From contig VGYB01000002.1 of assembly GCA_016873115.1 (NCBI GenBank), positions 62,001 to 126,000 on the forward strand: DNA of 64,000 nucleotides, in the 5' to 3' direction. Numbering within the stretch: the first letter of the stretch is position 1; each line of letters opens with the position of its first letter. This document shows positions 1 to 64,000 of this stretch, in pieces. A program made the translations under genes and the position numbers. The DNA comes from Planctomycetota bacterium. Its GTDB lineage: Bacteria; Planctomycetota; Phycisphaerae; Phycisphaerales; SM1A02. The notes under the pieces are model-generated. The model saw only the letters and a program-made list of their open reading frames with translations. It had not been told where the DNA came from and ran no database searches.

Positions 1-1
1 G

Positions 2-850
2 ACCAGCCATGTCTACGGGGCGGTCCGGCAAGCCCTCTTGCGGGAGCGCGATCTGCATGGCGTCGTGATTCATGAAGTTCCCCTTCCGCTTCCCGTCCCG
101 TCCGGGGCGGACCTCGTCGAGCGCGTGACCACGGCATTGTCCACGCGCACACGCCTCGTCCTGGTCGATCATGTGACGAGCCCCACCGCACTGGTCGTCC
201 CGGTCAAGGCGATCGTCAAGGCGTGCCACGCCCGAGGCATCGCCGTCATGATCGACGGCGCGCATGCACCGGGGATGGTGCCGCTTGAACTCGATGCGTT
301 GGGCGCCGATTGGTACACCGGCAACCTCCACAAGTGGGCGTACGCACCGAAGGGCTGTGCGTTCCTTCATGCCTCCGCCGAGCGGGCGAGCCAGACGCAT
401 CCGGCCTCGATCAGCCACCACTACGGCGCGGGCATGGACCTCGAGTTCGGCTGGCAGGGGACCCGCGATGTGGGTGCGTGGATGGCGATCACCGATGCCA
501 TCGCGTGGATGGACGCCTTCGGCGATGGCGTCGTGATGGACCACAACAGGCGGCTCGCTGCGTGGGCGCACCAACTCATGGTTGACTCGGGATTCTTCGA
601 GCCCATCTCGCCGGCCGATGGATCGATGCGCGGCTCCATGGCCTCGTGCAGGCTCGGTGCTCGCTGGCGCACACGATTCGATTCGGTCGACGCGCTGCAG
701 GCCGCCATCCTCTCGTCCGGCTCGGTCGAAGTACCGTGCATGGAGTTGCACGGCGACTGGCTGCTGCGGGTCAGCGCCGCTCCGCACAACCGCCCGTGGC
801 AGTACGAACGACTGGTCGACACGATGCGTGCGCTCGACCGGGCCTCGTGA
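2..850 (+). CDS. Class V aminotransferase (isopenicillin N epimerase-like), 5' partial
   Basis: PLP-dependent class V (NifS/isopenicillin N epimerase-like) enzyme, cut by the left edge. The frame is open from base 2, and the upstream residues (SHVYGAVRQAL) match the family, so the gene starts outside the window. The Asp of DGAHAPG (codon 254-256), expected to bind the PLP ring nitrogen, and the Schiff-base Lys of GNLHKWAYAPKG (codon 332-334) are both present. The C-terminal small domain is complete up to the TGA at 848-850. Family members act on amino acids or cysteine derivatives in the cytosol; the substrate here cannot be read from sequence. Annotated starts at internal TTG codons would be artefacts. 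The downstream gene is convergent, 30 bases away. Confidence 0.85.
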   Translation, partial: TSHVYGAVRQALLRERDLHGVVIHEVPLPLPVPSGADLVERVTTALSTRTRLVLVDHVTSPTALVVPVKAIVKACHARGIAVMIDGAHAPGMVPLELDALGADWYTGNLHKWAYAPKGCAFLHASAERASQTHPASISHHYGAGMDLEFGWQGTRDVGAWMAITDAIAWMDAFGDGVVMDHNRRLAAWAHQLMVDSGFFEPISPADGSMRGSMASCRLGARWRTRFDSVDALQAAILSSGSVEVPCMELHGDWLLRVSAAPHNRPWQYERLVDTMRALDRAS

Positions 851-880
851 GCGCTGCTCGCGCCATCACGCCCTTGGGGA

Positions 881-1849
881 TCACTTGGGTTCGCGGGCGG
901 GATCCGACTCGGCTGCGCGTGCGGCCAGGATCGGGCGGTAGGTGTCGTTGTACCAACCCACCCATGCGTTCAGATCCCAGCCAAGGTGTGCGGTGCTCTG
1001 GCCGGAGTCGAGCGTGGCCAGAGCCATGAGCGACTGGTGCACGCCAGGACGATAGGTCGTCGCTACGGCAGCTGCATCGTCGATCGCCATGACGACGCCT
1101 TCATAAATCTGACCGATCACGGGCTGGAAGCCTGCCGAGGAGTTCCCGGTGATCGGTATGAGATTGGCCACGTAACTGCGTTGCGTGCCGATCGCAATCC
1201 ACGCCAGATCGGACTGGTCCCGGACCGGATCCTGTGCAAACTGCGCCGCGATGAGCAGGGGAATCGCCTTGACGGCGTTGATCTGCCCGGCGAGCAGGCC
1301 GGCTTGGTTCACGACCATGTGGTTGGGGCTCCGCAGCGCTCCCTCCAGGACCGACAGGGCAGCACCCGATGCGGGCTGTTCGATGCGCACCGCTGCCTCA
1401 TTGCGGATGGCCGCGTCTGGGTCATGGATCGCGATCCAGGTCAGTCCAGCCTGCCCGGATGCACCAAGCAAGGCAAGATGCTCGAGGACCTGCAACTTGA
1501 TCGGTCCCTCGGCGCCTCGGCTGGCGTGGTAGATCGCCCACTGTCCTTCGGGCGCCGTGAAGGTCCGCAGCATGCGCAGGCCTTCTTCGCGAAGAGCAGG
1601 CTTCGGCGAGGACAGCCGCTGGATCGCCTTGCGGGCCTCCGCATCGCTCACCCCGGGTGGACTCGGGACATCCTTGTCGGTTGCCTTGGCAGGATGCAGC
1701 GTGGTGAAGAGGCTCGAATCCCCATCCGGCACGCAGGCGGGGATCGGCTTGTTCTGCTCAAGGCGCGGCGGCACCGCTTCGCTGGACGGTGTGGTCACAG
1801 CGGGGGGATCGAGCGTCAGGCCGAGCGCAAGCGCCAGCATCGGGAGCAT
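881..1849 (-). CDS. HEAT-repeat-like exported protein of unknown function
   Basis: 322 residues. The N-terminus (MLPMLALALGLTLDP) is hydrophobic and reads as a short signal peptide or anchor. From about residue 70 there are helical pairs with HEAT/PBS-like character, for example stretches around SPKPALREEGLRMLRTF, HDPDAAIRNEAAVRIE and RSPNHMVVNQAGLLAGQ, which suggests a protein-protein binding scaffold outside the cytoplasm. No catalytic motif is visible. The gene is divergent from the truncated haemoglobin gene, with only 26 bases between the two start codons. I do not recognise a specific family and make no functional claim beyond the repeat fold. Confidence 0.7.
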   Translation of the reverse strand: MLPMLALALGLTLDPPAVTTPSSEAVPPRLEQNKPIPACVPDGDSSLFTTLHPAKATDKDVPSPPGVSDAEARKAIQRLSSPKPALREEGLRMLRTFTAPEGQWAIYHASRGAEGPIKLQVLEHLALLGASGQAGLTWIAIHDPDAAIRNEAAVRIEQPASGAALSVLEGALRSPNHMVVNQAGLLAGQINAVKAIPLLIAAQFAQDPVRDQSDLAWIAIGTQRSYVANLIPITGNSSAGFQPVIGQIYEGVVMAIDDAAAVATTYRPGVHQSLMALATLDSGQSTAHLGWDLNAWVGWYNDTYRPILAARAAESDPAREPK

Positions 1850-1875
1850 TCGTGCACCCTACCATCGTGTTGACC

Positions 1876-2274
1876 ATGAACGATGCACCGAACGGAGGAA
1901 CCCGCGAAGGAACCCTCTACGACCGACTTGGGCCGGAACCGTTCTGGGCGATCGCCCGCGCGTTCTACGCGCGCATCGAACGCCACCCTCGATTGCGGCC
2001 CATGTTCCCCCAGGAGTTCGAGGAGGCGATCCGCAACCAGGCCGAGTTCCTGGTGCAGTATTTCGGAGGTCCGACCGCCTACAGCGCTCGCAAGGGGCAC
2101 CCGCGTCTGCGCATGCGGCACATGCAGTTCCGCATTGGGCTCCAGGAACGCAACGACTGGCTCGAGGTGATGCGTGGTGCACTGGACGATGCGGCGATCC
2201 CTGAAGCCGATCGAAAGGCCATGATGGCGTACTTCGAGCACACCGCCACCTTCCTCATGAACGATGACTCCTGA
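1876..2274 (+). CDS. Truncated haemoglobin, group II (TrHbO-like)
   Basis: 132-residue haem protein of the 2-on-2 globin fold. Group II features are visible: the proximal His at residue 82 in GHPRLRMRH, Trp G8 at residue 95 in ERNDWL, and the Phe/Tyr pair F30-Y31 in the B helix. Group II members bind O2, NO or peroxide in the cytosol and are linked to redox protection or ligand sensing. The ATG at 1876 is chosen because the globin homology begins about residue 13; a frame extension to 1789 would run through the start of the divergent gene. The gene converges on the SPOR lipoprotein gene, and a hairpin lies between them. Confidence 0.9.
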   Translation: MNDAPNGGTREGTLYDRLGPEPFWAIARAFYARIERHPRLRPMFPQEFEEAIRNQAEFLVQYFGGPTAYSARKGHPRLRMRHMQFRIGLQERNDWLEVMRGALDDAAIPEADRKAMMAYFEHTATFLMNDDS

Positions 2275-2318
2275 TTCCTGCTCCCATGGCGGGCAGGAGC
2301 CGACGAGAACAGAACGCT

Positions 2319-2343
2319 GCGCGGGACCGCTTGGTTCCCGCGC
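2319..2343. terminator. Bidirectional hairpin between convergent genes
   Basis: Perfect 8-bp inverted repeat GCGCGGGA / TCCCGCGC with a 9-base loop. It lies midway between the stop codons of the haemoglobin gene (+) and the SPOR gene (-). There is no T-run on either side, so termination is inferred from position and stem strength only. Confidence 0.5.
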
Positions 2344-2362
2344 TGGCCGGCTGACCGGATCG

Positions 2363-3202
2363 TCAGTCCGTCGTCCCGAGCAGGATGCCCTTGCGGCCCC
2401 AGGTCTCGAGTGCTGCCTTGGCCAGTTCGCGCGAGTCATAGATGCCGACCTGCACGCGGTACATGATCTTGCCACGGACCTTCACCGAAACGACCTCCGG
2501 CACAGGCAGGCCACGGGCGTCGGTCTCCTTCTCGAGCTCGGACGCAAGGACATCGGCCTTCTTCTTTGACTCGAAGGCACCGGCCTGGAGCGTCCACTTC
2601 TGCGAAGCGGGTTTGGCAAGGGGAGCAGACGCCTTGCTGGCCGGATCGGACTTCGCTGCCTTCTTCGGGACCTCCGGCTTGTTGGTCCCCGCTTGCTTCG
2701 CGGTGCCGGACCGAGTGTCGAGGTTGGCTGACTGCGCGGCATCGGGCGCAGGCTTCGACTTCGGGGGGATGGCCTTGGCCAGGCGCTGCGCCTCGCTGCG
2801 GGCGCGTGCCTGCTCGCTGCCGGAGAGCATCATGCTGGCGCGGTGCATCGACTGCGCCGCGACCTCGATGCGACCGCTGCGCTCCTGGATCGTCGCCATC
2901 GACGCGAGCGCCGTGCCCGCGCACTCGCGATCAGGGCCAGCCGAAGCCTTCAGCAACCACGATTCGGCATCAGGGCGATTCAAGTCCATGGCCGAGAGCC
3001 CCGCCACGAGTTGGCCACGCTGCGCCGTCAGGGCGTCGCTCGATGCCGCAGCCTCCGTAGACAGTCCGAACGCGTCGTCCATGTCGCCGTCTTCGTAGTA
3101 CTCCCGCGCACGATCGATCGGAGTGCCGACCTCCCTGTTGGACTCGCATCCAAGCGAGACCAACACCAGCGCAAGCGCAGCCATGTTGAGGCATCTGGGC
3201 AT
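2363..3202 (-). CDS. SPOR-domain lipoprotein
   Basis: 279 residues from the ATG at 3202. The N-terminus is a lipoprotein signal (MAALALVLVSLGC, lipid-bearing Cys at residue 19). The middle (about 30-150) is helical and TPR-like, with alternating Ala-rich helices. A low-complexity Lys/Pro/Ala linker follows. The last 75 or so residues (from WTLQAGAFESKKKA to WGRKGILLGTTD) form a SPOR domain, which binds denuded glycan strands of septal peptidoglycan. An ATG seven codons upstream (3223) would put unusual residues before the signal, so 3202 is preferred. The gene is divergent from the acyl-CoA synthetase gene, with 24 bases between starts. Likely role: envelope protein at division sites. Confidence 0.8.
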   Translation of the reverse strand: MPRCLNMAALALVLVSLGCESNREVGTPIDRAREYYEDGDMDDAFGLSTEAAASSDALTAQRGQLVAGLSAMDLNRPDAESWLLKASAGPDRECAGTALASMATIQERSGRIEVAAQSMHRASMMLSGSEQARARSEAQRLAKAIPPKSKPAPDAAQSANLDTRSGTAKQAGTNKPEVPKKAAKSDPASKASAPLAKPASQKWTLQAGAFESKKKADVLASELEKETDARGLPVPEVVSVKVRGKIMYRVQVGIYDSRELAKAALETWGRKGILLGTTD

Positions 3203-3226
3203 GCGGCGTACTGTACAACCCACGCG

Positions 3227-4708
3227 ATGCAGCTCGGGAACGCCATCCTCCGTCGCCTTGCGCTCCGTCCGCTGCGCACGGTCGTGGTCGATGATCAGCG
3301 TTCATGGCCGGCCTGGCAACTGTGGTGGACCGCATGCCATGTCGCCTCAGCGATCGAGCGCACCACCTCGGCCGATCGCGTCGGCATCATGCTGCCGACC
3401 TCCGGGCTCTTCCCGGCGGCCACGCTGGGCGCGTGGATGGTGGGCCGAACCTGCGTACCACTGAACTACCTGTTCACGCCGAAGGACATGGAGCATGTCT
3501 GCCGCGACGCCTCCGTCGACTGCTGCGTCACCGTGGATCCGATGCTCGAGTTCACGAAGGGCCTGCCTCCCGGTGTGCGTGCGCTGCGGATGGAGGACCT
3601 GCCGGTCAAGTCCGTGCCCCGGCCGCGTTGCTGCATTCCCAGTCGCGCGGATCGCCTGGCGCTGCTGCTCTACACCAGCGGCACCAGCGGCCGCCCGAAG
3701 GGCGTGATGCTGACCGAGGACAACCTTTTCGCGAATGTGCTCCAGGTCCGGAACTGGGCGAGCTTCGGCATCCATGATGTGGTGCTCGGCGTGCTGCCGC
3801 AGTTCCACAGTTTCGGGTTCACCGTGCTCACGATGATGCCGCTGGCGGTCGGTGCCAGGGCGGTCTACACCGCACGCTTCCTGCCCAGGAAGATCGTCGA
3901 CCTTGCCGTGCGCCACAAGCCCACGGCGCTCGTGGCGATACCGAGCATGTACAACGCCCTGCGTTCGGTCAAGGATGCTCCGAAGGACGCGTTCTGCTCG
4001 CTGCGTTTCGCCGTCAGTGGCGGTGAGCCGCTGCCGCAGTCGGTCAGCGACGGCTTCCACGACACCTTCGGCGTGCGCATCGCCGAGGGCTACGGCCTGA
4101 CCGAGACGAGCCCGGTGGCGAGCTGGTGCCTTCCCCACGAATATCGCTGGAAGAGCGTTGGCCGGCCGCTCGATGGCGTGCAGTTCCTGATTGCCGATGG
4201 TGATGGCCGCGCGGTGCCGCAGGGACAGGACGGTGAGGTCAGGATCAAGGGCCCGAATGTGATGAGGGGCTACTTCAACCTGCCGAGCGAGACCGCCGCT
4301 GCATTCGATGCCGAAGGCTGGTTCCGTACCGGTGACCAGGGGCGTCTTGATGCAGACGGTCACCTGTCGATCACGGGCCGCATCAAGGACATGCTCATCA
4401 TCGCCGGCGAGAATGTCTTCCCGCGGGAGATCGAGGAAGTGCTGAACCACCAGCCCTCGATCAAGGAGAGCGCGGTGATCGGGATGAGTGATGGCTCGCG
4501 CGGCGAAGTGCCGCTGGCCTTCATCGAGTTGCACGAGGGCGCCCGGTTCGATGAGCTCGCCGTGCGTTCATGGTGCCGCGAGCGCTTGCCGGGCTACAAG
4601 GTCCCGCGCGAATTCCGTGTGCTGGCCGCCCTACCGCGCAATCCGACGGGAAAGGTCATGCGTCGCGCCCTGTCGGCCGCCACGCCGGGGCTGAACGCAT
4701 CACCCTGA
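3227..4708 (+). CDS. AMP-forming acyl-CoA synthetase / ligase
   Basis: 493-residue ANL-superfamily adenylating enzyme, expected to activate a carboxylic acid (probably a fatty acid) to acyl-AMP and then acyl-CoA. Family motifs are all present: A3 phosphate loop YTSGTSGRPKG at 149-159, A5 GYGLTET at 288-294, A7 FRTGD at 366-370, the hinge region GRIKDMLIIAGENVFP, and the A10 lysine K476 in NPTGKVMRR. Length is normal for short to long-chain members without an N-terminal extension. The start at 3227 gives the family-like N-terminus; an in-frame extension to 2843 runs antisense through the SPOR gene and is rejected. Chain-length preference cannot be told. Confidence 0.9.
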   Translation: MQLGNAILRRLALRPLRTVVVDDQRSWPAWQLWWTACHVASAIERTTSADRVGIMLPTSGLFPAATLGAWMVGRTCVPLNYLFTPKDMEHVCRDASVDCCVTVDPMLEFTKGLPPGVRALRMEDLPVKSVPRPRCCIPSRADRLALLLYTSGTSGRPKGVMLTEDNLFANVLQVRNWASFGIHDVVLGVLPQFHSFGFTVLTMMPLAVGARAVYTARFLPRKIVDLAVRHKPTALVAIPSMYNALRSVKDAPKDAFCSLRFAVSGGEPLPQSVSDGFHDTFGVRIAEGYGLTETSPVASWCLPHEYRWKSVGRPLDGVQFLIADGDGRAVPQGQDGEVRIKGPNVMRGYFNLPSETAAAFDAEGWFRTGDQGRLDADGHLSITGRIKDMLIIAGENVFPREIEEVLNHQPSIKESAVIGMSDGSRGEVPLAFIELHEGARFDELAVRSWCRERLPGYKVPREFRVLAALPRNPTGKVMRRALSAATPGLNASP

Positions 4709-4759
4709 GGGGAGTTCGGGCCGCTGCAAGGCTGGCCCCCATCGCTCAGCCCGGTGCGA

Positions 4760-6571
4760 TCACTGGCAGGGCCCCCAAGCACTCAGGAGCATGCCAAGGT
4801 CTGCGCCGTCGGTGATGCCGTCGCCATTCACGTCACCTCCCGACGCGAGGCCCCAGTTGCTGAGGAGCAGACCAAGATCGGCACCATCGACGCCGCCGCT
4901 GCCGTCCAAGTCGGCGGGGCATGGCCCTGGGCAGGGCGGTGCACCCGGCACCGACAGCAGGACCTGTGCCTGGCCGAGATTTCCCTGGCGCCCCAACACG
5001 CGCAGCAAGACGATCTCGTCGCACGCGACATGGATCGACAGTTCCGCGTGGGACTGCGGAGGGCAAAGCCCGGTGTCACTGCAACCGGCCGGCTGCAGCG
5101 CGTCGCATCCGCTGCGGTACGCCACCAGCAGCGTGTCGAACAGGGTCGACTCCGAACAGGTCGACACGAGCACCGTGGCGGCGCGGTCAAGTGGGCCGAT
5201 CGAGCACCAGACATCATTGCCGGCGACCGTGCCCGTACCCACGCATCCCGTCGGGAATGGCAGTCCGCTCGTCGTGGCCGGACCAGTCTGCACGAGCAGG
5301 GGAGTTCCTGGCACCAAGGGGACCGCGCCAGCACAGTCGTCATTCGGTGGCGGCGCGATGTTGCAGGCCTGAACCGCCTCGGTCACGCATGTGGCATCCC
5401 ACTCCTTCTCGCAGCAGTATGGATCGACCGCGCAGGTGGCAGCGCAGCAATCCGCATCAGAACAACCCGGTGTCGGATGCGGCGAGAGGCAGGGGCCGTC
5501 CGAAGCGCACGGTGCGACACAGACCTGATCGATCTCGACCCGAAGCGAGTAGGGACGGCCAGGGCACGGATACGAGTCAGGCGCCTGCTGCTGGGGAAAT
5601 GCACCCGATGTGCAGATGACCCACCATTGACCGGCGGGAATGCATGACTGGCTGACCGCTTCGATGCAGCTGGAGACCTGGGCGTGGATCGGCGCCTGGG
5701 CGATGGCGCAGGATCCAGCTGGAACGAGCGCCGCAAAGGTCCCAGCATTGCAGGTGAAACCGAGCGTGACGCGTGCGAGTCCATCGCCGTCCGGATCAGG
5801 AACGGTGAGCGACCAGACATCCACATCGATCCGCTCGAGTCCCGTGGCTGGTTCATAGGTCAACCATCCGCAGGCCTTGCCCCCAGTGAGGGGCTGTGGC
5901 GTTGCACCGGCCACCGGCGCAATGCATGCGTCATTGGTGTAGGTGCCACACTGATCGTTGTCGGTCACCGATCCGGATGGGCACGGTGGTTCGCACTGCG
6001 CCGAGCAGGCCGCCGCTGCATAGGCCACGCACAGCGAGTCCCATGCCTGGGTGCAGCAGGTCGGATCCTTCGCGCAGACGGCGTTGCAGCAGTCAGCGTC
6101 GTTGCAGGCTGGGGTGCCGTGTGGCACATCGCATCCGCCGGCGTTCGGATCGCCACAGGTCCCCGGATCGCCCGGATCGCACAACGCACTGGCATACACC
6201 GCGCAGGTCAGATCCCACCGTACCGTGCAGCAGAAGGCGTCGAATTGGCAGACGGTGCTGCAGCACACTGCATCGTCACACTTCGAGGTCGTGTGAGCCA
6301 GGAAGCAGCTGCCGAGTCCCGATGCGCCACAGATCGAGCAGAACGCGTTGGCGAACTGCGCACAATCGGCATCCCAGGCGACGGTGCAGCAGGTGCTGTC
6401 CATGGCACACGTGCTCGAGCAACATGCCGGATCGTTGCAGCCCGGAGTGCTGTGCGGTGAAAGGCAGTCACCGGTGGCAGGGCATGACTGTGCGAGCGCA
6501 GCGGGAACGGGTACCACGCACGAGGCAGCAGCGAGCAGCGCAACCAGCAGTTCTTGGTGTGGCATGAGCAT
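4760..6571 (-). CDS. Secreted Cys-rich multidomain protein with dockerin-like C-terminus (603 aa)
   Basis: Sec signal peptide (residues 1-28, ending AALAQ). Four copies of a roughly 48-residue Cys-rich module follow the scheme C-x-H-x-x-P-x-C-x-D-x-x-C-C-x-x-x-C-x-x-D-x-x-C-C-x-x-x-W-D-x-x-C: three in tandem at the N-terminus and one near residue 380. Between and after them are beta-rich segments resembling bacterial pre-peptidase (PPC) sandwiches. The last 50 or so residues hold two EF-hand-like repeats (DLDGSGGVDGADLG and DVNGDGITDGADLG), as in dockerin-type tails. An alternative ATG lies two codons in (6565). The gene starts 3 bases after the stop of the 848-residue paralogue, so the two are cotranscribed. 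Function is unknown; probably cell-surface or extracellular. Confidence 0.8.
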   Translation of the reverse strand: MLMPHQELLVALLAAASCVVPVPAALAQSCPATGDCLSPHSTPGCNDPACCSSTCAMDSTCCTVAWDADCAQFANAFCSICGASGLGSCFLAHTTSKCDDAVCCSTVCQFDAFCCTVRWDLTCAVYASALCDPGDPGTCGDPNAGGCDVPHGTPACNDADCCNAVCAKDPTCCTQAWDSLCVAYAAAACSAQCEPPCPSGSVTDNDQCGTYTNDACIAPVAGATPQPLTGGKACGWLTYEPATGLERIDVDVWSLTVPDPDGDGLARVTLGFTCNAGTFAALVPAGSCAIAQAPIHAQVSSCIEAVSQSCIPAGQWWVICTSGAFPQQQAPDSYPCPGRPYSLRVEIDQVCVAPCASDGPCLSPHPTPGCSDADCCAATCAVDPYCCEKEWDATCVTEAVQACNIAPPPNDDCAGAVPLVPGTPLLVQTGPATTSGLPFPTGCVGTGTVAGNDVWCSIGPLDRAATVLVSTCSESTLFDTLLVAYRSGCDALQPAGCSDTGLCPPQSHAELSIHVACDEIVLLRVLGRQGNLGQAQVLLSVPGAPPCPGPCPADLDGSGGVDGADLGLLLSNWGLASGGDVNGDGITDGADLGMLLSAWGPCQ

Positions 6572-6574
6572 GGA

Positions 6575-9121
6575 TCAGGGGGTCCACGAGGTCAGCAGGA
6601 TGCCAAGGTCGGCGCCATCGACGAGACCGTCTCCGTTGAAGTCACCTGCACCGTTGGTCCCCCAGCCCGTGAGCAGGATGCCGAGGTCGGCGCCATTGAC
6701 CACACCGTCGCCGTTCAGATCACCCGGCACCGGCGGTGGGCAGATCGGGCCGGTCTGGGCCACGGTGAGTTGGCCCGTCCCCTGGTAGGTGGAGGCGCTG
6801 TAGCCACCCACGGCAATCAGGTAGGTCTGGCCGCAAACCGCGTCGAAGGTGAGGGAGCTGGTGAACCCACTGCAACCTGGACCATCGTCATTGCAGCCGA
6901 CGACCGACGAGGCTGCGCACCCAGTCAGGACCGCCAGACGCGTGTCATGATCCGCGGCGTTGCAGGTGGACACCGTGCATGAGCCAGATCGCTCGGGCTG
7001 GTATGCGAACCAGACTGCGTTCCAGACCTTCGTGTTCCCCGACGATCCGAAGGAACATGCACCAGCCAGGTCCAGGTCCTGGGTCGCGCCTGCACGATCG
7101 AAGGGAGTGATTCCCAGACCGATCGCGAGCGGATTCGTGCACGACAATCCGGCCGGCCCTTGGTTGACCCGGAATGTTGCCTGGCCCGCCGAGTTGCCGA
7201 TCCCGCCAACGCGGATCGTCACGGGTACCCCCGAAGGGAGTTCGACGCTCAGGGCCGACCGCAGCGGCAGGCAGGACGGATCGTCAGCATCGTCGTTGCA
7301 TGCAATGAGCGAACCGCCAGTGTTGGGGCAGCCTGACCACGCCTCGATCACCGAATCGAATGGAGCAGTGCCACCGCCGCAGGTATCGAACTCGTACACG
7401 CTGGTCTGGGGCGGCACGAAGAGGAAGTACACATCGCGGCCGATCGTGATCCCGTCGCATGTCGGCACGGCTGTCTCGGCTGAAGCCAGTGCCGTCGAAA
7501 TGCCAATGGACTGCCCCACGATCACCGGTACGGCCCCCGCGCACTCATCGCTGCCACCGAGCGTGCCGCCCGAACCGCCACAGACCTCGCAGTAGGACCG
7601 CGCGTAGGTCGCGCAGATCGAGTCCCATGTGATGGCACAGCAGAAGCCATCGAGGCTGCAAACGCGTTCGCAGCAGGTGTTGTCGGAGCAGAAGGGCTGA
7701 TCGGCTGCGTGCGCCTCACAGCACGGCAGCGCACCTGCATCTTCACAGCTCGGTCGCGTGCCGACGAATTGCACGAAGAGCGAGGCTTCGCCCACCGCAC
7801 CATCCCAGCCGCCAACCCGGATGATGTAGGGCTCGGATGCCGTCGTGGCCCCGAGGTTCACGTAGAGGCTGGATGCGAACTGCAGATCGGAACCATCCTG
7901 CAGGTTGCACTGCTCGCCGTCGTCATTGCATGCGATGGGCGATGCACCCACGATTGGGCAGCCACGCCAGACCTCGACGCCGGTATCGAAGTACGGACTG
8001 CCCTGCTCGCATGTCGAGATGAGGTAGTCGCCTTCAAGGCCAGCTGGTGGACGGAAGAGGAAGAACACGTCCCGGGTGAAGGGCTGGCCTGCGTAGCCGC
8101 ACGAAGCCTGCACGAAGTTGGTGGCGGCGAACCGATTGGAGAACGGCACGAGGACCGAAGGGTAGGGATCCCCGTTGTTGGGCAGATTGATCGGCGTAGC
8201 CCCACCGCAGGTGTCGTTGCTCGGTGGATTGGCATTGCAGGGTACGCCGCTGATGCGCAGGACATACTGGTTGGAGGGGCTCGATGCGGTCGGCGGGAAC
8301 GGTACGCCCGAGAAGGCATCTGGAGCGACGAAGACCTGGTAGGAGCCGGGTGCAAGGCACACCTGGCCACTTGACGGACACTCTCCGGTCTCCGGACTTG
8401 ACTGCGTGACCATCAGGAGGTTGTTGCAGTCACCCTGATTCAGGATGGCAGCGAAGCACAGCGCTTCGGAGAACACCTCGAGCTTGACCTCAGTGGCGGC
8501 GGGAACCGAGAGCTTGTACCAGTCGGTGTCGCGCTGGGCGGCGCCGCCCGGTGGTTGGAGTGCCCAAGTGCAGCCGAGGATGGAATCGCCGACCACGACC
8601 GCCTGGTTGGCCGGGTTGCCACAGCTTCCGTTGAGTTCCTGAAGGCACTCCTCGACTTCGGTCTTGTTGTGCGGTGGTAGGGTGCAATCGTTGGTGCAGA
8701 CCCCACTGCAGAGCGACCGCGCAAGCAGTGCACACCCGCCATCCCAGGCAGTCTCGCAGCAGAACGGATCCTTCGAGCACACCGTGTCGCAGCAGGCTGC
8801 CTCGCCGCACCCTCGGCCTCCGTGCGGTTGGCAGCAGTCACCGCTCCCGCAGCTGCAGTCCTCGCAGATCTCGTTCGCCTGGTTCGCACAGATCGCATCC
8901 CATTGCGAATTGCAACAGAACGGATCGACGGCGCAGACCGCATTGCAGCAGCCGGCGTTGGCACAACCGGCGCCGGAACCGGCGGTGCAGCAGTCTTGGC
9001 TTGAGGTTGGGCAGTCCACCGGAGCGGCCTTGGCCCCCATGGGAGGTAGAGCGACAGCCAGCAAGACGATCAGCGCAATGAGTGCGCGGGCAGACCAAGG
9101 TGTTGATCGAGGGAAGCGCAT
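6575..9121 (-). CDS. Secreted Cys-rich PPC/dockerin-like protein (848 aa)
   Basis: Paralogue of its two neighbours. The start at 9121 gives a classic Sec signal ([20 protein letters not shown], cleaved after about GAKAA); an in-frame ATG 27 codons upstream would place a long polar segment before it. Three copies of the Cys-rich W-D module are present, two at the N-terminus and one near residue 490. Four beta-sandwich units with the pattern NDTC...[13 protein letters not shown]...ACNDDG resemble PPC domains. The C-terminus carries the double Ca-binding motif [14 protein letters not shown] and [14 protein letters not shown]. The Cys content predicts heavy disulfide bonding after export. Function is unknown. 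Confidence 0.8.
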
Positions 9122-9230
9122 CGTGGAGCCTGGCGCCAGTCGGCGTGGCGGAAACCGAATACTGACTGGCGTAACTATCGGATCATGGGGGGGCAAGGTC
9201 AACCAAACACCCGACTTTCTCGCTCAGGGG

Positions 9231-9263
9231 GAACAAAAACCCCCCGGCCCTGAGGCCGGGGGG
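9231..9263 (-). terminator. Strong intrinsic terminator of the 883-aa secreted protein gene
   Basis: Perfect 10-bp stem ccccccggcc / ggccgggggg with loop ctga (9240-9263). On the minus strand it is followed by TTTTTGTTC (9231-9239). It lies about 45 bases after the stop codon at 9308 and before the next minus-strand gene, so it separates the first secreted-protein gene from the following pair. Confidence 0.9.
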
Positions 9264-9307
9264 ATTGAGGTCACTGGAGCATCAGGCGGCTGTGCGCCTG
9301 ATCGGAA

Positions 9308-11959
9308 TCACGGGCAGACCTGGCCGAACACCGCAAGGAGGGCACCAAGGTCGGCACCGTCCGTAAGGCCATCGCCGTTCATGTCGCCCGCAGCGCTGAT
9401 GCCGAAGGCGGCCAGAAGGAGACCAAGGTCGGCGCCGTCACGGATGCCGTCGCCATTGAAGTCACCCGGGCACGGCGCGCTGCAGTTCGTCCCGTTGGCC
9501 GTCGACACCGTCATGGTGCCGGTGCCAAGGGGCGTGCTGGCGGAGTAGCCACCGACCAGGATGTAGTACTGCTGACCGCAGACGGCATCGAAGGTGAGCT
9601 CGCTGGTGAAGCCAGCGCACCCCGTGAAGTCGTCGTTGCAAGCCACCACCGTGCTCGCAGCGCAACCGGTCTGCACCGACAACCGCGTGTCATGGTTCGC
9701 CGCGTTGCAGGTCGACACCGTGTAGGTGCCGCTCTGGGTCGGGGCGAACTTGTGCCAGATCACGTTGAAGTTGGTGTCAGTGCCAAACGGCCCCATGTCG
9801 CAGATGCCGGCGTAATCCAGATCCTCGGTTGCACCCGCTCGGTTGAACGGAGTTGCGCCGGTCTGGATGGCGATGGCGGATTCACAGGTGAGACCCGGTG
9901 TACCGCCGCCGCCGCCACCGCCCTCGGAGGTGATGGCCAGCGTTCCGGTTCCGAAGCCTCCAGCCGCGTACGCACCGAGGCGGATCGTCACAACCTGACC
10001 AGCCGTCGCCGCGAAGACGACACTGCTGGTGAAGTTGGCGCAACCGTCACCGTCATCGTTGCAGGCGATCAGGGTTCCACCACACGCTGTCAGGATGTCG
10101 ATGCGGGTATCGAACGTCGCGTTGTTGCATGTGCTGGCCGTGAAGTTGCCAGCGCTTGGCGCAGCGAAGGTGAACCACACATCGTTGTAGAAGCCAGCCG
10201 CGAAGGATCCACAGGAAGGATCCGTGGGATTGTTCCCATCGGTGGTTGCGCCGTTGGTGTCAAACGGATGGTTGCCAAGACCGACCGACTGCGCATTGGC
10301 GCAGTTGTCGTTGGCTGGTGGATCACCACCACCACCACCGCAGACCGAGCAGGAGGCGATGGCTGCATTCGCGCAGATCTGGTCCCACTGTGTATCGCAG
10401 CAGAACGCATCTGCCGCGCAGACCAGCGTGCAGCACTCGACATCCAGGCAGCCGGGGCCGGTTCCAGGGACGCAGCAGTCGCCACCTGAACCGCAGCCGC
10501 CGCCGCCACCGCCGCCGCCACCGCCACTGCAGTCACCCTGCACGGCGCAGTCGCCGCCATCGAAGGCGAACTCTTCGCAGTTCAGGCAGATGGGCACGCC
10601 ACCGAAGGTGTAGGTGCCATCGTCGCAGTAGCCGTCACCGACCCAGTTTGCGGGGCAGCAGGCTCCGTTGCAGTCCTCAATCTGTCCAGCCGGGCAGGAG
10701 CCGTCATTCGGGGCGATGACGAGTTCGGTCGCTCCGGTCGCTCCGTTCCAACCGCCGACCAGGATGATGTAGGGCGTGCCAGCGGTGCCTTCGAACACGA
10801 GGCTCGAGGCGAACGCCGCGCAACCTGCACCGTCGTCGTTGCAGGCGATCTGCGTGCCACCCGCGTCGGGGCAGCCGTCGTACACTTCGATGCCGGTGTC
10901 GAACGGCGCTGAACCGCTGCAGGTTTCAAGGGACCAGAAGCCTGTGGTGGGGGGAGTGAAGGTGAAGAACACATCGTTGGTGAACGGAAGGCTATTGAAG
11001 CCACAGCTGGGGATGCCCCAATCCGTGTTGGCGAAGGTGTTGTCGAACGGATTCGCGCCCACCGAGGCCACCGCCGCATTGGCGCAGGTGTCGTTGGCTG
11101 GTGGGGACGCGTCGCAGGCGACGCCGCCGATCTTCAGGGTGTACTCGTTTCCGACGCTCGCGCCGCACGCGTACCCACTGAAGACGCTCGGCAGCGCTAC
11201 GACATAGTAGCTGCCGGGTACGACGCAGACTGCGGTCGTGCCGGGGCAGGCTCCGGTGGTCGGATCGCCGATGATCGAACTGCAGCTCGTATTGACCACG
11301 GCTGCAAAGCAGGGCATGTTGGAGAAAATCTCCAAGCTGATCTCGGTCGCTTGGCTCACCGTGATCTCGAACCAGTCCGTGTCACGAGTGCCAGCGTTGG
11401 CCCAGAAGGTGCCTGCGATCTGCGCACCGATGGCGGCGGGCTCGTAGATGCCGCCATTGCAGCCGCCGTTGATGTCGTCGCCGCAACTCTCTTGTTCAAA
11501 ACTCGTGCCCGGTGGAATCGTGCATCCGCCGCCGCCGCCGCCGCCGCAGACTGAGCAGTTCACGACAGCTGCATCCGCGCAGATCTGGTCCCACTGTGTC
11601 TCGCAGCAGAACGCATCTGCCGCGCAGATCTGGGTGCAGCACTCGACATCGGCGCAGCCGGGGCCGGTTCCAGCAACGCAACAGTCACCACCTGAACCGC
11701 AAGGACCGCCGCCGCCGCCGCCGCCGCCGCAAACTGAGCAGGAGGCGACAGCTGCATTCGCGCAGATCTCGTCCCACTGTGTCTCGCAGCAGAACGCATC
11801 TGCCGCGCAGATCTGGGTGCAGCACTCGACATTCAGGCAGCCGGGGCCGGTGCCAGCAACGCAACAGTCACCACCTGAGCCACATTGGGCCATCGCGGTG
11901 CTCGTTGAAACAAGCAGCATCGCGGCAGAGGCGAGCATGCCAAGGTGGAAGCGCTTCAT
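9308..11959 (-). CDS. Secreted Cys-rich protein with poly-Gly linkers, Notch-like repeat and dockerin-like tail (883 aa)
   Basis: Sec signal peptide (MKRFHLGMLASAAMLLVSTS, cleaved near AMAQ). Two nearly identical Cys-rich W-D modules (starting CGSGGDCCVAGTGPGC) are joined by a run of Gly, and a third copy lies mid-protein. Several PPC-like beta-sandwich units follow (NDTCANAA..., NDNCANAQ...). A segment DGYCDDGT...LNCEEFAFDGGDC is close to the Lin-12/Notch repeat. The C-terminus has DFNGDGIRDGADLG and DMNGDGLTDGADLG. The ribosome site GAGGAGA lies 8 bases before the ATG. The gene is monocistronic: a strong terminator follows it, and a 253-base intergenic region with repeated GGTTCAC words precedes it. 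Role unknown; probably surface or secreted. Confidence 0.85.
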   Translation of the reverse strand: MKRFHLGMLASAAMLLVSTSTAMAQCGSGGDCCVAGTGPGCLNVECCTQICAADAFCCETQWDEICANAAVASCSVCGGGGGGGGPCGSGGDCCVAGTGPGCADVECCTQICAADAFCCETQWDQICADAAVVNCSVCGGGGGGGCTIPPGTSFEQESCGDDINGGCNGGIYEPAAIGAQIAGTFWANAGTRDTDWFEITVSQATEISLEIFSNMPCFAAVVNTSCSSIIGDPTTGACPGTTAVCVVPGSYYVVALPSVFSGYACGASVGNEYTLKIGGVACDASPPANDTCANAAVASVGANPFDNTFANTDWGIPSCGFNSLPFTNDVFFTFTPPTTGFWSLETCSGSAPFDTGIEVYDGCPDAGGTQIACNDDGAGCAAFASSLVFEGTAGTPYIILVGGWNGATGATELVIAPNDGSCPAGQIEDCNGACCPANWVGDGYCDDGTYTFGGVPICLNCEEFAFDGGDCAVQGDCSGGGGGGGGGGCGSGGDCCVPGTGPGCLDVECCTLVCAADAFCCDTQWDQICANAAIASCSVCGGGGGDPPANDNCANAQSVGLGNHPFDTNGATTDGNNPTDPSCGSFAAGFYNDVWFTFAAPSAGNFTASTCNNATFDTRIDILTACGGTLIACNDDGDGCANFTSSVVFAATAGQVVTIRLGAYAAGGFGTGTLAITSEGGGGGGGTPGLTCESAIAIQTGATPFNRAGATEDLDYAGICDMGPFGTDTNFNVIWHKFAPTQSGTYTVSTCNAANHDTRLSVQTGCAASTVVACNDDFTGCAGFTSELTFDAVCGQQYYILVGGYSASTPLGTGTMTVSTANGTNCSAPCPGDFNGDGIRDGADLGLLLAAFGISAAGDMNGDGLTDGADLGALLAVFGQVCP

Positions 11960-12080
11960 CGTTCTGATCTCCTCGTGTACTGTTCAGGTTGAAACGAAAT
12001 CGAGAACCGACCGAATCAGGCACACACCACATCGACCCCGCACAACACGCACGGAACCGCCACCTGAGTTTGGACCGGAC

Positions 12081-12161
12081 GGTTCACAATAACTCCAAAC
12101 TCGCATGATCCAAATGTGAACCGCAATTGGGCGTCGAGATTTTTCGGTCGACATGGTTCAC
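12081..12161. promoter_or_regulatory. Repeated GGTTCAC words in divergent promoter region
   Basis: Three copies of a 7-8 base word: GGTTCACA (12081-12088), its exact inverse TGTGAACC (12115-12122), and GGTTCAC (12155-12161). They lie in the 253-base gap between the divergent secreted-protein and peroxiredoxin genes. The arrangement suggests a paired operator for a dimeric regulator; this is inference only. The rest of the gap (11960-12212) shows no gene. Confidence 0.35.
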
Positions 12162-12212
12162 GGTGGATCGGCTAGCCTCTCGTCCCCCTGAACCAAATCC
12201 AAGGAACACCCC

Positions 12213-12671
12213 ATGCTTTCAAAGGCTCCTGAATTCAACCTCCCTGAAGCACCTGGGAAGGCCATTTCGAGCGACTTTACCGTCCAACCGGGCCCCACGG
12301 TCATCCTGTTCTTTCCCCTCGCCTTCAGCGGGGTATGTACCGCTGCCTGTGGTGCCGTGCGGGACCAGTGGTCCGAGTGGCAGGGCCTGGGGGCCCGAGT
12401 CCTGGGGATCTCGATCGACAGCCCATTCGCGGTGTCCAAGTGGCGCGAGCTTGAGCGCATGCCGTTTCCCGTGCTGTCGGACTTCAACAAGGAGACCTGT
12501 CAGGCCTACGGTGCCTACCACGAGGACCTCAAGGGTCTCAAGGGCGTGGCCAAGCGCGCTGCATTCGTCGTGCGCAAGGACGGCTCGATCGCCTACCGAT
12601 GGGTGAGCGACGACCCGGGTGTGCAGGTCGACTTCGACGCGATCAAGGCTGCCGTGGCGAGCTGCCGCTGA
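12213..12671 (+). CDS. Peroxiredoxin (AhpC/TSA, PrxQ/AhpE-like)
   Basis: 152-residue thiol peroxidase of the thioredoxin fold, reducing H2O2 or organic peroxides in the cytosol. The active-site segment is P35-x3-S39-x2-C42, with Ser in place of the usual Thr and C42 as the peroxidatic Cys. A second Cys lies at 46, four residues on, where PrxQ/BCP proteins have their resolving Cys at five, so it may be an atypical 2-Cys enzyme. The Trp-Arg segment (AYRWVSDDPG) near residue 130 fits the conserved catalytic Arg. A ribosome site AAGGAA lies 7 bases before the ATG. Length is normal for the family. Confidence 0.9.
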   Translation: MLSKAPEFNLPEAPGKAISSDFTVQPGPTVILFFPLAFSGVCTAACGAVRDQWSEWQGLGARVLGISIDSPFAVSKWRELERMPFPVLSDFNKETCQAYGAYHEDLKGLKGVAKRAAFVVRKDGSIAYRWVSDDPGVQVDFDAIKAAVASCR

Positions 12672-12692
12672 CCGACCGCGGCCGGTCCCACA

Positions 12693-14345
12693 TCAGTAGC
12701 TATATCCCTCGACGACCGTGTAGTTGCACGAACCGACGGGCGAATCGCCCACGCTGACGCCCTTGATGACCACATTGAGCGTCGGGGCGAAGATCAGGTG
12801 CAGCGACTGATCACCGGATGAACTCACATTCGGCAGATCCTCGAGCTTGGTGATGGGCTTGGTCGCGTCGATCCGTACGCGCACCTTGTCCTTCTGTTGC
12901 CAGAAGAAGCCGATCGGCTGAAATGTTCGGCCATTGGCATCGACGAGCAGAAGCGGCTTCTCCTTGAACTGGCGCTTGAGTTCGTGAAGGTCGACTGCCG
13001 ACTGGCCGCGCGTGACATTCAAGCGGATGATCGCCGTGCCCTCCGGCGCATAGAACCCCTTGACGGCACCGGCCTTCATGGCGGTGGAGAATCCGCCCTT
13101 CGGGAACTCATAGTCGCCCTGCTTGAGGTAGTTCGCCTTCTTGCCCTCGAAGGCGACGAACGTCCCGATGTTGTTCAGGTTGAGTTGCAGTGGAGAGACC
13201 GAGTTGACATTGTCGATGCCATCCTGACCTTCGGGGATGCTGCGTGCGCTCGAGAAGTCGATCAGCGCCGAGGATGCGGCCGATCCGCCCTCGATCCCGA
13301 GCACGGAGGTCATGGGCTTGCCTTGTGGCTCCGGCAGGCGGATGCGCAAGCCCTTGAGGAAAACATAGTCCGGAACCTGTCCAGCGAAGATCCCTGCGGG
13401 GAACACCAGCACGATCTTGGCGGTCTGCGTGCCGGGCGCACTCGTGACAAAGTTCGCCGTGTCGTCGAACGGGAAGAGTTCGCGACCCGCCTTCTCACCG
13501 TCCTGCGTCCATTGGAGCGGAAAGGCGACGGTGCGGTTCTTGGTGGAGAGCAATCGCGCCTGAGCACCAGTCATGATGAACTGCTCTCCGCCATCGTAGG
13601 TGGTGGAATCGAAGGTGACCCCGACTGCATAGGCGCCAGGCTGGCCATCCGCAGCGTTGTACCGCTCGTCGTACCAGAACCCATCGAGCGTGACCCCGGA
13701 CGGTGCCACGGCGGTCCGGCCGACGCCACCGCTCCAAGTGTCGCGGTGGAGGCCGAACGCGACATCGCTCACATTGGGCTGCAGCTTGGCCAAGCCGAGC
13801 GCACTGAAGTTCCGGAACGCCCCCATGCCTCCGCGACCGCCGAGGGTGTTGTAGACCGCTTCCGTGACCTGCATCGGATTGGGAAATGGAGCCATCGTGT
13901 TCATGCGGCTTGGCTGCGCACTGCTGGCTTGGTCACGAACGAACCCACGGAAACCCAAGACCTCGTTCGTGCCCTGGACGAAGCCGCAGGCGATGCCGGC
14001 CAGACCGATGCACAGGATGCCCGAGCAGAGTCCGAAGATGGCACCGCCGAGCCTGTCGAGCAGCGGGTGGAATCGCATGTTGGCGGGCACGAAGCGCTCC
14101 GTGATCACGCGGGCAAGCAGCAGGTAGACGATGAACTGCCCCCCAAGCGAGAGCCCCCATGCGTAGTTGTCGATGAGTCCGCCACGGAGCATGAGGTGGG
14201 CAACGGGTTCCCAGAGCGCAATCGCCAAGGCACCTGCGCACAGGCTGCAGAGGCAGAACTGGACGCTGCTGAAGAAGCCTTGCGAGGACCACCAATAGGC
14301 GATCAGCGCGATGAGGACCCAGAGAATGATCGAGAAGGGATCCAT
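12693..14345 (-). CDS. CvpA-family membrane protein with large C-terminal domain
   Basis: 550 residues. The first 130 or so form four hydrophobic helices of CvpA type (starting MDPFSIILWVLIALIAYWW, with GLCSGILCIGLAGI as the fourth). The remaining 400 residues are polar and beta-rich, with no motif I recognise. The segment around residues 350-480 (GTFVAFEGKKANYL, FYAPEGTAIIRLNV) looks like a soluble sandwich domain, presumably outside the cytoplasm or facing the periplasm. The gene is last in a three-gene operon, 9 bases after the GspE-like gene. Standard CvpA proteins are about 160-200 residues, so the C-terminal extension is unusual. Confidence 0.7.
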   Translation of the reverse strand: MDPFSIILWVLIALIAYWWSSQGFFSSVQFCLCSLCAGALAIALWEPVAHLMLRGGLIDNYAWGLSLGGQFIVYLLLARVITERFVPANMRFHPLLDRLGGAIFGLCSGILCIGLAGIACGFVQGTNEVLGFRGFVRDQASSAQPSRMNTMAPFPNPMQVTEAVYNTLGGRGGMGAFRNFSALGLAKLQPNVSDVAFGLHRDTWSGGVGRTAVAPSGVTLDGFWYDERYNAADGQPGAYAVGVTFDSTTYDGGEQFIMTGAQARLLSTKNRTVAFPLQWTQDGEKAGRELFPFDDTANFVTSAPGTQTAKIVLVFPAGIFAGQVPDYVFLKGLRIRLPEPQGKPMTSVLGIEGGSAASSALIDFSSARSIPEGQDGIDNVNSVSPLQLNLNNIGTFVAFEGKKANYLKQGDYEFPKGGFSTAMKAGAVKGFYAPEGTAIIRLNVTRGQSAVDLHELKRQFKEKPLLLVDANGRTFQPIGFFWQQKDKVRVRIDATKPITKLEDLPNVSSSGDQSLHLIFAPTLNVVIKGVSVGDSPVGSCNYTVVEGYSY

Positions 14346-14354
14346 GGTCGCTCC

Positions 14355-16088
14355 TCAGGGCTTTGGGGCGGGTTTGACTGGTGCAGGGGCAGCCGATGTG
14401 GCTCCTCCAGCCGCCGGGGCTGCTGGTCTGGTCGACGCAAACGCACGCGCCACATCCTCGATCGTGGTGCGACCGTCGCGCACCGCCAGGAGCGCCGATT
14501 CCTGCATCAGCATCATGCGCAGGTTGCGGCGTGCGTGCTGATAGGCCCCGGCGATGTCACCCCGCGAAAGGATCTTGCGCGCTTCATCGTCGAACGGCAT
14601 CACTTCATGGACGCCGATCAGGCCGAAGTAGCCTGAACCACCGCAGACCTCGCAGGCTTCCTCGCGTCCATTCTTGGCGATGACCTTGCCGCTGGCACGC
14701 GCCAGTTGGATGGTCTTGCCGGCCGGTAGGCCTAGGCGCTTGGCCTGCTCAGCCGAGCAAGGCCCCATGATCTTGCACGCGGGGCACGGAACACGCAGCA
14801 ATCGCTGGGCCACCACCGCCTTGACGCCGCGAGCTGCGTCGCCGGCGCTGCCCACTGACTTGATCCACTGCGCCAAGGCCAGTTGTACCCCGTCGACGGG
14901 GATGCCGACATAGGTGAGCACCTGATTGCCCGACGCATCGCTGATGACCTTGGCAGTGCCTGAATCGGCAACATCCGAGGTGTAGACGACATCGGGACCG
15001 CGGCGGATGATCGACCTGAGGGTGGTCGCGAAATCAGATTGCGTCGTGGGGTCGAACTGGAGCTGGTCCACGCCGTCGAGCCGGAGATCGAGGCTGCGCT
15101 CGAGTGTCTTCACGCTGCTGGTGAAGGCATCGTGCCGTGACAGCATGGCATAGGCCATCGTCGTCAGGCCGAACCCTGACGGGGCGCAGAGCAGGATGAT
15201 GCCCTCGCGACCAGGAAGGTCCCGCGTGGGCTCGAGCAATGCCAGATGCTGCTTGGTGAAGCCAAGGTCAGCGAAGTCGCGCTTGAGTTGCTCATCACGG
15301 TTGAAGTCGATGCGCATCGACTGGCCTGCGGTCGATCCCGTGGTGGTGACCGTGAGTTCCTTGGATCCAAGGCTCGTCTGCACGGTGACCTTGCCCACCT
15401 GGCGCCGACGGCGCTCGTTGACATCCAGCCCCGCGTGATTCTTGATGTAGTCCATCATCTTGCCGCCAAGCTCGGCGGTCAGTGCATCGCGCTTGGTGGG
15501 GATGGCATCGATCACATCCGCCACGATGACGCTGCCGTCGCGTGATCGGATCTCCGTGCGGCTGGCACGGGCGGCGATCGCTTCGCCAATGACGCGCTCG
15601 GCGGCTTGGTGCACCTCGAGCATCGGGTCATCCTTGCCGGGGACCGTGGCCTTCTCGCTGCGACCGACGAGGAAGACAATGTTGGCTGCCGCGGCGTTCT
15701 TCTGCGCCTTGCGCTCCTCTGCCTTGTCCCTGAGCGTCGAGAGCATGGAGAGCTGGAACTGCTTGCCCGGTGGGACCTGCTTGTCGCGCCACTTCCAGTA
15801 GCCGACCAGGATCCCCGCCTCGATCAGGAGGGTGACCAGCCAGCCAGCGAAGGGGACCAGCAATCCCACGGCGACAGCAACGATGCCACCAGTCAGGAGT
15901 CCGGGGTTGATCCAACCGTAGCCGCCCCTGGTGAGGTTGTAGGCGGTGGCATCCTTCTCGATCTTGGACGAGATCACCCACGCATACGGCGCATAGACAG
16001 CCAGCGTCAGCACCGGCGTGACGGGGTTCAGCAGGATCGCCGCGTCACCGACGGCCAGGAGGGCAGTGGTCATGGTGGTCAGGCTCAT
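14355..16088 (-). CDS. GspE/PilB-like pseudo-ATPase with N-terminal membrane segment
   Basis: 577 residues related to type II secretion / type IV pilus assembly ATPases, but apparently inactive. The Walker A position reads A-P-S-G-F-G-L-T-T (302-310), with Leu308 replacing the essential Lys. The Walker B / Asp-box region G-E-I-R-D is S-D-V-A-D (371-375), so the catalytic Glu is gone. The His box is not recognisable. By contrast, the Zn-binding CPAC...CEVC pair and the C-terminal GYFGLIGVHEVM segment are kept. Two hydrophobic helices at about residues 20-35 and 65-95, atypical for GspE, would anchor it to the membrane. It lies between the intact PilT-like gene and the CvpA-domain gene. Likely a structural or regulatory partner rather than a motor. 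Confidence 0.75.
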   Translation of the reverse strand: MSLTTMTTALLAVGDAAILLNPVTPVLTLAVYAPYAWVISSKIEKDATAYNLTRGGYGWINPGLLTGGIVAVAVGLLVPFAGWLVTLLIEAGILVGYWKWRDKQVPPGKQFQLSMLSTLRDKAEERKAQKNAAAANIVFLVGRSEKATVPGKDDPMLEVHQAAERVIGEAIAARASRTEIRSRDGSVIVADVIDAIPTKRDALTAELGGKMMDYIKNHAGLDVNERRRRQVGKVTVQTSLGSKELTVTTTGSTAGQSMRIDFNRDEQLKRDFADLGFTKQHLALLEPTRDLPGREGIILLCAPSGFGLTTMAYAMLSRHDAFTSSVKTLERSLDLRLDGVDQLQFDPTTQSDFATTLRSIIRRGPDVVYTSDVADSGTAKVISDASGNQVLTYVGIPVDGVQLALAQWIKSVGSAGDAARGVKAVVAQRLLRVPCPACKIMGPCSAEQAKRLGLPAGKTIQLARASGKVIAKNGREEACEVCGGSGYFGLIGVHEVMPFDDEARKILSRGDIAGAYQHARRNLRMMLMQESALLAVRDGRTTIEDVARAFASTRPAAPAAGGATSAAPAPVKPAPKP

Positions 16089-16121
16089 CTGGTGTGGCTC
16101 ATCGTGCGACCACGCGGTGGC

Positions 16122-17261
16122 TCAACGGATGCCCTTCAGACGCATCTTGAGTTCCTCGGGCTTGGGCGTCGCTTGCAGCGCGACATTCTGGTGGACATAC
16201 TCACGCTCGACCAAGTCGACCAGGCTGCTCGTGAAGTCCAGCATGCCTTCGTGGTGGCTGTTCTTGATGATCTCGAGCAGCTCGCCCTCGCGGCCCTCCA
16301 GGATGTACTTCTGCACGCCGGGGGTGTTGATCAGGATCTCGATCGCCGGGATGCGGCCGATGTTGGCGTGCAGCGTGGGCAGGAGCTTCTGGTAGATGAT
16401 GGCCCGCAGGTTGTAGGCCATCAACTTGCGGATCTGGTCGCGTTCCTGCTCCGGGAACAAGTCGTAGATGCGGCCGAAGGTCTGCCAGGCGCTGGAGGCA
16501 TGGATGGTCCCGAAGACCAGGTGCCCGGTCTCGGCCGCGCGGATGGCCGCTTCGAAGGTCTCGTAGTCGCGCATTTCGCCGACGAGCACGACATCCGGGT
16601 TCTCGCGGACCAGGGCACGGAGCGCATCGTTGAAATTGGTGCAGTCGATGCCGATCTCGCGCTGGTTGATCGTGGCCTTCTTGTCCTCGAAGATGTACTC
16701 GATCGGGTCCTCGATCGTGACGATGTGCACCTTCTTGCGCTCGTTCACGTAGTCGAGCATGCTGGCGATGCTCGTGCTCTTGCCCGAGCCAGTCACCCCG
16801 CTGAAGAGGATCAGGCCCTGCGCGGACATGGAGATATCGCCGAGCGTGGCCGGAAGGAAGAGCTCCTCGAACTTCTTGATGTTGCTCGTGATGAGGCGTG
16901 CGGCCAACGCAGGCTTGCCGCGGGCCATGAACATGTTGACGCGAAACCTTCGGCCCCTCTCGAAGTCGTACGCGAAGTCAATTGAACCCATGCGCTCGAA
17001 GTGCTCGAGCTGGTTCGGGTCGAGGATGTCCCTCGCGACCTGGAACATCAGGTCCATGGTGCAGGGCGGTGTCGCCAGATCCCTCAGTGCGCCACGGTGG
17101 CGGATGCGCGGCGGCAGGCCGGACTTGACGATCAAGTCACTGCCTTCGAGCTGGACGGTGGCGGCCAGCCAACTGTGCCAGGCCTTCTTGCCTTCGCCCT
17201 GCGTGGTGCCGCGCTGCTTGGTGATGATGGGGACGAGGAGTTCGTTGCGCGAAATGGACAC
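16122..17261 (-). CDS. pilT: PilT-like type IV pilus retraction / secretion ATPase
   Basis: 379 residues from a GTG at 17261, chosen because GGAG sits 7 bases upstream and the frame further 5' runs antisense through guaB. A hexameric cytosolic AAA-type motor of the PilT/PilU group: Walker [10 protein letters not shown] near residue 155, Asp box VTIEDPIEY, Walker [10 protein letters not shown], His box GTIHAS. All catalytic elements are present, in contrast to the next gene. PilT powers pilus retraction; no pilin or pilus assembly genes are in the window. The gene heads the operon with the pseudo-GspE (33-base gap) and CvpA-like genes. Confidence 0.85.
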
Positions 17262-17368
17262 GGGATCGCTCCGGGGGTCGTGGGCCGCCTGAAGGCGGGT
17301 CGCAGAGGGTAACACAGGATTCGCACGACGCCCCGCCGGATTTGCGCGCTTGGCGAGAGGGGCCCCGT

Positions 17369-17397
17369 TTGACAGGTCCGCCCACGGTGGCGATATT
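17369..17397 (+). promoter_or_regulatory. Sigma-70-type promoter of guaB, possibly leaderless
   Basis: A -35 TTGACA (17369-17374), a 17-base spacer and a -10 GATATT (17392-17397) lie directly before guaB. Only five bases separate the -10 from the ATG at 17403, and no Shine-Dalgarno sequence is present, so transcription would begin at or next to the start codon. Confidence 0.6.
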
Positions 17398-17402
17398 CCG
17401 GC

Positions 17403-18869
17403 ATGGAAGGCAAGATCATCCAGGACGGCATCACCTTCGACGATGTCCTCCTGATCCCCCGCGCGAGTTCCGTCACCCCTGACCGCGCCGACACATCCAC
17501 CCTGCTCACGCGCTCGATCCGCCTCAACATTCCCTTGGTGTCGGCGCCCATGGACACGGTGACGGAGGGGGCGATGGCGCGTGCCTTGGCGCAGGAGGGT
17601 GGCATCGGCTTCATCCACAAGAACATGGCCATCGCGGCGCAGGCTCGTGAAGTCGCCAAGGTCAAGCGCAGCGAGAACGGCGTGATCACCGACCCGGTGA
17701 CGCTCAGAGCCGGGGACACCGTCGAACGAGCCATGGCACTCATGAAGGAGCAGGGCGTCAGCGGGTTCCCCGTGGTCGATGGCACCGGCAAGCCTGTAGG
17801 CATCGTCACGCGCCGTGACATGAAGTTCATCGCCGGCGCACCCGGCATCGCCAAGGTCAGCGAAATCATGAGTTCGGCGCTCGTGACGGCGCGCCATGAC
17901 GTGGACCTCGAGGAAGCCGGTCGGCTCATGACGAAGGCGCGTGTCGAGAAGTTGCTGCTGCTGCATGCGGACGGTCGACTCGCCGGGCTCGTGACGATGC
18001 GCGACATCGACAACACGCGCCGGTATCCACATGCCTGCCGTGACGAGCGCGGCCGCCTGCGCGTGGGCGCCGCAGTCGGCGTGAACCAGCTCGACCGGGT
18101 CGAGGCTCTGATGGCAGCCGGCGTGGATGTGATCGGCATCGACACGGCGCATGGCCACAGCGCCAACGTCATCGAGACGGTGCGCCAGGTCAAGAAGCGC
18201 TTCGACATCCCTGTCGTGGCGGGAAATGTCGGAACCGCCGAGGCCACCAAGGCGCTCATCGATGCCGGTGCCGATGCCGTGAAGGTCGGCATCGGGCCCG
18301 GTTCGATCTGCACCACGCGTGTGGTGACCGGAGTGGGCATGCCGCAGATCACTGCGGTCATGAATGCAGCGTCCGCTGCTTCCAAGGCAGGCATCCCGGT
18401 CATCGCTGACGGCGGGATCCGCCAGTCCGGTGACATCGCGAAGGCGCTCGCCGCCGGAGCGCAATGCGTCATGCTCGGCGGGCTCTTCGCGGGACTTGAT
18501 GAGAGCCCGGGTGAGCAGGTGCTGCACCGGGGCCGCCGCTTCAAGACCTACCGAGGCATGGGCAGCGAGGGTGCCATGGCGGCAGGAAGCGCGGATCGCT
18601 ACGCCCAGGGCGGCAGCACGAAGTTCGTGCCCGAGGGCGTTGAAGGCATGGTGCCGTACCGTGGGCCGCTCTCCGAGTTCGTCTTCCAGATGGTCGGCGG
18701 CCTGCGCTCGGCGATGGGCTACTGCGGCTGCGCGAACCTCGAGGAGTTCCGTCGCGATACACGCTTCGTGCGCATCTCCGCTGCAACGGTCGTGGAGAAC
18801 CATCCGCACAGCATCCAGATCACTCGGGAGGCCCCCAACTATTCCCGTGGCACCTTCGACGGCAACTGA
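17403..18869 (+). CDS. guaB: IMP dehydrogenase
   Basis: 488-residue enzyme catalysing IMP + NAD+ to XMP + NADH, the committed step of GMP synthesis in the cytosol. The N-terminus [11 protein letters not shown] matches the family, which fixes the start. A CBS domain pair lies at about 95-205 ([19 protein letters not shown], then [19 protein letters not shown]). The catalytic loop [11 protein letters not shown] places the nucleophile at Cys303. The phosphate loop [16 protein letters not shown] and flap segment RYAQGG are present. Length equals the bacterial norm. It is followed directly by tRNA-Leu. It has its own promoter and appears to lack a leader. Confidence 0.97.
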
Positions 18870-18908
18870 GCGGGTACGATCAAGCGGGTGGCCTTCGTGC
18901 CGCCAAGC

Positions 18909-18993
18909 GCCGGTGTGGCGGAACTGGCAGACGCGACGGATTCAAAATCCGTTTCCCCTTAAAGGAGTGCAGGTTCGATTCCTGTCACCGGCA
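18909..18993 (+). tRNA. tRNA-Leu(CAA)
   Basis: 85-base class II tRNA. Acceptor GCCGGTG pairs with CACCGGC, discriminator A. The anticodon stem ACGGA/TCCGT encloses TTCAAAA, giving anticodon CAA. A long variable arm and T-arm GGTTCGATTCC are present. The 3' CCA is not encoded. Confidence 0.95.
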
Positions 18994-18995
18994 TC

Positions 18996-19027
18996 AACGG
19001 CCCGGCCTCAGCGTCGGGCCGTTTTCC
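18996..19027 (+). terminator. Intrinsic terminator after tRNA-Leu
   Basis: Nine-base stem AACGGCCCG / CGGGCCGTT with a 10-base loop, then TTTTCC. It lies 3 bases after the tRNA and ends the guaB/tRNA-Leu region before the methyltransferase gene. Confidence 0.8.
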
Positions 19028-19071
19028 TGCACCGATGGCCGGCCTTGCTCTCCTGCGTCTACTGTGCAGGC

Positions 19072-19842
19072 ATGCGGTTCCTTGCGCTGATCTGCCTTCT
19101 TCCCGCCGCGTGCAGTGACCCCACGCCGGCTGATCGCCCTGTGCCGCCGGCGCTGCCTGCGCAGGCCGTCAAGCAGCGCGCCCCCGAGCCGCCCACGCCG
19201 CTCTACGGCGATTGCGAGCCAAGCGATGACGGCATCGGCAGGACCTTCATGGACCGCGAGATCGCGCAGGTGATGGGTCACCAGGGAGCTGGCTGGCTGG
19301 AGCGACCGACGCGTGAACGGGAGGAGCGCACCGATGTGCTGGTGCAGCTCCTGGGCGTGAAGGACGATTCGACGGTCGCCGACATCGGCTGCGGCAGTGG
19401 CTACTTCTGCAGGCGCATCGCCGAGCGTTCACCGGGTGCGACGGTGCTTGGCGTGGACATCGAGCCGGAGATGCTCGAGATCCTCATGCAGACCGCACGG
19501 GAGGAGGGCTTCGACTCCATCAAGCCCGTGCTGGGCCGCATCGATGACTGCACGCTCGAGGAGTCCAGCGTGGATGTGGTGCTGATGGTCGACGCGTACC
19601 ACGAGTTCAGCGAGCCATGGGCCATGCTTCAGTCGATCCGCAGGGCGCTGCGCCCGGGCGGCATGCTCGTGCTGGTGGAGTACCGCGAGGAAGACCCGAT
19701 GGTCTTCATCAAGCCGCACCACAAGATGAGTGAGGTGCAGGCGCGCAAGGAGCTCGAGGCAGCCGGATTCTGGTGGGCCGGGACGAGCGCGGCACTGCCC
19801 CAGCAGCATGTGATGTTCTTCACGCCCACGCTGGAGCCCTGA
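19072..19842 (+). CDS. Lipoprotein-type SAM-dependent methyltransferase
   Basis: 256 residues. The N-terminus MRFLALICLLPAAC has a lipobox with lipid Cys at 14, so the protein is predicted to be exported and membrane-anchored. The body is a class I Rossmann methyltransferase: motif I VADIGCGSGYF around 102-112, acidic end of strand 2 VLGVDIEPEMLE, motif IV-like VDVVLMVDAYHEF, then LRPGGMLVLVEYREED. Cytosolic enzymes of this kind use S-adenosylmethionine, so an exported copy is odd; either the signal is not used or the domain has another role. The gene starts 45 bases after the tRNA-Leu terminator. Substrate unknown. Confidence 0.8.
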   Translation: MRFLALICLLPAACSDPTPADRPVPPALPAQAVKQRAPEPPTPLYGDCEPSDDGIGRTFMDREIAQVMGHQGAGWLERPTREREERTDVLVQLLGVKDDSTVADIGCGSGYFCRRIAERSPGATVLGVDIEPEMLEILMQTAREEGFDSIKPVLGRIDDCTLEESSVDVVLMVDAYHEFSEPWAMLQSIRRALRPGGMLVLVEYREEDPMVFIKPHHKMSEVQARKELEAAGFWWAGTSAALPQQHVMFFTPTLEP

Positions 19843-19884
19843 AGCGATCCATGCAGATCGGCGTCACGGTGACTGATGCTGTCC

Positions 19885-19915
19885 GTTCGGGACGATACCC
19901 TAACAAAGACCGAAC
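19885..19915 (+). promoter_or_regulatory. Candidate SOS operator upstream of imuA
   Basis: Inverted repeat GTTCGG (19885-19890) - 19 bases - CCGAAC (19910-19915) overlaps a possible -10 (TACCCT, 19896-19901). The half-sites resemble the GTTC/GAAC words of LexA boxes, and this cassette is SOS-controlled in other bacteria. The long spacer is unusual, so the assignment is tentative. Confidence 0.35.
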
Positions 19916-19952
19916 ATCAGCGCAACCCAAGCACTCAACACCGAGGCCCGCC

Positions 19953-20669
19953 ATGCTCGCCCCCGAACTCCTCGAACGCCTCGCCCTCATGCAGGATCCC
20001 TGGCAGCACCACGCCCCCGTGCTGGCGCCGCCGTGGCAGCTGCCCCTGCATGGCGTCCATGAGTGGGTGCTGCACGGGCCCATCGACCAACCGCCCATGC
20101 ATGCCTTCCTCGACATGGTGGCTGCGGCGTTCGGTCACCAGTGCGGTGCTGCCGCGCATGACCAGCCCGCTGCACATGATGACGGCTCAGCATCGTGCGT
20201 GGCGTGGATCGGCCGGGCGGTCATGCCATCGGCGGTGACCATGCATCGACGGGGCATGGACCTGCGACATCATGTGCAGGTTCCCGGGGCACGCACACCC
20301 GCTGAACGGCTCTGGGCGTTCGAGGAAGCCGCTCGATCGGGTCGTTGCATTGCCATCGTCGTCGATGCCGGCGGATGGCAGGCCGCGATGGTGCGTCGGG
20401 CCCAACTCGCCAGTTCGTGGCGACCCGACCGCACGCCGGTCCTTGCCTTGGCATGGCGTCCGCAGCACGAGGCTTCGGTACGCAGTGCCTGCACCACGCG
20501 CTGGCTGGTGCAGCCGATGCACGATCCAGCCACGGCCCATGCTCGTCCTGCCTGGTCCATCCAGTCGGTTCGGGATCGCCGCGGCATCCGTGATCACGCC
20601 GCCGCATGCAGCAGCCTGCGCGAACCTGGCAGCAATGCATCCTCCATGCCGTGGTCGATCGCCTCCTGA
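19953..20669 (+). CDS. imuA: ImuA-like mutasome protein
   Basis: 238 residues. Assigned largely by position as the first gene of an imuA-imuB-dnaE2 cassette; length fits the family. ImuA is a RecA-like accessory protein for translesion synthesis. The centre (GRCIAIVVDAGGWQAAMVRRAQLAS) fits the RecA-like strand-helix pattern, but I see no intact Walker A. The protein is rich in His and Met, as is the whole cassette. The start at 19953 gives MLAPELLERLALMQDPW; no strong ribosome site is visible. A candidate operator lies about 40 bases upstream. imuB follows after 12 bases. Confidence 0.7.
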   Translation: MLAPELLERLALMQDPWQHHAPVLAPPWQLPLHGVHEWVLHGPIDQPPMHAFLDMVAAAFGHQCGAAAHDQPAAHDDGSASCVAWIGRAVMPSAVTMHRRGMDLRHHVQVPGARTPAERLWAFEEAARSGRCIAIVVDAGGWQAAMVRRAQLASSWRPDRTPVLALAWRPQHEASVRSACTTRWLVQPMHDPATAHARPAWSIQSVRDRRGIRDHAAACSSLREPGSNASSMPWSIAS

Positions 20670-20681
20670 TGGGCATGCACC

Positions 20682-22274
20682 ATGCAACGCTTCCTCGTGA
20701 TCACGCTGCCGCACTGGTCGGTCACGGCACGCGCACGCCTGGTGCAAGCGCCCGTCGTGGTCGTGGTCCGCCGCAAGGGTGCGCTCATGGTGCATGCCGC
20801 GAGCAGGCAGGCGCGTGCCGATGGCGTGGAGCGGGGCATGCCACTGGCCCAGGCCAAGGCGCTGCTGCAGTGCGAACCCCATGAGCTGGAACACGATCCC
20901 GCTGCCGATCATCGCGCATTGCACACCTTGGCACGCTGGTGCCATCGGATCTCGCCCTTGGTCCAGCTCGTGCACGATGATGATCCGGCTGCACTCGTCA
21001 TCGACCTGACTGGCCTCGAGCGCGTGCATCGTGGCGAGGATCGCCTGCTGGTCCGGCTGCGCTCGCACATGGACCGCTTCAGGGTCGAGTGCACCCTGTG
21101 GACGGCATCCACGCAGGCGGCCGCCAGCGCTGCGGGCTGGGCTGCACCAAGCGGCCACGACGGCATCATCAAGCACGGCGAGGAGCGCTGGCGCACCCGC
21201 GCCTGCCCGGTCAGCGCCCTTCGAATCGATCCTGAGCTCGTGGCCATGCTGCATGAAGTCAATGTGCGCACGCTCGATGACCTTCGTCAGGTGCAGCGCG
21301 CGCAGGTCGCGCCGCGCTTCGGCCAGCGCTTGCTCGATCGGCTCGATGCCATCCAAGGATTGGTGCTCGAACCGTTCCGGGCAATCCGCTGCGTGCCCGA
21401 CATCCAAGGCGAGGTCATCTTCGACGGTCCATGCCCGCAGGTGGAGGCGCTCTGCCGGGCCATGCAGTCCTGCTTCGAGCAGATCTGCACGCAGTTGCAG
21501 GACCGTGGCCGCGGCGCACGCACCTTCACGGTGCGCGTGCAGTGCAGCGACCTTCCGCAGCATGCATGGACCATCCGCTGCACGCAGCCGATCCGTTCGT
21601 GGGACGCCGTGCGACCGCTCGTCTTGCCTTCCCTGCAGGATCTGCCGCTTGGGCATGGCGTGGAGGGGGTCCAGGTGATCGCACGAAGCCTGCGGCGCGT
21701 GGCACCGGTGCAGGTTGGCCTGCAGGGCACGCGTACCGCGGGTGAGCACGGCGCACTCTGGATCGACAGCCTGCGCGAACGATTCGGGGCGGATGCGGTG
21801 TGTGTACCCCGGGTGCGTGCCGTGCGCCGCCACGCATGGCACGAAGGCACCGTGGCGATCGATGCCTTCACCGAAGGCGACCGTGATGGCGTCGACGGCG
21901 TCAACAGGATCGATGATGCCCACGGCATGCATGGCGTGGATCCAACCCGTGCTTCCATGCACGCACTCGCCAGCGAGCCATCTTGCCCGTGGCCACGGCC
22001 TGAGCGCATCACCGTGACACGCCATGGCCCCGATGCCCCATGGCCCACCCCGCCCGCCCATTTCCTCTGGCGTGGCACGGCGTGGCACATCCTCGGCTGC
22101 CAGGGGCCACAGCGCCTGGCTGGTGCATGGTGGCACGCGCAGGATCCAGGCACGCGGGATCACTGGCGTGTCCATGCTGCACCATCGACAGTGGATCCAT
22201 CGGGTGACCATGCATGGCTTGCCCTGGTCAGGCACGATGATGGCTCGTGGTGGGTACACGGGGCATGGACATGA
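20682..22274 (+). CDS. imuB: ImuB-like Y-family polymerase homologue
   Basis: 530 residues related to Y-family DNA polymerases. Visible features are the N-terminal palm region (LVITLPHWSVTARARLVQAP, QARADGVERGMPLAQAKAL), the V-I-D-L-T-G-L-E-R segment where an active polymerase would have catalytic acids, the helix-hairpin-helix/finger part (LRIDPELVAMLHEVNVRTLDDL) and a little-finger region. ImuB proteins are known to be catalytically inactive hubs that bind the beta clamp and recruit DnaE2 and ImuA. The last 150 residues are rich in His and Trp. The stop codon overlaps the dnaE2 start as ATGA. Confidence 0.85.
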   Translation: MQRFLVITLPHWSVTARARLVQAPVVVVVRRKGALMVHAASRQARADGVERGMPLAQAKALLQCEPHELEHDPAADHRALHTLARWCHRISPLVQLVHDDDPAALVIDLTGLERVHRGEDRLLVRLRSHMDRFRVECTLWTASTQAAASAAGWAAPSGHDGIIKHGEERWRTRACPVSALRIDPELVAMLHEVNVRTLDDLRQVQRAQVAPRFGQRLLDRLDAIQGLVLEPFRAIRCVPDIQGEVIFDGPCPQVEALCRAMQSCFEQICTQLQDRGRGARTFTVRVQCSDLPQHAWTIRCTQPIRSWDAVRPLVLPSLQDLPLGHGVEGVQVIARSLRRVAPVQVGLQGTRTAGEHGALWIDSLRERFGADAVCVPRVRAVRRHAWHEGTVAIDAFTEGDRDGVDGVNRIDDAHGMHGVDPTRASMHALASEPSCPWPRPERITVTRHGPDAPWPTPPAHFLWRGTAWHILGCQGPQRLAGAWWHAQDPGTRDHWRVHAAPSTVDPSGDHAWLALVRHDDGSWWVHGAWT

Positions 22275-25200
22275 GCGCATCGCTCCATCCCGGGGCATCG
22301 GTCGCCGTGGATGTCATCAGTTCGTTCAGCTTCCTCGAAGGGGCAAGCCAGCCCGAGGAACTGGTACGCCGGGCAGCCGCGCTCGGCGTGCAGACGATCG
22401 CCATCGCCGATCGGCACACGCTGGCTGGTGCCGTGCGTACCCATGTGGCTGCACGCGATGCGGGAATCCGCACGATCGTCGCGGCAAGGGTGGCGGTTGA
22501 GGTCGGGATCGAGCCTGCGGCCACCATGGCGACCGATGGCCATGCCGTGAATCCTGCCACGACCGATGATGCGAATCCTGCCCCGAACATTGCCGAGCCC
22601 ATCGACCTGATCCTGCTGTGCATGGATCACGGTGGGTACAGCAGGCTCTGCCAGCTCATCACGCTCAGGCATGCGGGTACGAAACGCCTTGTTTGGCACG
22701 ATCTCGATGGCCGGCTCGACGGCCTGCATGCGATCGTGGTTCCGCGGCGTGGCCTGCAGCTGGCCACGTCAACCTTCCAGCAGGCCGTGGCCGATCTGGC
22801 GCGGCGTGCCCCGGGCAGGGTGTCGCTGGCACTCTCGAACACCGCCGAGGGCGATGACGATCACCGATGGTGGCAATCCTGCATGCTTGCCGAGCATCTC
22901 GGCATACCTGTGGTTGCAACGCATCCCGCGCACATGCATGTGCCCGAGCGCCAGATGGCCCACGATGTCCTGTGCTGCATCCGCCACGGCACCACCCTTG
23001 AGCGCGCAGGTGCGTTGCTCGCCCCCAATGCCGAGCGATTCCTGCGCTCACCGCACGAACTGCAGGCCATCCATGCCGGCGTACCGCACGCGCTGGATCG
23101 GGCACAGGCCATCGCCACGGCCTGTGCGAGTTTCGACCTTGGCCAGGTCAGGCACCGTTCGCCGCGTGAACTCGTGCCCCACGGCCACACGCCCATGTCC
23201 TGGCTGCGTGTGCGGACCTGGCAGGGCGCCGCCGAGCGGCATCCCGATGGCGTTCCCGAGCGCGTGCGTACGCTCATCGAGCATGAATTCACGCTGATCG
23301 AGGACCTCGACTACGCGCCGTTCTTCCTGACCGTCGACGACATCGTGCGTTTCGCCCGTTCACGCGGGATCCTCTGCCAAGGGCGTGGTGCCGCCGCCAA
23401 CAGCGCTGTCTGCTGGTGCCTGGGGATCACTGCGGTGGATCCTGCGCGCGTCGACATGCTGTTCGAGCGCTTCGTGAGCCGTGAGCGCAACGAGCCCCCC
23501 GACATCGATGTCGACTTCGAGCACGAGCGCCGCGAGGAGGTGATCCAGTACATCTATGGCCGCTTCGGCCGCGAGCGTGCAGCACTCTGCGCCGAGGCCG
23601 TCTGCATGCGTGGCCGCATGGCCGTGCGCGAGGTCGCCAAGGCCATGGGATTCCCGGCCGATGCGGTCGATCGCATGGCGCGCGGCATCGATCGCTGGAT
23701 GGGCCATGGCGGCGATCGCGACGATCAGGCATCGATCCTGGCCGCGCTCGAGGAAGCTGGGTTCAGGCCGAGTGATCGGGGCATCACGCAGCTGGCCTCG
23801 ATTGCCGCCACGCTCATCGGATTCCCGCGGCATCTGTCGCAGCATGTGGGCGGCTTCGTGCTCAGTGATGAACCACTCTGCACCCTCGTGCCCGTGCGCG
23901 ATGCCGCCATGCCCGGCCGCAGCATCATCGAATGGGACAAGGACGACATCGAGGCCATGGGGATCCTGAAGGTCGATGTGCTGGCCCTGGGCATGCTCAC
24001 CTGCATCCGCAAGGCACTCGACATGGTCGCACGATGCGGCACCCCGATGGCCATGCACCAGGTGCCGGCCGAGGATGCGGTGACCTACGACATGCTCTGC
24101 CGCGCCGACAGCGTGGGGGTGTTCCAAGTCGAGAGCCGTGCGCAAATGAGCATGCTGCCGCGCCTGAAGCCGCGCCGGTGGTACGACCTCGTGGTGCAGG
24201 TGGCCATCGTCCGGCCGGGTCCGATCCACGGCAAGATGGTGCATCCGTACCTGCGCCGCCGCAGCGGCCAGGAACCAATCGAGTTTCCCGATGACGGAGT
24301 GCGGCGCGTGCTCGAGCGCACGCTCGGTGTGCCGCTCTTCCAGGAACAGGCCATGGCGCTTGCCGTGGTCGCCGCCGGGTTCACTCCCGGCGAGGCCGAT
24401 GCCCTGCGCCGTGCGATCGCCGCATGGAAGCGGCGCGGCGACGAGATCGCGCGCTTCGAACGCCGGCTCATCGAAGGCATGGTCGGCCGTGGCTACGGGC
24501 AGGCCTTCGCCGAGCAGGTCTTCACGCAGATCAAGGGGTTCTCTGGGTACGGCTTCCCCGAAAGCCACGCGGCGAGCTTCGCACATCTGGTCTATGTGAG
24601 CGCCTGGCTCAAGTGCCACCATCCGGCCGCCTTCACGGCGGCGCTCCTCAACAGCCAACCCATGGGGTTCTATGCGCCCGCGCAGCTTGTGCGCGATGCC
24701 CAGGAGCATGGCGTGCAGATCCGACAGGTCGATGCCGTGCACAGCGATTGGGACTGCACGCTCGAACGGCACAGGGCAACGCACGCGCCGGCAGGGCCCG
24801 ACGCTCGATGGCAGGCAGCATCGCGTGGCCGGCATCATGGCGATCCGCCGCAGCAAGGCTGGGCCCTACGGCTCGGCATGCGCATGGTGCGCGGGCTGTC
24901 CGAGCGCGATGCGCTGGCGATCCACCAGTCGGTGCGCGAGCATGGACCGCGGCAGGGCATGATGTCACTCTGGCGCACCAGCCGTGCAAGCCTGGCCTCG
25001 CTGCGGGCGCTTGCCCGTGCCGATGCCTTCCGGGGCATGGGCCTCGATCGGCAGCAGGCGCTCTGGCAGGTGCGCGCCCTCAAGGAGCGCGATGGTCCGC
25101 TGCACGAGCAGTGGGTCGCCTCGTCCAAGCGCAGCGCCACGCTCTGGGACACGCTCGAAGAGCCGGCCGAACTCCCACCGGTCGCGGCACCGGCCACAGT

Positions 25201-25621
25201 GCTGGCCGATTACGGCTCGATCGGCTTGAGCCTCAAGGCCCATCCGATCTCGTTCCTTCGCGGCTGGCTCGCGCGGCAGGGGTGCGTGCCATGCGCGCTC
25301 GTGCGCTGTGACCAGGCGCTGCCCACGCGCAGTCGTGCAGCCATGGCAGGGCTCGTCCTGGTGCGCCAGCGGCCATCGACCGCCAAGGGCACGATGTTCC
25401 TGACGATCGAGGATGAATCGGGATCGGCCAACGTGATTGTGCGGCCCAAGGTCCACGAGCGCTTCCGTCGCGCGATCCGGGCAAGTTCGGCCCTCATCGT
25501 GCAGGGTCGCATCGAGCGCCGTGATGGCGTCTCGCACCTGCTCGCACGCAGCGTGCAGGGGATCGATGACGCACGCGCCGAGCACGGACCGGTCACGATG
25601 CACTCACGCGACTTCCGTTGA
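22271..25621 (+). CDS. dnaE2: Error-prone DNA polymerase III alpha subunit
   Basis: 1116 residues. C-family polymerase for damage-induced mutagenesis. The N-terminal PHP domain begins FSFLEGASQPEELVRRAAAL, but the metal-binding E-L-H of active PHP domains reads V-D-V, so it is probably not a nuclease. The polymerase acids are in PPDIDVDF (D411, D413) and KVDVLALG (D569). A later FQVESRAQM and VAIVRPGPIHGKMVHPYL segment is typical. The C-terminus has an OB fold (KGTMFLTIEDESG). The start at 22271 gives an ATGA overlap with imuB; ATG 22265 is also possible. Last gene of the cassette. Confidence 0.93.
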   Translation: MSASLHPGASVAVDVISSFSFLEGASQPEELVRRAAALGVQTIAIADRHTLAGAVRTHVAARDAGIRTIVAARVAVEVGIEPAATMATDGHAVNPATTDDANPAPNIAEPIDLILLCMDHGGYSRLCQLITLRHAGTKRLVWHDLDGRLDGLHAIVVPRRGLQLATSTFQQAVADLARRAPGRVSLALSNTAEGDDDHRWWQSCMLAEHLGIPVVATHPAHMHVPERQMAHDVLCCIRHGTTLERAGALLAPNAERFLRSPHELQAIHAGVPHALDRAQAIATACASFDLGQVRHRSPRELVPHGHTPMSWLRVRTWQGAAERHPDGVPERVRTLIEHEFTLIEDLDYAPFFLTVDDIVRFARSRGILCQGRGAAANSAVCWCLGITAVDPARVDMLFERFVSRERNEPPDIDVDFEHERREEVIQYIYGRFGRERAALCAEAVCMRGRMAVREVAKAMGFPADAVDRMARGIDRWMGHGGDRDDQASILAALEEAGFRPSDRGITQLASIAATLIGFPRHLSQHVGGFVLSDEPLCTLVPVRDAAMPGRSIIEWDKDDIEAMGILKVDVLALGMLTCIRKALDMVARCGTPMAMHQVPAEDAVTYDMLCRADSVGVFQVESRAQMSMLPRLKPRRWYDLVVQVAIVRPGPIHGKMVHPYLRRRSGQEPIEFPDDGVRRVLERTLGVPLFQEQAMALAVVAAGFTPGEADALRRAIAAWKRRGDEIARFERRLIEGMVGRGYGQAFAEQVFTQIKGFSGYGFPESHAASFAHLVYVSAWLKCHHPAAFTAALLNSQPMGFYAPAQLVRDAQEHGVQIRQVDAVHSDWDCTLERHRATHAPAGPDARWQAASRGRHHGDPPQQGWALRLGMRMVRGLSERDALAIHQSVREHGPRQGMMSLWRTSRASLASLRALARADAFRGMGLDRQQALWQVRALKERDGPLHEQWVASSKRSATLWDTLEEPAELPPVAAPATVLADYGSIGLSLKAHPISFLRGWLARQGCVPCALVRCDQALPTRSRAAMAGLVLVRQRPSTAKGTMFLTIEDESGSANVIVRPKVHERFRRAIRASSALIVQGRIERRDGVSHLLARSVQGIDDARAEHGPVTMHSRDFR

Positions 25622-25702
25622 GCGAAGGCCCAGGCGGGAATCCTGACGCGCGCCCCCTGTGCGATGCGTGGAGCGCCAGCGGGCTTCACCGGGTCATGGT
25701 CC

Positions 25703-27001
25703 TCAGTGGCGCGGCTTGGGACCGCGCAGGAGGTACGCGGGTGGGATCTCCGGTGCCGGGCCTGGATCCCACTGGCCGGCACCCCGGTCGATCATCACGC
25801 AGGTGAGGTAGTCCATGAGCTGGCAGTTCGGATCGATGCCACCAGCGCGGATCCAGCCCCACATGCCCGGGTACTGCACCGGTGGCTTCGGCTGCATCGA
25901 GGGCAGGAAGTCATGCGAGATGGGTGCTCGGTAGTTGAGGTACGGCCAGCTGCCGAAGCACTCCCACGGCTGGAGCACATCCAGCGACTTTGCACCGTTG
26001 ACGAAGATCCGGTCGGGATCGAACGGCATCCATCCTGTTCCGGGTAGGTACGCCTCGGCCCAGCACCCGAGCCTGAACTGCGGCATGCCGCCGGTGATGG
26101 TCCCTTGCGGGGCCTCGATCATGCCGAGCACCGGTCGCGCAGGAATCCCCGCCGCGCGCAGCGTGGCCACACAGGCCGCGCACAGGTCGTAGACCGACCC
26201 CTTGCGCGACTCCATCACGGCTGCAGCACCCTGCAGCTGGAAGCCACGGGTGGCCGTGGTGTCGGTGATGTTGCCGAAGCTGTCGACGCCCCGGAACCAG
26301 AGCACCGTGTGCCGCACGAGGTCCTTGGTCGCGAGCCAGATCGGGACATCCTTGAGCTTCCCACCGGAGACCGACTGCACATGCTGCGCAAAGCGCGGGT
26401 CATCGCTCTCGATCGCCACCGACGGCTTGAGCCAAGGCTCGACCTCGGCGGGCCATGATCTGGGCCAGGTCACGCGCTGCGCCTGATCCTCGTCCACGAG
26501 ACTCGACCAGACCTGCACGCGCCACTGCAACTCCCACTGAATCGACTGGCAACTCACGGCGCCGGTGTCGAGCGTGACCAGGCGCGTGCCGCCCTGCGAA
26601 TCGGCCATCGAGACCTGGATCGATCGGCGCGGCCCACCGGTGAGCGTGGTGGTCGCACGGAGGCTCGACAGATCCACGCGCGACCAGGTGTCCAGGGTGG
26701 ACATCGAGAGCGCCAGGCGATTGGTCGTCAAGCGCATCGTCTCGGTGTTGCTTGCGACCCCGCCCTCCTGGAAGGCCGGGATGCCGAGCACCTGCACACG
26801 GAAGGTCATGTCGTAGAGCCACGGATCGACGCGCCAAGCCGGCGGAGCAGGGGGTCGGCCGGCAAGATCGCTGACGCCCGGCGCGGGCGGCGGCGACTGG
26901 AGCCGTGCGGGCCACGGCAGGCTCGCCACGAGAGCCGTGCCGAGGAAGCCGCGCCGATCGATCCCGAGCGCCTGCTTGGACTCGCGCACCGAACGGTCCA
27001 T
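25703..27001 (-). CDS. Exported transglutaminase-fold protein lacking catalytic Cys and His
   Basis: 432 residues. The N-terminus has a twin-Arg-like signal (DRRGFLGTALVASLPWPARL). The C-terminal half aligns with bacterial transglutaminase-like domains: the helix ending LRAAGIPARPVLG and the strand pair CWAEAYLPGTGWMPFDP. Where the nucleophile Cys is expected, 12 residues before the conserved Arg282, there is Val270; two other Cys (274, 277) are offset. Where H-x-W-x-E is expected the sequence is G312-C-W-A-E, so the His is missing too. Probably a non-catalytic relative. The gene follows the MlaE-type permease by 4 bases, so it is cotranscribed. The start at 27001 avoids overlap with that gene. 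Confidence 0.75.
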   Translation of the reverse strand: MDRSVRESKQALGIDRRGFLGTALVASLPWPARLQSPPPAPGVSDLAGRPPAPPAWRVDPWLYDMTFRVQVLGIPAFQEGGVASNTETMRLTTNRLALSMSTLDTWSRVDLSSLRATTTLTGGPRRSIQVSMADSQGGTRLVTLDTGAVSCQSIQWELQWRVQVWSSLVDEDQAQRVTWPRSWPAEVEPWLKPSVAIESDDPRFAQHVQSVSGGKLKDVPIWLATKDLVRHTVLWFRGVDSFGNITDTTATRGFQLQGAAAVMESRKGSVYDLCAACVATLRAAGIPARPVLGMIEAPQGTITGGMPQFRLGCWAEAYLPGTGWMPFDPDRIFVNGAKSLDVLQPWECFGSWPYLNYRAPISHDFLPSMQPKPPVQYPGMWGWIRAGGIDPNCQLMDYLTCVMIDRGAGQWDPGPAPEIPPAYLLRGPKPRH

Positions 27002-27005
27002 GGCT

Positions 27006-27836
27006 TCAACCGAAGACGCTCGGCGCATCAGGCACCAGGATGATGAACACGGTGTTGAGGAACTCGGCCAGCACCAGGTTTGCGGCGATGATCGCGATGA
27101 AGCTCGTGACGAACGAGCTGGTGGCGGCCTGACCGACGCCCGCCGCACCGGGCTGGCAGGTGAAGCCTCGGAAGCAGGCGATCGCACCGATGCAGAGCCC
27201 GAAGACGGTGGCCTTGACCAGCCCGTTGATCGGATCGAGCAGGTAGACGATTTGCTGGACGTAATGCCAGAATTCCGCGTCGGCCACGCCGAAGATGCGC
27301 ACCGACACCAGCCAGGCGCCCGCGGTTCCCAGCGCATCGCTGAAGATGGTCAGGATCGGGGTCATGATGACGCACGCCACGATGCGTGGAACCACCAGGA
27401 TCCGGATCGGGTCTGCATCCATCGCACGCATGGCATCGAGCTGCTCGGTGATGCGCATGGTGCCGAGTTCCGCACTGAGCGCGCCGCCCACACGCCCGGC
27501 GACCATGACCGCGCTGAGCACCGGCCCGATCTGCTTGCAGACGCTCACCACGATCACCCCGCCGATGCGGTCTTCCTGCCCGATGGCCTGAAACTGGTCG
27601 AAGCCCTCGAGCACCAGGATCATGCCGATGAAGGCGCCAGTGATCCCGACCACCGGGATCGACAGGACGCCGACCGAATAGAGCTGCGGGAAGATGAGGC
27701 TCGGTCGAAGGCAGCGCGCCGGGTGGGCGATCAGTCGCTGCACCGCGGCCATGAAGAACAGCATGAACTCGCCAAAGCCTGAAACGGCGTCATAGGTGGC
27801 CGCACCGACCTTGGAGACTGCGTGCCCGACGGCCAT
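27006..27836 (-). CDS. mlaE: MlaE-family ABC transporter permease
   Basis: 276 residues from the ATG at 27836. Membrane subunit of the Mla-type phospholipid importer family, expected to move lipids between outer and inner membranes. About five to six hydrophobic helices are visible, with the conserved cytoplasmic segment GRVGGALSAELGTMRITEQL followed by DAMRAMDADPIRILVVPR, the family hallmark. A TTG-initiated extension to 27911 overlaps the terminator of the upstream gene, so it is rejected. The partner ATPase (MlaF) and the MCE protein (MlaD) are not adjacent; the next gene is the transglutaminase-fold protein. Confidence 0.9.
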   Translation of the reverse strand: MAVGHAVSKVGAATYDAVSGFGEFMLFFMAAVQRLIAHPARCLRPSLIFPQLYSVGVLSIPVVGITGAFIGMILVLEGFDQFQAIGQEDRIGGVIVVSVCKQIGPVLSAVMVAGRVGGALSAELGTMRITEQLDAMRAMDADPIRILVVPRIVACVIMTPILTIFSDALGTAGAWLVSVRIFGVADAEFWHYVQQIVYLLDPINGLVKATVFGLCIGAIACFRGFTCQPGAAGVGQAATSSFVTSFIAIIAANLVLAEFLNTVFIILVPDAPSVFG

Positions 27837-27916
27837 GGCAGGAGGGTACTCCAGCGGGGCCGGTCGTCGCGCTGGGTTGATTGGTTTCGCGGCGGATTGA
27901 ATGCTTGCCAATGGAA

Positions 27917-27945
27917 GCGGGCGCCCGGCGAAACCGGGCGCCCGC
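27917..27945 (-). terminator. Hairpin terminator of the 748-aa secreted protein gene
   Basis: Twelve-base perfect stem GCGGGCGCCCGG / CCGGGCGCCCGC with loop CGAAA, 26 bases after the stop codon at 27972. On the minus strand it is followed by TTCCATT rather than a clean T-run. It separates the secreted-protein gene from mlaE. Confidence 0.7.
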
Positions 27946-27971
27946 GAAGGCAGGCAGGACTCAACCGAGCG

Positions 27972-30218
27972 TCACTCGCAGGGGATCCCGAACACGGCAA
28001 GGAACGCTCCGAGGTCGGCCCCGTCGGTCACGCCGTCGCCGTTCACGTCTCCGCTCGAGGTGCCCCAGGCCGCGAGGATGCTGCCCAGGTCGGCACCGTC
28101 GCGCACACCGTCGTCGTTGAAGTCGCCGAGGCAGTCCGACGCATCGCACACGACATTGGAGAGGCCGGGGGTCTCGTTGCCAGCGGTCTGGTTGGACGCG
28201 ATGTCAAAGAGCCCGATGTTCCAGCAGCCGGTGTCCTGGCAGCGCCACACATGGCCGGGCACGAACACGCCGTCCGGCCCGATGCGGTTGGGGCCGTAGG
28301 CGAACTCGGTCCCGATCGGGGGAGTCGTGGGACTCTCGATCAGGGCGATGCTGTCGATCACCTCGACCCACGGTGTCGAGTCGAAGGTGCCGTCGTCGTT
28401 GGTGTCGAGGTCAGTGTTGATCGCACCGGTGAATCCACGGACCAGGAAGAAGGTGAGGTTGTCGCTGTTCTCGAGCCAGTTGTCCGCCAGGTTGGCTCCA
28501 CCGGTGCCGGCACCGTTGCCGACGTCGGGGTTGGTGAGGGGGTTGCCAATCAGCAGGGTGCCATCGACCGGCATCATCACGCCGACAAGCGGGCGGACGC
28601 GTTCGATGAAGCCGCTGACGCTCGTGCCTGACGACGCGTCCCCGATGACGATCAGCGTCAGGTCACCCAGTGACGCACCCGGGGTACCAGCCAGCTCGAC
28701 GAACTCGAGCGTGTCTGTGCCGGTCATGTCGATGCGGATCTCGTTGATCCGGACATCGATGAACTCGCAGCTTGCGGTGGCCACGGCGCAGCTCGTCGCG
28801 GCCTGGGTGACGCACGCTGCATCCCATGCCTCGTTGCAGCAGGACGGATCGAGCGTGCACACCGCATAGCAGCAGTTCATATCGCTGCAGAATGGGTTCG
28901 CATGCGCCTCGTTGCACGCGCCGGCGATCGACTCGCCGCACTCGAGCACCGGACCAGCCGCGCAGTCGCGGTTCGCCGTACCCGGGGTGTCACCACCGCT
29001 GAGGTAGTACATGAACGCGCCGACCTGCCAGTCGCCCTGCGGCGAGCAGGCGTAGCCGTGCGCGGCGGTGTATGAGCCCGTGGAGGTCGTGTCGACCGGA
29101 ACGACATTGGAGGAGTACACATGGTCGGTCGTGTAGGGGCCGCGGAAGGCAAGACTGGCGACCACGCCGGACCAAGGCGTGGTGTCGAGGGTGCCGTCGT
29201 TGTTGGTGTCGAGATCGGTGTTGACTTGACCGATCCAGCCGCTGACGACCAAGTGGGTGCGTGAGGTGCTGTTGTCTTCGAAATTCAGCCCGTCCGCCGG
29301 AGTGACCCAGTCCACATTCAGTGGGAAGGTCACGGTCGGCTCGGCGATCACGAGCCGGCCATCGACCGGGACGACTGCTCCGTCGAGCGGGAGCGCCATC
29401 TCGACATGGCCAACATAGTCGGCCGGGGTCGTGCCAGACGCGGCGCGGTCACCGAGCACGACATACACCAGGCCAGCAAGCGAAGCACCGGGTGTACCGA
29501 TGAACTCGACATACTCGTCGACATCGGCACCGTACTGCTTTGTACGGACCTCGCTGAAGGCCAGGGCGATGGTGCTGCCGCACGCAGGGTTTGCGGTGCC
29601 GGGGGTGTCGTAGCCCGCCGCGGTATCCAGCGCGCCCGCCTTCCACGCCGACGAGTCAGAGCACAGATAGGCGTGCGCGGGAGAGTCGCCATCGACGGGC
29701 CCGACGGTCGTGTTTGAGTAGTAGAACTCATTCGTCACGCCATCCGGCAACGCATTGCGCACAAACGCGACGCTCGACAGGAGCCCCGTCCACGGCGTCG
29801 AGTCAATCGTGCCGTCATCGTTCGCGTCGAGGTCGGTGCCCAGGGCGCCGGTGAAGCCACTCACCAGGAAGAAGGTCGTGTTGTCGCTCGATTCGAATTC
29901 AAAATCGGCGTAGAGATCCGGGGTGACCGCGAACGAAAAGGTGGCCTCAGCGACGAGGAAGCGGCCCGAAGCACCGATCGATCCGCTCAGTGCGATGACC
30001 GACTCCACGACGCCGTTGGGTGACCCGGCATCACCATCGCCCACCACGACGACCGAGAGGCCGTTGAGGCTGGTGCCGGCGACGCCCGCCAGTTCGACGT
30101 ACTCGCTCAGGTCAAAGCCTGGCTCATCGACGCGGATCTCGCTCAGCACGACATTCTGCGCCAATGCGGCCGGCGCGAGGCACAGGGCCAGGGTGGCAAC
30201 GGCGATGGAGTGGTACAT
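27972..30218 (-). CDS. Secreted lamin-tail-like triple-repeat protein with dockerin-like tail (748 aa)
   Basis: Sec signal MYHSIAVATLALCLAPAALA. Then three copies of a 190-residue unit, each beginning like a lamin-tail domain (VVLSEIRVDEPGFDLSEYVE, FSEVRTKQYGADVDEYVEF, VRINEIRIDMTGTDTLEFVE). Each contains an EF-hand-like loop D-L-D-x-N-x-D-G-T-x-D-x-T-P-W. Between units two and three is one Cys-rich W-D module shared with the proteins at 4.8-12 kb. The C-terminus has DFNDDGVRDGADLG and DVNGDGVTDGADLG. GAGGAG lies 9 bases before the ATG, which decides the start at 30218. Lamin-tail domains occur in secreted bacterial nucleases and adhesins; no nuclease motif is seen here. Confidence 0.8.
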   Translation of the reverse strand: MYHSIAVATLALCLAPAALAQNVVLSEIRVDEPGFDLSEYVELAGVAGTSLNGLSVVVVGDGDAGSPNGVVESVIALSGSIGASGRFLVAEATFSFAVTPDLYADFEFESSDNTTFFLVSGFTGALGTDLDANDDGTIDSTPWTGLLSSVAFVRNALPDGVTNEFYYSNTTVGPVDGDSPAHAYLCSDSSAWKAGALDTAAGYDTPGTANPACGSTIALAFSEVRTKQYGADVDEYVEFIGTPGASLAGLVYVVLGDRAASGTTPADYVGHVEMALPLDGAVVPVDGRLVIAEPTVTFPLNVDWVTPADGLNFEDNSTSRTHLVVSGWIGQVNTDLDTNNDGTLDTTPWSGVVASLAFRGPYTTDHVYSSNVVPVDTTSTGSYTAAHGYACSPQGDWQVGAFMYYLSGGDTPGTANRDCAAGPVLECGESIAGACNEAHANPFCSDMNCCYAVCTLDPSCCNEAWDAACVTQAATSCAVATASCEFIDVRINEIRIDMTGTDTLEFVELAGTPGASLGDLTLIVIGDASSGTSVSGFIERVRPLVGVMMPVDGTLLIGNPLTNPDVGNGAGTGGANLADNWLENSDNLTFFLVRGFTGAINTDLDTNDDGTFDSTPWVEVIDSIALIESPTTPPIGTEFAYGPNRIGPDGVFVPGHVWRCQDTGCWNIGLFDIASNQTAGNETPGLSNVVCDASDCLGDFNDDGVRDGADLGSILAAWGTSSGDVNGDGVTDGADLGAFLAVFGIPCE

Positions 30219-30363
30219 AATGCGGTGGCTCCTCTCGGAAGGAAACAGTAGCCCATGCCGGGCCAGGAGCAAAATCGCGATGGCCGGATTCACAGGGTCC
30301 TTGCAGATTCCCTCCGATGGTCCCAACGAGGGCGGGCGTGAAGCCAAGGCCACCCCAGAACGA

Positions 30364-30389
30364 CATGCGGCCCCCGCGGGGGCCGCATG
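30364..30389 (-). terminator. 26-bp perfect palindrome after the OmpA lipoprotein gene
   Basis: Perfect palindrome cATGCGGCCCCCG / CGGGGGCCGCATg, 34 bases after the stop at 30423. No T-run follows on the minus strand. Placement suggests termination; as a perfect palindrome it could also bind a dimeric protein. Confidence 0.5.
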
Positions 30390-30422
30390 GTCGGGATCTT
30401 CGGGGTCAACGGTCGGAACCGA

Positions 30423-31334
30423 TCAGTTCGGATCCTTCTCCGGTGCCGGAGGGGTGATGACCGGGGCAGCGGCCGGGGGCGTTGCATCCTTCTCCGGCGT
30501 GGTGGTTGGGGGTGCTTCACCAGTCGAGCCGCCCCACGAGCCCGTGGTGGTGTCGTAGGTCATCGGTCGGATGAAGACTTCCACGCGGCGGTTCTGGGCA
30601 GCACCGCGTGGGCCGTTCTCGACGATCGGGCGGTACTCGCCCCAGCCGGCGACTTCAACACGGTTGGCCGCCACGCCATCACCCACGAGCAGGTCGCGGA
30701 CTGAGATCGCACGGTGCGCCGAGAGGTGCGTGTTGGTGGGGTGGTTCTTGAGCGTTTCAGGCTTGCCGATGCGGAGATTGTCGGTGTGACCCGTGACGAC
30801 AGTCTCAAACGCGGCGAGCTCAGGATTGTTGAGGATCGCCGCGAAGCGACGCAGCACATCACGGGCGGAGTCCTTCACTCGTGCAGAGCCGCTGTCGAAG
30901 GTCACATCGGACAGGAAGCGAAGCATCCCCGTCTTGGCGTCGAACTGCAGCATGTCGGGATACTGCTCGGCCAGGGATGCCAGCAGGATGTTGATGTTCG
31001 CGGGAAGCGGCCCACCGCCATCCATGCCAGCGACCTGCTTGCTGAGTGCGTCGTAGGCATCGCGCAACTTCTCGAGATCGACCTTGCTGCCGTCGCTGAG
31101 GCCCTGCATCGACTCAAGGTCGGCGCGGGCCTGCGAGATCTGCGAGCGGAGGCGATCCTCGTTCGCGCGCGACGTGCTGAGTTCGTCGCGCGTCGATCCG
31201 AGCTGCTGCTCGTAGCTGCGGGCTGCCGTGACCGCGGCGTCGTACTTTTCTTGCGGGACACATCCGGCGAAGCCGAGGGCCAAGGTGACCAGGCTTCCGC
31301 CGAATACGATGCGATGCGCTGCCAGTGCGTTCAT
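30423..31334 (-). CDS. OmpA-family peptidoglycan-associated lipoprotein
   Basis: 303 residues. Lipobox LGFAGC with lipid Cys at 25. Residues 30-110 form a coiled coil (YDAAVTAARSYEQQLGSTRD, ISQARADLESMQ). The OmpA/Pal domain follows: strand LRFLSDVTFDSGSARVKDSA, the peptidoglycan-binding TGHTDNLRIG, and LSAHRAISVRDLLVGDGV...EVAGWGEYRPI...NRRVEVFI. A Pro/Thr-rich tail of about 40 residues ends the protein. It probably ties the outer membrane to peptidoglycan. GGGAG before the ATG at 31334 fixes the start. A hairpin follows the gene. Confidence 0.88.
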   Translation of the reverse strand: MNALAAHRIVFGGSLVTLALGFAGCVPQEKYDAAVTAARSYEQQLGSTRDELSTSRANEDRLRSQISQARADLESMQGLSDGSKVDLEKLRDAYDALSKQVAGMDGGGPLPANINILLASLAEQYPDMLQFDAKTGMLRFLSDVTFDSGSARVKDSARDVLRRFAAILNNPELAAFETVVTGHTDNLRIGKPETLKNHPTNTHLSAHRAISVRDLLVGDGVAANRVEVAGWGEYRPIVENGPRGAAQNRRVEVFIRPMTYDTTTGSWGGSTGEAPPTTTPEKDATPPAAAPVITPPAPEKDPN

Positions 31335-31438
31335 GGACCATCTCCCCTCGGGCGTCCTGCCCGAGTTATGTTGGGGCAATATAACCATCGCCAAGCGGAT
31401 GTGGGCCGTAATCCTACGGATTTTGCTACTTTCCGGAC

Positions 31439-31867
31439 ATGTCGCCCCCGAAGTCCATTGAACTCGACCTGAAGCAGCTTCAGGCAGCCGCGGGAGCCTA
31501 TCCACAGGAAGCCTTCGAGTTCGTGCAAACGGGCGTTTCCGTCGCCACGGCGCAGGTTCGCGCCGCGAACCTCGGGGGTGCCGGCGGGGGGCATGTGACG
31601 GGTCAGCAGCTCTGCTTGGGCCTCGCGGAGTTGGCCATCCAGCGGTACGGGTTGATGGCGAAGTCGGTCTTGGAGAGCTGGAATGTCCATCGGACCGACG
31701 ACTTCGGCAAGATCGTGTTCGGCCTGATCGAGTGCGGACTCATGAGCAAGACACCGCAGGATTCGATCGATGACTTCCGCTCGGTCTTCGATTTCGACGA
31801 GACCTTCCACCACGCGCACGTCGCTCAAAGGATCACGCTCAATGCCGGAAGAACCTCGACCGAGTGA
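31439..31867 (+). CDS. Minf_1886-type small protein of unknown function
   Basis: 142 residues, soluble. I assign it to the Minf_1886 (planctomycete/verrucomicrobia-restricted) family from its pattern: an N-terminal helix with AYPQEAFEFVQTGV, a central HVTGQQLCLGLAELAIQRYG, and C-terminal VFGLIECGLMSKTPQDSIDDF followed by FDFDETF. No catalytic motif is visible, and the family has no established function as far as I know. The last 26 bases overlap the start of the AI-2E-type transporter gene, so the two are translationally coupled. Confidence 0.65.
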   Translation: MSPPKSIELDLKQLQAAAGAYPQEAFEFVQTGVSVATAQVRAANLGGAGGGHVTGQQLCLGLAELAIQRYGLMAKSVLESWNVHRTDDFGKIVFGLIECGLMSKTPQDSIDDFRSVFDFDETFHHAHVAQRITLNAGRTSTE

Positions 31868-33116
31868 ATCCGACTGGACCCGTCGCCATCTCTGGCACAT
31901 CCAGCCGGTCCGCGACCTGCTGCTCGTCAGCATCGTTGTCGCAGTCGTGTGGGCGGGCTATGCCCTGCGCTACATCACGATTCCGTTGATCGTGGCGCTC
32001 GGACTGGCGTACCTCGTCGAGCCGCTGGTGCACTGGGTCAGTGCACGCTTCCGGGTGAGCCGTGGCGCGGTGGTGGGAGGCGTCACTGGCGCCATCGTGC
32101 TCGCTGCCGCGAGCGGCACGCTCGTGCTGATCCCGTCGGTCATCCGGCAAAGCGAAGCCATCATCAACAAGGTGCAGTCGGGCGCGCTCAAGAAGTCGAT
32201 CGGCGAGTTCCAGTCCCAGCTCCCGGGAGCCTTCCGCCAGGACGCCGCCGAGTGGATCGTGTGGATCGAGACCACGATGGACATCGATCTCAACGGCGAT
32301 CGCCTCGCTGGCGCTTCGCCGGTCACCGAACCCGATGCTGGTCCTGCGGAATCGACGGCGAACCAATCGACGAGTCAAGTTGCGTCGCGATCCCTCTGGG
32401 ATGTCGGACTTGCGTTCCTCGGGGCGCGGAGCGGTGACATCGCGGGCTTCGTCTTCAGCATCCTGAGCCTGCTGTTCGCTGCGGCGCTCGTGCCGTTCTA
32501 CTTCTACTTCTTCAGCGTGCATTTCCCCGACATCGTCGGGTTCCTCGACTCGCTCGTGCCCTCGGAATCCAAGGGCGAAGTGCACCGCCTCGCCACCCAG
32601 ATGGATGCCGCCGTTGCAGGCTTCGTGCGCGGTCGCATCGTGACCGCTGCCATCATGGCGGTGCTCTTCACGATCGGTTGGTCCTTCTGTGGCGTGCCGT
32701 ACGCACTGACCCTGGGGGTTGCAGCAGGCATCCTTGCCATCGTTCCCTACCTCAGTGGCGTCGTGCTGCTCCTGGCCGTTCCGATGCTGGCCGTGCAGCA
32801 GCTGTCGCTGCCCGAAGCCGAGCGCATGAGCCTGCTGTGGGTCGTCCTCGGCCCCACGATCGTTTTCGCGTTGGTCCAGGCGCTCGAGGGCAATGTGCTC
32901 ACTCCGATCATCGCTGGCCGCGCGACGAATCTCGATCCGGTCACGGTCTTCGTGGCCATCCTCGCGGGTGGCAGCGTGGCCGGGGTGTACGGCATGCTGC
33001 TGGCGATCCCGATCGCGGCGTGCGCCAAGATCCTCATTCGTGAGCTGGCCTTGCCGCGCATCCGCGCGTGGGCCGCAGGCACGGTGAACGATCCGCTGCC
33101 GCTCGACGATCACTGA
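31842..33116 (+). CDS. AI-2E family transporter
   Basis: 424-residue polytopic membrane protein of the AI-2E (YdiK/TqsA, DUF20) family. Seven to eight hydrophobic helices are visible: paired helices at the N-terminus (LLLVSIVVAVVWAGYALRYI, GAVVGGVTGAIVLAAASGT), a long soluble loop (about residues 100-200, containing an acidic and Ser/Thr-rich stretch), then five helices ending with GGSVAGVYGMLLAIPIAACA. Family members export signalling molecules, ions or small solutes; the substrate cannot be inferred. The start at 31842 overlaps the upstream Minf_1886-type gene. The gene is convergent with ffh. Confidence 0.88.
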   Translation: MPEEPRPSESDWTRRHLWHIQPVRDLLLVSIVVAVVWAGYALRYITIPLIVALGLAYLVEPLVHWVSARFRVSRGAVVGGVTGAIVLAAASGTLVLIPSVIRQSEAIINKVQSGALKKSIGEFQSQLPGAFRQDAAEWIVWIETTMDIDLNGDRLAGASPVTEPDAGPAESTANQSTSQVASRSLWDVGLAFLGARSGDIAGFVFSILSLLFAAALVPFYFYFFSVHFPDIVGFLDSLVPSESKGEVHRLATQMDAAVAGFVRGRIVTAAIMAVLFTIGWSFCGVPYALTLGVAAGILAIVPYLSGVVLLLAVPMLAVQQLSLPEAERMSLLWVVLGPTIVFALVQALEGNVLTPIIAGRATNLDPVTVFVAILAGGSVAGVYGMLLAIPIAACAKILIRELALPRIRAWAAGTVNDPLPLDDH

Positions 33117-33177
33117 AGAAGGACTGCTCGCACGGGTGCTTGGGGCACCGGGCGCCTGATCGGCGGGTGGACGGCCC

Positions 33178-34656
33178 TCAGCGCTTCTTCGCCTTGCGGA
33201 AACGATCCTTCGGACTCACGGTCTTGGTCGAGCCGCGGGCCATCGGATTGAAGCCAGGCATCCCGCCCATGCCGGGCTGCATCGATCCCATCTGCTTCAT
33301 GGCATGCATGCGTCCCAGGGCACCCATGCCGGCCATCTGCTTCATCATCCGCTGCATACCCTCGAACTGCTTGCCCAGTCGTGAGATGTCCTCGGGCTTC
33401 GACCCGCTGCCCTTGGCGATGCGGCGTGTCCGGCTGGGGTTGAGCACTCCCAGATCGTTGCGCTCGCGCCGGGTCATGCTGTTGACCATGCCTTCGATCC
33501 GGTTGAGCTGGCCGTCATCGATGTCGATGCCCTTGAGGGCGCTGCCCACCCCGGGGAGGAGACCGAGAATCTGCTTGAGGGGACCCATGCGGCGGATGGT
33601 CTTGAGCTGCGAGAGGAAGTCATCGAGCGAGAACTCGCCCTTGGCCATGCGGTCGCTCAGGCGCTGGGCTTCCTCCTCCGTCACTTCCTGCTGCGCCTTC
33701 TCGACGAGCGAGACAACATCGCCCATGCCCAGGATGCGGCCGGCGATGCGCTCGGGGCTGAACTCATCGAGTGCGTCGAGTTTCTCGCCCATGCCGATGA
33801 ACTTGATCGGCGCACCGGTGACCCTGCGCGCGGTCAGCGCAGCACCGCCGCGGGTATCCGAATCGAACTTCGTCAGGATCAGGCCGTCGACCGCCAGTCG
33901 GGCGTGGAACGCAGTCGCGCTGGCCAGCGCATCCTGGCCTGTCATGGCATCGATGACCAGGAGTTTCTCGTGGGCACCGAGGGCGCGATCGACCGACTCC
34001 AGTTCGCGCATGAGCTCGTCGTTCACATGGAGCCGGCCCGCCGTGTCGACGATGAGCACGTCGAACCCGCCGTCACGGGCCACCTTGAGCGCGCGTTGCG
34101 CGACCTGGACGGCGACCCCCACGGCCTTGCCGTACTCGGCGCAGCGCTCGGGCTCACCGTAGTAGGCGCAGCGGGCGCCGCCGGGGGCCGCCTCGACGCC
34201 CTCGGTCACCACGCGGAGCTGTTCCACCGCCGCAGGGCGCTGCAGGTCGCACGCGGCGAGCATGACGCTCTTGCCGCGCCGCTTGAGCCATGCCGCGAGC
34301 TTGCCGCAGGTCGTGGTCTTGCCCGATCCCTGGAGGCCACACATCAGGATGACCGTAGGCCCGGGCTCGACCAACGGGATGCCTGACTCCGCCGGCCCCA
34401 TCATCGCAACGAGGCGCTTGTGGACGATGCCCACCATCTGTTGCGCGGGCTGGAGGCTCTTGGTGACTTCCGCACCGAGTGCATCCTGCACGACCTCTTC
34501 GCAGAACTCATCGACGAGGTGCTGCTGCACATCGGCCTCGAGCAGCGCCGTGCGCACTTCGGCCATGACCTCGCGCACATTCGACTCGCTGATGCGGCCG
34601 CGGCCGGAGAGGTTGCGCAGGGCGGACCCAAGGCGTTCGGTGAGGCTTTCGAACAT
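33178..34656 (-). CDS. ffh: Signal recognition particle GTPase Ffh
   Basis: 492-residue SRP54. N-domain (1-90), then the GTPase with G1 GLQGSGKTT starting at residue 107, G3 DTAGRLHV, G4 TKFD, and G5-like GMGEKLDALDEFSPERIAGR. The Met-rich M domain (about 310-450) has the SRP RNA binding signature SRTRRIAKGSG. The C-terminal tail is Met/Gly-rich. Together with 4.5S RNA (not in the window) and FtsY, it targets signal-bearing nascent chains to the membrane. Length is typical. The gene follows polX by 27 bases. Confidence 0.97.
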   Translation of the reverse strand: MFESLTERLGSALRNLSGRGRISESNVREVMAEVRTALLEADVQQHLVDEFCEEVVQDALGAEVTKSLQPAQQMVGIVHKRLVAMMGPAESGIPLVEPGPTVILMCGLQGSGKTTTCGKLAAWLKRRGKSVMLAACDLQRPAAVEQLRVVTEGVEAAPGGARCAYYGEPERCAEYGKAVGVAVQVAQRALKVARDGGFDVLIVDTAGRLHVNDELMRELESVDRALGAHEKLLVIDAMTGQDALASATAFHARLAVDGLILTKFDSDTRGGAALTARRVTGAPIKFIGMGEKLDALDEFSPERIAGRILGMGDVVSLVEKAQQEVTEEEAQRLSDRMAKGEFSLDDFLSQLKTIRRMGPLKQILGLLPGVGSALKGIDIDDGQLNRIEGMVNSMTRRERNDLGVLNPSRTRRIAKGSGSKPEDISRLGKQFEGMQRMMKQMAGMGALGRMHAMKQMGSMQPGMGGMPGFNPMARGSTKTVSPKDRFRKAKKR

Positions 34657-34683
34657 GGTCGGTGGATGGTAGCCCGGGCTCGG

Positions 34684-36429
34684 TCAACCGCCGCGTCGGG
34701 ACGCGATCCACGCATGCAATCGCTTGGCATCCCATGCATTGATGACCTGGTCGGGTCCGGCGCCTGCACGGCGTGCGACCTGCACGCCGAAGCGCAGGAC
34801 ATCGAAGCCGTCACGGCCATGCACATCGCCATTGATCGCCAGCGGGACGCAGGCCTCGATCGCCATCCGTGCGTGGAGATCACGCAGGTCAAGCCGTGCC
34901 GGGTGCGCGTTGATCTCAAGAGCCACGCCCGACTCGCGCGCGGCTGCGATCACGGCATGCATGTCAGGTTCAAGTCCCGGACGACCGTTGACGAGTCGCC
35001 CGGTCGGATGGCCAAGGATGTGGACGAGCGGATGGCGCACGGCGCGCACCAGCCGCGCGGTCGCCACCTCGGGGGCCTGCTTGAGGCTTGCGTGCGGGCT
35101 CGCCACGACCAGATCGAGCTTCGCGAGCACCTCATCCGGGTAGTCGAGACGGCCGTCGACGAGGATGTCCACCTCGGATCCGGCCAGCACGCGAATGCCG
35201 CCCACTCGGAGCTCGGCCTCTCGGACGGCATCGATCTGAGCCAGCAGCCGCTCGATGGAGAGCCCATTGGCCTGCACACTCGAGCGTGAATGATCCGTGA
35301 CGGCGATCGTGTGGAACCCACGGTCCTTCGCGCGCTGGACGAGCTCGAGCAACGGCATCGCGCCGTCGCTCTCGGTGGTGTGCGCATGCAGCTCGGCGCG
35401 GATGTCATCAACAGTCAGGAGTGGAGCATGCCCGCAGACCTCGTCCAGTGGCCGCATCTCACGCAGCTCGGGTTCGGCCCACGCGAGGCCGAGTGCTCGA
35501 TAGAGCTCGGCCTCCGTCCGCGAGGCGAGCGGCGGGTGACGATCCTGAGGCGCGTCGAGACCGTCGTCCGTGAAGAGCCCGTACTCATTCAGTCGCAGCC
35601 CACGCTGCTGTGCGCGGCCGCGCAGGAGGACATTGTGTTCCTTGCTGCCCGTGAAGTAGAGCAGCGCCGCGCCGAAGGCCTCGTCCGGCACGATGCGCAG
35701 ATCAACCTGAAGACCGTCCTGCATGCGAATGCTCGACTTCGTCGGACCAGTGACCAGCACCTTGGCCGCACCCGGCATGGTGCAGAAGGCCTGCATGGCA
35801 CGCGGACCATCGGACGCCACCGCGACCAGATCGACATCGCCGATGGTCTCCCTGCCGCGTCGCAGGCTGCCGGCAGGCTCGATGCGGGACACGACGCCGG
35901 CCGCGCGAAGGTGCGTGATGGCTGCCTCGGCCACCGCGAGGGCCTGGTCGATGCGCACACGACCGACGGCCGTCTTCAGGAACTCGATGCCGTCGCGGAG
36001 GTTCTGGATCTTCTTGGGGCCGAAGCCCGCCAGTCCCTGGAGGCGATCCCCGTCAAGCGCCGACTCCAGCGACGCCAGGTCGACGATGCCACGCTCCTGC
36101 CAGAGCAGCCTGACCGACTTGGGACCGACACCGGGCAAGCCGAGCAGGGCAGGCAGTCCCGGCGGGACCTGTGCACGCAGACCCTCGAGGTCCTTGACGG
36201 AACCCGTGGTGACGAACTCGACGATCTTCGCCGCGCTGCTCGTGCCGATGCCGTCGATGGCCGACAGGGCCTTCGGGTCGGTCCGAGCAAGATCGACCAG
36301 ATCGACCGTCAACGACTCTGCCGCACGCGCCACCTTGGCGTTGGCCAGGACTCGGAAGGAGTTGGCCCCGGTGAGTTCGAGCAGCACCGCGAACTCCTCG
36401 AACAGTCTCACGATCTCGGCGTTGCCCAT
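34684..36429 (-). CDS. polX: DNA polymerase X family protein with PHP domain
   Basis: 581 residues from the ATG at 36429, where AAGGAG sits 8 bases upstream; a longer frame would run through tRNA-Arg. N-terminal helix-hairpin-helix lyase-like part (SAIDGIGTSSAAKIVEF, LLGLPGVGPKSVRLLW). Polymerase acids lie in GDVDLV (D198, D200) and VDLRIV (D243). C-terminal PHP domain from about residue 335 with ELHAHTTESDG, AVTDHSRSS, and later AINGDVHGRD, all metal ligands present, so a 3'-5' exonuclease or AP-endonuclease activity is likely. Bacterial PolX acts in base excision repair gap filling. Upstream of ffh. Confidence 0.93.
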   Translation of the reverse strand: MGNAEIVRLFEEFAVLLELTGANSFRVLANAKVARAAESLTVDLVDLARTDPKALSAIDGIGTSSAAKIVEFVTTGSVKDLEGLRAQVPPGLPALLGLPGVGPKSVRLLWQERGIVDLASLESALDGDRLQGLAGFGPKKIQNLRDGIEFLKTAVGRVRIDQALAVAEAAITHLRAAGVVSRIEPAGSLRRGRETIGDVDLVAVASDGPRAMQAFCTMPGAAKVLVTGPTKSSIRMQDGLQVDLRIVPDEAFGAALLYFTGSKEHNVLLRGRAQQRGLRLNEYGLFTDDGLDAPQDRHPPLASRTEAELYRALGLAWAEPELREMRPLDEVCGHAPLLTVDDIRAELHAHTTESDGAMPLLELVQRAKDRGFHTIAVTDHSRSSVQANGLSIERLLAQIDAVREAELRVGGIRVLAGSEVDILVDGRLDYPDEVLAKLDLVVASPHASLKQAPEVATARLVRAVRHPLVHILGHPTGRLVNGRPGLEPDMHAVIAAARESGVALEINAHPARLDLRDLHARMAIEACVPLAINGDVHGRDGFDVLRFGVQVARRAGAGPDQVINAWDAKRLHAWIASRRGG

Positions 36430-36448
36430 TGGTGCTCCTTGCACGACA

Positions 36449-36470
36449 ACGCCCCCAGAGGCGGGGGCGT
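36449..36470 (-). terminator. Hairpin between tRNA-Arg and polX
   Basis: Eight-base stem ACGCCCCC / GGGGGCGT with loop AGAGGC, just downstream of tRNA-Arg on the minus strand and 20 bases before the polX start codon. It may terminate the tRNA transcript or act as the processing boundary. Confidence 0.55.
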
Positions 36471-36474
36471 CGAA

Positions 36475-36548
36475 CGCGACTGGATGGGCTCGAACCATCA
36501 ACCTTCGGTTTCGTAGACCGATGCTCTATCCAATTGAGCTACAGTCGC
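36475..36548 (-). tRNA. tRNA-Arg(ACG)
   Basis: 74-base tRNA on the minus strand. Acceptor GCGACTG pairs with CAGTCGC, discriminator G. Anticodon stem TCGGT/ACCGA with loop CTACGAA gives ACG (decoded as ICG). T-arm GATGGTTCGAGCCCATC is present. CCA is not encoded. Confidence 0.95.
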
Positions 36549-36607
36549 AGCGGGGCAAAGAGTATAGCTTGCCGCCACGGGCAGGCGACCCGCCATAACC
36601 ATGACCA

Positions 36608-38209
36608 TCAATCGGTCGTCGAGGTGGATGGTCGGTCGTCGGCATCGCTCACGACGGCCTCGCCGAGATCGATGTAGCCATCCACCGTGGTGGCGCTTGC
36701 ATCGACCAGGCGGCTGAGGAAGGCCGGCAGCACGATGATGCCCACGCCGGCAACGACTGCTGCGGCCTTCGGCCACCAATGCGGCACCGCGACCACATCT
36801 TGGCTCTTGGCATTGGGTGGGTTGACGACCGCTGCGCCGACGAAGCGCAAGTAGTAGACCGCGCCGATCGCCGTGTTCAGGAGCAGGACCGCAGCCAGAG
36901 AAGCCTGACCACCCTCGAATGCCACGAAGACCAGCACGATCTTCGCAAGCGCTCCGAAGAGGGGAGGGACCCCAAGCAGGCTCAGTGCACTCACGGTGAG
37001 CAGGAACGCCAGCACCGGATGCGAGGAGCGCAGGCCGGAAAGCGACTCGAAGCTGTCCACTTCCTCGCCCTTGCGCTCGAGCGTCGCGAGCACGGCGAAG
37101 GTCGCCACCGTCATGACGCCGTAGGCGAGCATGAAGAGGTACATCGCACCGATGCCGCCTTGGGGGCCGATGATGACCCCGACGAGCATGTAGCCGCTGT
37201 TGGCGATCGACGAGTAGGCGAGCGTGCGCTTGAGGCTCGTCTGCAGGATGCCCCCGATGTTGCCCAGGAGCATCGTCAGCACGGCCACCATCCAGAGCAC
37301 CGCCGTGATCGGCTGCGGGAGGCCCTGGTAGGCGATGCGGATGCCATCATGGTCGACCATGGCGTGGCCCGACCATCCCACCGTGCCGAGCACGGTGACG
37401 AGCGCCGAGAATCCGGCGATCTTGGGGGTGAACGACAGGAAGGCGGTGACCGGGAGCGGAGCACCCTCGTACACATCCGGCGCGTAGAAGTGCATCGGCA
37501 CCGCAGCGAGCTTGAAGCACAGACCCAGCACCGTGAGGATGGTCCCGAGCAGCGCCGTCGCGCTCAGGCCCGGCCCCGCGGCCTGCTCGGCAAGAAGATC
37601 GCGCATGGAAATGAGCTGCATCGTGCCAGTGGCGCCGTAGAGCATCGCGAAGCCGTAGAGCGTCACGGCGGTGGCAAGCGCACCGAGGAAGAAGTACTTC
37701 ATCGCCGCTTCCATGCTGCGACGACCGGTGCGCGCGACCGCCACCATGATGTAGGTCGGCAGGCTCACCAGCTCGAGGCCAAGGAAGAGCCAGATGAGAT
37801 CCGGTGCACTCATGACGAGCATCGCACCCGTCAGGCTGAGCAGGAGGAAGGCGTAGTACTCACCGCGCACCACGCGCAGCGCATCGAAGGATGCACGACC
37901 GCGCGCGACCGCCTCCTCGTACCGACGGTCGATCGAGCCCGCCGACACGGCGACCAGGCCGATGCCGATGAGGGCGATGAGCGCCTTGCCATACTTGCCC
38001 AGCATGGGGAAGAGCAGGTTGGCCCCCTGGATGCGCTCGGGGGTCCACACCGCATCCAGAGCGAGGATCGAGGCCACCAGCGCCGCCACGCAGACCCAGG
38101 GCACGAGTGAGCGGGTCCCGGTCGAGCGCGACAGGCCCAGCACGGCCACGAGCATCGAGGCCGCGAACAGCACGATCTCCGGGGCGAGCAGCACCGCCGT
38201 CTGGCTCAT
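36608..38209 (-). CDS. nuoN: NADH-quinone oxidoreductase subunit N
   Basis: 533 residues, antiporter-like proton-pumping subunit of complex I with about 14 hydrophobic helices. Family segments include MKYFFLGALATAVTLYGFAM and HFYAPDVYEGAPLPVTAFLS, with the conserved channel Lys/Glu-bearing helices. Three starts are possible: ATG 38224, GTG 38218 (6 bases after AGGAGG) and ATG 38209, which begins just after the nuoM stop; 38209 is used here. Last gene of the nuoJKLMN cluster. Confidence 0.95.
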   Translation of the reverse strand: MSQTAVLLAPEIVLFAASMLVAVLGLSRSTGTRSLVPWVCVAALVASILALDAVWTPERIQGANLLFPMLGKYGKALIALIGIGLVAVSAGSIDRRYEEAVARGRASFDALRVVRGEYYAFLLLSLTGAMLVMSAPDLIWLFLGLELVSLPTYIMVAVARTGRRSMEAAMKYFFLGALATAVTLYGFAMLYGATGTMQLISMRDLLAEQAAGPGLSATALLGTILTVLGLCFKLAAVPMHFYAPDVYEGAPLPVTAFLSFTPKIAGFSALVTVLGTVGWSGHAMVDHDGIRIAYQGLPQPITAVLWMVAVLTMLLGNIGGILQTSLKRTLAYSSIANSGYMLVGVIIGPQGGIGAMYLFMLAYGVMTVATFAVLATLERKGEEVDSFESLSGLRSSHPVLAFLLTVSALSLLGVPPLFGALAKIVLVFVAFEGGQASLAAVLLLNTAIGAVYYLRFVGAAVVNPPNAKSQDVVAVPHWWPKAAAVVAGVGIIVLPAFLSRLVDASATTVDGYIDLGEAVVSDADDRPSTSTTD

Positions 38210-38210
38210 G

Positions 38211-39842
38211 TCAACCACGGTCATCCTCCTTGGGCTCGGCCTGTGCGGCCTCGGCAGCGTGCGGCTGCGACTTCAGCGCCCGTTCGACGGCAGCGGGGTA
38301 GGGCGCCAGGGTGCGCTCGACCACCGGACCGATCGCCTGGAGCATGGGCTTGGGATAGACGCCGATGAACAGGCACACCAGTGCGAGCGGAACCAGCAGG
38401 CCGACTTCGCGACCGGTCAGGTCACCATGATCTTCGCCGTGTCCGTGGTGACCATGCTTGCCGTGCGTCGCATCCTTCGGCTCGCGCAGCGGACCGAAGA
38501 CATAGCGTCCGACCAAGAGCAGCATGTACATGGCACCGAGGACCAGGCCGGTCGCCGCGACGAGAGCGAAGCCCGGACCAAGCAGCCCGGGGTAGCCCGT
38601 CGACGCGTCGCCGGTGGCGATGTAGGTGCCGAAGAGGCAGAGGTACTCGCCGACGAATCCGTTCAGCCCGGGAAGGCCGATCGAACTCATGGTGAAGAAC
38701 ACCATGAAGAAAGCCCAGACCGGCATGCGCTTGGCGAGGCCTCCGATCTGGTCCATGTCCTTCACGTGATACCGCTCATAGGCCATCCCGACCAGCAGGA
38801 AGAGCGCACCCGTCGAGAGTCCGTGGTTGATCATGTAGAGCACACTGCCTTGCGCCCCGACGGGATTCAGCGCGAAGAGCCCCAGCATGCAGATGCCGAG
38901 GTGGCTGACCGAGGAGTAGGCAACGAGCTTCTTGGCATCGGTCTGCACCCAGCAGATGAGCGCCGCATAGACGACCGCCACCGTGCACAGCACGGACGCG
39001 AGCACGGCCAGTGCGGCACCGCCCTCGGGAGCCATGGGCAAGGCAAGGCGGAAGACGCCGTAGGTGCCGAGCTTGAGGAGCGTGCCGGCGAGGATGACCG
39101 AGCCAGCCGTCGGTGCTTGGGTGTGGGCCAAGGGCAGCCAGGTGTGCACCGGAAAGAGCGGGATCTTGACGGCGAAGCCCGCCAGCAAGGCAGCGAAGAG
39201 CCAGAACTGGGTGTTGGCGGGAAGCCGAACGCTGGCGAAGGTCGACAGCGTGGCCATGTCCCAGCTCCAGAGCCCCGTCGAGGCATGGTGCTGCCAACCC
39301 ACGAAGAGGATCGAGCCGAGGAAGAACAGCGACCCCAGGAAGGTGTAGAGGAACAGCTTCTGCGCCGCTTGGCGCCGTTCGGGTCCGCCCCAGATCGCGA
39401 TGATGAAGAGCAGCGGCACGAGGGTGAACTCGTAACCGACATAGAACAGCAGCACATCACGCGCCGCGAAGGCCAGCAGGATGCTGGCGTGCAGCAGCAT
39501 GAACCAACCGTAGTACTCACGCTGACGCTCGGAGATCGCGGTCCACGAACCGATCACGCAGATCGGGATCAGGAACGCCTCGAGCAGCGCGAGCAAGAGG
39601 CTCACGGAATCGAAGCCGACCCCGAGCGTGGCGTTGATCGACTCGAGCCACGCGCAGCCACACGGCTCCGGGAAGATCGCGCCGGTCGACCACGCCGGGA
39701 ACTGCCAGGCAAAGGCGACCAACGCACCGAGGCTGGCGAGCGAACCGAGGGCAGCCAGGCTGCGCGCCGCCCGTGCGCTGGCCACGGCGATCACCGCAGC
39801 GGTCGCGACAGGAATCAGGATGGACGCCCAGATGAGGTTCAT
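38211..39842 (-). CDS. nuoM: NADH-quinone oxidoreductase subunit M
   Basis: 543 residues, antiporter-like subunit of complex I. Typical segments: FSLVLPLLFIIAIWG-like FTLVPLLFIIAIWGG, HTWLPLAHTQAPTAGSVILA, VAYSSVSHLGICMLGL. A His-rich cytoplasmic or periplasmic loop lies near the C-terminus (HGKHGHHGHGEDHGD, about residues 460-475). The ATG at 39842 directly follows the nuoL stop; a 13-codon upstream extension overlaps nuoL and is rejected. The stop is 1 base before the nuoN ATG. Confidence 0.96.
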   Translation of the reverse strand: MNLIWASILIPVATAAVIAVASARAARSLAALGSLASLGALVAFAWQFPAWSTGAIFPEPCGCAWLESINATLGVGFDSVSLLLALLEAFLIPICVIGSWTAISERQREYYGWFMLLHASILLAFAARDVLLFYVGYEFTLVPLLFIIAIWGGPERRQAAQKLFLYTFLGSLFFLGSILFVGWQHHASTGLWSWDMATLSTFASVRLPANTQFWLFAALLAGFAVKIPLFPVHTWLPLAHTQAPTAGSVILAGTLLKLGTYGVFRLALPMAPEGGAALAVLASVLCTVAVVYAALICWVQTDAKKLVAYSSVSHLGICMLGLFALNPVGAQGSVLYMINHGLSTGALFLLVGMAYERYHVKDMDQIGGLAKRMPVWAFFMVFFTMSSIGLPGLNGFVGEYLCLFGTYIATGDASTGYPGLLGPGFALVAATGLVLGAMYMLLLVGRYVFGPLREPKDATHGKHGHHGHGEDHGDLTGREVGLLVPLALVCLFIGVYPKPMLQAIGPVVERTLAPYPAAVERALKSQPHAAEAAQAEPKEDDRG

Positions 39843-39844
39843 GT

Positions 39845-42076
39845 TCAGTTCGCTCCCCGCAACCAGATCCAGATCACCCATGCAGCGACCAGCGCCACGC
39901 CGCCAGCCATGGTGACGGCGTAGCCCTGCACCACACCGCCATACAAGGGCCGGAAGAGCCGCCCGACGGCAGCGGGAAGGGCACCGAGGCCATTGACGAT
40001 GCCGGCATCGAGCAGGAGGTCATCGATCGCCGCAAGGATGTTGGCGATCACGCGCAACGGCAGCCGGATCACCCAGTCGTAGAACTCGTCGACCATCCAC
40101 TTGCGCTCGGCACCGACCACGATCCACCGGGTGGCGACAGAACCCATCAGCGTGCGGCGCAAGGCGTCGGCAGCGCCACGATTGACGAGATGGAGGTAGA
40201 GCGATACCAGGATGCCCGCGATGCACGCGAGCGAACCGAGTCGTCCAACAGCGGTGTGGGCATCCATGCCGAGCACCAGGTGACCGTGGCCGGCGTGGGC
40301 GGGATCGGCACCGGCAACATTCGGCGCTGCAGCGTGATCATCATGCGACCCGTGCGACTCGGCAGGGGCGCCCTGGTACGCGCTCGACTGCTTGACCTGG
40401 GTCTTGACCCAGTTGCGCTCGTCATGGTTGAGCATCGTTCGGTAGCTCGGCCAGCCAGCGAGGATCGCTCCGACGGCAATCAGCACGAGCGGTACGCGGA
40501 TGGCCCAGCGGGGTGCGTGCGGATGGAACTCACCGTGATGGCCACGGCCGCCATGCGCCGCCGGCGAACCATGCGCATCGCGAGCGTGATCATGGCCGTG
40601 ATCGTCATGGCCATGGTGCTCATCGCCGGGCTCGTACTTGACCGGCCCGAAGAAGACCCGGAAGCCGACGCGGAAGGTGTAGTACGCCGTCAGGGCTGCC
40701 ACCACCAGGCCGATCCATCCCAGGACATGGACCCGTTCATCCCTGGCCGTGAAGGCCGAGACGAGGATCTCGTCCTTGCTGAAGAACGCGGCCGTGAACG
40801 GGAACGCAGCGAGCCAGAAGCAGCCGAGTACGGCCAGCCAGCTCACGAGCCGGAAGCCCGGCACCTTGCTCAAGCCGCTGAGCTTGCGGATGTCGAGTTG
40901 ACCCGCGAAGCCGTGCATCACGGCGCCAGCCGTCAGGAAGAGCAGCGCCTTGAAGAACGCATGCGTGAAGACGTGGTACGAGGCACCGAATGATGTGCCC
41001 ACCCCAAGGCCGAGGAACATGTAGCCCAGCTGGGAGATCGTCGAGTACGCCCAGATGCGCTTCATGTCGTACTGCGCCATGCCGATGGTGGCCGCGAGGA
41101 GCGCGGTCAGGCCACCGACCCAGGCCACCGCAGCCATGGCATCGGGATTGACGACGAAGAGGGGGAACATCCTCGCAATCAGGAACACACCGGCGGTGAC
41201 CATGGTCGCCGCGTGGATGAGTGCCGACACCGGGGTCGGGCCTTCCATGGCATCCGGAAGCCAGACATACAGCGGCAACTGCGCACTCTTGCCAAACGCG
41301 CCAAGCATCAGCAGCCAGGGGATGGCCTGGGCAGTCCACTCGCTGCTTGCCGGCGCACCGTCGATCGCCTTCCACAGCGCTGCATACTCGACGGTGCCGT
41401 AGCACTGCCAGATCAGGAAGAGGGCGAGTGCCAGGCCAAGGTCGCCGACTCGGTTGACGATGAAGGCCTTCTTCGCGGCGGCGACGGCTTCGGGCTTGGT
41501 GAAGTAGTAGCCAATGAGCAGGTAGCTCGCGAGACCGACCCCTTCCCAGCCCAGGTAGAGCATGACGAGGTTGCCGCCCATGACCAGGCAAGCCATCGCG
41601 AAGAGGAAGATGCTCACGCCTCCGAAGAAGCGCGTGTAGCCCTTGCCGACATCGGACTCCATGTACTCGCTGCCGTAGAGCGCGATGAGCGTGCCCAGCC
41701 CAGTGACGAAGAGCATCCAGAAGATGGTCAGGCGGTCGATGTACAGATCGACATTCGCGCTGATGCCGTGGAAGCGGCTGCCGTCACCCCAGGTCCAGCT
41801 GATCCAGTCGAAGAGATTGACGACGACCGGCGTCTCGCCGACGGCGCCCTGCAGGCGCAGGATCGTCGCAAAGGCGCCACCCAGCGCCGCGATCGTGAGC
41901 ACGGCAGGCAGCTTCGAACGGATCTTCATCCAGTCGCAGAGGAGGCAGAGCACCCCGCTGACCAAGGGCAGCAGCAGGGCGAGACCGGCCCAACGGAGCT
42001 CAGGTGCGGCGTGGGCATCGAGCGGGCCCTCGGCGAGCGCGAGGATCGACGACAGCATCGCGGGCGCAACGATCAT
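39845..42076 (-). CDS. nuoL: NADH-quinone oxidoreductase subunit L
   Basis: 743 residues, longer than the usual 610-650. Proton-pumping subunit at the end of the complex I arm, with the lateral helix at the C-terminus. Family core: GWEGVGLASYLLIGYYF, LPDAMEGPTPVSALIHAATM, WAYSTISQLGYMFLGLG. The extra length is in two His-rich loops after the core helices (HHGHDDHGHDHARDAHG near residue 485 and ESHGSHDDHAAAP near residue 580). The start overlaps the nuoK stop as ATGA. Middle gene of nuoJKLMN. Confidence 0.96.
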   Translation of the reverse strand: MIVAPAMLSSILALAEGPLDAHAAPELRWAGLALLLPLVSGVLCLLCDWMKIRSKLPAVLTIAALGGAFATILRLQGAVGETPVVVNLFDWISWTWGDGSRFHGISANVDLYIDRLTIFWMLFVTGLGTLIALYGSEYMESDVGKGYTRFFGGVSIFLFAMACLVMGGNLVMLYLGWEGVGLASYLLIGYYFTKPEAVAAAKKAFIVNRVGDLGLALALFLIWQCYGTVEYAALWKAIDGAPASSEWTAQAIPWLLMLGAFGKSAQLPLYVWLPDAMEGPTPVSALIHAATMVTAGVFLIARMFPLFVVNPDAMAAVAWVGGLTALLAATIGMAQYDMKRIWAYSTISQLGYMFLGLGVGTSFGASYHVFTHAFFKALLFLTAGAVMHGFAGQLDIRKLSGLSKVPGFRLVSWLAVLGCFWLAAFPFTAAFFSKDEILVSAFTARDERVHVLGWIGLVVAALTAYYTFRVGFRVFFGPVKYEPGDEHHGHDDHGHDHARDAHGSPAAHGGRGHHGEFHPHAPRWAIRVPLVLIAVGAILAGWPSYRTMLNHDERNWVKTQVKQSSAYQGAPAESHGSHDDHAAAPNVAGADPAHAGHGHLVLGMDAHTAVGRLGSLACIAGILVSLYLHLVNRGAADALRRTLMGSVATRWIVVGAERKWMVDEFYDWVIRLPLRVIANILAAIDDLLLDAGIVNGLGALPAAVGRLFRPLYGGVVQGYAVTMAGGVALVAAWVIWIWLRGAN

Positions 42077-42411
42077 GACTCAGCGAGTTCCTTCCACGCT
42101 TCGGCGCTCAGGGTTTCCTTGCGTCGGTAGAGCAGCACCACCAGACCAAGCGCCAACGCGGCTTCGGCAGCAGCGACCGTCAGGATGAAGATCACGAACA
42201 CCTGCCCCGAAAGGTCCATGTGCTGGCGTCCGTAGGAGATCATCGCGAGGCCTGCCCCTTGGAACATGAGCTCGGTGCAGAGGAACATGGTGATCATGTT
42301 GCGCCGGCTGAGGAAGCCAACGATCCCCACGGCGAACAGGATGGCGCTGGCGAGAAGGCCGAGCACCACCAGCGGATCGCCCGGGGGGAGTTGCTGATCG
42401 ATGGAGATCAT
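42073..42411 (-). CDS. nuoK: NADH-quinone oxidoreductase subunit K
   Basis: 112-residue, three-helix membrane subunit of complex I, MrpC-like. Conserved Glu residues sit in helix 2 (MFLCTELMFQGAGLAMISY) and helix 3 (VFIFILTVAAAEAALALGL-type). Length is normal. Overlaps nuoJ at its 5' end and nuoL at its 3' end by four bases each. Confidence 0.96.
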   Translation of the reverse strand: MISIDQQLPPGDPLVVLGLLASAILFAVGIVGFLSRRNMITMFLCTELMFQGAGLAMISYGRQHMDLSGQVFVIFILTVAAAEAALALGLVVLLYRRKETLSAEAWKELAES

Positions 42412-43385
42412 GTTCGGTCTCCCGCGAGGTCGGCGTCTTCGACATTCACGCGCGGCAGGCCAGCAGCCGCCCGCCGGTCATCCTCGGCCATGTCGGTCTG
42501 GCGGCGTGCCAGCACCACGGCACCGAGCATCGCCATGAGCAGGATCACGCCGGCGAGTTCGAGGCTGCCCGGATACGAGGTGACGAGTTCCCATCCCAGC
42601 GAGGTGCTGTTCACCGGAAGGTCCGATGCCCTCAGCACGGTCTCGTGTCGCGTGCCATCCGCAAGCGTGACCGGCATCATCGCCGTGCGACCGTCCTGGG
42701 CGACCTCCAACCCGCCAGCAGGCGACCACCCCATGGGGTCCTTGCCGGCGGCGGCGAGTTCGACCGTGATGCGTTCCTTGACCAGCTCAGGCATCCCACG
42801 CATGCGGTTCCACGCAGCGGCGTTCGCCCGGGCCTCGACCATGGCTGCGGGCTGCTTGGTCGTGCGTACATCGTCCACCACGCTCGCCAAGGATGCCAGC
42901 AGCACGAAGCCGCACAGCACCGCAGCTGCCGGCTCGCGCGAGACGCGGTCGTAGGCCACGCTCGGCCCGCCGGCATCAGGTGCCTGCTGCGCCAGCATGA
43001 GCACGAACATGTAGGTGATGAGGATCGCCCCGGCGTAGACGATGATCAGCGAGAACGCCATGAACTCCGCACCCATCACGAGGAACGCCACGGCACCGGC
43101 CACGACGACGAGCACGAAGTAGAGCGCCGCGAACACCGGCCGCGTGGTGGTGATGACCCGTACCGCGGCTGCCGTGGCCATGGCCACCGTGAGCGACATG
43201 ATCGCCACGCGAGGGTCGAAACCAAGGGCACCAGAGGCTTGGACGCCCTGAACAAGCAGCCAGGCAAGGCCGGCAAGGCCAAGGATGGTCGCGCCGAGGC
43301 GGGCCTTGCCCGTGGGCTGCCGAAGCAGCAGGAACAGCCCGACGGCGCAGATCGCTGACGCGGCGTACAAGAGTGGGGGGATCAT
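42408..43385 (-). CDS. nuoJ: NADH-quinone oxidoreductase subunit J, extended
   Basis: 325 residues, against about 170-200 for typical NuoJ. Membrane subunit of complex I. The N-terminal 165 residues hold the usual helices (starting MIPPLLYAASAICAVGLFLL) with the conserved YAGAILITYMFVLMLAQQAP. An inserted soluble stretch of about 110 residues (from MVEARANAAAWNRM to SLGWELVTSYPG) precedes the last helix, and a short basic/acidic tail follows. First gene of the nuoJKLMN group. The start at 43385 is within family expectations; a longer frame covers the divergent pgsA promoter region. Confidence 0.92.
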   Translation of the reverse strand: MIPPLLYAASAICAVGLFLLLRQPTGKARLGATILGLAGLAWLLVQGVQASGALGFDPRVAIMSLTVAMATAAAVRVITTTRPVFAALYFVLVVVAGAVAFLVMGAEFMAFSLIIVYAGAILITYMFVLMLAQQAPDAGGPSVAYDRVSREPAAAVLCGFVLLASLASVVDDVRTTKQPAAMVEARANAAAWNRMRGMPELVKERITVELAAAGKDPMGWSPAGGLEVAQDGRTAMMPVTLADGTRHETVLRASDLPVNSTSLGWELVTSYPGSLELAGVILLMAMLGAVVLARRQTDMAEDDRRAAAGLPRVNVEDADLAGDRT

Positions 43386-43512
43386 GCTGGTGAGGTTCGG
43401 GGGCGAGGCACCCTTTGGGCCGCGCGCGCGGAGCCCTCCAGGGTCGCGCAAAGATAGACGCGCTGCGCCACGCCCGCAACTTATGCGGACGCTCGGCCGT
43501 AGCATCGCATGC

Positions 43513-44121
43513 ATGGACCGGCGACAACTGCCCAACCTCATCACGATGAGCCGGCTGGTCCTGGCGGTCGTCTATTTCTCCCTGATGCTCGATCTGGTGC
43601 ACGGCTGGTCAGGCCTCGAGCCGGCCGAGCGAGCAGAGAGGGCCATTGCGGCCGGATGGGTGTTCGGCGTTGCGGCTGCCACGGATTTCCTCGACGGCTA
43701 CTTCGCACGGCGATTCAATGCCATCAGCGCCTTCGGACGCATCATGGATCCCTTCGTGGACAAGGTCCTCGTGCTCGGCGCGCTCGTGGTGGTGGTCGAG
43801 CCGCTGTGCCCCGGATCGGGGGTGAAGCCATGGATGGTGATCGCGATCCTCTCGCGCGAACTCTTCGTCACGAGCCTGCGCGCCAGCATGGAAGCGCAGG
43901 GCATGCCTTGCCCAGCGGACCGATGGGGCAAGTGGAAGATGACGGCGCAGTCGCTGGCGATCCCCTTCGCGGGCGTGGCGGCGGCGGGGGCCTTCCCGAA
44001 TCTTGGCGTCTCCAACGAAACCTTCGTCCCGATCACCCACTGGTTCGTGGTGTTCACGGTGGTCTTCACGCTCTTCAGCGCGCTGCCGTACATCGTGCGT
44101 TCCCGGGAGGCATGGCGATGA
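43513..44121 (+). CDS. pgsA: CDP-diacylglycerol-glycerol-3-phosphate phosphatidyltransferase
   Basis: 202-residue membrane enzyme making phosphatidylglycerophosphate from CDP-diacylglycerol and glycerol-3-phosphate. The CDP-alcohol phosphotransferase motif D-x2-D-G-x2-A-R-x8-G-x3-D-x3-D is complete (D58, D61, G62, A65, R66, G75, D79, D83). Five to six hydrophobic helices are present. The start at 43513 (MDRRQLPNLITMSRL) matches the family N-terminus; a longer frame to 43285 is not needed. The stop overlaps the pgpA start (ATGA), forming a two-step phosphatidylglycerol synthesis operon. Confidence 0.94.
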   Translation: MDRRQLPNLITMSRLVLAVVYFSLMLDLVHGWSGLEPAERAERAIAAGWVFGVAAATDFLDGYFARRFNAISAFGRIMDPFVDKVLVLGALVVVVEPLCPGSGVKPWMVIAILSRELFVTSLRASMEAQGMPCPADRWGKWKMTAQSLAIPFAGVAAAGAFPNLGVSNETFVPITHWFVVFTVVFTLFSALPYIVRSREAWR

Positions 44122-44687
44122 GCGCCGGTTCTCGTCGGCCCATCGGCTTGGGGCGCGCAGCAACCTTCTGGCTCACGGCGGGTGGACTCGGCCTGATGCG
44201 TCCAGCCCCGGGCACCTGGGGAAGCCTTCCGCCGGCAGCGCTGGTGTGCCTCATGCTGGGCTTCGGTGCACCGATGTGGTCGACGGTGCTGGCACTCGTC
44301 ACGCTGTGCCTGGTCTCGACATGGGCGTGCATCCGGTGGGGCGACGATGGCGAGCGCTGCTTCGGTGCGAAGGATGCCTCGAGCATCGTGATCGACGAGG
44401 TCGCCGGCGGTGCCGTCGCAGCCATGCCCTTGGCGTTCATCGATGGTGCCGGCTGGATCGAATCCGTGGTGCTGAGCGGGCTGTCGTTCCTGCTGTTCCG
44501 CGCCTTCGACATCCGGAAGCCGGGGCCGATCCGCCTGATGCAGCGATGGCGCGGCGGACTGGGCGTGGTGGCCGACGATCTTGCGGCAGGATCGCTCGCC
44601 GGCGTGGTGATCATGGTCTTCACCCCACAATTACTCGCCCTTGCGGCATCAGTGGCTGCAGCCATCAGCGGAACCCCAGCGACATAG
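44118..44687 (+). CDS. pgpA: Phosphatidylglycerophosphatase A
   Basis: 189-residue membrane phosphatase that converts phosphatidylglycerophosphate to phosphatidylglycerol. Family segments are GLGLMRPAPGTWGSLP, then the metal-binding IVIDEVAGG, and FRAFDIRKPGPI followed by GGLGVVADDLAAG. The ATG at 44118 has GGGAGG 7 bases before it and overlaps pgsA by four bases; the ATG at 44112 would be too close to the ribosome site. Coupled translation with pgsA fits consecutive reactions. Confidence 0.94.
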   Translation: MSAGSRRPIGLGRAATFWLTAGGLGLMRPAPGTWGSLPPAALVCLMLGFGAPMWSTVLALVTLCLVSTWACIRWGDDGERCFGAKDASSIVIDEVAGGAVAAMPLAFIDGAGWIESVVLSGLSFLLFRAFDIRKPGPIRLMQRWRGGLGVVADDLAAGSLAGVVIMVFTPQLLALAASVAAAISGTPAT

Positions 44688-44729
44688 TGGCGCGACGCGG
44701 CGCACCGTCGACCGGACCGGCGTGCCGAG

Positions 44730-46022
44730 TCAGGCCTGGCACTCGTGGGCGATCAGGTCGTCCCATGTCTCGCGTCGACGGATCAAGCGGACCTCGTTGC
44801 CTTCAACGAGGACTTCGGCCGGAAGCGGCACGCTGTTGTAGCGGCTGGCCATGCTCATGCCGTAGGCACCTGCCGTGAAGACGGCCACCAGGTCGCCACG
44901 GCGCAACGGCGGAAGGGGACGATCGATCGCGAGGAAGTCGCCGCTCTCGCAGATGGGTCCCACGACATCCATGAGGGTGAGACCATCGAGTTCGATCGAT
45001 CGCGCTCGGTGCAGTGGAACGAAGCCAGCTTCGGGCGCGGTCGGCCAGATGAAGTGGAACGCGTCGTAGTGAGAGGGCCGGAGCAGCGTGTTCATCCCCG
45101 CGTCACAGATCACGAACGTCTTGTCGCCGGACTGCTTCATGTAGAGCACTCGCGTGAGCAGGATCCCGGCATTGGCCACGATCGTCCGGCCCGGCTCGAG
45201 GATCACGCGCAGCCCACGGCGCACACGCTCCGCAAGAAGCGGGACGATCGCCGCGGCATAGACCGTTGCCTCGGGGCTTTGCCCGGTCTCGTAGTCCGCA
45301 CCGAAGCCACCTCCCAGATCGAGCGTGTCGACCGTGTGGCCAGCAGCCTTCAGGTCGTCGATCAAGGCCAGCGTCTTCGTGATGGCGTCGACATAGGGCT
45401 GCACCGAGTAGACCGGGCTGCCGATGTGGAGGTGGATGCCCGTGAGGCGGCACCATCGATCGTTGCCATAGGCAGCGAAGAAGGCCCGCGCACGCTCGAT
45501 GTCCACGCCGAACTTCGTTTCCTTGCGACCCGTGCTCGTGTAGCGGTGGGTCTTGGGGTCGACATCGGGATTCACGCGAAGCGCCGCCGCGCAGGTCCGC
45601 TGCAGCCGTGCAGCAATGGCCGCAACCACCTCGAACTCAGCCTCGCTCTCCACATTGAGCACACCCACGCCCTGCAGGATCGCGAATTCGATCTCGGCAT
45701 CGGTCTTGCCCACTCCGGCATAGACGCAGTGCTCAGTCGGGCATCCCGCGGCCATCGCGCGATGAAGCTCCCCACCCGAAACGACATCCATGCCGGCACC
45801 CTCCTCGGCCAGCAGCCGGCAGAGGTTGATGTTGCCGGAACTCTTCACCGAGTAGCAGATCAGCGGCTGGAGTGGCGCGAAGGCCTGCGCGAGCTTGCGG
45901 TGATGGTCAAGAAGCGTGGCGGCGCTGTAGAGGTAGGTGGGCGTGCCGAATCGATCGGCGATCGAGGAAACCCGGATGCTGCCGCAGTGCAACTCGCCAT
46001 GGCGGTACGCGAAGTCATCCAT
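44730..46022 (-). CDS. lysA: Diaminopimelate decarboxylase
   Basis: 430-residue PLP enzyme converting meso-diaminopimelate to L-lysine, the last step of lysine synthesis. Alanine-racemase-like barrel with PLP Lys60 in CYSVKSSGN, HLHIGS (substrate/PLP region), the Gly-rich LDLGGGFG phosphate loop, EPGRTIVANAG, and the C-terminal FVICDAGMNTLLRPS and CESGDFLA loop carrying the active-site Cys of the dimer partner. Length is normal. Its first 8 bases overlap the stop of the upstream membrane-protein gene. Confidence 0.96.
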   Translation of the reverse strand: MDDFAYRHGELHCGSIRVSSIADRFGTPTYLYSAATLLDHHRKLAQAFAPLQPLICYSVKSSGNINLCRLLAEEGAGMDVVSGGELHRAMAAGCPTEHCVYAGVGKTDAEIEFAILQGVGVLNVESEAEFEVVAAIAARLQRTCAAALRVNPDVDPKTHRYTSTGRKETKFGVDIERARAFFAAYGNDRWCRLTGIHLHIGSPVYSVQPYVDAITKTLALIDDLKAAGHTVDTLDLGGGFGADYETGQSPEATVYAAAIVPLLAERVRRGLRVILEPGRTIVANAGILLTRVLYMKQSGDKTFVICDAGMNTLLRPSHYDAFHFIWPTAPEAGFVPLHRARSIELDGLTLMDVVGPICESGDFLAIDRPLPPLRRGDLVAVFTAGAYGMSMASRYNSVPLPAEVLVEGNEVRLIRRRETWDDLIAHECQA

Positions 46023-46908
46023 GGTCGGTGGTGGTGTCGTCGGGAGCCGGGGTGGGCTTGGGCGCGGTACGCGCGGACTGAAGCAGGAGGCCCAGCACGG
46101 CGCCGGCTCCGATGAACATCAGCCACGGCCAAGGCTGCGGCGGGATGGCCACCCGGCCCCCCGAGAGCCGCTCGAGGAAGCAGGCCAGCGAAGCGACAGC
46201 CAGGGCAGAGCCCACGATCGAGGTCAAGAGGACCCCTACGCCGCGCGCAAAGAAGATCGCCGCGACGAAGCCCGCGGCGAACCCGCCCCAACCGAAGGCC
46301 GAGACGAGCGTCTGCGTGTTCGTGGGCAGGCGTGCCCACCACGCGTCCGTCCGAGCGCGCATGTGGCGCCACGCGTCGACGGTGCGCGCGATGAACCCTT
46401 GATCGGTCGACACATCGGCCCAGCTTCGAGCCATGGCCACGAAGAGCGTGGGGGCGAGATCGCGCGGGGTCGGCTCGGCCTGGCCGAGGATGGGTGCGGA
46501 ACTCCCATCGGTCAACGCCGCTCCGCCGCGCATGATCGGTGCGGGCGCCGGATTCAGGATGCCCCGATCGATCATCGTGCACGACAGCAGGATGCAGAGC
46601 GCGCTGCCCAGGAGGGCCATCATCCAGGCCACGCCGATCCGCATGAACACGACGCTGATCGTGGCCAGGATGACGGCAGCCGAGCATGCCGCCGCCCACT
46701 CCGGGACACGCAGGGCGAAGGACTGATGGATCCGGATGCCGACCGCCCATCCAGCGATCCCGCCCGCGACCAGGACCAAGAACGGAAGCATGCGCGCGCC
46801 TCGGGCCACGAGCACCACGCCGAGCGCACCGAGGAGCGCGAGCCATCCCGCGCCCGCTCCAGCGAACGGTGCCAATTCAGCGAGCAGCAGGGAGGAGGCC
46901 GCGTCCAT
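46015..46908 (-). CDS. Multispanning membrane protein of unknown function
   Basis: 297 residues with about seven hydrophobic helices: four in the first half (including LLGALGVVLVARGARMLPFL, ACSAAVILATISVVFMRIGV, MALLGSALCILLSCTMI), a soluble middle (about 145-200), then three more (GWGGFAAGFVAAIFFARGVG, VGSALAVASLACFLERL, PWLMFIGAGAVLGLLL). No family recognised. Cotranscribed with lysA by overlap, which may be coincidental. The start at 46908 is preferred over further upstream ATGs that enter the divergent gene. Confidence 0.7.
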   Translation of the reverse strand: MDAASSLLLAELAPFAGAGAGWLALLGALGVVLVARGARMLPFLVLVAGGIAGWAVGIRIHQSFALRVPEWAAACSAAVILATISVVFMRIGVAWMMALLGSALCILLSCTMIDRGILNPAPAPIMRGGAALTDGSSAPILGQAEPTPRDLAPTLFVAMARSWADVSTDQGFIARTVDAWRHMRARTDAWWARLPTNTQTLVSAFGWGGFAAGFVAAIFFARGVGVLLTSIVGSALAVASLACFLERLSGGRVAIPPQPWPWLMFIGAGAVLGLLLQSARTAPKPTPAPDDTTTDHG

Positions 46909-46936
46909 GCGTCGGGCATAGAGTAGCCGCGCCGAC

Positions 46937-48862
46937 ATGCGACAGGATCCAGTCACGACCAATCGCCTCGGGGCATGCACGAGCCCGTACTTGCTCCAGC
47001 ATGCCGCCAATCCAGTCGACTGGTGGCCCTGGTGCGACGAGGCGATCGCGCTTGCCAAGCGCCTTGATCGGCCGCTCTTCGTGAGCATCGGCTACAGCAC
47101 CTGCTACTGGTGCCATGTGATGGAGCGGGAATCCTTCGAGGACCCCGCCATCGGCCAGGCGCTGCGCGACGGGTACATCGCCATCAAGGTCGATCGCGAG
47201 GAGCATCCGAGCGTCGATGAATGGCTGATGACCGCCTGTCAGGTGGTGACGGAACTGACCGATGGTCGGGCAAGCGGGGGATGGCCACTGAACGGCTTCA
47301 TCGATCCGCACTCCATGCGTGCGTTCCATGTGGGGACCTACTACCCCCCGCGCGACTCGCACGGCCGCGCCTCCTTCCGGAGGGTGCTGGCATCGCTGGG
47401 CTCCGCGTGGGTCGAGCGCCGCGAGGAGGTGAGCACCCAGGCCAATCGCATCGGTGGGATCGTGGAGGATGTCCTCACGCGCACCCTGCCGGCCGCGCCC
47501 ATTCCAGCATCGCTTCCCACACAGGTTGCGCAGGCGTTGCTGCGCTTTGAGGACACGACGAACGGCGGCTTCGGCGGCGCACCCAAGTTCCCCCAGCCGT
47601 GCTACCTGCGCCTGATGCGCGAGGCGGCACATCATCTGCCGACCCTGCAGCCGACGGTCACGCGCGCCCTGGATGGGATGGTCAGCGGCGGATTGTTCGA
47701 CCAGGTCGGCGGCGGATTCCATCGCTACTGCATCGACGCCACATGGACGGTGCCGCACTTCGAGAAGATGCTCTACGACAACGGCCAGCTGCTTGAGCTG
47801 CTCGCCGACGAGCACGCACGCGCACCACAGGAGCGATGGTCCGCGGCGATGCGCCGGACCGTGGCATGGATCGAGCGCGAGATGATGGCGGACGAAGGTG
47901 CCTGCATCGCTGCGCTCGATGCTGAAGTCGATGGCCGCGAGGGACTGAACTACCTGTGGACTCCGGACGAGACGGTTGACGCCCTCTCGTCGCTCGGTCC
48001 CACGGCACGCGCCGAGGCAATCGAGGCACTCGGCCTGGACCGACCGAACTTCCACGATCCGCACCATGCCGATGCGCCAGCGAGCGTCGTTCCCACGCGC
48101 CGCCCATGGCACAGCAGTGCCGCGGTCGATGCCGCGTGCGGGCTCTTGCTGGCTCTTCGGGGTGAACGACGCGGTCCACGCCGGGACACCAAGGTGATCC
48201 TCGAGTGGAATGGCCTGCTCGTGGACGGACTCGCGAGGGCGGGATCGGCCCTGGGTGACGATCGTCTGGTCACGCGGGCTGCGCGAATCGCCGAAGCGCT
48301 CTGGGAGGGCCATCAGCGTGGTGGATCCTGGCATCGCACGCGGATCGGATCGATCGTGGGTCCGCCCGCGACGCTTGCGGATGTCGCCTGCCTGGGCCTC
48401 GGACTCGAAGCGCTCTGGCGCGCCACGCGCGAGGAGCGCTGGCTTGAGCGCGCACGGTCCATCGAGCGTCACGCGCGCTCGCAGTGGTCGGACGAGGGGC
48501 GCTGGTGGGCCAATGCCGGCGGTGACGGTCTGCCCGTGCGGATCCGGTCGCATCATGATGGCGCCGTGCCGAGCGGGCTTGGCGCGATCATCGACCTGCA
48601 GGTCCGCCTGGCGCTGGCCACGCGCGACCGACCCGAGGGGCGCGATGCGCTCGATGCACTCGCCCGGACCATCAACGCCGAGTCGGGCACGATCATGGCG
48701 AACCCTGTCGGCCTGACGTGGGCGGTTGCCGCACTCACGAGGGCCATGCGCGAAGGCGTCCTGTCGGGTGGGATCGGTGCCCCTGCACCGGGCATGCCTG
48801 TGCAGGGATCATCGCGTCGCATCGTCTGCACCGAATCCGGGTGCAACGTCGAGTGGGCGTGA
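46937..48862 (+). CDS. YyaL-type thioredoxin-domain / (alpha/alpha)6-barrel protein
   Basis: 641 residues, DUF255 family (bacterial YyaL, eukaryotic SPATA20). N-terminal thioredoxin-like domain: the family start [20 protein letters not shown], then CYWCHVM with redox Cys56 and Cys59, and DREEHPSVD. The remainder is an N-acylglucosamine-2-epimerase-like helical barrel with [12 protein letters not shown] (conserved). The family's function is not settled; a redox or sugar-modifying role has been suggested. Length is typical. Divergent from the membrane-protein/lysA operon; the asparaginase-like gene follows 33 bases downstream. Confidence 0.93.
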
Positions 48863-48895
48863 ACGGGCACCTGTCGGCTACGCTTCCCCACCCCC

Positions 48896-49408
48896 ATGAA
48901 GCGCATCGCCCTCATCAGCACCGGCGGCACGATCGAGAAGACCTACGACGCGGCATCGGGCGGGCTGGCCAACCGCGAGGCCGTGCTCGATGTGATGCTT
49001 GCGAATCTGGACCTGCGCGGGGTGCGTGTGTCGCGCATCGCGCTCATGAACAAGGACAGCCTCGACATGACTCCGGACGACCATGCACTGATCGCCGCCA
49101 CGGTGCACCATGCGCTGCGCGATCACGATGGCGTGGTGGTGGTGCATGGGACCGACCGCCTGACCGTCAGCGGCGAGGCCGTCCTCGCTCGGCTCCTGCA
49201 TGAGGAGGCCCTGACCAAGCCCGTGATCTTCACCGGCTCCATGAGGCCCTACGAACTCCGCGATACCGATGCTCCCCAGAACCTGACCGAGGCGCTGCTG
49301 GCCGTGCAGATCCTGGCACCGGGCGTGTATGTGGCGATGCAGAACCAGGTCCTGGCCTTCCCCGGCGTGACGAAGGACCGTGCGCAGGGCATGTTCGTGA
49401 GGGCCTAG
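48896..49408 (+). CDS. Single-domain type I asparaginase-like protein
   Basis: 170 residues, only the N-terminal half of a type I/II asparaginase (about 330 residues). It keeps the first active-site Thr (T12 in STGGTIEKT) and the second catalytic HGTD (84-87) with TGSMRP further on; the C-terminal domain that completes the active site in standard enzymes is absent. Short asparaginase-domain proteins of this length exist in many bacteria, so it is probably intact rather than broken, since the stop is clean and downstream sequence shows no continuation. Activity is uncertain. Confidence 0.8.
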   Translation: MKRIALISTGGTIEKTYDAASGGLANREAVLDVMLANLDLRGVRVSRIALMNKDSLDMTPDDHALIAATVHHALRDHDGVVVVHGTDRLTVSGEAVLARLLHEEALTKPVIFTGSMRPYELRDTDAPQNLTEALLAVQILAPGVYVAMQNQVLAFPGVTKDRAQGMFVRA

Positions 49409-49466
49409 CCCAAGTCCACCCCAACCCGGCGAGGCAGCCGAAGCCTGGGACCACGCACACGCCGGC

Positions 49467-52400
49467 TCAGGCCGTGCCGACGGTCTCCTCTGCCTCGCGC
49501 TCAGCCTGCTCGACGGCATCCTTGCTCAGGCGACCATCGTGGCCGACCTGCTCGAACCGGACCGCCACGCGACGGCTCACGCCACGCTGCGGCATGGTGA
49601 CGCCGTAGAGCTTGTGGCAGTGCTGCATCGTGCGCTTGTGGTGCGTGATGACGATGAAGTGGCTGCGATCGAGGAAGCCGTGCAGGCTCGTCGCAAAGCG
49701 CTCGGTGTTCGCCTCGTCGAGTGCTGCATCGACTTCGTCCAGGACGCAGAAGGGGGCGGGCTTGCTCTGGAAGATCGCCAGGAGGAGCGCCACCGTGGTC
49801 ATGCTCTTCTCGCCGCCCGAGAGCTGGCTGATGACGCGCGGCTCCTTGCCGGGCGGCTTGGCACGGATCTCGATGCCGCTCGAGAGCCAGTCCACATTGC
49901 CCTCTTCGTCGGGGACGAGGAACATGTCGGCGCTGCCGCCCCCGAAGAGCCGGCGGAACATGCCATCGGTCCCACCGAAGTTCGTGCGCACCGCGTTGAA
50001 AGTCCCCTCGAAGCGGTCCCTGCTGATGCGGTCCAGCTCGCCCACGAGCACCTCGAGCTGCGACTTGGCCTGGTCGATGTCGGCCAGTTGCGTGCCAAGG
50101 TCATTGAACCGGGTCTCGAGCAGCGTGAGTTCGTCGATCGCATCAAGGTTGACATTGCCCAGCTGGCGAATCTCCTCGCGCAGGCCGTCGGCCTCGGCGC
50201 CGGCCTCGGTGCGATCGGGCGCCACGAAGGTCCCCGCCTCGCGCTCGGCTGCATGCACGGCGTAGCCCAGTGCCACGTCAAATCCGAGCTCCTCGAGCAT
50301 GGACGCGACAAGATTCTCGATCTTGATCGTGGCCTCACGGCGCGACAGTTCCGCCGCGTTCCACTGCCGCTCCGTCTCCTGGCCGGCTTCACGCTCGGAC
50401 CGAACGGACTCCGAGGCCCGCTCGTTGGCAAGCGTGGCCTGGGTGAATCGTTCCGCGATCGTCACGAGGGCGGATGCCGAGGTGCGCTCCTCGATCAACG
50501 CCGCGTCCCGATCGGCGTCGGCCGCCCGGATCGAGGCTGAGAATTCATCGAGCTGGCCGAGCCGGCGCGCGTGCTGGTCCTCGAGCGTGGCACGACGCGT
50601 ACGAAGGTCATCGATCGAGTGCTGCAGGAGACTGCTCTCACGACGGGTCGCATCGAGCACCGACTGGGCCTGCGACACCTTGATGCGCGCCGCGTTGAAG
50701 CCCTCGCCAGCCTGTTCTGCCTCGGTCTGCCCCTGCTGCAGCGCAGCAGCGGCCTCGGTCGCAGCGGTCTGGGCGCGGATGGCTTCATCGGCCAGCGCGG
50801 TAAGTCGCTCGCCCGCATCGCGCCGTTCGCCAGTGATGGTGGTGCGGCGTGATTCGAGCTCACGGCGCTCATCCACGAGTCGAGCCCGGTCGCGTTCGAC
50901 GCGGCCCAGCAACTGCTCGACTCGGTCGACCTCGAACTGCGCCTCCACGGCATCTTGGCGTGCGGTCTGCAGGCTTTCGTCGAGGTTGCGATGGCGTGCG
51001 CGGGCCTGCTCGCCCTCGCTCGCCAAGGCGTTGCACTCGTCCTCAAGAGTCTCGATGCGACGACCAAGGGCCCGGGCCGCGGCGACCAGCTCGGCCAGCT
51101 CCGCCCGTCGACTCAGCATGCCCCCCACGGCAGCATCGGCAGCGCTCACGGTCACGACGCCGTTGCGGTCGATCAGGTCACCGGTCGGCGTGACGATGCG
51201 CGCTCCACGCAACCCGCTCTGGGCCAGCAAGAGCGCCGCATCCAGGTCATCCACCAGCCAGGTGTCGGCCAGAAGGCACTCCACGACCTTGGTGGCATCG
51301 CTCGCGGCCCGGACGAATCCAAGCAGCGGCAGGGCACCCTCGATGTCGCCACGCGAAGCCAACCCGTTTCGCTGGATCGAGGTCGTGGCGAACGAGATTC
51401 GCCCTCGCTGCTCCTTCGCCGTCACCACGGCGGGACGGACTGACTCGGGCGCATCCAGCAGCAGGATCTGCAGGGAGTCGCCGAGTGCCGCCTCGACCGC
51501 AGTCGCATGCTCGCGATCACTCTCGAGCAGATCACCCAGCATGCCCCGGACGCTCGGGAATCGTTCCGGCGCACCGAGGACGGCCTTGACTGCACCAGTC
51601 AGGCCTTCGCGTGCATCCTGCATCTCGCCGAGGATGCGACGACGGCTCTCGATGCGGGTGCGTTCATCCCGGAGTTCAGCGAGCTCCTCGAGCAGGGCCT
51701 CGCTCCGATCATCGAAGTGCGCCGCGACCTCGAGTTCCTCGGTCGCCTCGCGCTGCAGGCGCTCCTGGGCATCCTGTGCGGTCTGGCGGCGAACGATGGC
51801 CTTGATGCGGGCCAGCCGCCCACCGTCAAGCTCCTCCACGAACGGGGCCTCGCGGGCATCGAGACGCTCCAACTGCTCGGCCAGCGATCGTTCGCGCTCA
51901 TCGGCGGCCGTCAGGCGCTGGGCGGCGCGCGAACGCTCACGCTCAAGCCCGACGACCTGCTCCCGCAGGCGCTCATGACGCGAGCGTGCATCGGCCAGGG
52001 TGCGAGCGATCGAGGCGCGGCGTTCACTGGCAGCGATGGCCTCAGCCTCCGCGGTGGTCACGGCTGCTTCATTGGCATTCAGCTGTTGCTCGAGTGTGCC
52101 CAACTGGGCCTCGACCTCGGCCATGCGCTCGTCAGCCTGCTTCAGCGCCACGCAATCGGTCTCGAGGTCGGCCTCAGCCCGCGCGAGACCTTGGCGCGCG
52201 GCATCGGCACGCTGCTGGTGCTGGCCAACCAGTCCCTGGGCCTCGATCCGTTCGCGCTCATGGGCCTGCTGCTCGTGCATGACCTGATCGCGCGCGAGCT
52301 CCGCATCGCGCTTGGCATCCTCGGCGAGCCGCACCCGCTCGATCAGGGCATCGCGTGCACCGTCAAGCGAAGCCACCATTGATTCCGCCTCGGTCAGCCG

Positions 52401-53240
52401 CGTGCGGTGCTCGTGGTAGAGATCGAAGGCAAGGGCGGACCGGATCGCACGGCGTCGCGTGTCCAGTTCCTGGAAGCGCTTGGCCTTCTCCGCCTGACCA
52501 CGCACGATGCGCAGGCGCCGCTCGGTGCTCGCCAGCTGCTCGCGAATCAGGAGCAGGTTGCGCTCGGCGTTGTCGAGCTTGCGCTGGGCCTCGACCTTGC
52601 GGGCACGGAACTTGGCGACGCCGGCGGCCTCCTCGAGGATCGCGCGGCGCTCGGCAGGGTTGGCCTCGAGCAGTGCAGCAACCTTGCCTTGCTCGATGAT
52701 CGAGTAGGCATCGGTCCCGATCCCTGTGTCCATGAACAGTTCCCGGATGTCGCGCAACCGGACCTTCTTGCCGTTGATCAGGTACTCGCTGCGGCCGTCG
52801 GAATGGAGTCGTCGGGTGACCTCGACCACATCATGATCGACCGGCAACGCGCGGTGCACCACCTGGCCACGTCGGACTTGGGCCGAGCCCTCCGCCTCGG
52901 TGTCGTCGGCGTCGTCTTCATCCTCAATCGTGTCCATGGCCGGTGCGGCCGGCGCGACCTCAACCGAACGGTTGAGAACTGGATTGTCAAAGGTCAGCGT
53001 GACGCTGGCGCACCCCAGCGGCTTTCGCGTGGCGCTTCCCGCGAAGATCACATCGATCATCGCCGAGCCGCGGAGGCTCTTGGCGCTGCGTTCGCCCAAG
53101 ACCCACTTGATCGAATCGACGACATTGCTCTTGCCGCAGCCATTGGGACCCACGACACCGATGACCGGCGCATCGAAGACGAACTCCGTGGTATCGGCGA
53201 AACTCTTGAAGCCGCTCAAGGTGAGCTTGGCAAGGCGCAT
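49467..53240 (-). CDS. smc: Chromosome segregation protein SMC
   Basis: 1257-residue SMC ATPase that organises and segregates the chromosome as a dimer with ScpAB (not in the window). N-terminal ATPase half with Walker [10 protein letters not shown] (31-39). Residues 70-120 carry an acidic insert ([13 protein letters not shown]) beyond the typical core. Two long coiled coils flank the hinge (about 530-670, near [13 protein letters not shown] to [13 protein letters not shown]). The C-terminal half holds the ABC signature LSGGEK (1140-1145) and Walker [13 protein letters not shown]. Length is normal for bacterial SMC. Confidence 0.97.
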
Positions 53241-53313
53241 CGAACTGACCTCCTGTCATCGCACAGGCCCATCCATGGTCCTGGCCGCTCACGGCACGCG
53301 ACAACCACTTGCG

Positions 53314-55200
53314 TCAACGCGGGACAGTATCGCGGGAAGGACGCGTAGAATCAACCGGGTTCCCCACCGAAGCGCGGTCGAGGTCGGTTCCTGAACCCGA
53401 CCCAGATCGTTCCTTCGCGTCGGCGGCAAGGTCCTTGTCCTCCTCGGGCGCATCGAACTCGGGCCGATCCGCCTCGGGGTCCCCCTCCTCGGTGCGCAGC
53501 AACTCGGCCAAGATGCGATCCTGCTCGACCTTGAAGTCGCCCTTGAAGTAGCCGTCCTTCCACAGGCGATGCAGGGTACCGATCGTCTCGCTGTAACTCA
53601 TGTTGAGGCCTGGTGATGGATACTCGGGGGTGGCCCGATGACCCAGGAAGCGGGCGAACTCGGCAAGCTCCGGGCGCACCTGCTCGCGCAGCACTCCGCC
53701 GTCGGTCGCCTGCCAGAAGACATCGAGCAGGGGCTGGTCATAGTCGCCCCGGACCACCAAGCGCGAATCGAACTCGGTGAGCGTCATCGGGCGCACGACC
53801 TCAGCCTCGTCGCCAAAGATCACCACGCGGGGCTGCCCGCTCTGCGTGACATAGATCAGTGGCTTCTTGCTGCCGATGGTGTTGAGCAGGTACTTGCCGT
53901 TCACATCGACCTCTCCGATCGACGCATCGCCACGCTTGAGCAGGGCATCGAAGGCCGCCAGCCGGACATCGATGTCGGCATCGTCGACGAGCGGCCGAAG
54001 GCCGATGTTGACGCGCGGGTTGCCCCCCATGTTGGCCAGCAGCTTGATCGCGTCGAGACGCAGGACCGACTCGCTGTCGTTGGCCATCCTCAACAGGTGT
54101 GGCACCACGACGGGATCGTTCAGGTACGCCCCGGCCTGCAGCGACGCGAAGCGTGGCTGCTCCTCGGCGTACTCGTACAGGCTCTGGACGGTGGGGATCG
54201 CCTTCTTCCCCAGCGCCTGCCAGCGCAGGCTTGCGGCCGAAGCGGCGCCGGGGTTGGCGATCAGCGCACGCTTGACCTGCAAGGCCGTGGCCTCGATGGA
54301 GGCCATGTTGAGCGGGGTGTGACGCACCAGTTCCACGAAGTCATTGGTCCGACTGAAGTAGGACGGGGGGATCACGACATCGACGGCCTCATCGTTGCGT
54401 CCGCGTGCGGTGTCCTCGTGCTGGCCTGGCTCGCGCGGAAAGGTGCTGTTGATGGCGCTGGCGATCAACTTGGCGCGAGCGTGGCTCGGCGTGGCCAGGC
54501 GCAGCCGAAGCACCAGATCCTCGGTCACGACACCACCGTTGAGCACGCGACCACTCAGGCGATTCACCGTGTCGGTGCTGACGCCCACCGGATCGGCGAA
54601 GGGATTGATGACCAGATCACCCATGCCGCGCGCCAGGATCCGTGGCTGCTTGCTGCCGAGCATCAGCGGACCCGGACGAAGATCGGTCAGGATGAGGCTG
54701 CCACCCTCAAGGCTGGTGGCACCGGTTCCCGGTGCCGCGAAGATGCGCAGGTCGAACCGGGTGCCCTTGGGCGCCGCCGGCGGGATGATCCCCTCGACCA
54801 CCACGATCGCGGTGTTCTCCTCGCCGAGCAGCCGATCGAGTTCGCTGGAATCGGGGGCCTTGCCATCAGCACCAAGTCGCAAGCGTTGCAGGTCCTTCAG
54901 GACCTGGACCCGCACCTCGGTCGGCGCAATGCGGCTGCCGGTGCCATGGAGATCGAAGACGAGACCGTAGCCGCGCACCACCGTGGGCGTGAAGCCGGTC
55001 ACGATGGTTTCGGCGGCGATCGTCCCGCGCATGATCGGGTCGACATCCATCGGAATCACGCGGCGGTCGATGCGCGACTGCTTCGGCCGCTCGGGTGCAT
55101 CCTCGACCAACGAACCGGTGCAGGCGGCGAGCACGGCCAACAGCGCCACCGCAAGCGGTCTGCGGAGCCTCGACAGAAGATCGTGGGCGGGCAGGTCCAT
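53314..55200 (-). CDS. FlgI-like lipoprotein with HEAT repeats
   Basis: 628 residues. Lipobox LLAVLAAC, lipid Cys27. Residues about 50-330 resemble the flagellar P-ring protein FlgI: VVRGYGLVFDLHGTGS, later GTRFDLRIFAAPGTGATSLE and GGSLILTDLRPGP, and LIASAINSTFP. The second half has HEAT-like helices (SVLRLDAIKLLANMGGN, IDVRLAAFDALLKRGDAS) and an acidic disordered tail. True FlgI is a soluble periplasmic P-ring subunit without a lipid anchor, and no flagellar gene lies nearby, so this is probably a non-flagellar envelope protein. The start at 55200 is at the signal sequence. Confidence 0.75.
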   Translation of the reverse strand: MDLPAHDLLSRLRRPLAVALLAVLAACTGSLVEDAPERPKQSRIDRRVIPMDVDPIMRGTIAAETIVTGFTPTVVRGYGLVFDLHGTGSRIAPTEVRVQVLKDLQRLRLGADGKAPDSSELDRLLGEENTAIVVVEGIIPPAAPKGTRFDLRIFAAPGTGATSLEGGSLILTDLRPGPLMLGSKQPRILARGMGDLVINPFADPVGVSTDTVNRLSGRVLNGGVVTEDLVLRLRLATPSHARAKLIASAINSTFPREPGQHEDTARGRNDEAVDVVIPPSYFSRTNDFVELVRHTPLNMASIEATALQVKRALIANPGAASAASLRWQALGKKAIPTVQSLYEYAEEQPRFASLQAGAYLNDPVVVPHLLRMANDSESVLRLDAIKLLANMGGNPRVNIGLRPLVDDADIDVRLAAFDALLKRGDASIGEVDVNGKYLLNTIGSKKPLIYVTQSGQPRVVIFGDEAEVVRPMTLTEFDSRLVVRGDYDQPLLDVFWQATDGGVLREQVRPELAEFARFLGHRATPEYPSPGLNMSYSETIGTLHRLWKDGYFKGDFKVEQDRILAELLRTEEGDPEADRPEFDAPEEDKDLAADAKERSGSGSGTDLDRASVGNPVDSTRPSRDTVPR

Positions 55201-55291
55201 CGTGGGGAGGCACGGAGGATAGCCGCAGGGGGCAGTTTGACGAACCACAGACCACCAACGGACCCGGCCCAACCCATGGCACAATGCCCGC

Positions 55292-55813
55292 ATGAGCACC
55301 TCGAGTCCCTCATCGCCGCGGTCCCCGCATCGATCCCTCGTGATGGTTCTTCTTGCCTGTGCCGCAGGGGCCGTTGGCACAGCCGTGTTCCAGTCCCTTG
55401 ATGCCTCCGAAGCCGTCGCCAACAACCTCGCGGATGCCCCCGACCGCTGGCACTTCGCGAGGGGCCGGGAAGTGTGGACGCTCGCTGGTGCCGGCAATGC
55501 GTGCGAAGGCCGGACCTTCGAGTCTCCGGGCGGTCGCTCGTCGTATGGCAGCGATGACCAGGGACGCTTCATCTGCCGGGGCAGCATCGGCCCGCTGTCG
55601 GCACCGAAGGCGTCGTGGGAGCAGGAGTTCCCATCGATGGCTGCGGCGGGGGCGTTCTGGCAGGAGAAGGTCGACGAGATCTGGTACGAAGTCGGCGGCG
55701 AGGGTTGGCATGTCTTCCAGGTGGACACCGTGCGCGGAAGCACCGACCCCGATGGACGCTGCGGCGGCGTACCGACCAAGGAGTTCACCTACTTCCTGCG
55801 CAAGGGGGAGTGA
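55292..55813 (+). CDS. Membrane-anchored or secreted protein of unknown function
   Basis: 173 residues. One N-terminal hydrophobic helix (SLVMVLLACAAGAVGTAVF) acts as signal anchor. The rest is soluble with several Cys and Trp (RWHFARGREVWTLAGAG, WYEVGGEGWHVFQVDTVRG). No family recognised; the composition resembles small exported planctomycete proteins. Divergent from the FlgI-like lipoprotein gene; tRNA-Val follows 26 bases downstream. Confidence 0.6.
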   Translation: MSTSSPSSPRSPHRSLVMVLLACAAGAVGTAVFQSLDASEAVANNLADAPDRWHFARGREVWTLAGAGNACEGRTFESPGGRSSYGSDDQGRFICRGSIGPLSAPKASWEQEFPSMAAAGAFWQEKVDEIWYEVGGEGWHVFQVDTVRGSTDPDGRCGGVPTKEFTYFLRKGE

Positions 55814-55839
55814 GGCGGCCGCGATAGACTCGGCGCGTC

Positions 55840-55913
55840 GGGCGCTTAGCTCAGTTGGTTAGAGCACCGCTATTACACAGCGGGGGTCACAGGTTCGAGT
55901 CCTGTAGCGCTCA
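55840..55913 (+). tRNA. tRNA-Val(TAC)
   Basis: 74-base tRNA. Acceptor GGGCGCT pairs with AGCGCTC (one G-T), discriminator A. Anticodon stem CCGCT/AGCGG with loop ATTACAC gives TAC. T-arm with GGTTCGAGTCC. CCA is not encoded. The last 19 bases (55895-55913) are repeated 94 bp downstream. Confidence 0.95.
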
Positions 55914-56092
55914 CTGCGTGAGCTCTTGGATGCGGCAGGGCCGCATCCGCGCGGCTTCGCCGCGCTCAGTCCATCGCGCCTCACGGCGTCGAGTCCTGTA
56001 GCGCTCACTGCGTGAGCTCTTGGATGCGGCAGGGCCGCATCCGCGCGGCTTCGCCGCGCTCAGTCCATCGCGCCTCACGGCGTCGAGTCCTG
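55895..56092. repeat. 94-bp tandem duplication including the tRNA-Val 3' end
   Basis: Unit 55895-55988 recurs without mismatch at 55989-56082, and its first 10 bases again at 56083-56092. The first 19 bases of each unit are the T-arm/acceptor end of tRNA-Val. Each unit carries three hairpins; in copy 1 they are GCTCAC-tgc-GTGAGC (55909-55923), GGATGCGGC-agg-GCCGCATCC (55928-55948) and GCGCGGC-ttc-GCCGCGC (55949-55965). No gene lies in 55914-56095. The third copy stops 3 bases before the stop codon of the next gene. Confidence 0.9.
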
Positions 56093-56095
56093 GAG

Positions 56096-57169
56096 TCAAT
56101 TGTCGTTCGGCCGAGTCACCCGGAAGCCGATCATGCCGTGGGCGAAACCGGTGGGGGCTTCTCCACGCGCCGAGATCCTGCACGAGTCGGCGTCGTAGCC
56201 GCAACCACCACCACGGATCGGTCGATAGCTGCCGGTCGCCGGACCCATGGGGTCCATGACGGGGCTGTAGGAGTAGTAGTCCGCCGCGTAGCGATCACGG
56301 ACCCACTCCCAGACATTGCCCGTCATGTCATGCAGACCGAAGCCATTCGCGAGCTTGAGGCCGCCGACCTGCGTTCCGTACACCGGATCACCCGGGGCCA
56401 TGCCGTACCACGCGATGCTCGGAAGGATCGAAGGATCGTCGGAACCACCCGGTTGCGATGCGGTCCCGTGATAGGTGGTCGTCGTCCCCGCACGCGCGGC
56501 GTACTCCCACTGTGCCTCGGTCGGCAAGGTCATTCCGGTGATCGACAGGAAGGACTGGATGTTGTTCCATGACACCCAGTCGACCGGACGATCCATCGAG
56601 CCGGGAAACTGTGGCGGCTGGAAGTAACTCGGGTTGTAGTTCATCTGGGCCACCCATTGCGCTTGGGTGACCTCGTAGCGACCGATGTACAAGCTGCTGC
56701 TGAGGGTCACCGGGTGAAGCGGATACTCATCCGCATAGCACCCGGTCTCGGTGGGGCAACCCATCTGGAAGGAGCCTCCCGGGACGAGGATCATCTCCAT
56801 CCCGGTCAGGTTGTCGCGAACCCGCCACGCCGAGCCTGTGGCGATGATGGCTTGACGAATGCCAGCGTCGTAGATGACCGCCGGATCGGGCAGCGCCTCG
56901 ATCAACGATCCCCACGCCGGCACCGACACGCACGGTCCCCATGCACTGAGCAGGATGCCAAGATCGGCACCACCCACCTCTCCGTCCTGATTGAGGTCCG
57001 CGATGCCACCACTCGCGCCCCAGAAGGACAGCAGGATTCCCAGATCGGCGCCGTCGGTGGTGCCGTTGGCATCAAGGTCGCCCGGGCACCCCGCATGCAC
57101 GGCTGGAACAGCCGAAAGCAACAGTGCAAGGCCGCACAGTCGAGCGAGAGCAGGCCTGCTGGAGGGCAT
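56096..57169 (-). CDS. Formylglycine-generating-enzyme-like protein with N-terminal dockerin-like repeat
   Basis: 357 residues. Signal MPSSRPALARLCGLALLLSA (cleaved near VHA). Immediately after it two EF-hand-like repeats, DLDANGTTDGADLG and DLNQDGEVGGADLG, which sit at the C-terminus in the other dockerin-like proteins of the window. From about residue 110 a SUMF1/FGE domain: MEMILVPGGSFQMGC, YEVTQAQW, LPTEAQWEYAARAGT, DMTGNVWEWVRDRY, and GFRVTR at the end. The Cys pair of true FGE (M-C-H...C-Y) is not seen; near it are GGGC and DSCR, so the copper-oxygenase activity is doubtful. Probably an extracellular C-type-lectin-like binding domain. Confidence 0.8.
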   Translation of the reverse strand: MPSSRPALARLCGLALLLSAVPAVHAGCPGDLDANGTTDGADLGILLSFWGASGGIADLNQDGEVGGADLGILLSAWGPCVSVPAWGSLIEALPDPAVIYDAGIRQAIIATGSAWRVRDNLTGMEMILVPGGSFQMGCPTETGCYADEYPLHPVTLSSSLYIGRYEVTQAQWVAQMNYNPSYFQPPQFPGSMDRPVDWVSWNNIQSFLSITGMTLPTEAQWEYAARAGTTTTYHGTASQPGGSDDPSILPSIAWYGMAPGDPVYGTQVGGLKLANGFGLHDMTGNVWEWVRDRYAADYYSYSPVMDPMGPATGSYRPIRGGGCGYDADSCRISARGEAPTGFAHGMIGFRVTRPNDN

Positions 57170-57313
57170 CGATGAACAGTACACCATGGGCATGGCGATT
57201 CAATGGCCACGGTCGTTCTTCCTGGCCTCAAGGTCGTTGTTTGAAAGGAATTATGCCGCACCCCGGCACTCCGAGCAGCGCCTTGAGCGGCTGTGGGACG
57301 AACTCGCCAGGAC

Positions 57314-60300
57314 TCACACGCTGGCGCGGAGCCGAGCCACCGTGGCCTCGAGCCACCAACCCTCTGGCCACGCATAGAAGCGGAACTTCTCCGCGATCCC
57401 CAACTCCTCGTTGTAGAGCATGGCGCGCTCGGGCCCGAGCCGCGATGCGGCAGGCGAGTCGACCATGGTGCTCGAGTCTGTGGCGCTCATCTGGAAGAGC
57501 ACTCGGTTGTCGAATTCACGCAAGCCGTTGCGATCGAGGACGCGCCCCATGTTCGTCGCGGTATCGACGGTGGCCAGCACATGCACGCCGACCGCCGGGC
57601 CCTCGCGGGCGAGCGCGATGAAGAGCTTGTCCGGGGTCGGCGGGGCATCGCCGCCACCAAAGCCGTAGTCGTCCTCGTTCCGGCGCAACGCACGCATGCG
57701 GTGCAAGCCGTGCGCGACGAGCAGAGTCGTCGCACCGTCGGCCGTGCCGGCCTCCTGTCGGCTCGCGACCACGGCGGCAAGCTCTTGCAGGCGATCGGGA
57801 AGCTCCTTTGGCGTCGCCGTCACGACCTCAAGCCCGATCGAACGACCGAGCGCTTCGAGCGCACCGAAGGAGGGATCGTCCGCCGTCGTCCCATCGAGGA
57901 GCACCACGCGCGCGCCTGGCGCCTGCGCAGCCAGCGACAGCAGAGTGCTGGCACAGATCGCCCGCGCTGCATCGTCGCGCTGACCGACCACGATGGTGTT
58001 GGCTCCCGAGATGCGACGCAGACGGATCGCGGTGGGATCCTTGATGGCGATCGCCTCGCCAAGCCACAGGCTCGGGGCCAGCGGGCTCGTGCCTGCGGGG
58101 GCGCGACCAGACAGCACATCGTTCGCATCGAGCGACGCCGGGGCGTTGCCTTCGAAGACGATCGTCTGAAGCGCCCGCTTCGGCGGCTCTGCCTGGGCCT
58201 TGAGCTGCGCGAGGTTGAGCCACTGTTCGCGCACATGGTCGGGCAGCCACACGACCTGGAACGGGCTGTTGCCCTCGAGCAGGCCACCCGCATCGTTGTA
58301 GATCGCCTCGCCGGGCCGACTGAGCAGGCGCGCCGCCAGGTTCTCGTCGGACAGGATCACTTGGCTGTCGGCCTCGGAGCACTGCAGCGCGATGCGCACG
58401 CCCATCTGGCCCATCGTCGTGCGCGCCAGGCTGAACGCGCCACTGAGGGTCTGCGACCCGAGCACGACATGCATGCCGAAGGCGCGACCTTGGCGCACCA
58501 GCCGATCGAGCAGGAGGTTGGCATCCTGCGCGATGCGGTCATCTTCGATGAAGAGCTCCTGGAACTCATCGATGATCAGCAGGACGCGGGGCAGCACGAC
58601 GGGGTGCCCCGTGCGGCGGTACGCCGCCAGGTCCTGCACGCCGAGCTGACGATAGAGATCCCCGCGCCGCTTGAGCTCGCCATCGAGCCCTTGCAGCACG
58701 GAGATGCCGAACTCGCGATCGCTCTCGACCGCCACGACACGCGCATGCGGCAGTCGGTGGGTGGCGTAGGTCTTGAACTCGACGCCCTTCTTGAAGTCGA
58801 CCAGGTAGAACTCGACTTCGTCCGGGCTGTACCAGAGCGCCAGACTCGTGATCAGCGCATGCAAGAGCGTGCTCTTGCCGGAGCCCGTCTTGCCGGCAAT
58901 GAGCGCGTGCTGGCTCGTCCCCACGCCGAGCGTCATCGTCTGCAATCGCGTCGCGCCGGTCCGGCCCAGCGGCACCTGCACGCTCGTCGCGGTCGAAGCC
59001 GACCAGAGCGCATCGGGCTTCGGGGCGATCATCTCGAACGGCACCTCGACCTTGCTGCCTTCCTTCGCCGCCTTGCCGATGCGCCGCAGGAGCGGGATCA
59101 GGCGTTCGGCAGCAGGGGGCAGCTCCGGCTCGAATGGAAGCCCTTGCATCCCGTGGCTCGCGACACTGAAGCGACCCTCGCGATGCTGCAGGCACAGGCT
59201 CCGCGAGCGCAACTCGGCCAGATCGATGCCCGGCACCCACTCGAGTCGCTCGTCGCGCAGGATCATGGTGTGCACACCGCACCGCGCACCGGAGTTCACG
59301 ATGCCCGCGATCCGCTTTGCCGCCACTTCCGTCAGGTTCGCGGGGAAGTCGCAGAACACCAGCACGCGCAAGGGCTCGGCGATCTCGCCGGCCTGTCGGT
59401 TGTAGTCCTCGATGCTCTCGAACTCGTTGCGCAAGTACTTCTGGATGACCGTCTCCATGTGCTCCGACAGGTCAGTCAACTTCTGCTCGATGTGACGATG
59501 GTCGGTCCAGATCCGCTCGCCAATGAGTTGCTCATGCTCGTCGGCAAGGTGCATGAAGCTCGCGAAGCCCTCGCCCAGACCCACCGGGTCCACGATCGTG
59601 AAGCGCACCTTGCCCGGGGGCATGGCGGTCAGGACGCGGAGCATGGCTTGCTGGAGCATCGCCACGCCCTGCGCGCGGCCATCCTGCCCGCACTCAAGCA
59701 GGAGCGACGCATGCGATGGGAATCCCAACGCAACCGGCACACGCAGGGACGCCGGCAGGTCCACGGGCCACGCGAGCTCAGGGGCCGCCGGCAGGGCACC
59801 GGGGATCGTGGCAAGATCGAGCGTGCAGTGCCCAAGGCGTGCCGCGGGGCCGGGCTGGCGGGCGGGACTCCATGATCCCGCATCGATCGAACTCCACTCG
59901 GGAAAGAGGGCGGCATCCGCGGTACACAGCGAACGGAGGATCTCGGCAGCCTCGTCGCGCGCTGCACACCATGCAGCGCGCTCAGACTCGCACGCCGCAT
60001 TCCAGGTCGCCTCGGCGGCGAGCACCTCGGCACGGGCCCGGTCATCGATCGACGCCACGCTCGACTCGAGCGTCCGGTCTGCACGGGCCACGCGGACCTC
60101 ACGGGTCACCTGGGCATCATGGAGATTGGCAGCGAGACGCGCCGCGATCTCGGTGCGCTGGGCGGGCACCGTCTGCTCGATGGCGGCGAGCTTCTCGCCG
60201 CGACGGACATCGAGATCGCTCAGCATCGGGCCGTACTTCATGTTGGCGTCGGCCAGCGACTGATCACGCTGTTCGGTCACGATCACTTCCTTCTGACGAC

Positions 60301-61192
60301 GGACGCCGTCGGCGCCATCAATCGCCGACTTCATGGCGGCGTGTGCGATCGCGCTGGCCTGGAGCGATGGTGCGAGCGCTGCATGGAGCTTCTTTCGGCC
60401 CATGAGGTAGGCCGCGATCGCCACGACCAACATGAGTGCAGTGCCCACGCCAAAGCCGTACACCGCGTCCTCCAGGCGACCAGGCAAACCGCCCGCGCCG
60501 TCATCGATGAGTGCGGCGACACCTGCACCGATGGTTGCAAACAGGAACCACGGGGCCAGCAGGATCGGCCCGCGGAAGAGCCCAGGCAGCCAGAGCCGAC
60601 CGAGCTGCACATTCAGGCCGCGTACCACCTCGGTCTGCTGCTGGATCGCCGCTTCGGGTTGCGCACCGGCCTGCGCCCTGACCGCATCGTCGAGCCCGGG
60701 CTCGTCCGGCATGCGCATGCGACAACGCGCCACGAAGGCCTTCGCCTGCGCCATCAGGTCCTCGAGCTCAGCCACGCGCGCCTGCAGGTGTGCGCGATAG
60801 GCCTCAAGGTCGCGACCCGGGATGCGGATCGCCTCCTCATGGATGGCCTCGGCCTGCCAGACGGCATGATCGAGGTCATGCTTGATCTTGCGGCGTCGCG
60901 ACTCGACAGCGTCCTCGAGCCGCCGTCGGCTCGTCTCGTCCCACACCGCAAGCTCGCGTCGGAGCTGGGCCTCTCGCGACTCGGCAGAAGCCACCGCAGC
61001 CTCCGCGTCCCTGGCCGCAGCGGCAACTTCATGCGCGTGGTCTGCCCGCGCCTTGGCGAGCTCGGACTGCCGACGGCGCCCCACGGTCACTCGAAGCGCA
61101 TCGCGTACGGCCGTGGCCTGCGCGGTGGCGGCCTCCCGTCGAGGTGCGGCGGTCGTCAGCAGCGCCCATGCGGCACCGACCGACTCGGTCAT
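57314..61192 (-). CDS. FtsK/SpoIIIE-type ATPase of a type VII-like secretion operon (1292 aa)
   Basis: Architecture: a coiled coil (about 20-190, rich in Ala/Glu/Arg), two hydrophobic helices (205-226 and 244-266), a second coiled coil (about 280-440), then FtsK/SpoIIIE-type domains. The first ATPase is intact: Walker A GKTGSGKST (767-775), Walker B VLLIIDEFQ (D875, E876), with LVDFKKGVEF and VVLGSQTLSG between or after. The last domain (about 1060-1290) has no Walker A (VVGQRDDAARA) and is probably degenerate. It is the ATP-driven component of a WXG100-type system, and the last gene of the operon. The start at 61192 follows the 71-residue gene; its ribosome site is weak. Related to EccC by ATPase order but differing in its coiled coils and lack of a third active domain. 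Confidence 0.85.
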   Translation of the reverse strand: MTESVGAAWALLTTAAPRREAATAQATAVRDALRVTVGRRRQSELAKARADHAHEVAAAARDAEAAVASAESREAQLRRELAVWDETSRRRLEDAVESRRRKIKHDLDHAVWQAEAIHEEAIRIPGRDLEAYRAHLQARVAELEDLMAQAKAFVARCRMRMPDEPGLDDAVRAQAGAQPEAAIQQQTEVVRGLNVQLGRLWLPGLFRGPILLAPWFLFATIGAGVAALIDDGAGGLPGRLEDAVYGFGVGTALMLVVAIAAYLMGRKKLHAALAPSLQASAIAHAAMKSAIDGADGVRRQKEVIVTEQRDQSLADANMKYGPMLSDLDVRRGEKLAAIEQTVPAQRTEIAARLAANLHDAQVTREVRVARADRTLESSVASIDDRARAEVLAAEATWNAACESERAAWCAARDEAAEILRSLCTADAALFPEWSSIDAGSWSPARQPGPAARLGHCTLDLATIPGALPAAPELAWPVDLPASLRVPVALGFPSHASLLLECGQDGRAQGVAMLQQAMLRVLTAMPPGKVRFTIVDPVGLGEGFASFMHLADEHEQLIGERIWTDHRHIEQKLTDLSEHMETVIQKYLRNEFESIEDYNRQAGEIAEPLRVLVFCDFPANLTEVAAKRIAGIVNSGARCGVHTMILRDERLEWVPGIDLAELRSRSLCLQHREGRFSVASHGMQGLPFEPELPPAAERLIPLLRRIGKAAKEGSKVEVPFEMIAPKPDALWSASTATSVQVPLGRTGATRLQTMTLGVGTSQHALIAGKTGSGKSTLLHALITSLALWYSPDEVEFYLVDFKKGVEFKTYATHRLPHARVVAVESDREFGISVLQGLDGELKRRGDLYRQLGVQDLAAYRRTGHPVVLPRVLLIIDEFQELFIEDDRIAQDANLLLDRLVRQGRAFGMHVVLGSQTLSGAFSLARTTMGQMGVRIALQCSEADSQVILSDENLAARLLSRPGEAIYNDAGGLLEGNSPFQVVWLPDHVREQWLNLAQLKAQAEPPKRALQTIVFEGNAPASLDANDVLSGRAPAGTSPLAPSLWLGEAIAIKDPTAIRLRRISGANTIVVGQRDDAARAICASTLLSLAAQAPGARVVLLDGTTADDPSFGALEALGRSIGLEVVTATPKELPDRLQELAAVVASRQEAGTADGATTLLVAHGLHRMRALRRNEDDYGFGGGDAPPTPDKLFIALAREGPAVGVHVLATVDTATNMGRVLDRNGLREFDNRVLFQMSATDSSTMVDSPAASRLGPERAMLYNEELGIAEKFRFYAWPEGWWLEATVARLRASV

Positions 61193-61244
61193 CGAGGGCG
61201 TTCTGCTCTGGATGAAATCGGGCGGCACGCCGCGAGTGTACGGG

Positions 61245-61460
61245 CTACTCACTGCACTCACGGCGCATGCGATGAAGTGTTTCCTGCATCTTCTCCAGCG
61301 CCAGGATCGCCATGCGGGCTCGATCCTCGAGCGAGTCAACCACATTGGTCTCGAGCGACCGGCTCACCGAGTCGTTCCACTCCTCCCGCGTGCGCGACCA
61401 CTTGGTACGCACCTCCTTCACGGCGATCTGGATCGTGGCCTTGCTCCCTTGCACACTCAT
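61245..61460 (-). CDS. 71-residue coiled-coil protein of the type VII-like operon
   Basis: Small helical protein (MSVQGSKATIQIAVKEVRTK...RRECSE). Heptad-like spacing and charged faces suggest a coiled coil, perhaps a WXG100-partner or chaperone. No W-x-G is present, but there is WSRTREEW near the centre. The start overlaps the stop of the 227-residue gene as ATGA, showing coupled translation. Placed between the WXG100-like pair and the FtsK-type ATPase, its role is inferred from the operon only. I know no named family. Confidence 0.7.
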   Translation of the reverse strand: MSVQGSKATIQIAVKEVRTKWSRTREEWNDSVSRSLETNVVDSLEDRARMAILALEKMQETLHRMRRECSE

Positions 61461-62140
61461 GCGTCAGCTCCATCGGCGGAGGCATCGCCGCCCTCGGACG
61501 CCGCATCCCCGGCCGGGGTGCCTGATTCTTCGACGCCAGCACCGCCCGGGCCGTCAGCCGTGTCCACGGCCATCCCAACGACCGAGTCTCCCGATCCCGT
61601 ACGGCGTGTGCTTTCGGCCGACTCCTGCAGGGCCTTCAGCATCGACTGCAGCTCGACCGGCTCCGGTGCGGCGTAGCGTGCCAGTGCCTCGGTCATTCGA
61701 TTCATGAGCGCCACAGCCATGGGCAGGTCCCGTTCGACGACCGTCTGCATCGCCGACATCGCGCCCTTGAACAGGATCACCTCACGCTGGAAGGTGGTCG
61801 CCCATCGCTTGCACGCCTTGGCCTTGGCCTCGGCTTCCGCCAAGCGGGCCTGAGCACGCTGGAGCGCCTTCTTCTCGTCGACGACGCTGGGCTTGGAATC
61901 CTTCGCACTGACGGTGACCTGCTTGCGATAGAGCGCGCTCTTGCAGACGGTGACTTCCTCGGCACGCACCGTGAGTTGGCGCTTCCAGTATGCCGGAGCC
62001 TCGCGCTCGATCCAGAGCTGGGCTCGATCGATGTCGCTGTCGGCTTCGGCAAGCGCCCGGGCAAGGTCATCCCGCGCCGTGGCGACCGTCGCCTTGAAGC
62101 GGGTGATCGCATCGATGGACTTGACGTTGGCGCCGTCCAT
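61457..62140 (-). CDS. Coiled-coil protein of the type VII-like operon (227 aa)
   Basis: Almost entirely helical up to residue 185, with long charged heptads (DEKKALQRAQARLAEAEAKA) and one Trp-Lys-Arg near residue 52. The last 45 residues are disordered, rich in Gly, Ala, Asp and Glu (GDAASEGGDASADGADA). Possible roles are a secreted effector or partner, or a structural element; not decidable from sequence. It starts 6 bases after the WXG100-like gene and its stop overlaps the next start (ATGA). Confidence 0.75.
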   Translation of the reverse strand: MDGANVKSIDAITRFKATVATARDDLARALAEADSDIDRAQLWIEREAPAYWKRQLTVRAEEVTVCKSALYRKQVTVSAKDSKPSVVDEKKALQRAQARLAEAEAKAKACKRWATTFQREVILFKGAMSAMQTVVERDLPMAVALMNRMTEALARYAAPEPVELQSMLKALQESAESTRRTGSGDSVVGMAVDTADGPGGAGVEESGTPAGDAASEGGDASADGADA

Positions 62141-62146
62141 CGCCGC

Positions 62147-62419
62147 TCAGCGCTGCTGCAGGTACTCGTCGATCCGGTCGGCCTTGCGCATGAGGAACGG
62201 CACATGGATCTCGCTCGCCTTGAGGAACTTCTGCAGGACCTTCACGGTCTGCTCGAACTCCTCCTGGAACTTCTGCTGCTCCTGGTCGCGCCAGGTCTGC
62301 TGCAGCGTTCCCATGCGTGCGCCGAGCGTACCGATGCCGGCATGGAGCTCGCCGTTGAACTTCTTGAGGTCGTGGGCGAAACGGCGGAGTTCCTGCGGAT
62401 CGACGACAGCCTTGGCCAT
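62147..62419 (-). CDS. WXG100-like small secreted-protein candidate
   Basis: 90 residues, two helices joined by a turn, as in ESAT-6/WXG100 proteins. The central W43-R44-D45 stands where W-x-G is usual, followed by QEQQKFQEEFEQTV, the typical second helix start. The C-terminal end (FLMRKADRIDEYLQQR) resembles the YxxxD/E secretion signal of type VII substrates (Y-L-Q-Q-R is not an exact match). Same strand as and first in the operon with the FtsK-type ATPase. The Trp-turn with helices and the ATPase neighbour support the call; the missing Gly lowers confidence. It begins 115 bases after the sigma-factor gene ends. Confidence 0.8.
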   Translation of the reverse strand: MAKAVVDPQELRRFAHDLKKFNGELHAGIGTLGARMGTLQQTWRDQEQQKFQEEFEQTVKVLQKFLKASEIHVPFLMRKADRIDEYLQQR

Positions 62420-62534
62420 GGCGGCATCCTATCGACGCCAGTGATCCGAACAGCGGTCCATTCGAGGGATCCGGACACCAATCCTGATCCACACCGCCAC
62501 GACGGTCAGGTCCATCGGGCCAATGGCCGCCGGT

Positions 62535-64000
<1,466 letters not shown>

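Follow-up and report, generated by a model that had tools for sequence, protein, structure and literature searches.

The protein of 577 aa encoded at 14355..16088 on the minus strand of the window, by which we mean the whole 64,000-nucleotide stretch of planctomycete DNA analysed here, is, judging from its sequence, a membrane-anchored pseudo-ATPase descended from an active motor subunit of the PilB/GspE type. Strong purifying selection acts on the gene, which encodes a retained protein, not debris. Catalysis has apparently been lost repeatedly among its relatives while the neighbouring PilT stayed intact, assuming that PilT and its neighbour share a history. We assign a probability of about one half to the reading that this protein, together with a CvpA-like protein, serves as a non-catalytic membrane scaffold on which an active PilT-type motor works.

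A retained pseudo-ATPase with a PilB/GspE fold

The reading frame (P0001) is open from its ATG to its stop on the minus strand, and the plus strand of the same stretch contains stops in that frame. It forms the middle of a tight same-strand run, in which a PilT-family motor ATPase gene (16122..17261, minus strand, start codon approximate) ends 33 nt upstream of it and a gene for a CvpA-like protein of 550 aa (12693..14345, minus strand) starts 9 nt past its stop. The window also encodes two large Cys- and Gly-rich proteins on the minus strand (6575-9202 and 9308-11959), probably secreted, in which GSGGDCC..G.GC modules recur and the C-terminal ends are dockerin-like (DFNGDG..DGADLG). On the plus strand, the gene at 17403-18869, divergent from the PilT operon, is by eye presumably IMP dehydrogenase-like, and the overlapping genes at 20682-22274 and 22247-25621 are what we take, also by eye, to be ImuB and DnaE2, an error-prone repair cassette.

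Homology to the GspE/PilB family is evident from the T2SSE domain, the PilB/GspE fold and the tetracysteine motif. Residues 161-548 score 120.9 bits with Pfam T2SSE (PF00437), whose cut-off is 24.9; this is the sole Pfam match in the protein, with none to an N1/MshEN domain. The scores lie far below the equivalog cut-offs for GspE (TIGR02533, 155.5 versus 630.25 bits) and PilB (TIGR02538, 130.7 versus 675.65 bits). Monomers were modelled with AlphaFold2, and the model of the pseudo-ATPase (115-row alignment, mean pLDDT 92.6) predicts that the PilB/GspE fold has been kept: its residues 154-552 align structurally with PilF, PilB and GspE (382 residues, best Z 38.1), and the best PDB match is again PilB/GspE (TM 0.85 by the target's length; Foldseek E 9e-32). 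The protein thus shares with GspE/EpsE and PilB/PilF (PF00437; PDB 5OIU, 5TSH, 4KSR) the N2D and CTD fold, the zinc motif and the C-terminal segment. It differs from them in lacking the residues of a functional motor (the Walker A Lys, the acids of the Asp box, the catalytic Glu, both Arg fingers and the His box) and in carrying membrane helices at its N terminus instead of N1/MshEN, and no pilin or PilC gene was seen in the three-gene run.

Residues 1-105 of the model are mostly helices of membrane length, and both the model and hydropathy place three of them at residues 23-49, 60-77 and 82-104 (15777..16022, minus strand). The preliminary description had listed these helices, absent from GspE, beside the destroyed catalytic motifs. 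They are real but are not tied to the decay, since the same N-terminal domain, in one copy per genome, is found in intact relatives from other planctomycetes; a joint gain of membrane helices and loss of catalysis is thereby ruled out. The membrane domain is ancestral and older than the catalytic loss. A profile search with this domain found it in 126 of 392 genomes of the phylum, in exactly one copy each.

Residue roles were taken from PilB structures (PMC5424180, PMC6858323) and carried over by alignment and numbering, with an offset to PilB of +23 in the ATPase core and +25 at the Arg fingers, so that they are themselves inferred. The P-loop reads CAPSGF-G307-L308-TT, with Leu308 in place of the Walker A Lys (remnant at residues 307-310, 15159..15170, minus strand), and the former GE(I)RD box is SDVAD (residues 371-375, 14964..14978, minus strand), both as had been noted from the letters alone. 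The same holds for the zinc-binding region (14643..14786, minus strand), where the Cys pairs C435/C438 and C479/C482 are kept, and for the C-terminal segment. An alignment of 109 Phycisphaerae orthologues was compared with 30 intact relatives. The Walker A Lys is absent from all 109 and from all 22 sequences of the Pirellulales-type families (a grouping with named loci in our trees), and present in all 30 intact relatives. Seven catalytic residues were taken as key (the Lys, the Asp-box Asp and Mg-coordinating Glu, the catalytic Glu, one His and two Arg fingers); none to two of them survive in 104 of the 109 orthologues, while all seven occur in 29 of the 30 intact relatives. The four Cys are 97-99% conserved among the orthologues. 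Features common to intact and dead forms include the four Cys, R432, R227, Q230, K216, G307, D320, E330 and a C-terminal G-T-E-R pattern. In one clade (genus g30 of family f2; L058, L059, L061, L063, L136), three of the four Cys (both of the first pair, one of the second) are missing, and zinc binding has therefore probably been lost there too.

That ATP is still bound or hydrolysed by the altered site strikes us as very improbable. G307 and the Thr after it persist (T309 in 94/109), E330 of the Asp box stands in 108/109, and Arg takes the place of Lys in 16/109. Position 308 is nevertheless mostly hydrophobic (L 44, V 26, I 10, with R 16 and others making up the rest), and the Mg-coordinating Glu, the catalytic Glu, the Arg fingers and both His are mostly gone.

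The search sets comprised 60 relatives and 150 genomes of the class Phycisphaerae; a first search (E <= 0.001) gave matches in 61/61 genomes, a count that includes ordinary T2SSE paralogues, and the class search (E <= 1e-37) gave matches in 143 of 150, with clear orthologues separated by score from ordinary PilB/GspE paralogues. Within the genus, dN/dS is about 0.09 for the pseudo-ATPase and 0.07-0.08 for its dead ATPase core, compared with 0.094 for PilT. The proposal that a pseudo-ATPase has been selectively retained is thus borne out. A sequencing error or frameshift is ruled out by an identical gene in a second genome (L002) and by more than 100 orthologues, and a recent loss in one lineage by the class-wide dead state, no orthologue within the class having an intact Walker motif. 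We consider a decaying, non-functional remnant hardly credible: divergence is faster than in intact relatives (by region means), and one lineage, G539, lacks the Cys pairs as well, but the frame is open in more than 100 genomes across the class, dN/dS is low, synteny is kept and each genome has one copy. In one genome of the same genus, a second copy with 84% identity (G005:C6:40270-41979) accompanies one identical to that of the window, possibly in a mixed bin.

Apparent repeated loss of catalysis

Intact and dead forms occur side by side outside the Phycisphaerae. In terms of our working family labels (f-codes), intact forms were found in f48 (16/16 newly fetched genomes), f107, f110 and f55, in G478 of f106 and in Singulisphaera sp. 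(L284). Dead forms were found in the Pirellulales-type families f89, f98, f105, f109 and f111, and further in Thermogutta sp. (L264), a Gemmatales bacterium (L274) and G572 (f113). Intermediate states also exist, in that three of four f102 genomes and G539 (f106) have the Lys and lack the Asp and GEIRD boxes; in the fourth f102 genome the Lys is lost too. The form in G539 (L345) is a young dead one, lying within an intact clade, in which the Lys is present and the Asp box, GEIRD and all four Cys are gone.

The number of losses depends on which tree is taken as the guide. The pseudo-ATPase's own tree requires one change of state, with a weak support of 49, and its long dead branches may attract each other. 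The adjacent PilT, intact in every case and slower to evolve, was taken to stand in for the history of the operon. Mapped on the PilT tree, the dead state requires five changes, at least three of them forced by well-supported branches: G539 falls inside a clade of otherwise intact forms with support 100, and the Pirellulales-type dead forms share a clade of support 99 with the intact f48. Holding all dead forms together on the PilT tree costs 221 log-likelihood units (p-AU 6e-50), so that a single origin of the dead state, which fits the pseudo-ATPase tree, is rejected there. Repeated loss is the best reading, because a regain of three motifs at once is implausible.

Partners of the pseudo-ATPase

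The steadiest neighbour of the pseudo-ATPase is the CvpA-like gene, which the preliminary description does not mention. It lies downstream in 106 of 107 Phycisphaerae loci, 19 of 22 Pirellulales-type, 28 of 30 intact and 7 of 7 other loci, as found with a profile of its N terminus built from Phycisphaerae only. We call the protein CvpA-like because the window copy scores under the Pfam gathering threshold for Colicin_V (PF02674; 24.1 versus 29.3 bits), which the relatives L154 (30.2 bits) and L201 (34.0 bits) pass. The AlphaFold2 model of the window copy (pLDDT 90.9) shows four TM helices and, after them, beta-rich domains. The four-TM N-terminal domain is the likeness to the CvpA/Colicin V production protein; the difference, apart from the score, is some 400 residues of beta-rich extracytoplasmic domain, for which Foldseek returned no significant PDB match. 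The partners beside the intact forms examined are about 190-250 aa long, compared with 550 aa in the window.

The PilT-family protein of the window passes TIGR01420 (399.1 versus 319.1 bits) with Walker A, Asp box, GEMRD and His box whole, as had been stated. An operon with an intact PilT, as described for the window, is also the usual arrangement, PilT being the immediate upstream neighbour in 89 of 108 Phycisphaerae loci and standing at a distance of one gene in a further two, and the readable copies keep the Walker Lys in 90/90 and the Glu in 89/90. The linkage does not extend to every lineage. Among the 108 loci, 17 are without an adjacent PilT, and in the f8, f15 and f48 genomes examined an operon-type PilT lies elsewhere in the genome. 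The pseudo-ATPase is kept in family f11, G088 and G117, where the best PilT matches do not group with the operon-type clade and, in several f11 genomes, lie next to an ordinary pilB. The absence of an operon-type PilT there is moderately firm, as the tree flagged long branches meeting, and PilT is no obligate partner if these genomes, as it appears, do without the operon type. The genome of the window also holds other active PilB-type ATPases and a canonical PilT.

These distributions bear on whether the pseudo-ATPase and the CvpA-like protein stand on their own as an envelope or secretion-control module, to which the linkage of PilT is incidental or historical. The CvpA-like linkage is more constant than that of PilT, holding in 17/17 loci without an adjacent PilT, and the pair is kept in some lineages in which no operon-type PilT was found. 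Set against this are the conservation of PilT adjacency and order in most of the class, in the Pirellulales-type families and in several intact lineages, and a dedicated PilT subfamily that tracks the module. On balance we regard independence from PilT as somewhat unlikely, though a reading to be kept in mind.

A mixed hexamer, in which the pseudo-ATPase would be the non-catalytic subunit (as in F1 alpha/beta) beside PilT or an active PilB paralogue, seems to us unlikely. The fold of a hexamer subunit is kept, and R432 is invariant in 109/109 Phycisphaerae orthologues and in all 161 sequences compared. By numbering, R432 would be the counterpart of R455 of PilB(Gm), which touches the neighbouring subunit where the nucleotide-free interface is open (PMC5424180, PMC6858323). 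The zinc site close by may explain the conservation of R432 more simply. One candidate for an active paralogue is FHA-PilB, the nearest non-TM relative in the tree, which retains its motifs intact. In two f8 loci (L123, L154) it is flanked by PilT and the pseudo-ATPase, in G062 it stands beside PilT, and it is also encoded elsewhere in the genome of the window (L083). Yet full-length FHA-PilB is missing from most genomes with a pseudo-ATPase, including all Pirellulales-type genomes sampled, which rules it out as a universal catalytic partner. Moreover, the Arg fingers that would serve a neighbour's active site are mostly gone (kept in 16/109 and 31/109), and PilT and PilU are reported as separate homohexamers (PMC6821130). 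FHA-PilB, which has an N-terminal FHA-like domain and occurs in part of the class, was located at L083:937-2661 (G000:C25:28314-30035), L123:5857-7608 and L154:6012-7733.

A proposed scaffold for a PilT-type motor

Under the scaffold reading that we prefer, the pseudo-ATPase and the CvpA-like protein would be joined in a fixed assembly in the membrane, probably ring-shaped. This assembly would no longer consume ATP and would serve an active PilT-type motor as its docking scaffold, as a stator or as a regulatory ring. This motor would be the operon's own PilT or, where that is missing, the canonical PilT. Because PilT would supply the power, catalysis in the pseudo-ATPase would be dispensable, in keeping with its apparent repeated loss. 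The module order PilT - pseudo-ATPase - CvpA-like is conserved. T2SSF (PilC-type) proteins were present in 80/80 genomes checked, and the module may therefore be tied to a pilus or a secretion machine whose genes lie elsewhere.

The closest precedent from experiment is the PilT/PilU pair, two linked paralogous motors of which one can be dead and still needed: ATPase-dead PilT supports retraction when PilU gives catalysis (PMC6762196). The dead variants in that system are mainly engineered PilT mutants, whereas here the protein is of the PilB type, naturally dead and membrane-anchored. A further likeness is to the intact membrane-anchored PilB-like proteins of other Planctomycetota (L200, L203 and L284 of Singulisphaera sp.), which have the same TM domain, a CvpA-like gene downstream and often PilT upstream, and differ in that all their catalytic motifs are present. 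In the open literature searched, a scope mostly outside subscription journals, we found no paper linking a pseudo-ATPase, GspE/PilB and planctomycetes; the fold family is well known, and a natural, class-wide and recurrent pseudo-ATPase within GspE/PilB was not found there.

A bolder proposal, which we hold to be rather improbable, is that the membrane-anchored dead ring joins PilT and the CvpA-like protein in a pilin-free and PilC-free motor across the inner membrane, in which PilT would turn or pump the membrane-fixed ring and the extracytoplasmic domains of the CvpA-like protein would work in the envelope. If this is true, type IV pilus motors would have been put to a new use. More generally, one position of a conserved module at which catalysis has apparently been lost several times, beside intact homologues of the same architecture, offers a natural experiment for telling apart what hexameric pilus motors do as structures and as enzymes. 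The neighbour that most constantly accompanies this pilus-motor homologue is the CvpA-like protein, from a family whose function is poorly understood, and the findings imply that planctomycete genes named GspE often encode no motors.
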